Position numbers and translations under genes: made by a program
In this document: in pieces, positions 1 to 23,446 of the stretch
Position numbering within the stretch: the stretch's first letter is position 1
How the letters are laid out: every line of letters starts with the position of its first letter
From: a virus
Direction: 5' to 3' (one strand)
DNA length: 23,446 nt
Virus record (IMG/VR): IMGVR_UViG_3300043398_000328
Location: 1 to 23,446 of that record
Notes under the pieces: generated by a model
What the model saw: the letters and a program-made list of their open reading frames with translations, nothing else
What the model was told of the DNA's origin: nothing
Database searches by the model: none

Positions 1-942
1 CCCTTCTACCAGGCGATGCCGGGCATCGTGACGCCGTTCGGCACGTTGCTCAAGCCGGGCGGGCGTATCGCGGCCTACGTGCGCAGCACTGGCGCGCAGG
101 ATGGCGAGGACCACTTCGCCGCTTCCGGCATGCTGGTCTCCACGCTGCAGCAAGGCCTCGCGCGCTGCCGCTCGGGTCAGGGTGACATCGTCTATGTGCT
201 GCCGGGTCACACCGAGAGCATCACGGGCGCTGACTTCATGACCAACCTGGTGGCGGGAACCCAAATCGTCAGCGCAGGCAAGGCGGGGTCCACCAACAAC
301 CCCACCTTTACCTGGACGGCGGTGGCCAGCACCTTCCTCTTGGACGTGGCCGACGTCTCCCTGATTGGGCTCACGCTCAATATGGGCGGCGCCGACAACG
401 TGACGGCGCCTATCACGGTGACGGGCGCGGGCTGCATGATTGCAGGCTGCCACATCATCGCCGGCACCAGCTCGGTGCTCGAATCAGCCACGCCGGTAAC
501 CGTGTCGACGGGCGCCAACGACTGCCTGATTACCGCGAACCGCTTCACCGCAACGGGCGGCGCGGTGACCACGGCGTGCGTGTCGGTGGGTGCCGCGGTG
601 GCGCGAACCACCATCACCGGCAATCGCTTCTTCACCACGCAGTCGAGCGCCACCACGGGCGTCATCTCGGTGGGCGCAGCGGCCACTGAGCTCGATATCG
701 GCTGGAACCTGATGTACAACGCCGTTGAAGACGGTGTCGGTATCCGCATCGCGAACGTCGCGTGCACCGGCATGATCTACAACAACTACTTCGGTGGTGT
801 TGACGCAGGCGGCACGGTCGCCAACGCGCTGAAGGCAGTGAGCTACGCGGGCTCCGCGCAAATCACTCGCGCCTTCGAGAACCGCGCGCTCGACGAAGAC
901 GCTGCAACGGGCGTCATCGCCCCGGCAGCCGCAACCACCTGA
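1..942 (+). CDS. Beta-helix-like virion protein, 5' end cut by window edge
   Basis: The reading frame is open from base 1 (first codons read PFYQA before the first Met at base 16), so the true start probably lies just outside the window. About 313 residues are visible. A short N-terminal part is followed by LVSTLQQGLARCRSGQGD and the phrase VYVLPGHTESI, which I recognise from phage proteins encoded next to capsid genes. After that come repeated short beta strands rich in T, A, G, V and I with periodic N and C residues (ITGNRFFTT, GWNLMYNA, IYNNYFGG), as expected of a right-handed parallel beta-helix. It is inferred to be a capsid-associated or decoration protein, and it heads the visible late operon. 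There is no signal peptide and no catalytic motif that I can name. The fold assignment is moderately sure; the exact virion role is not known. Confidence 0.75.
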   Translation, partial: PFYQAMPGIVTPFGTLLKPGGRIAAYVRSTGAQDGEDHFAASGMLVSTLQQGLARCRSGQGDIVYVLPGHTESITGADFMTNLVAGTQIVSAGKAGSTNNPTFTWTAVASTFLLDVADVSLIGLTLNMGGADNVTAPITVTGAGCMIAGCHIIAGTSSVLESATPVTVSTGANDCLITANRFTATGGAVTTACVSVGAAVARTTITGNRFFTTQSSATTGVISVGAAATELDIGWNLMYNAVEDGVGIRIANVACTGMIYNNYFGGVDAGGTVANALKAVSYAGSAQITRAFENRALDEDAATGVIAPAAATT

Positions 943-955
943 GCACGGAGATGGC

Positions 956-1330
956 ATGCGCAGCGTACCCCGCAACATCGACCGCAAGGGCGAGCATCTA
1001 TCCAGATGCGACGCCTGCGGGGTCATGTACCTGCGGAGCGCGCTGCGCCGTTGCCACGACGGGCTCTTGCGGTGCGAGAACGACCGCCCCGGGCGCGACG
1101 AGCTAACGCTTGCAGAATTGACAGCATCCCGAGCCGCCTCCCTCTCAGTGCGGCTCGGGATGCAGTCCCCTGCTGACGGCGCCGTGCCTGATACGGACAG
1201 CGAGGGGAACCCAAACAGCGCGTCGAGCTACACGGGCCCGACGCGGCGCTTCTCCGTGGACGACGTCTACGCGAGCGGCGTTCCCACCTACAGCAACCCC
1301 GGCACGCGCTTGGGCAAGGCGGGCTTCTGA
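956..1330 (+). CDS. Small zinc-finger phage structural/head protein
   Basis: This 124-residue protein starts at ATG 956, preceded by GGAG five bases upstream; another ATG at 951 is out of frame. Residues about 18-41 contain CDACG, then RRCHDGLLRCEND. This CxxC...C...C arrangement matches small phage proteins with the pattern CDxCG-x-LR-x-W-x-GL-x-VC that are encoded between capsid and tail-adaptor genes in many podoviruses. The rest is polar and ends in a Ser/Thr/Gly-rich tail. A single bound zinc is expected from the four Cys residues. It lies 13 bases after the beta-helix gene, and its stop overlaps the ATG of the next gene (TGATG), so it is translated as part of the head-tail operon. Its virion role is not established. 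Confidence 0.75.
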   Translation: MRSVPRNIDRKGEHLSRCDACGVMYLRSALRRCHDGLLRCENDRPGRDELTLAELTASRAASLSVRLGMQSPADGAVPDTDSEGNPNSASSYTGPTRRFSVDDVYASGVPTYSNPGTRLGKAGF

Positions 1331-2058
1331 TGAGCATCAGCACGACGCCGAGCACGCCCATCAGCATCAACACGCTCATTCTGCTCGCCTACAAGCGAGC
1401 GGGAGTGTTGCCCGTGGAGGCGCGCCTGAGCGGCGCCAACATGGTGCCCAAGCTGGAGCACGGCCGGCAGACGCTCGACCTGATTCTCGATGGCCTGGCC
1501 ACCGAGGGATTCATGGCGCGGACCACCGCGTTCTACGACCTGAGCATCGTGGCTGGCGAGAGCCAGTACACGCTCCCCGACACCATCCTGGACGTCTTCG
1601 AGGACGCCATGTTCGTGCCGCCGGAGAACGAGGACACGAAGCACACGACGGGTGAGCTGGTGTGCAGGCAGATGGACCTGAGCACCTGGCAGACGCTCAC
1701 CACCAAGGGCAGCATCTCGACGCGCCCCCAGCTGTACGTGGCCGAGCGCAGCGGCGCGACGGTCGTGCTGAAGCTCTGGCCCGTGCCGAGCGACGCCGGC
1801 ACGATGCGGCTGAAGACCGTTCGCTTGCTCGGCGGCAACGCCGACGGCAAGAAGAGCCCGGACCTGCAGCGGTACTGGTACGACGCGCTGGTCTGGTGCC
1901 TGGCGTACTACGTCGCCGTCGACAGCTCGATGCCGGCGGACAAGGTCCAGACGCTCCTGCTGATGGCGCAGCAGAAGAAGCAGGAGTGTGTGCGCTACGC
2001 CTTCGAGCACACGGGCACCCAGGCGATGGTGGGCTACCAGTCGCAATGGAGCGGGTGA
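1330..2058 (+). CDS. P22 gp4-like tail accessory / head-to-tail adaptor
   Basis: This 242-residue protein starts at an ATG that overlaps the previous stop. The N-terminal helical part (residues about 14-55: LLAYKRAG, then KLEHGRQTLDLILDGLATEG) is followed by the beta-rich segment FYDLSIVAGESQYTLPD. It later has LVWCLAYYVAVDSSMPADKV and a helical C-terminus. Helix, then the phrase 'GESQYTLP', then helix is typical of P22 gp4-type tail accessory factors, which bind the portal after DNA packaging and start tail assembly. A gp10-like gene follows at once, as in P22-type phages. The assignment rests on pattern recognition rather than alignment. I see no peptidoglycan hydrolase motif in it. Confidence 0.7.
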   Translation: MSISTTPSTPISINTLILLAYKRAGVLPVEARLSGANMVPKLEHGRQTLDLILDGLATEGFMARTTAFYDLSIVAGESQYTLPDTILDVFEDAMFVPPENEDTKHTTGELVCRQMDLSTWQTLTTKGSISTRPQLYVAERSGATVVLKLWPVPSDAGTMRLKTVRLLGGNADGKKSPDLQRYWYDALVWCLAYYVAVDSSMPADKVQTLLLMAQQKKQECVRYAFEHTGTQAMVGYQSQWSG

Positions 2059-2118
2059 TGTGTCGCGCTTCGGCACCGACCGCTGTGGCTCGTGCCTCGC
2101 ACAGAGGGGGCTCGACGT

Positions 2119-3729
2119 ATGCCCTCTGAGGTCATCACCGAGCCCATCGCATTTCTCCCAAGCCTCGAGACGAGCAGCGAGGAAATTGGCGGCGGCTCGC
2201 CAGAAGCCTACAACATCATCGTCGACCGGCGCGGAGTCATCCGGAAGCGACCCGGCCTCGTCGCGTACACGGGTGTCGCTCCCGCTACTTCCATCGACGC
2301 GGCCGGGGTGCTCGGGCTGTACCTGACGGAGCAGCGCGTGGCTCACACGAGCGGAACCCCCACGGTGAGCGGCACGCACCCTGGAGTGCTGTATGCCGTA
2401 GGTGCCACCGTGAACGCCTCTGGCGGCGGGCACAATGCCGGGCGAAACGTGTACCGGGTAGCCAGTGGTGCGGCAACGCTGGTTGGGACTGGCGCCGCCA
2501 ACGAAGACCGCCTCGCAACGCCCGCCACCATCGCCAGTACTCGGTTTCCGCGACCCATCTTCGCCGAGACGGAAGCACTCCTCGTCATCGCAGGCGGCGC
2601 CGAAATCGGCAAGGTGGACATCCGTCCAGAGACGTTCAGCGCGCCCAACTTCACGACCAACGCCGATTACCACGAGATGAGCTTTCTCGGCGGCTGCCCG
2701 CCGCTGGCGAGCCACGTGCTCACCAACAGCTCCCGCATCCTGGCGAACGATACCCAGCTCGACCAGACCAAGCTCCGCTACTCCGACATCACCCAGGGCA
2801 TCGTCGACTTCACGCCGCATGAGAGCTGGGACCCGAGCCCGGGCGCCGCTGGCTTCTTCACGGCGGAGGCGCGCGCCGACAGCATCGTCGCGTGCGCGGA
2901 GAACACGAACGACATCTTCCTGTTTGGGCGCACGAGCCTGCAGCTCTTCTCGCCGGACCCGAGCACCACGTTTGCCCCCAGCGTCACGCGCGAGGTGGGG
3001 TGCCTCGCTGCTTACAGCCCGGTGAAGCTGGACGACAAGTACGCCTGGCTCGACCACCTGACGCGCATCATCGTCAGCGATGGCCGCGAGTGGGACGACG
3101 TGGGCGCGCCGGTCCAAGCGACGCTCGACGACCTGACCACGCCGAGCGACTGCTACGCCTACCGGTTTAGCGAGAGCTTCGCCGACTGCGTGGTGTTCCG
3201 GTTCGAAGCCGACCAGGAAACGCTCGTCCTGCAGCCCGGCATCGGCTGGAGCCGCTGGGCGCTGCACGACGCGGAGGCGGACGCCTTCACGATGTTCCCC
3301 GTGCTCTGCCACCACCTGCGGCAGGACGGCGGCCTGAACGTGGTGGGGCTGGAGGACGGCACCATCCGCGTGCTCAGCCTGGAGGCAGAGACCGACCTGG
3401 GCGAGCCCATCGTGGCTCACGTGTCGTCGGGCTTCGAGGACCGCAAGACGGACAACCTCAAGCAGACGGTGGCCGTGTACGTGACCATCAAGCGCACCCA
3501 GGCGGTGAGCGAAGGGGTCACCTGTTACCTCGAGTACCGCGACGACCTGAGCGCGGAGTGGACCACCATCGACATCGAGCTGGGCGTGGACGACGGCAAC
3601 CACACGCCCACGATTCCGATTCGCTCGCTCGGCGTCTACCGGCGCCGGCAGTGGCGCTTTCGCTTCCCCGATTCGGCCCCGCTCGCGCTCGTGCGCGCGC
3701 TGGAGGCGTTCAGAACCCTGGACGACTGA
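2119..3729 (+). CDS. P22 gp10-like packaged DNA stabilisation / tail protein
   Basis: I place the start at ATG 2119 because GAGGGGG lies at 2104-2110 with eight bases of spacing; an in-frame GTG at 2092 has no better site. The 536-residue protein opens with a segment containing EAYNIIVDRRGVIRKRPGL, close to the 'N-x-x-x-D-x-x-G-x-x-R-x-RPG' opening of gp10-like tail proteins. Later blocks include SFLGGCPP, NDIFLFGRTSLQLFSPDPS and YSPVKLDDKYAWLDH, typical of the beta-propeller-like region of the family. In P22, gp10 joins the gp4 ring and closes the channel so packaged DNA does not leak; the same role is inferred here. A 60-base gap separates it from the gp4-like gene, and it ends six bases before the next ATG. 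Confidence 0.72.
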   Translation: MPSEVITEPIAFLPSLETSSEEIGGGSPEAYNIIVDRRGVIRKRPGLVAYTGVAPATSIDAAGVLGLYLTEQRVAHTSGTPTVSGTHPGVLYAVGATVNASGGGHNAGRNVYRVASGAATLVGTGAANEDRLATPATIASTRFPRPIFAETEALLVIAGGAEIGKVDIRPETFSAPNFTTNADYHEMSFLGGCPPLASHVLTNSSRILANDTQLDQTKLRYSDITQGIVDFTPHESWDPSPGAAGFFTAEARADSIVACAENTNDIFLFGRTSLQLFSPDPSTTFAPSVTREVGCLAAYSPVKLDDKYAWLDHLTRIIVSDGREWDDVGAPVQATLDDLTTPSDCYAYRFSESFADCVVFRFEADQETLVLQPGIGWSRWALHDAEADAFTMFPVLCHHLRQDGGLNVVGLEDGTIRVLSLEAETDLGEPIVAHVSSGFEDRKTDNLKQTVAVYVTIKRTQAVSEGVTCYLEYRDDLSAEWTTIDIELGVDDGNHTPTIPIRSLGVYRRRQWRFRFPDSAPLALVRALEAFRTLDD

Positions 3730-3735
3730 GGACCC

Positions 3736-4320
3736 ATGAGCTTTCTGAAGAGCGCGGTTAGCAGAGTGGCGGACAAGGGCGAGGGCATCCTCGCCAAGGT
3801 TCCAGTGCTGGGCCCGCTGCTAGGCGCCGAGACTGAAGAGCAGAAGGAGCTAGTGCGCCAGCAGAAGCGCATGGCCGAGGACGCCAAGCGCCGAGCGGAG
3901 CTGGCAGGCCCGGCACGCCTGCAGGCGATGAACCAGCAGGTGATGGCCTTCGCTCCGCGCAACAAGCTGATGGCGGAGATGTTCGGCCCCGACGCGGCCT
4001 TCACCGGCAAGCAGATCGGCGACATGACCGCCAACCCGATGGGCGCGCCACAGGGAGACCCCCAGACGGCGAAGCTCGCTCAGCAGCTGAAGAAGTACGG
4101 CCTCAAGAGCTACGAGGACGTGCTCGCGTTCAACAAGCAGACCAACAGCCGTCTGACGGATTCGCAGGGCTTCATGAAGGCGATGCAGCTGATGGACCAG
4201 CAGCGCACCGCGGAGGAAGCCGAGAAGAAGCGCAGAGCTGGGCTCGACGCGGCGTTCGCCACTGGCCCGGGCCCTGCCCCCATCGCGCCCACGCAAGCGG
4301 CGCCCGTGCGGAGGTACTGA
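3736..4320 (+). CDS. Small putative ejection / internal virion protein
   Basis: This 194-residue protein starts at ATG 3736, preceded by GAGGA at 3727-3731. The N-terminus (about 1-32) is amphipathic and ends in VPVLGPLLG. A charged helical stretch follows (EEQKELVRQQKRMAEDAKRR), then a middle part rich in Met, Ala and Gln and a second helical stretch (MDQQRTAEEAEKKRR) before a proline-rich tail. I recognise no named domain. Its position between the gp10-like protein and the larger ejection proteins matches where P22-type phages encode the proteins they inject with their DNA, so a role in ejection is inferred from context. Its stop codon directly abuts the next ATG (TGAATG), which suggests translational coupling. 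Confidence 0.6.
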   Translation: MSFLKSAVSRVADKGEGILAKVPVLGPLLGAETEEQKELVRQQKRMAEDAKRRAELAGPARLQAMNQQVMAFAPRNKLMAEMFGPDAAFTGKQIGDMTANPMGAPQGDPQTAKLAQQLKKYGLKSYEDVLAFNKQTNSRLTDSQGFMKAMQLMDQQRTAEEAEKKRRAGLDAAFATGPGPAPIAPTQAAPVRRY

Positions 4321-5985
4321 ATGCCCACCTACGGCTTAGACAACGGCACCACGTATCCGCCCTTTGGCGGCGTGCCCGCCTATCAGCAGGGCAACACGGC
4401 GCAGCCGCAATCGGCGCCCAAGAGCAACGGTGGCCCCATCCAGAGCCCAGGCAACAACCTGGTCAACCCGGGCTACACCGAGCAGTCCTTCGAGCACCTG
4501 CAGAACCAGTTCATGGATGACCCGTTCGCCCCGCAGCAGGCGAGCCTGGGCAACCAAGCGAGCGGCGCCAGCAACGGCGAGCAGTACCTAAACAACAACC
4601 TGGGAACCCTGGCGGGCCCGGGTCAGGGCCAGCAGTACTGGCAGCAGCAGCAAGGCCAATACATGAACCCCTTCGCCGGGGAGCAGTTTGGCCGCGAGCA
4701 GGCGCAGAACATGAGCGCCAGTGGCCCCGCGGGCGCCTTTTACAACCAGGCGATGGGGCAATACGGCGACTTCACCGGCTACTCCGGGCCGCAGAACGCC
4801 CAGGGCCAGTACGGCCAAGCTCAGGGGCAGCTCGGCAACGGCACCCAGGGCCAGCAGAACATGTCCGACATCGCCGGGCAGTACGGCAGCATCGGGCAAT
4901 ACGACGGCCCCAACCTGGCAGCGGGGCAGTACGAGCAGACCCAGGGCGCGTTTGGCGACATGCCCATCGCCAACTTCGACCCGTTCTTCGACCGCGCGCG
5001 ACAGCTCGGCGTGCAGAGCTACAACCAAGGCGCGGCGGGGCGCGGCGTCTACGGTAGCTCGGAAGCGCTGAGCGGCGTTGGAAACGTCATCACCGACATC
5101 GAGGCGCAGCGCGCGCTCAAGGGCTTCGACGCAGAGATGCAGCGAGCGCAAGAGCAGCGCATGCGTCAGCAGCTACTCGGCGAGCAGGCACGCGCGGGCG
5201 ACCTGTCCAGCCTGGCGGGCTTCGGCGCGAATCTGGCAGGCGTCGAGACGTTCGGCAACCTGAACAACCAGATGGGTCAGCTGCAGAACGAGTCGCAGAG
5301 CATCCTCGGGCAGATGGCGAACAACGCCGACAGCCAGGCGCTCGGCGCGCAAAACGCCAACATCGCCGGGCTGAACGCCTTCGGCGACATGGCGAACAAC
5401 GCCGACCGCAACGAGATTGACCGCTTCGACTCGCGCACCAACGCGATGGAGGACGCCGACCGCAACCAGCTCGCCCGCATGAACAGCGGCGCCGACGTGG
5501 CCTTCCGCTCCGACGACGCCGAGCGCGCCGACTACAACGCCGAGACGGACCGGGCGACGAACGCGGCCAGCACCCGCAACAACCGCCTGCAGACGGCATC
5601 CAACATCTACGACACGGGCAGCGACAACTACCGCGCCGGCCTGAACGACACGATGGCGGCAGCGGACACGGCGGAGAACGACCGCCAGGACCGCCAGAAC
5701 AGCCGCCTGAATCACATGGCGGACTTCAGCGGCGACGTCGGCAGCGCCGTGACCGCCGGGCTCAACGCCTTCTTCTCGGGCGACCAGCAAGCTTGGGAGC
5801 AGTCCTTCGAGACGGCCATCCTCCCCTACATGCAAGAGGCTGGCTACAGCCAGCAGCAGATTGACGCTGTCCGCAAGGACGCCTCGGTAGCGCTCGCCAT
5901 CCCCGGCTTCATCCAAGGCCTGCAGGGCTCCGGCGGAGGAACCACGGCGCCGCGTCAGCTCGACCAAACGAACCCCTACGGCTGA
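4321..5985 (+). CDS. Gln/Asn/Gly-rich ejection (internal virion) protein
   Basis: This 554-residue protein starts at the ATG directly following the previous stop. Residues 1 to about 220 are low complexity, rich in Q, N, G, Y and P, with repeated GQYG/GQ units (for example around 154-205). Residues about 220-290 contain ARQLGVQSYNQGAAGRGVYGSS and a helical, Arg-rich stretch. From about 300 to 470 it is alpha-helical with many N, A, D and R residues (repeats such as MANNADRNEIDRF). The C-terminal part has an AVTAGLNAFFSG segment. It has no Cys-rich or catalytic motif. From its place upstream of the transglycosylase-bearing protein it is probably one of the ejection proteins that cross the cell envelope with the DNA. 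This is inference from context and composition. Confidence 0.6.
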   Translation: MPTYGLDNGTTYPPFGGVPAYQQGNTAQPQSAPKSNGGPIQSPGNNLVNPGYTEQSFEHLQNQFMDDPFAPQQASLGNQASGASNGEQYLNNNLGTLAGPGQGQQYWQQQQGQYMNPFAGEQFGREQAQNMSASGPAGAFYNQAMGQYGDFTGYSGPQNAQGQYGQAQGQLGNGTQGQQNMSDIAGQYGSIGQYDGPNLAAGQYEQTQGAFGDMPIANFDPFFDRARQLGVQSYNQGAAGRGVYGSSEALSGVGNVITDIEAQRALKGFDAEMQRAQEQRMRQQLLGEQARAGDLSSLAGFGANLAGVETFGNLNNQMGQLQNESQSILGQMANNADSQALGAQNANIAGLNAFGDMANNADRNEIDRFDSRTNAMEDADRNQLARMNSGADVAFRSDDAERADYNAETDRATNAASTRNNRLQTASNIYDTGSDNYRAGLNDTMAAADTAENDRQDRQNSRLNHMADFSGDVGSAVTAGLNAFFSGDQQAWEQSFETAILPYMQEAGYSQQQIDAVRKDASVALAIPGFIQGLQGSGGGTTAPRQLDQTNPYG

Positions 5986-5988
5986 GCC

Positions 5989-7821
5989 ATGGCAATCGAC
6001 ACCAGCGGAATGCTCCTGAAGCTGAACCCACTGTCGTCCATCGACCTGGGCGGGCTGCAGAGCGCGCAGAACGCGATGCAGCAGCGCGAGCAGCTGCGCC
6101 TGCAGCGCGAGCAGTTCGAGGCAGCCAAGGCCAACAACGCCCGCGAGCTGGACCTGCGCAAGATGGAGGAGCAGGGCCGCAACGCGCGCGCCGGCATGGA
6201 GAAGGAGCAAGCGGCGCAAACGGCCAAGGCGGCGAAGCTGAAGCAGCGCCACGAGGCCTACGCTGAATTCACCAAGCTCAACGGCGAGGGCAACGTGGAA
6301 GCGGCGCGCGCCATGGTTCCGTTCATGACGTCGCTCGGCATGAAGGTGGACCTGGAGGACGAGCAGGCGGGCCTGCCCCGTTACACCATCAGCGCGACCC
6401 CCGAGGATGACCCGCGTCAGCTCGACCCGGTCAACCCGCTCGCGTCCGCAGAGGAGCAGCAGGCCGCCGCCGCGCGCACCCCGAGCAACGTGCTCGACAT
6501 GGGGGCCCGGCAGCAGCGCATTGGAGCGCAGCTCGACCCGGTGATGAATTCGCTGGTGAGCGCCTACCCCGCGGAGTTCCAAGGCAGCGCCCGCGATACC
6601 TCCGCCGCCGTCCGCGGGCTCAACCTGAGCGCAGAGAAGACGGTGGAGATGTTCGACAAGATGCGCGGCTCTCCCGACCAGCTCATCAAGGCGGGCATCG
6701 ACGCGGACGCGGCCAAGGCGGCAGCGGGCGTGAAGAGCGACAGCGCCGAGTGGAATACCGGCTTCGAGCAGGGCAACACCATCGCCACCAAGCTCAAGCT
6801 CGGCGACACGGTGGGGCGCCGCAGCGACCTGGGGATGGTCGTCGAGATTCTGGGCAACGGCAACAACCTGGACGACTACCTGGCAGGAGCCGCCATCTCG
6901 CGGCTCATGGGTGAGCGCGGGGCCACGACTGAAGGCGACATCGGGCGCGCGCTCGGCAACGCCGGCATGAGCTTCATCGACAAGGTCAAGGCGAACCTCC
7001 ACGGTCAGGCAGTGGGCGGCCTCACCCCCGACCAGAAGAAGACGTTGCTCGGCGTAGCCAAGAACCGCCTCGCGCTCGACGCGCAGGAAATCCACGCCTT
7101 CATGGACAACGTGGAGAGGGGCGACGCCACCCCCGGCGTGGTGTCGGGGCGCAAGGCGTACCGCGACATGCTCATCCCCCGCGACGTCCGCGAGGGCTAC
7201 GAGAAGCTCCGCAAGGAGAAGCAGGCGAAGAGCGCGCCCAAGCCGGCCGAGAGCGGGCGCTTCGACATGCAGGCCAACCCCGAGCCCGAGGCTCGCCCGT
7301 CGCCGCTGAAGGAAGACGACTTCGACGGCGAGCTGCGCCGGCAATCGGAGGAGCAGGGGCTCAACTTTGACGCCATCAAGGGCGTCATCGGGCCCGAGAG
7401 CGGCGGTAAGCCCGGAGCGGTCAACTCCACGAGCGGAGCCACGGGGCTGATTCAGTTCCTCCCCAGCGTGGCCAAGGCGATGGGCACCACGACCGAGGAG
7501 ATCGGCAAGATGAGCGCGACCGAGCAAATCCCGCTCGTGCTGCGCTACTTCAAGGAACGCGGGCTCACCAAGGAGCACACCCAGGACGACTACTACCTGG
7601 GCGTCTCGGCGCCGGCCGCCATCGGCAAGCCAGACGATACCGTCGTCTACAAGAAGGGCTCCGTCGAGTGGGAGCAGAACCCCGCTTGGCGACCCGCTGG
7701 CGGCGGCGACATCACCGTCGGCGACATCAAGGCCTACGGCGGAGCCAAGCGCAAGGGCGGCGATGACGAGGCCAAGCGCGCCCGGCTGGAAGAGCTGCGC
7801 GCAAAGAAGGCAGGCGGCTGA
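5989..7821 (+). CDS. Ejection protein with lytic transglycosylase (SLT) domain
   Basis: This is a 610-residue protein. Residues about 22-85 form a strongly charged coiled coil (QQREQLRLQREQFEAAK). The C-terminal region from about 455 to 560 is a soluble lytic transglycosylase-like domain. IGPESGGKP carries the likely catalytic Glu470, followed by NSTSGATGLIQFLPS, the usual 'S-x-x-G-x-x-G-x-x-Q-x-x-P' block of the family. A later YYLGVSAPAAIG segment resembles the domain's end. Such domains cut glycan strands of peptidoglycan so phage DNA can enter, as in T7 gp16. The middle part (about 150-400) is helical and unrecognised. Its stop overlaps the ATG of the next ejection protein (TGATG). Confidence is high for the domain and good for the role. 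Confidence 0.85.
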   Translation: MAIDTSGMLLKLNPLSSIDLGGLQSAQNAMQQREQLRLQREQFEAAKANNARELDLRKMEEQGRNARAGMEKEQAAQTAKAAKLKQRHEAYAEFTKLNGEGNVEAARAMVPFMTSLGMKVDLEDEQAGLPRYTISATPEDDPRQLDPVNPLASAEEQQAAAARTPSNVLDMGARQQRIGAQLDPVMNSLVSAYPAEFQGSARDTSAAVRGLNLSAEKTVEMFDKMRGSPDQLIKAGIDADAAKAAAGVKSDSAEWNTGFEQGNTIATKLKLGDTVGRRSDLGMVVEILGNGNNLDDYLAGAAISRLMGERGATTEGDIGRALGNAGMSFIDKVKANLHGQAVGGLTPDQKKTLLGVAKNRLALDAQEIHAFMDNVERGDATPGVVSGRKAYRDMLIPRDVREGYEKLRKEKQAKSAPKPAESGRFDMQANPEPEARPSPLKEDDFDGELRRQSEEQGLNFDAIKGVIGPESGGKPGAVNSTSGATGLIQFLPSVAKAMGTTTEEIGKMSATEQIPLVLRYFKERGLTKEHTQDDYYLGVSAPAAIGKPDDTVVYKKGSVEWEQNPAWRPAGGGDITVGDIKAYGGAKRKGGDDEAKRARLEELRAKKAGG

Positions 7822-10259
7822 TGGCTCTCACTCCCGAAGAAGAGGCGGAGCTGGCGGAGCTGGAGAAGACCGTGGGACAGCCCACGGCTCCCACCGGCGC
7901 CATCTCGTCCGATGAATACCTGAAGGCGAACCAGGCGGTGAAGACGCCCGGCTCGGGGCTCACCGACGAGCAGCGCACGGCGGCGCTACAGACGCGCGAC
8001 TCGTTCGAAGACCAGAACGCTCAAGCCTGGGGCCAAGCAGACCCGGGGGTGCAGGGCCTCATCGATAGCTACCTGCCCGTCATGCCGCAGGTGCTAGCGG
8101 CGCAGCCCAACAACACCCACCCGGGCGGCGAAGAGTCGGCGCGCGCCGAGTGGATGAACAACCCCACCCAGGCAGCCCAGGGCGCGGTGTTCGTCTACGA
8201 GCCGCCGCTGGATGTGGTGAAGAAGCGCCTGCTCGAGGATGCGCAGTTTGCGCGCACGCTCTACCCAGACGAGCCCCTGGACCCGCAGCGCATCGCCGAG
8301 CTGAACAAGACAAGCTCGGAGTACATCGACGCTAGCAACCTGCTGTGGCGAGAGGCCGCCGACGCTGCCGCCGCCTCCGGCAAACGCGCCTACCGCTTCA
8401 GCAAGACGCCGTGGCTCCAGAGCGGCGGCCCCGAGAGCACGGCGCAGATGCTCTCCACCAACATCAAGGGCCTGGCCCAGCCAGCCTCGGAGGGCATCGT
8501 CGCCTTCGTCCTCGGCATGGACGACACGGGGGCGTTCGGCGCGGGGCGCGGAGCCGTCGAGGCGATCAACCCGGAGCTGCAGACTGGCAACCAGTTTCTG
8601 GGCATCGAGTCTGCGGGCGGCATCCCCGCCGGCAAAGCCCACGAGCGGTTCGCCGGCATGGAGGCGGAGCATCCGGTATCCCACTTTGCCGGACAAGCTC
8701 TAGCGACGCTGGCCCCGTGGGGGCTGGCGAACCGCCTCTACCAAGGCGTAGCAGCGGGTGGTCGCGCGCTCGTGGGCGAAGGGGCGAGCCTCGGTATCCG
8801 CGCTCTCACCCACGCCGGCTCGGCTGCGGTGGCAGGAGCCGGGGAGGCAGCCATCCGGGAAGGGGTCGACGCGGCCTCTAGCGCCGCCAGGACGGGCAGC
8901 AGCGGCACCACGCTGGGAGATGCCGGCGGGCGCATCCTGGGCGTTGGAGCGGTCGCTGGCGCCATGGGCGGGGTGCTCGGCGGCGCTGCCGAGGGCCTGA
9001 GCGATTGGGTGGAGGGCGGCCGGCGCTTTGGCGAGCTGCCCCGGCGCTTCAAGCAGGCGGGCGGCACCTTCGAGGTGGGCCGTGGCCCCGTGCTGCCGCC
9101 GGCAGTGGAGCGCCAGCACGCGGCTGGGCGCGCTCGGGACCTGCCCACGGTGGACGTTGCAGCGGAGGGATTGGCGCCCAAGCTGGCGGCAGCAGAGAAC
9201 GCCAATCTGAAGGCGGTCCGCACCACGGTGGCGGAGCGCAATCAGCCCTTCTTCAAGACGCCCGAGGGCAAGCAGCGCATCCCGCCGACCACGCTCTTCC
9301 AGCGCCAGGCAACGCTGCTGCAGGAGAACCTGGCGCCGGTGAAGGGGGCCATGCGCCCCATCGAAAACAAGGGCGCGCAGGCCGACTTCCTGAAGGAGCG
9401 ATTCAACGACACGATCGCCGACTTCTCGCTCACGCCCGTCGAGGGCGCGGTGGAGCTGACGCCCGAGCAAGCGAAGAGCATGCTCCTGCCGCGCCGGCAG
9501 CGGGAGCTGGCCAAGATGCTCAAGGGGCCCAAGGCCAAGGCTGGCTCCTCTGGCGCTCGCGAGATTGACCCCGACGAGCTGACGCTGGGGCGCACGTTCG
9601 ACACGGGCGAGGAAGCGGACGAGGCCGCCGCGCTGCTCAAACAAAAGGGCGGCAAGGTGTACGCCGTTCCCCGGCGCTACACGGCGGAGGAGCACGAGCA
9701 GGCTATCCGTAGCTACCAGAAGCTCGACGACCCCGCCGACCCCAACGCCCGCGAGCGCCGAGAGCTGTACATCGCGGCGCTCCAGGACCGCGACGCCCGC
9801 TCGCTCGGCGGCGTCAAGGGAGCCTGGTCCAAGCAGCAGCAGGAGAACGAGGCTCTCATCGGCGCCGCGCAGGACGACGCCAAGCTCGTAGCTCCCGGCG
9901 GCGACGCCTTCAAGTCGCTCGTGAGCTACGCGGAGCAGAAGCCCGGCGAGCTGCCGATAGTGGAGGCCGTGCGTCGGAGCGCCGATCGCGCTGGCGTGCG
10001 GGAGCAAGCCAACCAGATGCGGGCCATCAACCCCGCCATCGACCTGCAGGACCAGCTCGCGCGCGGTCTGGTCAGCGGCAGCTTTGGCGCCGGTGGACGC
10101 GCAGTGGCCGGCAGCCGCTCGACGCTGCTCGACAACATGCTGCTCCGCGGGCTGTACCCGATGTCCCAGCGCCACGTGCCGGCGGGAGTCCGTGCAGGCG
10201 CCGCAGGCGTCAACGAGTTGCGCGAGCGGATGAAGGAAACAGAGGAGCAGAAGCAATGA
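7821..10259 (+). CDS. Large ejection / internal virion protein with hydrophobic Gly/Ala core
   Basis: This 812-residue protein has its ATG overlapping the previous stop. The N-terminus is acidic and helical. Residues about 285-400 are rich in Gly and Ala with hydrophobic stretches; around 366-392 GRILGVGAVAGAMGGVLGG could insert into or cross a membrane. The remainder is charged and mostly helical, with no catalytic motif I recognise. The size, the late-operon position directly after the SLT-bearing protein and the membrane-active centre all fit the largest protein of a podovirus ejection complex, which helps form the trans-envelope DNA channel. This is inferred from context. The last four bases (ATGA) overlap the next gene. 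Confidence 0.6.
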   Translation: MALTPEEEAELAELEKTVGQPTAPTGAISSDEYLKANQAVKTPGSGLTDEQRTAALQTRDSFEDQNAQAWGQADPGVQGLIDSYLPVMPQVLAAQPNNTHPGGEESARAEWMNNPTQAAQGAVFVYEPPLDVVKKRLLEDAQFARTLYPDEPLDPQRIAELNKTSSEYIDASNLLWREAADAAAASGKRAYRFSKTPWLQSGGPESTAQMLSTNIKGLAQPASEGIVAFVLGMDDTGAFGAGRGAVEAINPELQTGNQFLGIESAGGIPAGKAHERFAGMEAEHPVSHFAGQALATLAPWGLANRLYQGVAAGGRALVGEGASLGIRALTHAGSAAVAGAGEAAIREGVDAASSAARTGSSGTTLGDAGGRILGVGAVAGAMGGVLGGAAEGLSDWVEGGRRFGELPRRFKQAGGTFEVGRGPVLPPAVERQHAAGRARDLPTVDVAAEGLAPKLAAAENANLKAVRTTVAERNQPFFKTPEGKQRIPPTTLFQRQATLLQENLAPVKGAMRPIENKGAQADFLKERFNDTIADFSLTPVEGAVELTPEQAKSMLLPRRQRELAKMLKGPKAKAGSSGAREIDPDELTLGRTFDTGEEADEAAALLKQKGGKVYAVPRRYTAEEHEQAIRSYQKLDDPADPNARERRELYIAALQDRDARSLGGVKGAWSKQQQENEALIGAAQDDAKLVAPGGDAFKSLVSYAEQKPGELPIVEAVRRSADRAGVREQANQMRAINPAIDLQDQLARGLVSGSFGAGGRAVAGSRSTLLDNMLLRGLYPMSQRHVPAGVRAGAAGVNELRERMKETEEQKQ

Positions 10260-10669
10260 GCAGCAAGACTCGCATCCCCTTCAAGAACAGCCAGACCGCT
10301 GACAACGATGGGCTGCCCAAGGTGTCGGAGAACGTCACGCTCTTCAACAGCGTAACGGCGATGGGCCCGCGCAACCTGCAGAACACGGCGCCCTTCTACT
10401 GGTTCACCTACAGCATCGCGCCGAGCGCCAACACGACCGGCAACAGCGTGACCGCGCAGTACAGCAACGACGGCGGCACGACGTGGGTCGAGTTCTACGC
10501 CAGCACCACCAGCGAGCCCGTCGGCGACAGCACCACGTTCACCGACGAAATCTTCATCGGCCCCTACGCTGACGTGCGCGTGCGCTTCAACAACGGCGCC
10601 GTCAAGCAGGGCACGTTCGTGGTGAACATGTCACTCGACGCGAGCGAGCGCACCTCTGCAGGCGTGTGA
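10256..10669 (+). CDS. Small beta-sandwich virion protein
   Basis: This 137-residue protein starts at the ATG of an ATGA overlap with the large ejection gene. It is rich in N, T, S and aromatic residues and looks all-beta: FYWFTYSIAPS, SVTAQYSNDGGTTWVEFYAS and ADVRVRFNNGAVKQGTFVVNMSLD could be paired strands of a jelly-roll or Ig-like sandwich. The phrase YSNDGGTTW resembles strands found in phage tail and decoration proteins. It has no signal peptide or membrane segment. A decoration, fibre or tail-adaptor role is inferred from the fold guess and from the neighbouring fibre genes. The specific family is not recognised. Confidence 0.6.
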   Translation: MSSKTRIPFKNSQTADNDGLPKVSENVTLFNSVTAMGPRNLQNTAPFYWFTYSIAPSANTTGNSVTAQYSNDGGTTWVEFYASTTSEPVGDSTTFTDEIFIGPYADVRVRFNNGAVKQGTFVVNMSLDASERTSAGV

Positions 10670-11406
10670 TGGGCGCACGCGGTAGCTTCAAGGGGGCGTT
10701 CAGCCCCGCCCGCGTGCAGCAGGTGCAGGCTGGCTACTTCTGGGACCCGGCCAGCGTACAAAACTCCGGCGCCGCCACGTTCCTCATACCCGAGGGCAAC
10801 GGCAAGGCGACCCACAACATGGTCACGGTTGCCGCGAACACGGCGCCGGGCGCCACCCTCATCAACGGGCAGGCAGCACTGGAGTACACCAACGCCAACC
10901 CCGACGAAATCATGCGCGTCACGGGCAACGTGCAGCGTGGGTTCACCGGCTCGGTGATGCTCTGGGGCTGGGTGAGCATGGCCACCGCAGCCGGCATCCT
11001 TTTCACACATGGACGCGCTCCTAACCTGCAGTTCGCCGCCCAGTTCAACGCAGGCGACTGCCGCGTCTACGCCTACGATGGGAGCGGCAACGTCGAATCG
11101 CGCTTCCCCAACCCCGTCTATGCAAGCGGACCGTTCTACATGGAGGCCATCTTCGATGACTCGCAGACGGCGACTAACCGTCTGCAGATGTGGATTAACC
11201 GGGTCCAACTGACACCCAACGTCGCGGGCACGGCGGCGGCGGCGCTGCTGGACACGGCGGGAGTGTTGACGTTCGCTGGCACCCAAGCGGATTCATCCTC
11301 CCTCAACATCTCCGCCGACTTCTCCCACGGAGTCGTTGGGCTCACGAACGGCCTCCCGAGCGCCGAGGACCGCGACAAGCTCTTCAACTACCGGAGGCTC
11401 GCTTGA
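10669..11406 (+). CDS. LamG / concanavalin-like virion or fibre protein
   Basis: The ATG at 10669 overlaps the previous stop (TGATG). A GTG one codon upstream is in frame but less likely. The 245-residue protein is all-beta. The strand pattern FTGSVMLWGWVSM, ILFTHGRAPNLQFAAQFNAGDCRVYAYDG, FYMEAIFDDS, LQMWINRVQL and DFSHGVVGLTNG resembles laminin-G/concanavalin A-like sandwich domains, which phages often carry in fibres or decoration proteins to bind sugars. The final RDKLFNYRRLA is typical of the end of this fold ('LYNYGR'-like). The surface-binding role is inferred. The last bases overlap the start of the next gene. Confidence 0.65.
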   Translation: MGARGSFKGAFSPARVQQVQAGYFWDPASVQNSGAATFLIPEGNGKATHNMVTVAANTAPGATLINGQAALEYTNANPDEIMRVTGNVQRGFTGSVMLWGWVSMATAAGILFTHGRAPNLQFAAQFNAGDCRVYAYDGSGNVESRFPNPVYASGPFYMEAIFDDSQTATNRLQMWINRVQLTPNVAGTAAAALLDTAGVLTFAGTQADSSSLNISADFSHGVVGLTNGLPSAEDRDKLFNYRRLA

Positions 11407-11684
11407 TTACGGTCGACGAGAACACCGACGACACCCAGCTCTGGGAAAACCCGCAGGACGGCGGCGTGTACACGTTCGTGCCACTAAGCACGCTGAGCCC
11501 CGGTGACCGCCTGGAGGTGGACCGGCTGCGACAAACCGCCGTGGTCCTGACACCGCCCATCATCAACACCCTGCGCATCCCGGGCGCAGCCGACTCCACC
11601 GTCTATGTGCGGGTGCGCGAGGCCACACCGGCAGACCGCGGCAAGCCGAAGAAGCCGAAGCCCAACCAGGTAGCCAAGTCATGA
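11403..11684 (+). CDS. Small virion-associated protein with TTG start
   Basis: This 93-residue protein begins at TTG 11403, which overlaps the previous stop as TTGA. There is no in-frame ATG close by, so coupled re-initiation at TTG is the simplest reading. The sequence starts ITVDENTDDTQLWENPQDGG, continues with short beta strands (VYTFVPLSTLSPGDRLEVDR) and ends in a basic tail of KPKK repeats. I do not recognise the family. Its position inside a chain of overlapping virion genes suggests a structural or assembly role. The stop overlaps the next ATG by four bases (ATGA). Confidence 0.55.
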   Translation: MITVDENTDDTQLWENPQDGGVYTFVPLSTLSPGDRLEVDRLRQTAVVLTPPIINTLRIPGAADSTVYVRVREATPADRGKPKKPKPNQVAKS

Positions 11685-12100
11685 CCACCACCATCACCAG
11701 CAGCGCGCGAGCCAACATGCTCGACGGCTTCGAGACGTTCATGCTGCTCGGCAGCGGCACGGCGAACCTCACGCTCTACCAGGGCGCCATCAGCCTGTGT
11801 GTGTTTCCGCTGGCGGCCGCTCCGTTCGGCGCCGGCAACGCCAGCAGTCTCGTGCTCGCCTCCACACCCATCAGCTCGACGGGCACCGAGGTGGCGGGCA
11901 ACGCCAACCGCTGGGTCATCACCAACCAGAACGGCGACACCGGCGCGAGCGGCACGCTCTCCGCGCTCGGCGGCGGCGGAGACCTGGAGACCGACAACCT
12001 CACCATCACGGCCGCAGCCACGCAGACGCTCAACGCGCTCGTGATGCGCATGGCCACCGACGGCGGCATCTACTGGGAAGGGAGCCTCACGCTCGTATGA
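11681..12100 (+). CDS. Virion protein, paralogue of the gene at 12260
   Basis: This is a 139-residue all-beta protein whose ATG sits in an ATGA overlap. Strands are rich in T, S, N and G (GTANLTLYQGAIS, SSLVLASTPISSTGTEVAGNANRWVITNQNG, DLETDNLTITAAATQTLNALVMR). The order of elements is shared with the protein at 12260-12634: a helical opening 'A-x-A-x-x-D-x-F', a strand pair, a 'P-F/A-FGA-x-x-SS' block, a strand 'I/V-T/S-x-T', an 'N-x-x-I-x-[DN]' block, and a final strand with T and L. It belongs to a family of short phage proteins found near tail fibre genes. The function in the particle is not known to me. Confidence 0.6.
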   Translation: MTTTITSSARANMLDGFETFMLLGSGTANLTLYQGAISLCVFPLAAAPFGAGNASSLVLASTPISSTGTEVAGNANRWVITNQNGDTGASGTLSALGGGGDLETDNLTITAAATQTLNALVMRMATDGGIYWEGSLTLV

Positions 12101-12279
12101 ACCAAGCAGCAGCACCAGCGCCCACGGTGAGGGCAGAGTTTCACGTGGAGCCACACCCGGACCCCGTCGTGCGCGCGCTCATCGAAGAGGTGACGCGACT
12201 GCGCAGAGAGAACCACCGCCTACAGGCCCGCCTCATCCTTTTCGGAGACCCGCAAGACCATGGCTCTCACCCTCGGTAA
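12097..12279 (+). CDS. Short coiled-coil protein between two paralogues
   Basis: The 60-residue frame starts at ATG 12097 inside an ATGA overlap with the previous gene and ends inside the next gene (20-base overlap with ATG 12260). The second half, PVVRALIEEVTRLRRENHRLQARLIL, forms a heptad pattern and predicts a coiled coil. The first part is Pro/Ala-rich. Overlaps on both sides and a GC-rich third position support it as a real gene. No function is recognised; an adaptor or multimerising role would be a guess. Confidence 0.5.
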   Translation: MNQAAAPAPTVRAEFHVEPHPDPVVRALIEEVTRLRRENHRLQARLILFGDPQDHGSHPR

Positions 12280-12634
12280 CGCGACCACCATCGCCAGCGG
12301 CGCGCGCGACGCGCAAGCCGACGCCTTCGACGCTCTCATCAACACGGGCGGCGGCACGGCGGTGCTCCGCCTGCGCAACAGCACGACCACGCTCGCCACC
12401 TTCAACCTGAGCAACCCTGCCTTCGGTGCGTCCAGCTCGGGCGCCATCACGCTGAGCGGCGTCACCATCAGCGCCACAGCCAGCGCCGGCACGGCGACCG
12501 CGGTGGACAACTACCAAATCCTGGACCGCGGCGGCACGGTGCAGTGGACCGGCGCCGTCACCGGCAGCGACACCATCACCAGCGGGCAGACAGTGAATTT
12601 GACTTCGCTGGTGATAACATGGCCGGCATCATGA
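12260..12634 (+). CDS. Short phage structural protein, paralogue of the gene at 11681
   Basis: This is a 124-residue protein from ATG 12260, with GGAG at 12244-12247. It opens MALTLGNATTIASGARDAQADAFDALINTGGG written across residues 1-32, continues with a strand block (LRLRNSTTTLATFNLSN) and a FGASSSGAITLSG block, then strands such as DNYQILDRGGTVQWTGAV. This is a widespread phage family of small all-beta proteins, typically encoded near fibre or head-decoration genes. It shares its layout with the protein at 11681-12100, which implies a duplication followed by divergence. Its stop overlaps the start of an HNH endonuclease gene. Confidence 0.65.
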   Translation: MALTLGNATTIASGARDAQADAFDALINTGGGTAVLRLRNSTTTLATFNLSNPAFGASSSGAITLSGVTISATASAGTATAVDNYQILDRGGTVQWTGAVTGSDTITSGQTVNLTSLVITWPAS

Positions 12635-13110
12635 ACCTGACTGACGAACAGGTGAGGCTCTTCTGGAGCCGTGTCGAAGTTGGCGCGCCTGAAGCGTGCT
12701 GGCCGTGGCGCGGCACTGCTCTGCGCAACGGCTACGGCCAGGTGAAGCTGGACGGGAAGCGCTATCTGGCGCATCGCCTCGCGCTGGCACTGTCGGGCAA
12801 GGAGGTGCCGCGATACATGCACGTGCTGCATGCGCCCGTGGTCTGCCACAACAGGCTCTGCTGCAACCCGGGCCACCTGCGCCTTGGGACCGACGCCGAC
12901 AACGCGAAGGACCGTGCCAATGATGGGGCCGCAGCATACCAGCGTCCCGGCAAGTACGCGCCAAACGCCAAGCTCGGCCAGGCCGGCGCGGTCCTCGCCC
13001 GGTTTCTCGTGAGCCTCGGGAACCCTCGCTCCACGGTTGGGCGCTGGCTCGGGGTGTCCCGGGCTGCCATCTCACTGGCTGTAAGCGGGCAGACCTGGCC
13101 CGCATCCTGA
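12631..13110 (+). CDS. Free-standing HNH endonuclease with C-terminal DNA-binding domain
   Basis: I choose ATG 12631 because it forms an ATGA overlap with the previous gene; an in-frame ATG at 12619 would add four residues. The 159-residue protein has an HNH/AP2-like layout: NGYGQVKLDGKRYLAHRLAL (residues about 33-52), then VLHAPVVCHNRLCCNPGHL with His67, Cys72, Asn74, Cys77, Asn79 and His82 in the usual order, followed by LGTDADNAKDRANDG. The C-terminal part (about 110-159; NAKLGQ... STVGRWLGVSRAAISLAVSG) looks like a helix-turn-helix. Such proteins nick or cut DNA and often act as homing endonucleases or packaging-linked nucleases. Its place inside the fibre operon, away from DNA metabolism genes, favours a mobile homing-type gene. 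That last point is inference. Confidence 0.85.
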   Translation: MNLTDEQVRLFWSRVEVGAPEACWPWRGTALRNGYGQVKLDGKRYLAHRLALALSGKEVPRYMHVLHAPVVCHNRLCCNPGHLRLGTDADNAKDRANDGAAAYQRPGKYAPNAKLGQAGAVLARFLVSLGNPRSTVGRWLGVSRAAISLAVSGQTWPAS

Positions 13111-13118
13111 GCTGAGCC

Positions 13119-14009
13119 ATGGCGGCATTCGTCAGCTTCACGACTGGCGTTGCCTCGCGCTCAGTCACCGTGCCGGCAGGCACGGACCGCCTGCTGGTTG
13201 CCATCGCGCTCAGCAGCGCCAGCACCGGCGCACGCACAGCTACCTACAATGGCGTGAGCATGTCGGTCGCCAGCACGGCGAACGGCTGGGTGCAAATCTT
13301 CTACATGCTCGCGCCGCCGGCTGGGTCGGCGACGATGGCCGTCTCGGGTTCCAACATCTCGGAGGTCATCGCTGCCCACTACACGGGCATCGGCAGCTTC
13401 CAGAGCGGGCAGCAAGCGAGCACGGCGAGCGCCAGCTTCTCGCCCAACTGGGGAGGAGCAATCGTCTTTGGCATGGTGGCGGGCTCCACCAGCCACACCC
13501 CGCTCGCCAACACCAACGAGCGGCTGGACTCGGGCGGCGACTACTACGCCGACCGCATCGTCACCAGCTCGGGCTCGGTCAACGTCGGCGTCTCCAGCGC
13601 CACGGACCCCGACTACGCGGGCGCCATCTTCCTCGATTCGGTCCTGGCGAGCGGCACGCCGAGCGCCCCTCGTCCAACGGCAAGCGGCGCGGCCACCGTT
13701 ACCGTCGCAGCAAGCGGCACCCCTACAGCGCCAGCGCCAACCGCCAGCGGCTCGGTAAACGTCAACGTCGTCAGCGTGAGCGGCGCGGTCACGGCTGCGC
13801 TACCATCGGTAGGCGGTCTCGCTGATGTTGTCGTCAGCGTCAGCGGGAGCGCGACGGCCCCGAGTCCCTCAGCGGAAGGACGGGTGTCAGCAGCCACTCA
13901 TCCGCACGCAGAAGTTACGGCGCGTCACTCACGCTCTAGCGTGGCGACGATCGAGCCCATCGCGCGCGTCTCGACGGCTCGCGCCCGCGGCTCGGTCACG
14001 GAGGAATGA
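13119..14009 (+). CDS. Fibre-like protein: beta-sandwich domain plus tandem repeats
   Basis: This 296-residue protein starts at ATG 13119, eight bases after the HNH stop. Residues 1 to about 174 form a beta-sandwich domain. The strand signature SVTVPAGTDRLLVAIALSS, then ATYNGVSM, VQIFYMLAPPAGSATMAVSGS and ISEVIAAHYTGI is familiar from adhesive extracellular and phage fibre domains. Residues about 175-258 contain four imperfect repeats of roughly 20-22 residues around 'SG-x-x-T/S-AP-x-PTASG'. The C-terminal tail (about 260-296) is rich in R, H, S and A. A fibre or fibre-connecting role is inferred from composition and from the large fibre gene two genes downstream. Confidence 0.6.
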   Translation: MAAFVSFTTGVASRSVTVPAGTDRLLVAIALSSASTGARTATYNGVSMSVASTANGWVQIFYMLAPPAGSATMAVSGSNISEVIAAHYTGIGSFQSGQQASTASASFSPNWGGAIVFGMVAGSTSHTPLANTNERLDSGGDYYADRIVTSSGSVNVGVSSATDPDYAGAIFLDSVLASGTPSAPRPTASGAATVTVAASGTPTAPAPTASGSVNVNVVSVSGAVTAALPSVGGLADVVVSVSGSATAPSPSAEGRVSAATHPHAEVTARHSRSSVATIEPIARVSTARARGSVTEE

Positions 14010-14010
14010 A

Positions 14011-14349
14011 ATGGCCCACGTCGGACAAGCAATCACCTACTCCATCGTCTTCACCAACTCGAGCGGCGTCGAGACGGACCCGACGACGGCGCGCTTCTTC
14101 CTGCGCGAGGGCGTCGATGGGGTCGAGCAGCTCTGGACTTACAACGCCGCCGCGGTCGAAGGCACACACTACCCCACAGGGGCGACGCCCATCATCAAGG
14201 ACGGCACGGGCAACTACTCGGTGGAGTGGGTGACGCGCAAGCCAGAGCGTCACGTGGGCTTCTGGCATGGCGTCGGCAACGACGTGGACCAGACGAGTCA
14301 GACAACGTACTTCGTGCGGCACTCTGACCTGGAGGCGATCGACGGCTGA
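14011..14349 (+). CDS. Small virion/fibre-adaptor protein
   Basis: ATG 14011 is preceded by GGAGGA starting at base 14000, a strong ribosome-binding site with very close spacing. The 112-residue protein looks all-beta. It begins with strands AHVGQAITYSIVFTN and continues with TARFFLREG and YSVEWVTRKPERHVGFWHG, ending with TTYFVRHSDLEAIDG. This resembles the small beta-sandwich adaptor domains found at phage baseplates and fibre attachment points ('transforms parameter into slope/limits' type strands), but I cannot name a family. Its stop overlaps the ATG of the large fibre gene (TGATG), so the two are probably made together. Confidence 0.6.
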   Translation: MAHVGQAITYSIVFTNSSGVETDPTTARFFLREGVDGVEQLWTYNAAAVEGTHYPTGATPIIKDGTGNYSVEWVTRKPERHVGFWHGVGNDVDQTSQTTYFVRHSDLEAIDG

Positions 14350-16403
14350 TGGCGTGCAACGACCGCCAGCTCTCTCAGGCGCAGCGCACGGCTGGTTACG
14401 ACCAGCAGCGCACCGGTGTGCCTATGGCCGTGCGCCCCTTCAGCGGCTCGGCCACGATCGAGAATCTCATCGATTACCTGAACCGGGAGCTGGTGCCGGG
14501 CGTGCGCCAGACGCGCAGCGCCATCAACGACGTCTTCCTCCAGGTCGCCGACAACGCCCCGAGCGCCAACCCGCTCGCCTTCTACTTCTCCACCTCCACC
14601 GTCGCCGCCGACCCCACCGTCGGGCGCATCCGCCTGAACGCCACCCCGCAGAACACGGCGAGCATCATCCGCGTCAGCCAGAGCAATGGGCGCCTGGTGG
14701 ACGTGACCCCGTGGCTCGACGTGATGAGTGGGGGCCCGACCATCCCGCTCGGCACGGTGACCTTGATGGACGCCATCAACCCCGGCCGCTTCCTTCGCTG
14801 GGACCTGAACACGATGACGGACCAGGGCGCCTATTGGGACCTGGGCGTGACGTTCATCGAGGGCAGCACGGCGGACCCGTTCGTCGATGACGAGGCCGTC
14901 ACGCTCGGCTTCATCGCGGGCGTGAGCGCCGCTGGCTCCACCGTGCCCGTGGGCTCCATCAGCCCCATCGCGCGCGACACGTTCCTCGGCAACATCGGCA
15001 CCACCACTGCGCCCCCGGCGGCCGTGCCGCTCGCCGACGTGGACTCGACGAGCATCATCTACGACGCCACGAGTCACACGTTCCAGCGGGCGGCGCTGAC
15101 GGGTTTCGCCACGGCGACCCAGAACAGCAACGCCACGAGCAGCGCCGAGCCCATCGTCACCTACTCCGCCAGCGCCAACATGAGCGCCGAGCGAGTCACG
15201 ACCAGCTCGACCAGCATCACCGTCGACATCGCGACCGCGGGACAGATTGAGTTCCGGAGCGCGGCCAAGACGGGCGCCATCTCTCAGGCGGCCAACGCCA
15301 ACGCCACGCTCTTCGCCGGCATCCTGGACAACGGCGCAGCAGAGAACGACCGCACGAGCCTGGACTTCATCACTACCAACGATGTTGCGCTCGCCATCAC
15401 TGACAACAGCGGCAGCGACAAGCTGGAGATTCGGGCCACGCTCGCCGCAGGCACCACGCAGAACGAGGGCACCAGCGGCGCCGTCACCGTGAACGCGGGC
15501 GTCAAGGTGCTGGCCATCACGACCAACATCTCCATCAGCGGCTTCGCCCGCAGCGGCGGCAACGTCGATGGAGACCGCTTCTGGGTGCGGTGCAACGACG
15601 GCATCGAGTGCGAGCTGCAGCACGCGACGGGCACGCTCGCGAATCAGATGAGCCTACCCTACGCGGAGAACCTCATCGTGCCCGGGCGCGGCATGATCGA
15701 GTTCCGCTATGAGGGCAGCTGGCGCGCCGTCTCCACCGGCAACAAGGGGCGCCTGCTGCGCGTCACCACGTACACCAGCGGCTCGGGCACGCACACGTAC
15801 CTGAGCGACTGTCGCCGCGCCAACGTGCGCGGCAAGGGTGGCGGCGGTGGTGGTGGCGGCGCCGGCACCCCTGACGGCAACGTGGGAAGCGGCGGCGGGG
15901 AAGGCGGCTTCTTCGAGCTGGACATCACGAGTGTGCCCACGAGCAGCGCCTATGCGGTGGGCGCGGGCGGCACGGCGGGGGCTTCGACGCCGTCACCGGG
16001 AACGGCTGGCGGAGCTGGAGGAGACACCACCTTCCACGACGGCTCAACCACCCGCACGGCAGGTGGCGGGACGGGCGGGCAGGTCGGTGGCATCCTGGCA
16101 GAGCCGGGCGACGGCGGCTCAGCGCCATCCGTCAGCGGCACCGTCATCCAGGCTCACCCGGGGGCGCCTGGACAGCACGCCTACATGGCGAGCAGCGGAG
16201 CCCAGGGCTACGGCGGGCACGGCGGTGGCAGCGGCGCGGGGCGCGGCGGCTTTGGCGGCACGGACGCGACAACCTCTGAGGCGGGGGAGGACGCGGCAGC
16301 CAACTCGGGAGCAGGCGGAGGCGGCGCAGCGCGCCCCGCTAGCCCCGCGCGGGCGGGCGGCGCGGGCGGCTCCGGCTGGATTGTCGTCAAGGAATACACG
16401 TGA
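14349..16403 (+). CDS. Large tail fibre with glycine-rich adhesin tip
   Basis: This 684-residue protein has its ATG in a TGATG overlap. Residues 1 to about 200 look like a particle-attachment part (ENLIDYLNRELVPGVRQTR, then FLRWDLNTMT). Residues about 200-490 are S/T/A/N-rich beta strands. From residue about 494 to 684 it is extremely Gly-rich (a run of Gly around base 15835, then GAGG, GGHGGGSGAGRGG and similar clusters separated by short polar loops), ending GSGWIVVKEYT. That ending and the Gly clusters match glycine-rich adhesin tips of phage fibres (T4 gp38/S16-like sandwiches of polyglycine type II helices), which contact the host receptor. It is probably the host-range determinant. Chaperone cleavage sites are not visible. 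Confidence 0.75.
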   Translation: MACNDRQLSQAQRTAGYDQQRTGVPMAVRPFSGSATIENLIDYLNRELVPGVRQTRSAINDVFLQVADNAPSANPLAFYFSTSTVAADPTVGRIRLNATPQNTASIIRVSQSNGRLVDVTPWLDVMSGGPTIPLGTVTLMDAINPGRFLRWDLNTMTDQGAYWDLGVTFIEGSTADPFVDDEAVTLGFIAGVSAAGSTVPVGSISPIARDTFLGNIGTTTAPPAAVPLADVDSTSIIYDATSHTFQRAALTGFATATQNSNATSSAEPIVTYSASANMSAERVTTSSTSITVDIATAGQIEFRSAAKTGAISQAANANATLFAGILDNGAAENDRTSLDFITTNDVALAITDNSGSDKLEIRATLAAGTTQNEGTSGAVTVNAGVKVLAITTNISISGFARSGGNVDGDRFWVRCNDGIECELQHATGTLANQMSLPYAENLIVPGRGMIEFRYEGSWRAVSTGNKGRLLRVTTYTSGSGTHTYLSDCRRANVRGKGGGGGGGGAGTPDGNVGSGGGEGGFFELDITSVPTSSAYAVGAGGTAGASTPSPGTAGGAGGDTTFHDGSTTRTAGGGTGGQVGGILAEPGDGGSAPSVSGTVIQAHPGAPGQHAYMASSGAQGYGGHGGGSGAGRGGFGGTDATTSEAGEDAAANSGAGGGGAARPASPARAGGAGGSGWIVVKEYT

Positions 16404-16405
16404 CC

Positions 16406-16636
16406 CTAGAGCGAAGCGCAATCAACCCAGCGGTTGCAGTAACCGCGGTCGCCGTAGACGAGCTTCTGGCACTCACCGGCGACGGGAGCATCCTCGCCCT
16501 CGCACAGCGGAGTGGCACGCCGCTCCGGCTCCGCCTCTTGCGTTGCCGCGGGCTCGGCTTCGACGGGCACGTCGTCTCCCTCGTCAGCGGCAGCACCACA
16601 CCCCAGGACCAACAGCAGCAGAAGAGCACCTCTCAT
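16406..16636 (-). CDS. Small secreted lipoprotein, antisense to the late genes
   Basis: The 76-residue frame runs leftward and stops three bases from the end of the fibre gene (convergent). It starts with MRGALLLLLVLGCGAA: a basic n-region, a short hydrophobic core and a lipobox LVLGC with Cys13 as the expected lipidated residue. The mature part is acidic at first (ADEGDDVPVEAEPA) and has four Cys residues (CEGEDAPVAGEC, then YCNRWVDC) that could form two disulphides. It would sit on the periplasmic or outer face of the cell. Single-gene cargo such as superinfection-exclusion lipoproteins has this look; an outer-membrane spanin is the other option. A rightward frame covering the same bases has no recognisable features. 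Confidence 0.6.
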   Translation of the reverse strand: MRGALLLLLVLGCGAAADEGDDVPVEAEPAATQEAEPERRATPLCEGEDAPVAGECQKLVYGDRGYCNRWVDCASL

Positions 16637-16728
16637 GCTCTCAGCCTGACATCAGCTCACGGGGGCGCAACGGCCCCGATTCGGCACGCAACCAACAGAA
16701 CCGGGAGACATCAACGTGGAACAGCACC
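16637..16728. other. Divergent intergenic region with a GC hairpin
   Basis: This 92-base stretch lies between the leftward lipoprotein gene and the next rightward gene, so it should hold start signals for both. A hairpin with arms GGGGC and GCCCC (16662-16666 and 16673-16677) is visible but has no T-run. I see no near-consensus promoter on either strand. Confidence 0.4.
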
Positions 16729-17067
16729 ATGACCGACAACGAAGTCATCCAGCAGCTAGTGGCGGAGCGGGAGCGACTGGTGGAGGCGCTCTGCGCCGCG
16801 CTTGGCATTGGTTTGTATCTGGCCCAGACCATTTGGCGCCTCGTACGCGAGCGGAACTACTCGCGCGAGCTATGCCACCGCGAGCAGCAACGGAATATCT
16901 CGAGAGAGAACGAGTTGCTGCAGAGCAATATCGCGCGGCAGAACGAGACGTTGCGCGTAGTATTGACGGCCTTCGCGAGCGGGGAGCCCGTCACGCTCGA
17001 AGACTTACTGAGCAGCGCAGAGCGCGACTGGAGTCTGAGATCGTCTCGCACGCCGTCCGAGGACTGA
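16729..17067 (+). CDS. Small coiled-coil protein with possible membrane segment
   Basis: The 112-residue protein starts at ATG 16729. The hydrophobic stretch LVEALCAALGIGLYLAQTIW (about 16-35) could be an amphipathic or transmembrane helix. A long charged helix with coiled-coil character follows (RERNYSRELCHREQQRNISRENELL...). Third codon positions are G/C-rich, which supports this frame. A competing GTG frame at 16716 has a better-placed GGGAG but encodes an Arg/Ala-rich protein typical of a shadow. It is the first gene of the rightward lysis region. The topology, one possible membrane helix plus a periplasmic coiled coil, resembles an inner-membrane spanin or a holin-like protein, but no family is recognised. 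Confidence 0.5.
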   Translation: MTDNEVIQQLVAERERLVEALCAALGIGLYLAQTIWRLVRERNYSRELCHREQQRNISRENELLQSNIARQNETLRVVLTAFASGEPVTLEDLLSSAERDWSLRSSRTPSED

Positions 17068-17246
17068 GCACAGACGCGGAGTAAGAAGGGTGCCCACCTA
17101 TCACGACCGCCGGGGGGGTAGCGGACGCTATCGACAGGTGGGCTCCCCGAGACGCAACGTAACTCAGCTTAGCGCTGATGGATACAGCAAACCTTCACCC
17201 CCAGGGTATGGATTGACCCGTTCTGAAACACCTGGGATAATTATTT
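17068..17246. other. Structured, AT-richer intergenic region before the lysis genes
   Basis: This 179-base region has no convincing gene. It contains an 8-bp perfect inverted repeat GCCCACCT/AGGTGGGC (17092-17099 and 17136-17143) enclosing a smaller CCGC/GCGG pair. A second hairpin TCAGC-TTAGC-GCTGA lies at 17064+100 to 17178 (17164-17178), and a sigma70-type promoter sits at its right end. A GTG frame crossing it has weak third-position GC and a poor ribosome site. Confidence 0.55.
17213..17241 (+). promoter_or_regulatory. Sigma70-type promoter for the lysis genes
   Basis: TTGACC (17213-17218) and GATAAT (17236-17241) are separated by exactly 17 bases; each hexamer has one mismatch to consensus. 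Transcription would start about 17247-17249, at or next to the ATG of the holin candidate. A CCCAGG/CCTGGG pair (17200-17205 and 17231-17236) brackets the -35 region and may be an operator; this second point is weak. Confidence 0.65.
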
Positions 17247-17612
17247 ATGGCGAAGCTCCCTCCTCTATTGCCGCCGCGCCCGCTGGTGCCGGAGCCGTTC
17301 CGGGAGTGGGACAAGGGCGGCGACACGCTACGCGAAGGCCTCACACGCGACCCGCGTGATCGGCTCATCACCGAGATGCAGGCCACCATCGAGACGCTCA
17401 AGGTCGCGCTGGGCCAGGAAGCAGAAGAGCAGGCGCCGGAGACGCAGCCGAGCCAGCTGGCTCTGCGCCGGCAGCAACAGCTGGCCGCCGCCAAGATGAC
17501 GCTCAAGAGCTTGGCCGTCTTGCTGCTGCCCATCCTGGGCGGCGTCGTGGCGAAGCACTGGCCCGAGTACTCGGTCTTCGTGGACTGGGCCAGCTCACTC
17601 GTGGGGCTCTGA
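17247..17612 (+). CDS. Membrane-anchored lysis protein, holin candidate
   Basis: This 121-residue protein starts at ATG 17247, directly after the promoter and without a clear Shine-Dalgarno, so it may be read from a leaderless transcript. The N-terminus is proline-rich (PPLLPPRPLVPEP). Residues about 37-82 are helical and charged, and one hydrophobic helix spans about 85-102 (TLKSLAVLLLPILGGVVA). The C-terminus is short. It lies directly upstream of the endolysin with a TGATG overlap, the classic holin position. With one membrane helix it would be a class III-like holin or another membrane lysis factor. The assignment rests on position and topology only. Confidence 0.6.
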   Translation: MAKLPPLLPPRPLVPEPFREWDKGGDTLREGLTRDPRDRLITEMQATIETLKVALGQEAEEQAPETQPSQLALRRQQQLAAAKMTLKSLAVLLLPILGGVVAKHWPEYSVFVDWASSLVGL

Positions 17613-18046
17613 TGGCGCTCGGTATCGCCAGCCGCGCCAAGCTCGGCACGTGTCACCCCAAGCTGCAGCGGTTGCTGCGCGAGGTGGACCGGCGGCTCAC
17701 CACGAGCAAGCTCTTCGACTTTACGATCGTGTGCGGGCACCGCGGGCAGGCGGAGCAGGACGCCGCGTTCTTCGCGCGCCCGCAGCGCAGCACCAAGCGC
17801 TGGCCCGACAGCAAGCACAACCAGGACCCCAGCACCGCCGTGGACATCGCTCCGTTCCCCATTTACTGGGATGACGAGGCCGCGTTCGCTCGCCTGGTGG
17901 GCTACGTGCAAGCCGTCGCCGATGAGATGGGCATCGGCATCCGGTGGGGCGGCGACTGGAACGGCAACGGGCGCACCGAGGACGAGCGCCTGATTGACCT
18001 GCCCCACCTGGAGCTGACCGAAGAGGAGCTAGCGAAGGCAGCATGA
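17612..18046 (+). CDS. Endolysin, M15-type L-alanyl-D-glutamate/D-Ala peptidase
   Basis: This 144-residue protein has its ATG overlapping the previous stop. It has the M15/VanY-like signature: SKHNQDPSTAVDIAPFP carries His69 and Asp78, and LPHLEL carries His122, giving the usual three zinc ligands. GYVQAVADEMGIGIRWGGDW lies between them. This matches the T5-type endolysin/Ply118 family, which cuts peptide cross-links of peptidoglycan at the end of infection. The length (about 140 residues) is typical, and there is no separate cell-wall binding domain or signal peptide, so export should depend on the upstream holin candidate. The stop overlaps the next gene as ATGA. Confidence 0.88.
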   Translation: MALGIASRAKLGTCHPKLQRLLREVDRRLTTSKLFDFTIVCGHRGQAEQDAAFFARPQRSTKRWPDSKHNQDPSTAVDIAPFPIYWDDEAAFARLVGYVQAVADEMGIGIRWGGDWNGNGRTEDERLIDLPHLELTEEELAKAA

Positions 18047-18258
18047 GCAGAGCAGGCCGCGTCATCTTCCGATTGCTGGGCGTCGTCGAGCTGGTTGCCG
18101 ACGCCTACGACTTCGTGCGCGGCTTCTTCCGGAAGCCGTCGCGCACCGTGCAGGACCTTCTCGATGAGCAAGAAGAAGTCATCCCCCTCCGGCGAGTCAC
18201 CAAGGCCCCGCCCCCGCAGCGAAGCGGAGGAACGCCTAGCCGAGGCCCTGGCCGCTGA
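18043..18258 (+). CDS. Small hydrophobic protein of the lysis cassette
   Basis: This 71-residue protein starts at an ATGA overlap with the endolysin. Residues about 7-29 (VIFRLLGVVELVADAYDFVRGFF) form an amphipathic or membrane helix, followed by a charged stretch (VQDLLDEQEEVIP) and a Pro/Arg/Gly-rich tail. Its last 95 bases overlap the next gene in another frame, so the C-terminus may be constrained by that gene rather than by its own function. Position suggests a second lysis factor (spanin-like or antiholin-like). No family is recognised. Confidence 0.45.
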   Translation: MSRAGRVIFRLLGVVELVADAYDFVRGFFRKPSRTVQDLLDEQEEVIPLRRVTKAPPPQRSGGTPSRGPGR

Positions 18259-18526
18259 CGCCATCCCGGGCTGGGACCTGACGCGCGAGTACCGCTTCCA
18301 TCCCGAGCGGCGCTGGCGCTTCGACTTCGCGTTCCCCTCGGTCAAGCTGGCGGTGGAGGTGGACGGCCGCGGCCACTTCCGCGGCAAGATGAGCACGGAC
18401 TACGACAAGCAGAACGAAGCGACCCGGCTCGGGTGGCGCGTGCTGCGCTTTCAGTCGGGCCAAAAGAGAAAGGCGACCGAGTGGGCCGCCTTCATCCGCG
18501 AGGTGTTGGTTACAGCTCCGACTTGA
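18164..18526 (+). CDS. PD-(D/E)XK-like small nuclease (DUF559/Vsr-like)
   Basis: Start ATG 18164 has AGGA at 18152-18155 with eight bases of spacing. The 120-residue protein has WRFDFAFPSVKLAVEVDGRG with Asp54, Glu65 and Asp67 in a PD-(D/E)XK arrangement. It then has DYDKQNEATRLGWRVLRFQSGQ, the phrase 'K-x-N-x-A-x-x-x-GW-x-VLRF' of DUF559/very-short-patch-repair-like nucleases. In phages these proteins are often annotated as endonucleases and may resolve branched DNA. It begins inside the preceding small gene and ends 17 bases into the convergent gene on the other strand. A role in resolving recombination or packaging intermediates is inferred. Confidence 0.75.
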   Translation: MSKKKSSPSGESPRPRPRSEAEERLAEALAADAIPGWDLTREYRFHPERRWRFDFAFPSVKLAVEVDGRGHFRGKMSTDYDKQNEATRLGWRVLRFQSGQKRKATEWAAFIREVLVTAPT

Positions 18527-18725
18527 TGGGAGGCCCGAGGTCCCAGTCGGGCGGCAGCAGCCGCTCGCTCAGCACATCGAAGTCAGCGTCGTTGAAGAAG
18601 TAGTCGTCGCCGACGGTGCGCCACCCGCAGTCATCGCCGCCGCGCATGGAGCCCCACCGCGCCACCTCCACCGCCATGGCCGGGGTCGGCTTGTACCGCA
18701 CCCAGTAGTACCCCGGCTCCCTCAT
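18510..18725 (-). CDS. Small conserved phage protein (YYWVRY motif)
   Basis: This 71-residue leftward protein starts at ATG 18725, an ATGA overlap with the exonuclease-annealase gene upstream in its operon. It opens with MREPGYYWVRYKPTPAMAVE and ends with DYFFNDADFDVLSERLLPPDW. The short 'GYYWVR...W...GDDYFF' pattern occurs in small phage proteins of unknown function encoded in early regions. It has no membrane segment or metal motif. The 3' end overlaps the convergent nuclease gene by 17 bases, which leaves no room for a terminator between the two transcripts. Confidence 0.6.
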   Translation of the reverse strand: MREPGYYWVRYKPTPAMAVEVARWGSMRGGDDCGWRTVGDDYFFNDADFDVLSERLLPPDWDLGPPIKSEL

Positions 18726-20341
18726 GCCGCCTTGGCCTCCAGCTCCTCAGCAGTGGTGCCAAACTCTTCGGGGCAGTAGAGGCCCATGGTGGCAGCGGGC
18801 CACAGCAGCCGGGCCAGCTTGCTGCCGGCCGTCTTGGTGAGCATGTCGGCGGGGCGCTTGACCCAGTTGCCGCCCTTGCCATAGGCGGCGTCTTTCACCA
18901 GCCCGGCCTGACGAGCTTCCTCGATGGTGTAGGTGAACGGCACCGGCTCGGGGGTGCCCCGACGCTTGCCCACCCACGTGCAAGACGTGGCGCTCATCGC
19001 CTTGGGGTACAGGTATTCAAACGTCGGGTCTTTCTCGGCGAGCGCTCGAATCAGATCGGCGCTGGCGCTGGGCTTGCCTTCCACGATGTGGAAGCCGGCG
19101 AGCGCAGTGGTCACGCCAATGCCCAGCTCCTTGGCGCGCATCATGACGGTAAAGATTTGGGCCTCCGTCTTAAACTGACTGTAGAGACCGCCGCGGTGGA
19201 GCCACTCGCTCATCGTGTACGCCGCCGTCAGGTCGACGGGTTGCAGGTCGGCGCTGACGATGCCGTACTTGCTTTGCGTGTAGTGGGGCACCTCGGAGAG
19301 CGCCGTGGTGGGGCGCGCCACCCGGGGAGCGGGCGCTGACTTGGGAGCGGAGCGCGGTTCCACCAGCTCAGGCTCCTCTGCTTCGGGCTCCTCACTCTCG
19401 GCGGGTTGAGTTGCCTTCTGCTGCAGCACCTCCTGGTACGCGCGGCGGGCGTCGTCGATGCCGGGGTGCGGCTTCACGTCGTTCTCTGCCGGCGGCATCG
19501 GGGTATCGTTGCGCGTGAACACGGCGTCGGTAATGTCCATGGCGTTCCTTTTTGGTTGCTCGGGTTGTGCGTCCCGTCGGGACAGCAGGGCGTCCGCGTC
19601 GAGCGGCACGTTGGTGTTCATGGTGACCAGCTCCAGGCTGAGCTTGAGCTTGTCCCAGTTGGCGGCGAGCGAGCGCAGCGTGGCGGGCGGCAGCTCCCCG
19701 GGGTTCTCCGCCATGCCCCGGGCCAGGCCCTCTAGCGTCTTATACTTGTTGCAGAGCTGAGGCGCCCGCTCTTTGCCGATGCCCGGCACGCCGGGGATGT
19801 TGTCGCTCTTGTCGCCGCACAGCGCCTGATAGAGCGGCATCAGGTGGGGGCGTACGCCCCACTTCTCTTCCACCCCGTCGGCGTCGCGCTTGACCCAGCC
19901 CTCGTCACCGTGGGGCGGGATGTACTGGACGACGTTGGGCGTGATGCACTGCGCGGCATCCTTATCGCTGGTCACGATGCGCACGTCATCACACCACACG
20001 CCATAGATGCTGGCGAGCGTGGCGATCACGTCGTCGGCTTCGTAGCCCTCGCTCCACGCTTGGGGGTAGCCGAGCCGCTGAATCTCGGCAAAGAGCCGCT
20101 TCTTCTGCGCGCGCTCCTCTGGCGTGGTGGCGGGGCGGTTCGCCTTGTACGCTTCGAAAACCGCGGCGCGTCTATAGGGCGGCGCGTCGCGGCACAGGAT
20201 GACGTGCGCCACGCCGACGCGCAGCTTGTCCAGGTCGCGCAGCGTCAGCTCTACCACCTGCATGGGGTCGGAGGCAGTGACCCAACGCTTCTTCCATACG
20301 TAGCTCAGGTCGACCAGTGCGATGGATGCGGGGCGGTTCAT
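18722..20341 (-). CDS. Fusion of FEN-type 5'-3' exonuclease and RecT-like annealing protein
   Basis: One 539-residue frame carries two complete-looking modules. Residues 1 to about 250 are a PolA-N/T5-FEN-like 5'-3' exonuclease: Asp11 in VDLSY, YKANR (65-69), YEADDVIATLA with Glu101, Asp103 and Asp104, TSDKDAAQ with Asp126 and Asp128, and CGDKSDNIPGVPGIGKE with Asp177 and Asp180, followed by the H3TH region. Residues about 268-350 are an acidic, Pro/Glu-rich linker. Residues about 370-535 resemble phage RecT-type annealing proteins (MRAKELGIGVTTALAGFHIV, EGKPSASADLI, FTYTIEEARQAGL, NWVKRPADMLTKTAGSKLA). Exonuclease and annealase normally work as separate partners in end-resection recombination, like Red alpha and beta. 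A well-placed ribosome site at Met268 suggests that the second module is also made alone. The gene overlaps both neighbours by ATGA. Confidence 0.85.
   Translation of the reverse strand: MNRPASIALVDLSYVWKKRWVTASDPMQVVELTLRDLDKLRVGVAHVILCRDAPPYRRAAVFEAYKANRPATTPEERAQKKRLFAEIQRLGYPQAWSEGYEADDVIATLASIYGVWCDDVRIVTSDKDAAQCITPNVVQYIPPHGDEGWVKRDADGVEEKWGVRPHLMPLYQALCGDKSDNIPGVPGIGKERAPQLCNKYKTLEGLARGMAENPGELPPATLRSLAANWDKLKLSLELVTMNTNVPLDADALLSRRDAQPEQPKRNAMDITDAVFTRNDTPMPPAENDVKPHPGIDDARRAYQEVLQQKATQPAESEEPEAEEPELVEPRSAPKSAPAPRVARPTTALSEVPHYTQSKYGIVSADLQPVDLTAAYTMSEWLHRGGLYSQFKTEAQIFTVMMRAKELGIGVTTALAGFHIVEGKPSASADLIRALAEKDPTFEYLYPKAMSATSCTWVGKRRGTPEPVPFTYTIEEARQAGLVKDAAYGKGGNWVKRPADMLTKTAGSKLARLLWPAATMGLYCPEEFGTTAEELEAKAA
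19538..19553 (-). promoter_or_regulatory. Internal ribosome-binding site at the exonuclease/annealase boundary
   Basis: Read leftward, AAAAAGGA is followed by ACGCC and ATG (19540-19538). AAGGA has five bases of spacing, a good Shine-Dalgarno. The ATG is codon 268 of the fusion gene and would give a 272-residue protein holding only the RecT-like module. Whether it is used is inference. Confidence 0.6.
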
Positions 20342-20526
20342 TTGGTGTCTTCCTTTTCCTGCCGGAGCCGGCAGTAGATGGGCTGGCCACTCGCGCGGTA
20401 GTGAGCTTCCGCCTCAGCGAGGCTGCCGAAGTAAAATCCCCCACAGACGAAATACCAGTGGGGCTGATGAGGCACCACGAAGGCGTTCAAAAGCTCTTCG
20501 TGCTCGCAATATCGCGATGGGGTCAA
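20338..20526 (-). CDS. Small protein leading the recombination genes
   Basis: I place the start at TTG 20526, with AGGA at 20537-20534 and seven bases of spacing; an in-frame TTG at 20532 is too close to that site. The 62-residue protein contains QPHWYFVCGGFYFGSLAEAEAHYRAS, then a basic tail RLRQEKEDTK. Its stop overlaps the ATG of the fusion gene (ATGA), so it is the first gene of that transcript. The aromatic, small beta-alpha character recalls small phage early proteins, but I recognise no family and assign no function. Confidence 0.55.
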   Translation of the reverse strand: MTPSRYCEHEELLNAFVVPHQPHWYFVCGGFYFGSLAEAEAHYRASGQPIYCRLRQEKEDTK

Positions 20527-20544
20527 ACTCAATTCCTGGTCAGT

Positions 20545-20561
20545 GTACTAGGGTCTAGTAC
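20545..20561. promoter_or_regulatory. Perfect 17-bp palindrome, operator candidate
   Basis: The sequence is GTACTAG-GGT-CTAGTAC on the + strand, with perfect 7-bp arms and a 3-bp centre, in the 57-base gap upstream of the recombination genes. Read leftward, TTGCCA (20569-20564) and TACACT (20547-20542) flank most of it with a 16-base spacer, so it may sit between the -35 and -10 of a controlled promoter. The promoter hexamers are weak evidence; the palindrome is clear. Confidence 0.5.
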
Positions 20562-20583
20562 GTTGGCAATGCTAGAACTTTGC

Positions 20584-20751
20584 TCAGCGCCCCTCGATGG
20601 AGCGCTCCAGCACGATCATCCGCTCCACCGTGTCGCGCAGCTGGCGAGAAACGATGTGGAATTCCCACCAGTCGGTGCCGTAGGCCTCGGCGGCCTTCTT
20701 GCGGAGCCGCTCAACCTCGGCTCGCACATGGTCCAGCACGAGCTGGCTCAC
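20584..20751 (-). CDS. Small helical protein coupled to the replisome organiser
   Basis: The 55-residue frame starts at GTG 20751, which overlaps the previous stop as GTGA. It is mostly helical and charged (LVLDHVRAEVERLRKKAAEAYGTDWWEFHIVSR then QLRDTVERMIVLERSIEGR, written here as two parts). The Trp-Trp-Glu-Phe patch in the middle is unusual for a simple coiled coil. I do not recognise it. Coupling to the replication gene suggests a helper of replication, for example a small helicase-loading or regulatory partner, but that is only a guess. Confidence 0.5.
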   Translation of the reverse strand: MSQLVLDHVRAEVERLRKKAAEAYGTDWWEFHIVSRQLRDTVERMIVLERSIEGR

Positions 20752-21758
20752 GCTGCTGCCCTCGCCTTCACGCGCTCCGCCAGCCACAGCTTCAGGGCCT
20801 TGAGCGCCTGGGGTCGAGAGAGCTTCACGCCGGCAGCCTTGGCCTCGTCGAGCCACTCCCGCACGACGGGCCCCCACTCGCCCAGGCCCTTGTCGGCGAT
20901 GTAGCGCTTGATGTTCCCGTCCAGCACCCGCAGGTCGATATCGATGAGCGGCTCGGGCTCCTCCCACGGCTTGGTGCGTGAGCTGGGCGGAGCTTCGTTG
21001 CGAGTCTTGGCCGCGCGCTCCTTGGCGCGGTCCTGCTCGCCCCAGGTCTTCCAGTTCGGCAGCAGCGTGCGGATGAAGTCCTCGAGCTTGTCGGGGAACA
21101 CACCCCAGCGCCCGCCGATGGGGCCCAGGCGGAGCTTGGCGAGCCGAGCGTCGAAGTCGACGACCCCGGCGATCGCGGCGTCCGCCCTCAGCTCGGCGCT
21201 CGGGGTCCAGTCCTCCGGAATCTTATCGATGCGAGCTGAGATGGTGGCTGCGGCAAACCCCTGGGGGGTAGGGGGGCAGCTGTTGTCTTCAACAGCTTTT
21301 GATTTAGGTGTAGGTATGGTTGTAGGTGCGTCAACCTTTGCGTCAGCGGGGCTCGCCAGTGACGCATCGTTAGCGGGGCCGTCTTCCTTCTGACGCTTGC
21401 GATAGCGCTTCATGTACTCGCGCTGGCGAGCGTTGGCGCTCTCACGCTTGGCCTGCTCACGCTCTTCGGTGTGGTCGAGCACCTTCCAGCCACGGGGCAC
21501 GCGCTCGATGATGCGTCCCTCGTGCTGGTCCTCGGGGTCGGCGTCGGGGTCTGTCGCCTCCATGGAAGCGAGCGCGTCGCGGGCCTCCTCGAGTGACACC
21601 TGAGCGCCGATGGCGACGCCGGCAGGAGAGGCGCACACGTAGCCCTCGGGGTCAGCGCTGAGCTTCAGCCACAGCCACACGCAGCGCCAGCTGGCGGGCA
21701 TGGCCCAGATGCGAGAGCGAATCGTACGAGCGAAGATGCAGGTGTACTGTTGTCGCAT
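20748..21758 (-). CDS. Replisome organiser / replication initiator (O-like)
   Basis: I start it at ATG 21758, with a GGGAGG-type site upstream; an upstream in-frame extension of 27 residues looks unlike protein. The 336-residue protein opens with a winged-helix domain (residues 1 to about 75): RSRIWAMPASWRCVWLWLKL, EGYVCASPAGVAIGAQVS, then IIERVPRGWKVLDHTEER and a basic REYMKRYRKRQ patch. This is the Phage_rep_org_N pattern. A low-complexity linker (about 120-165) follows, then a C-terminal domain with DWTPSAELRADAAIAG, GPIGGRWGVFPDKLEDF and WGEQDRAKERAAK, a layout seen in O-like proteins that recruit helicase or primase. It should bind the origin and load the host replisome. The linker DNA holds repeats that may be that origin. 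Confidence 0.78.
   Translation of the reverse strand: MRQQYTCIFARTIRSRIWAMPASWRCVWLWLKLSADPEGYVCASPAGVAIGAQVSLEEARDALASMEATDPDADPEDQHEGRIIERVPRGWKVLDHTEEREQAKRESANARQREYMKRYRKRQKEDGPANDASLASPADAKVDAPTTIPTPKSKAVEDNSCPPTPQGFAAATISARIDKIPEDWTPSAELRADAAIAGVVDFDARLAKLRLGPIGGRWGVFPDKLEDFIRTLLPNWKTWGEQDRAKERAAKTRNEAPPSSRTKPWEEPEPLIDIDLRVLDGNIKRYIADKGLGEWGPVVREWLDEAKAAGVKLSRPQALKALKLWLAERVKARAAA
21262..21398. other. Candidate replication origin inside the replisome organiser gene
   Basis: Within the linker-coding part lie two direct TGCGTCA copies 12 bases apart (21327-21333 and 21339-21345), an inverted copy TGACGCA (21360-21366) and a partial copy TGACGC (21391-21396). Three TAGGT motifs (21305-21327), an AT-rich stretch around 21286-21310 and G-runs at 21262-21276 accompany them. 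In lambda the origin iterons also sit in the middle of gene O. The match in layout is clear; origin function is inferred. Confidence 0.55.
21278..21297. other. Perfect 8-bp hairpin in the origin candidate
   Basis: AGCTGTTG (21278-21285) and CAACAGCT (21290-21297) enclose the loop TCTT and are followed by TTTTGATTT on the + strand. It could be a structural part of the origin or a terminator for rightward (antisense) transcription. Its place among iterons favours the former. Confidence 0.45.
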
Positions 21759-21788
21759 GTTGTGTGAGCCCTCCCTGGCTCCATAGAA

Positions 21789-21804
21789 GCGCCGTCCATG
21801 GCGC
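21789..21804 (-). terminator. Weak hairpin after the integrase gene
   Basis: GCGCC and GGCGC (21789-21793 and 21800-21804) form a 5-bp stem in the 49-base gap between the integrase stop and the replisome organiser start. There is no T-run in the leftward direction, so it is at best an attenuator; the two genes may be co-transcribed. Confidence 0.25.
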
Positions 21805-21807
21805 GGG

Positions 21808-23446
21808 TTACTTGCCGCGTTTGCGGCGAGCAGAGTCAATGCTGGTGACGTTGGAGTCGGTGGGTAGCGCCTGCAGTCGCTTCAAGAGCGAAGCGGCCAG
21901 GTCCCATCGCTCGCTGGCGTTGGCGAGGTCATACAAGGCCTTCAGCTCAGACTTGTCTGCCGAATCAAGTATCCCCCACCCCCCACCCTGGGGGTGGGGG
22001 ATAGAGTTTTCCTGGGCAGTCTGATGCCGTTTTTCTCGGGGTTTTTGAGCCTCAGGAATCCCCGGGTGTCCCGTGAGTGGATTTCTAATCCGCGGGTCGG
22101 GGGTTCGATTCCCTCCGGGCGTGCCCGTAATCATTGAGGAATTCGTCTCGTGCTCGTTTTTATCCCCCACCTTATCCCCCACCCTGGGTGCTTCCTTATT
22201 GAAGCCGAGCGCTACATCCAGGGGCAGGAAGTCGCCCTGCTTGGCGAGCACGGAGCGGGCGATTTCCTTCTTCCGCCCATAGTGCTTCTGCATGACCTGG
22301 CTGGTCGTGTGCTGGGTCCGGAGCATGATCTTCGACTCGCTCCAATCCTTGGCGAGCCAGAAGGCAACGGCGGTCTGCCTCAGGTCCTGGAAGCGGAAGG
22401 GCTCCATGCCGTCGCCGCTCGCGTGCAGGTCGGGGCGCACCTTGTCGTTCACGCCGCTGGCGATCAGGTCGGCGCGGACGCCCTCGGCTAGCTCCAGCAT
22501 CTCGTTGGCGTCGAGCTGGGGGAAGATGAAGTCGGTGGCCTTGGCGTCGCCGCGGAACGCATGGAGCGCGGCGGCGACTCCGGGGGCCAGCTCCCACTGG
22601 CGAGCGTTCTTGTTGTTCTTGCCCTTGCCGATCGTGATGATGCCGTTATCGAAGTCGATGTTGGAGTACTTCAGTCGCAGCAGGTGAGCGGCGCGCAGCC
22701 CCTCGCGCACGTCCATCCCGTAGAGCAGCCGGCGCCACAGGGGCAGCTCGACGTTGGCGAGCAGCTTGGCGTCATCGTGTGGGTACAAGATGGCGTAGCT
22801 CGGCGGCGTGCTGATGGGCGGCAGCCAGCCGATGAGGGGCAGCGGATACTCCTTGGAGGTGATGATGCCGCAGGGCGAGACGGCGCGCTGACACACGGTC
22901 TGGATGACCTGGTAGTATTGGCGCAGCGCCGTGGAGGTCTTCACCCTTGGGCTGACGGCGCTAGGCGACACCGCCTCGCGGCACTTGGCTTCCGTCAATC
23001 GCGTCATCGGGATATGACCGATGACGCGATTGATGTACGACAGCCGCGAGAGGTTGCAGCGCGTGGTCTCTGGCTCTTGCCAGAGCTTGCTCTTGTACGC
23101 GGCGTAACGGGGGTCGAGCGCTAGCTCGTTCTTCGCCCAGCGCAGAGAAAACTCCTGGAACGTGGGCACGCCCGGGGCGACCTTGGCCGTAGCCTTGTGC
23201 TCGCGCACGTAGCGGAGCGCCAGGCGAGCGGCTAGGCCCGCCTCTTCCGGCGTGGCGGACTTGGCCACCTCACGCAGCAGGTCGTGAACCTTGGCGTGAT
23301 CGCCCAGCGGCAGCAGGTCGTTACGAAGCGTCTCCAGGTCGCGCTTGCGCTTGGCAAACTGCGCAGCGGTGAGCGTGGCGGGGGCCATGCACTCGAGGCG
23401 CACGTCGCCGCCGACACGCAGCCTGATCAGGTAACCGCTCTTGGCC
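21808..23446 (-). CDS. int: Tyrosine integrase containing attP, 5' end cut by window edge
   Basis: A GTG at 23403 could start a 531-residue protein, but the frame stays open to the window edge (AKSGYLIRLRVGGD precedes it), so the gene probably begins beyond base 23446. Numbered from GTG 23403, residues 1-235 hold arm- and core-binding regions. The catalytic domain has GLRAAHLLRLKYSNID (Arg codon 22693-22695), FQDLRQTAVAFWL with Q-x-x-R in place of the usual H-x-x-R (22375-22389), and QKHYGR with the nucleophilic Tyr at codon 22279-22281 (residue 375). Residues about 427-443 are the antisense translation of a tRNA-Arg 3' end (GGNRTPDPRIRNP), and about 88 residues follow. The enzyme should integrate the phage at a tRNA-Arg(UCU) gene. 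The tail after the tRNA segment would be lost on integration, as known for Mx8. Confidence 0.88.
   Translation of the reverse strand, partial: AKSGYLIRLRVGGDVRLECMAPATLTAAQFAKRKRDLETLRNDLLPLGDHAKVHDLLREVAKSATPEEAGLAARLALRYVREHKATAKVAPGVPTFQEFSLRWAKNELALDPRYAAYKSKLWQEPETTRCNLSRLSYINRVIGHIPMTRLTEAKCREAVSPSAVSPRVKTSTALRQYYQVIQTVCQRAVSPCGIITSKEYPLPLIGWLPPISTPPSYAILYPHDDAKLLANVELPLWRRLLYGMDVREGLRAAHLLRLKYSNIDFDNGIITIGKGKNNKNARQWELAPGVAAALHAFRGDAKATDFIFPQLDANEMLELAEGVRADLIASGVNDKVRPDLHASGDGMEPFRFQDLRQTAVAFWLAKDWSESKIMLRTQHTTSQVMQKHYGRKKEIARSVLAKQGDFLPLDVALGFNKEAPRVGDKVGDKNEHETNSSMITGTPGGNRTPDPRIRNPLTGHPGIPEAQKPREKRHQTAQENSIPHPQGGGWGILDSADKSELKALYDLANASERWDLAASLLKRLQALPTDSNVTSIDSARRKRGK
21970..22003. 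repeat. Left pair of inverted 11-bp repeats (integrase arm-site candidates)
   Basis: TATCCCCCACC lies at 21970-21980 and its inverse GGTGGGGGATA at 21993-22003. Together they form a perfect 13-bp inverted repeat (21971-21983 and 21990-22002) around a 6-base loop. They sit about 75 bases left of the tRNA-like core. Confidence 0.65.
22077..22125 (+). other. tRNA-Arg(UCU) 3' fragment: attP core candidate
   Basis: The sequence folds as the 3' part of a tRNA: anticodon stem GTGGA/TCCGC (22077-22081 and 22089-22093) with loop TTTCTAA and anticodon TCT (22084-22086), a five-base variable loop, T stem GGGGG/CCCTC with loop TTCGATT, acceptor strand CGGGCGT (22116-22122), discriminator G and CC. No D arm or 5' acceptor strand (ACGCCCG expected) precedes it. 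It is therefore not a working tRNA gene but the copy a phage carries to rebuild the host gene upon integration. Confidence 0.85.
22161..22183 (+). repeat. Right pair of direct 11-bp repeats (integrase arm-site candidates)
   Basis: Two direct copies of TATCCCCCACC at 22161-22171 and 22173-22183 (12-base period) lie about 36 bases right of the tRNA-like core. The second is followed by CTGGG, as also seen left of the core. They encode the odd GDKVGDK segment of the integrase, which suggests DNA-level rather than protein-level constraint. Confidence 0.65.

Follow-up and report, generated by a model that had tools for sequence, protein, structure and literature searches.

In phage lambda (exonuclease and Redβ) and in RecE/RecT, the nuclease and its annealing partner are separate proteins (PMC7496540, PMC8093625). 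The locus described here raises the question of whether a 5' nuclease and an annealase can be carried by one phage polypeptide and, if so, what such a protein would do. The window, i.e., the whole stretch of DNA that we analysed, is a linear 23.4-kb IMG/VR virus record. From its letters alone, an earlier note had proposed that a FEN/PolA-N exonuclease with all metal ligands is fused in frame, through an acidic Pro/Glu-rich linker, to a RecT-like annealing module. The reading frame from 20341 to 18722 starts with ATG and runs through 539 codons without an internal stop, and its parts are as follows.

18722..20341 (-): fused FEN–RecT gene, 539 aa plus stop (ORF, Pfam and PHROGs)
20351..20355 (-): Shine-Dalgarno-like AAGGA, 5' of the main ATG at 20341 (sequence; duplex energy -5.6)
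19586..20332 (-): 5' nuclease domain of FEN/PolA type (residues ~4-252); includes the H3TH/SAM-fold half and every metal ligand
19250..19585 (-): acidic linker rich in Pro and Ala (residues ~253-364), for the most part predicted to be disordered (model and composition)
18752..19246 (-): core of the RecT/Redβ annealase (residues ~366-530); its end lies 9 residues short of the stop

The whole-protein AlphaFold model has two confident domains and a linker mostly below pLDDT 50. It is confirmed that a FEN nuclease and a RecT annealase occur in one phage protein, a pairing previously known as two separate proteins.

Nuclease and annealase domains

Both Pfam domains of the nuclease half exceeded their curated cut-offs, namely 5_3_exonuc_N (PF02739) at residues 44-162 (1.7e-20, 73.8 bits against 34.3) and 5_3_exonuc (PF01367) at residues 163-250 (1.6e-19, 70.6 bits against 40); the polymerase domain PF00476 was not found by Pfam in the fused ORF. 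The PHROGs match of this half was an exonuclease (1.8e-30), and the nearest solved chain by sequence was Taq PolA (9.5e-28). The set of metal ligands (D11, D52, E101, D103, D104, D126, D128, D177 and D180) and arch residues (K66 and R69) is complete and identical in all 11 aligned relatives, and both ligands and arch residues are conserved across the 92 fused proteins described below, the exceptions being a single D103E and gaps where a row is partial. In Foldseek searches the model of this half resembled E. coli ExoIX (3.3e-17) and T5 FEN (4.3e-13), with further matches to plastid exonuclease 1, mycobacterial FEN and Taq. Profiles, ligands and fold all place this half in the FEN/PolA-type 5' nuclease family, in agreement with the earlier note, and nuclease activity is predicted. 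The best-known activity of FEN enzymes is that of a flap endonuclease, which cuts 5' flaps, and ExoIX, the closest fold to this half, is not known as a classic end-resecting exonuclease.

For the C-terminal half, RecT (PF03837) matched residues 458-532 (8e-8, 32.5 bits against a cut-off of 24), a cut-off under which remote members of the fused clade score, and the PHROGs match was a RecT-like annealing protein (4.3e-13). Because Foldseek with the full-length model listed FEN matches only, we modelled the RecT domain separately with 46 relatives (pLDDT 90.3); the only significant PDB match of this model was lambda Redβ 7ujl (9.8e-6), which the sequence profile of the RecT half also retrieved (8.3e-7). 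Pfam, profile and modelled fold therefore bear out the earlier assignment to an annealing family: this half is a RecT/Redβ-fold annealase core, and annealing of single-stranded DNA is predicted from the family.

What follows the core differs between fused and standalone proteins. The residues past the RecT core number 0-10 aa in 61 fused proteins versus 37-315 aa in 29 standalone RecTs, and 0-14 in 68 fused representatives, i.e., the C-terminal region has been lost in every fused protein. In Redβ, the corresponding C-terminal domain is where lambda exonuclease and SSB bind (PMC8303780); Redβ truncated there still anneals, but recombination is abolished (PMC5052646).

Distribution and origin of the fusion

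As the earlier note had suggested, we looked for the fusion in other phages. IMG/VR was scanned with each of the two parts, RecT and FEN, and HMM classification of open frames then gave 92 non-identical fused proteins that form 44 clusters at 50% identity; the same joined gene is present in about 90 different uncultured phages (contigs are given L numbers below). No re-splitting of the fusion was found within this examined set. When the RecT core was placed in a maximum-likelihood tree, the 53 sampled fused contigs all fell into one clade (support 97/98) and all 29 standalone RecTs fell outside it, so the fusion arose once. Comparison of close pairs gave dN/dS values of 0.07-0.32 for FEN and 0.02-0.14 for RecT, that is, strong purifying selection on both domains with a looser linker. 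One pair, L005 and L131, has nearly identical FEN halves (dS 0.22) and diverged RecT halves (dS 2.26), a pattern that fits a recent exchange of domains at the linker.

Two further searches went beyond IMG/VR. When three family members, P0001, L012 and L010, were used as tblastn queries against 50,697 sequenced phage records, no match covered 80% of the query, and one peptide-pattern scan of cellular genomes, which reaches close relatives only, found just a FEN in a Sphaerochaetaceae MAG. A seeming N-terminal domain before RecT in L136, L137 and L154 was rejected, because that stretch of frame lies 5' of the true Met and is non-coding.

Replacement of the annealase

The FEN and linker recur in L007 (9992-11719), where they are followed not by RecT but by a protein matching phrog_3290, 'single strand annealing protein' (2.8e-49). 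This protein shares 53-55% identity with proteins of many mycobacteriophages and of Streptomyces phage ZL12. A second contig, L182 (3677-5728), has the same architecture of FEN, linker and non-RecT annealase (phrog_3290). The phrog_3290 proteins of Streptomyces and Mycobacterium phages are the same annealase, but as judged from the features under each match they are annotated as annealing or hypothetical proteins and not as FEN fusions. In the FEN tree, L007 lies inside the fused clade as sister to the FEN-RecT fusion L004 (support 100/99, 75% identity), and the annealase was therefore replaced after the fusion. The conserved unit is a nuclease tied to some annealer, rather than to one particular annealer.

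Nucleases and polymerases in related records

All 30 FEN-annealase records, L007 included, have exactly one FEN, and none of the 20 standalone-RecT records has one. Family-A DNA polymerase (PF00476) was found in 0 of these 50 related records, which rules out the view that the FEN is a stub of a phage PolA. PDDEXK exonucleases (YqaJ and PDDEXK_1) over the cut-off were found in 0 of the 30 FEN-annealase records and in 4 of the 20 standalone-RecT records (YqaJ in L122; PDDEXK_1 in L117, L141 and L151), counts that refer to two profiles and to many contigs that are fragments and could have a second nuclease beyond their ends. According to their coordinates, three of these four genes directly adjoin RecT and one is about 1.8 kb off, and in the RecT tree the standalone RecTs closest to the fused clade include those of L117, L141 and L151. 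The difference of 0/30 versus 4/20 (p about 0.02, calculated by hand) gives modest support to the view that the FEN fills the exonuclease slot. In the simplest history, the docking region was lost from a RecT that had relied on a separate PDDEXK partner, and a FEN became covalently attached to it.

Linker and candidate internal start

The linker, acidic and Pro/Glu-rich in the earlier description, is indeed rich in A, P, E and D and disordered in the model, where residues 263-295 and 310-364 are below pLDDT 50; its length varies from 40 to 195 aa across relatives. The earlier note had noticed neither the annealase swap nor a probable internal start in this linker that would give free RecT.

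19538..19540 (-): candidate internal start ATG, Met268, with a predicted 272-aa linker plus RecT product
19546..19550 (-): Shine-Dalgarno-like AAGGA, 5' of the internal ATG (sequence; -5.6 kcal/mol)

Among 68 representatives chosen with a 70% identity cut, 50 have an in-frame ATG just past the end of FEN, between codons 10 and 32 of the linker, and 18 have no ATG in this zone. Met makes up 5.0% of residues in the zone versus 1.7% elsewhere in the linker (p=1.5e-10). The Shine-Dalgarno pairing of the zone's first ATG was stronger than that of other in-frame positions of the same zone (mean percentile 0.23, 65% within the top fifth, p=1.2e-7), a comparison set that controls for acidic codons; the Shine-Dalgarno/ATG signal was retained among 32 sequences at 50% identity (p=2.7e-5). 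The signal could have been a by-product of Glu/Asp codons, and a first codon-shuffle test had been weak (combined p 0.0015, 31 sequences); the larger and locally controlled tests retained the signal, which we therefore keep as a prediction. Judging from these sequence patterns, a second, RecT-only product is probably made from the conserved internal start.

Proposed function and alternative explanations

We consider it quite likely that the gene encodes a one-gene single-strand-annealing recombinase of a temperate phage, in which a FEN nuclease occupies the exonuclease slot. The FEN-type half would take off 5' strands or flaps at DNA ends, and the RecT half, carried on the flexible acidic linker, would be delivered to the exposed single strand and anneal the complementary strand. 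The covalent tether would substitute for the docking of the annealase C-terminal domain onto a separate exonuclease in lambda Red. The internal start would probably also supply RecT on its own, in which case the subunit tied to the nuclease may seed the filament and free RecT may extend it. The full scheme of two in-frame products, one loading in cis and the other extending the filament, with a tether in place of the docking domain and an annealase exchangeable between unrelated families, is about as likely as not. The enzymatic activities, the loading in cis, the two products and the role in recombination are predictions; those on activities, loading in cis and recombination draw on the families of the two halves (for RecT/Redβ, PMC9772228, PMC5052646). 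Coupling of nuclease and annealase as the function of the fusion is favoured by the conserved joining of the two, the lost docking region and the annealase replacement.

The order of events could also be the reverse, which we regard as less likely but as a serious alternative: RecT would anneal first, for example at the lagging strand or between resected ends, the tethered FEN would then clear 5' flaps or primers, and a host nuclease would do the resection. Both orders are possible because FEN enzymes can do either, and trimming after annealing accords with the FEN/ExoIX/T5 fold and its conserved arch residues as well as with the lack of DNA polymerase A in all 50 records. According to a review of lambda, flaps are cleaved during resolution by PolI or a 5'-3' exonuclease (PMC7496540), and in a model for T7 the displaced strand is cut by gp6 (PMC3276506). 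However, annealing followed by trimming does not account well for the absence of FEN from all 20 standalone-RecT relatives, nor for the finding that the nearest of these have an end-resecting PDDEXK nuclease beside RecT, whereas the fused phages are without a detectable one.

Less probable again is that the joining serves joint expression only, with the two halves acting independently or being cleaved apart and the internally started RecT being the main active annealase. The conserved ATG with its Shine-Dalgarno-like site where the linker begins, and the disordered linker of such variable length, would suit this explanation, but the fusion has been maintained over all 44 clusters without re-splitting, the C-terminal region is gone from every fused protein, and the tether was retained through the annealase swap. 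An artefact, i.e., a sequencing or assembly error that joined neighbouring genes, has a practically negligible probability and is refuted by the fused relatives, which are on independent contigs with one open frame each, lack the stop near codon 265 that such a join would leave in them, and have both halves under purifying selection.

Comparison with known systems

The recombinase proposed here, with FEN in the exonuclease slot, resembles the 'SynExo' pairs lambda Red and RecE/RecT in having a 5' nuclease and a RecT/Redβ-fold annealase, with presumed loading on the exposed strand, and it probably works like a Red/RecET system. The known pairs, however, are two genes whose nuclease has the PDDEXK fold and whose partners dock, whereas here one gene has a FEN fold and a covalent linker; the annealase of Red/RecET has a C-terminal domain for docking of exonuclease and SSB, which the fused proteins, with their 0-14 residues past the core, are without. 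Because a separate PDDEXK gene and the docking domain are both missing, we have not filed the fusion as Red/RecET.

T7 gp6 is a FEN-family nuclease, and T7 gp2.5 is an OB-fold SSB and not a RecT. The two have been modelled as acting together in strand-annealing recombination (PMC3276506), and a nuclease with an annealer outside the PDDEXK fold is already known in trans. The fusion is likewise a nuclease with a phage annealing protein, but the T7 proteins are separate and the partner here has the RecT fold. The earlier statement that the nuclease of the known two-component systems Red and RecE/RecT is of a different fold and a separate protein holds, with T7 gp6 as a qualification outside these systems. 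The stand-alone FENs (T5 D15, T4 RNase H, E. coli ExoIX and the PolA 5' nuclease) share the fold, the ligands and the H3TH/SAM half, but carry no annealase, and in PolA a polymerase follows the 5' nuclease whereas the fusion has none. The stand-alone RecTs of L117, L123, L141 and L151 and of Gordonia, Microbacterium and Salinibacter phages have the same annealase core, but no fused nuclease, and extend 37-315 residues beyond the core. No natural FEN-annealase or exonuclease-RecT fusion was found in the full-text literature, a coverage that leaves out most subscription papers.

The fusion bears on the question of how the exonuclease of lambda Red passes the new 3' strand to the annealase. A natural 1:1 tethered fusion in which the docking region is lost and the annealase is swappable makes in-cis loading directly testable through linker changes. 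Exonucleases and annealases of lambda and Rac are not interchangeable between the systems (PMC5052646); in the fused phages one nuclease has naturally received a different annealase, so partner specificity may no longer apply once the two are tethered. With nuclease and annealase in one gene, a portable tool for double-strand recombineering is also conceivable.

Neighbouring genes and other observations

No tRNA was found in the window. The genes around the fusion are as follows.

18510..18725 (-): 71-aa ORF without a family match; its ATG and the TGA that ends the fusion overlap
20748..21839 (-): upstream gene without a family match
21808..23403 (-): tyrosine integrase

The integrase suggests a temperate phage. 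Because of its overlapping ATG, the 71-aa ORF is possibly translationally coupled to the fusion. By inspection, look-alikes of the upstream gene precede the fusion also in L004 (4864-5952) and L007 (7461-8570). A DUF559 (restriction-endonuclease-like) gene is near the fusion in the window (18095-18526), L004 (8760-9128) and L007 (11834-12250); it is convergent with the fusion in the window and downstream on the same strand in L004 and, by inspection, L007. The small gene after the fusion in L003 (8294-8806) has the DnaA C-terminal DNA-binding domain (Bac_DnaA_C, 5e-16) with the ATPase absent.

Other FENs of unusual length were also encountered. Those of L017 (9365-11269), L018 (2-1438) and L015 (1887-3293) have C-terminal parts of about 180-200 residues with no match among the families tested. 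Those of L027 (8936-10789), L028 (8687-10750) and L052 (8759-10717) have an N-terminal extension of about 350-450 residues, which in L027 and L028 matches the NusG-like transcription antiterminator phrog_6386 and makes another unusual FEN fusion. Among the tail genes of the window, an ORF at 12544-13110 resembles an HNH-type endonuclease by eye.

Follow-up and report, generated by a model that had tools for sequence, protein, structure and literature searches.

A phage integrase gene spanning its own putative attP at a tRNA-Arg(UCU) core, and apparent integration-dependent tail exchange in Planctomycetota elements

The window analysed here is the whole of the linear IMG/VR record IMGVR_UViG_3300043398_000328 (23,446 nt). 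It is best read as holding, in full, the integration module of a temperate phage in which attP lies inside the integrase gene (int), the integrase tail would be exchanged upon integration, and the prophage would perhaps be stabilised as a result (probability about 0.8). This reading is based on the sequence identity of the core, its in-frame position, the arm-like repeats, the coding tail and the exchange computed on real sequence. Integration-dependent exchange of the integrase tail looks widespread in elements of Planctomycetota, whose tails are conserved and complete only in the excised state. As a frequent trait of this phylum it is apparently undescribed so far: the literature that was searched does not report it in Planctomycetota, which is weak evidence of novelty. 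Mx8 has been regarded as a nearly isolated example of an integrase that is rewritten by the integration it carries out, and the window phage adds an independently built one, with all candidate arm sites inside the gene. The presence of tail exchange across many elements makes it testable whether the C terminus lets an integrase read the state of integration, and it is also a warning that gene callers applied to prophages miss the true end of the integrase.

The integrase gene and its setting

The structural genes of the window are on the + strand, and the replication and integration genes on the − strand. The latter include a tyrosine integrase frame whose start lies beyond the right contig end and whose stop is at 21808-21810. 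Its parts are:

21811..23445, − strand: tyrosine integrase frame, 545 codons to the contig end (PF00589, E 8.7e-10; phrog_1 integrase, E 1.4e-15)
22273..22767, − strand: Phage_integrase catalytic domain, frame residues 227-391
21811..21996, − strand: conserved C-terminal tail past the core, predicted to be lost on integration (homology with the L078 tail; GC by codon position)

With 39.1 bits against Pfam PF00589 (cut-off 27.1), the product belongs to the tyrosine recombinases of the phage integrase type. Its catalytic residues R251, R356, H379 and Y389 are also found, by alignment, in the integrase of a second viral contig, L078 (IMGVR_UViG_3300006169_000014, 36 kb), and its HxxR box reads QDLR, the first His being replaced by Gln. 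The attP core lies about 50 residues past the Phage_integrase domain within the frame. Past this core, the frame is genuinely coding, because L078 has a homologous tail past its own core. GC by codon position in the window tail (0.59/0.49/0.78) is coding-like, and the repeat-bearing attP part departs from this pattern. The initial annotation had proposed to examine the contig for circularity; the record is linear, and a search of the window contig found no terminal repeat.

The attP core and the candidate arm-type sites

The core is represented by a single feature:

22079..22125, + strand: attP core, tRNA-Arg(UCU) 3' half from the anticodon arm to the acceptor 3' strand (46/47 against the L002 tRNA-Arg(TCT))

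It is antisense to the integrase, within the open frame 21808-23445 (−), and consists of the anticodon arm GTGGA-TTTCTAA-TCCGC (anticodon TCT), the T arm GGGGG-TTCGATT-CCCTC and the acceptor 3' strand CGGGCG, with no tRNA 5' half. These bases read as the initial annotation had described them, and its placement of an attP core antisense within the integrase frame agrees with the 46/47 tRNA identity and with a frame that stays open across the core. The reference for this comparison is the tRNA-Arg(TCT) of Planctomycetota bacterium KatS3mg102 (L002), from which the core differs only at 22109, in the T loop (T for A). Since 22078 is mismatched too, the block has 47 bases and not the 49 (22077-22125) first proposed, although the tRNA-Arg(UCU) 3' half is real. 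The computed chance of one mismatch or fewer in 47 bases is ~7e-27 per site.

ARAGORN and Rfam at its gathering threshold call no tRNA in the window, which is to be expected where only one half of the gene is present. With permissive settings, the best cmscan match in 21900-22300 is a tRNA at 22070-22119 (24.3 bits, E 0.0076) that has no D arm. Both hairpins form when the core is folded as RNA, with an energy that is ordinary in comparison with shuffles (z −0.77), so that the evidence for the tRNA block is its sequence identity and not its fold energy. As a tRNA 3' end devoid of the 5' half, the core has the make-up of an attP that targets a tRNA gene, and recombination would presumably take place there.

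Four candidate arm-type sites are found around the core:

21970..21981, + strand: candidate arm-type site TATCCCCCACCC
21992..22003, − strand: candidate arm-type site, inverted copy, GGGTGGGGGATA on the + strand
22161..22172, + strand: candidate arm-type site TATCCCCCACCT, member of a tandem pair
22173..22184, + strand: candidate arm-type site TATCCCCCACCC, in tandem with 22161..22172 at 12-bp spacing

The motif TATCCCCCACC has exactly four copies in the 23-kb contig (0.011 expected), and all of them flank the core inside the integrase gene, within 112 bp of the core anticodon loop. Their offsets from TTTCTAATCCG are −112 (+), −89 (−), and +79 and +91 (+), the last two at 12-bp spacing. These copies look like the arm-type sites of an integrase, by which they may be bound. 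The corresponding repeat of L078, AAGCCACCCC, is at −111 (+) and −92 (−), with weaker imperfect copies at +105 and +117 (+), also at 12-bp spacing. The two phages have this arrangement in common but not the repeat sequence, which would be expected of sites that co-evolve with their integrase.

Predicted effect of integration

The position of the core within int means that integration would truncate the gene and fuse it anew. The proposed mechanism starts from an attP of ~215 bp (arm sites, core, arm sites) that would be written in the int frame, between the catalytic domain and the C-terminal tail. The integrase would recombine the tRNA-Arg(UCU) 3' half of this attP with the matching sequence of a host tRNA gene, and the equivalent 3' half brought in by the phage would restore the host tRNA. 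Integration would cut off the last ~90 int codons and place them at the opposite end of the prophage, while the int frame would continue into the host tRNA, which it would read in antisense. The integrase would thus have its tail when made from free phage DNA and lack it when made from the prophage, with excision restoring the tail. Loss of the tail, which presumably alters the enzyme, may damp or redirect it and so stabilise the prophage, as reported for Mx8; by analogy with that phage, the tail would influence integrase activity.

The exchange was computed in silico on real tRNA genes. When the phage sequence from the core rightwards was joined to the L002 tRNA gene, the 545-aa free form became one of 505 aa that had lost the tail, and the joined frame, followed by script, crosses the entire tRNA in antisense before it enters host DNA. 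Joins with three other Planctomycetota tRNAs gave integrated forms of 487-502 aa; with each of the four tRNA genes the tail was removed, and 31-49 host-encoded residues were added. The window itself corresponds to the unintegrated form, as had been proposed from the start, since its frame runs on into a tail that is conserved in a second phage.

Related integrases in viral contigs

A scan of IMG/VR for related tRNA-Arg(UCU) 3' halves returned 76 loci, nearly all of which are complete tRNA genes. In L078 the fragment is inside a 569-codon integrase frame, and the IMG/VR integrase searches found this contig as the sole close relative of the window integrase; a plasmid search for relatives found none. 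The two integrases share 30% identity over their full length (E 4e-56), and their tails past the core share 39% over 67 aa (E 1e-10), which is above the integrase average, both of them ending in ...RRKRG. The tRNA core is read in different frames in the two proteins, so that what is conserved is its position between catalytic domain and tail, and not a tRNA-encoded peptide. L078 is like the window in its homologous integrase, the in-frame tRNA-Arg(UCU) fragment, the arm-site layout and the homologous tail, but it differs in the arm sequence, in the tRNA reading frame and in its remaining phage genes, which are mostly unrelated.

The integrase of Virus Rctr16k (KX853514) has a homologous catalytic part, 27% identical to that of the window and 38% to that of L078. 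In contrast to the window, its gene has no tail, and a tRNA 3'-half-like stretch is found ~0.6 kb downstream, outside the gene and flanked by repeats. Therefore, the core-crossing trait is not fixed in this integrase family. That stretch (~7562-7620), which Rfam does not call a tRNA, has TGTCCACG repeats on both sides in opposite orientations, and the region around it (~7450-7695 of this sequence, L093) is an unannotated candidate attP. Four more attP-like tRNA-Arg(UCU) fragments, in the viral contigs L021, L037, L077 and L086 (the last two near-identical), are located 137-210 bp outside the integrase, which indicates that crossing is not universal.

Mx8 and other published cases

Mx8, which according to the initial annotation targets tRNA-Asp genes, is like the window phage in that attP is inside a tyrosine integrase gene and integration replaces the C terminus, a replacement that for the window is predicted in silico. 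In its sequence (L090), a tRNA-like T arm at 6440-6482 is antisense in the C-terminal part of int, and a tandem 11-bp repeat, TGTGACAGCGG, precedes the core at 6369-6390, also inside int. The two cores would nevertheless be unlike each other, the tails are unrelated by BLAST, and the catalytic domains show only a remote relation (hhalign E 3e-7). Mx8 Int gives a BLASTP E of 0.023 against the window integrase and stands apart, on a long branch, in the integrase tree. Membership of the Mx8 lineage by descent was rejected on these grounds, and what places the window phage in the Mx8 kind is its architecture rather than close descent. Later papers on Mx8 describe a C terminus of 112 residues that gives way to one of 13 upon integration, leaving the enzyme less active (PMC4701971; also PMC6070905), while the predicted prophage form of the window integrase gains the longer host-encoded extension given above.

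The initial annotation regarded an attP inside the integrase as rare, with Mx8 as the known case. This view does not hold. The Islander paper names both the Mx8 and the SSV integrases as extending across attP (PMC4383910), the archaeal SSV-type (suicidal) integrases have the att site within the integrase gene (PMC8371274), the Streptococcus ICEs in rumA are a further published case, and 22 of the 34 Planctomycetota integrases described below cross their target. In the SSV type, integration splits and inactivates the enzyme, whereas in the window only the segment past the catalytic domain would be exchanged. The suicidal type was rejected for the window integrase, given that its core comes after residue 391, past the catalytic tyrosine.

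Integrases of Planctomycetota

PF00589 matches were surveyed in three Planctomycetota classes, the phage-type ones being picked by hand and a convergent tRNA or tmRNA being sought behind them; the crossing rate that results applies to Planctomycetota only. The int frame runs into a convergent tRNA or tmRNA in 22 of 34 cases, with 12 of 14 integrase frames entering a tRNA in the class of KatS3mg102 and 10 of 20 in the two other classes. The distribution in these two classes is two-humped, non-crossing frames mostly stopping 72-99 bases past the domain and crossing ones at 207-465. On the catalytic-domain tree, crossing and non-crossing integrases are intermixed and at least six changes are forced on well-supported branches, so that a single origin of the trait is not supported. 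In one Planctomycetota contig (L149 2207-2568) the integrase frame enters a tmRNA gene by 127 bases, and the overlap is thus not a matter of tRNA genes alone.

For 11 crossing elements the opposite end could be located, where 25-70 bases of the tRNA 3' part, beginning at or near the anticodon arm, are repeated. Upon rebuilding of the excised junctions, the int frame gains 62-125 codons in ten of the elements and 12 codons in the other, and it is the longest of the three frames at 8 of the 11 junctions. The motif L..[VI]..W..LP..[VI]+..[IV] is common to five excised tails, two further ones are 49% identical over 86 aa, and searches of the tails against Pfam found no family above its cut-off. 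Two IMG/VR contigs retrieved by the tail motif carry similar tails and are not independent evidence. The motif AWPxLPE is present in IMG/VR contigs L276 (13624-13662) and L274 (8002-8040), in short frames of 163 and 70 codons, possibly at the attR ends of proviruses from whose integrase the tail has been separated.

These elements are like the window in that the int frame runs across the tRNA core and the tail is exchanged on integration, but they use other tRNAs and have other tails, and the tRNA 5' half is where the integrated frame usually stops in the ones examined. Tail exchange might serve generally as a means of regulation in the phages and integrative elements of Planctomycetota, in which at least three unrelated but conserved tail families would sense the integration state and set the direction of recombination; we put this at slightly below even odds. 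One 88-kb region (L163, G047:C223:38849-127180) has as its boundaries a tRNA-SeC gene and 70 bases that repeat the 3' part of this gene, and its integrase crosses the tRNA.

Alternative explanations and the host

It could be argued that attP is real but its overlap with int passive, the essential integrase ending near the catalytic tyrosine and the ORF merely staying open beyond it. High G+C keeps frames open, some non-int frames past the core are as long in the G+C-rich class (64-575 codons), and many integrases with convergent tRNAs stop short of the tRNA at the 72-99 bases mentioned above. However, such an overlap does not account for tails that are conserved between the window and L078, for the W-x-x-L-P shared by the excised tails of five other elements or for the 86-aa similarity between two more. 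The int frames past the core are also longer than the other frames (Mann-Whitney p 0.0015), in addition to being the longest at most junctions. A passive overlap was rejected on the conservation of the tails, and we consider it improbable. That the block is instead a decayed or phage-borne tRNA gene, or the end of a provirus (attR), is an idea to which the isolated 3' half, the linear contig and the fact that IMG/VR records can be proviral fragments all lend themselves. An attL or attR would have host DNA on one side, whereas here the integrase frame continues without a break to either side of the core, the tail has a homologue in another phage, and the tail side still carries phage genes, among them the exonuclease/RecT gene. 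This makes a decayed gene or a provirus end extremely improbable.

The host of the window phage is likely a Planctomycetota bacterium, an assignment whose basis is the tRNA match alone. Exact scans of IMG/VR and genome contigs gave no match to the core, which with its T at 22109 in the T loop is in no genome searched. A slightly relaxed scan of ~85,000 species, which left two positions free only, matched four genomes, all of them Planctomycetota and each within a complete tRNA-Arg(TCT) gene. The expectation that the tRNA would identify the host was therefore borne out for the host group, and a nearly identical tRNA gene exists in L002, but the exact block was not recovered. Searches of 392 Planctomycetota genomes found neither relatives or prophages of the window integrase, as had been anticipated beside the tRNA gene, nor a lysogen of the phage, an attB occupied by it or relatives of its structural protein 2092-3729. 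These absences, together with the narrow pattern of the scan and the unmatched T at 22109, are compatible with a host from elsewhere, if the tRNA likeness were common to other phyla and had been missed by an exact-pattern scan. Four of four matches among ~85,000 species in Planctomycetota, one of them at 46/47, make such a host somewhat unlikely.

Other genes of the window

The frame at 18722-20341 (−) has a 5'-3' exonuclease (both Pfam halves) in its N-terminal part and a RecT-like annealing domain in its C-terminal part, in what appears by sequence to be a fusion of two recombination partners within one open frame; none of the phage records searched covers at least 80% of it. At the end of the structural genes, 18095-18526 (+) encodes a small DUF559 (PF04480) protein and adjoins an endolysin-like gene.
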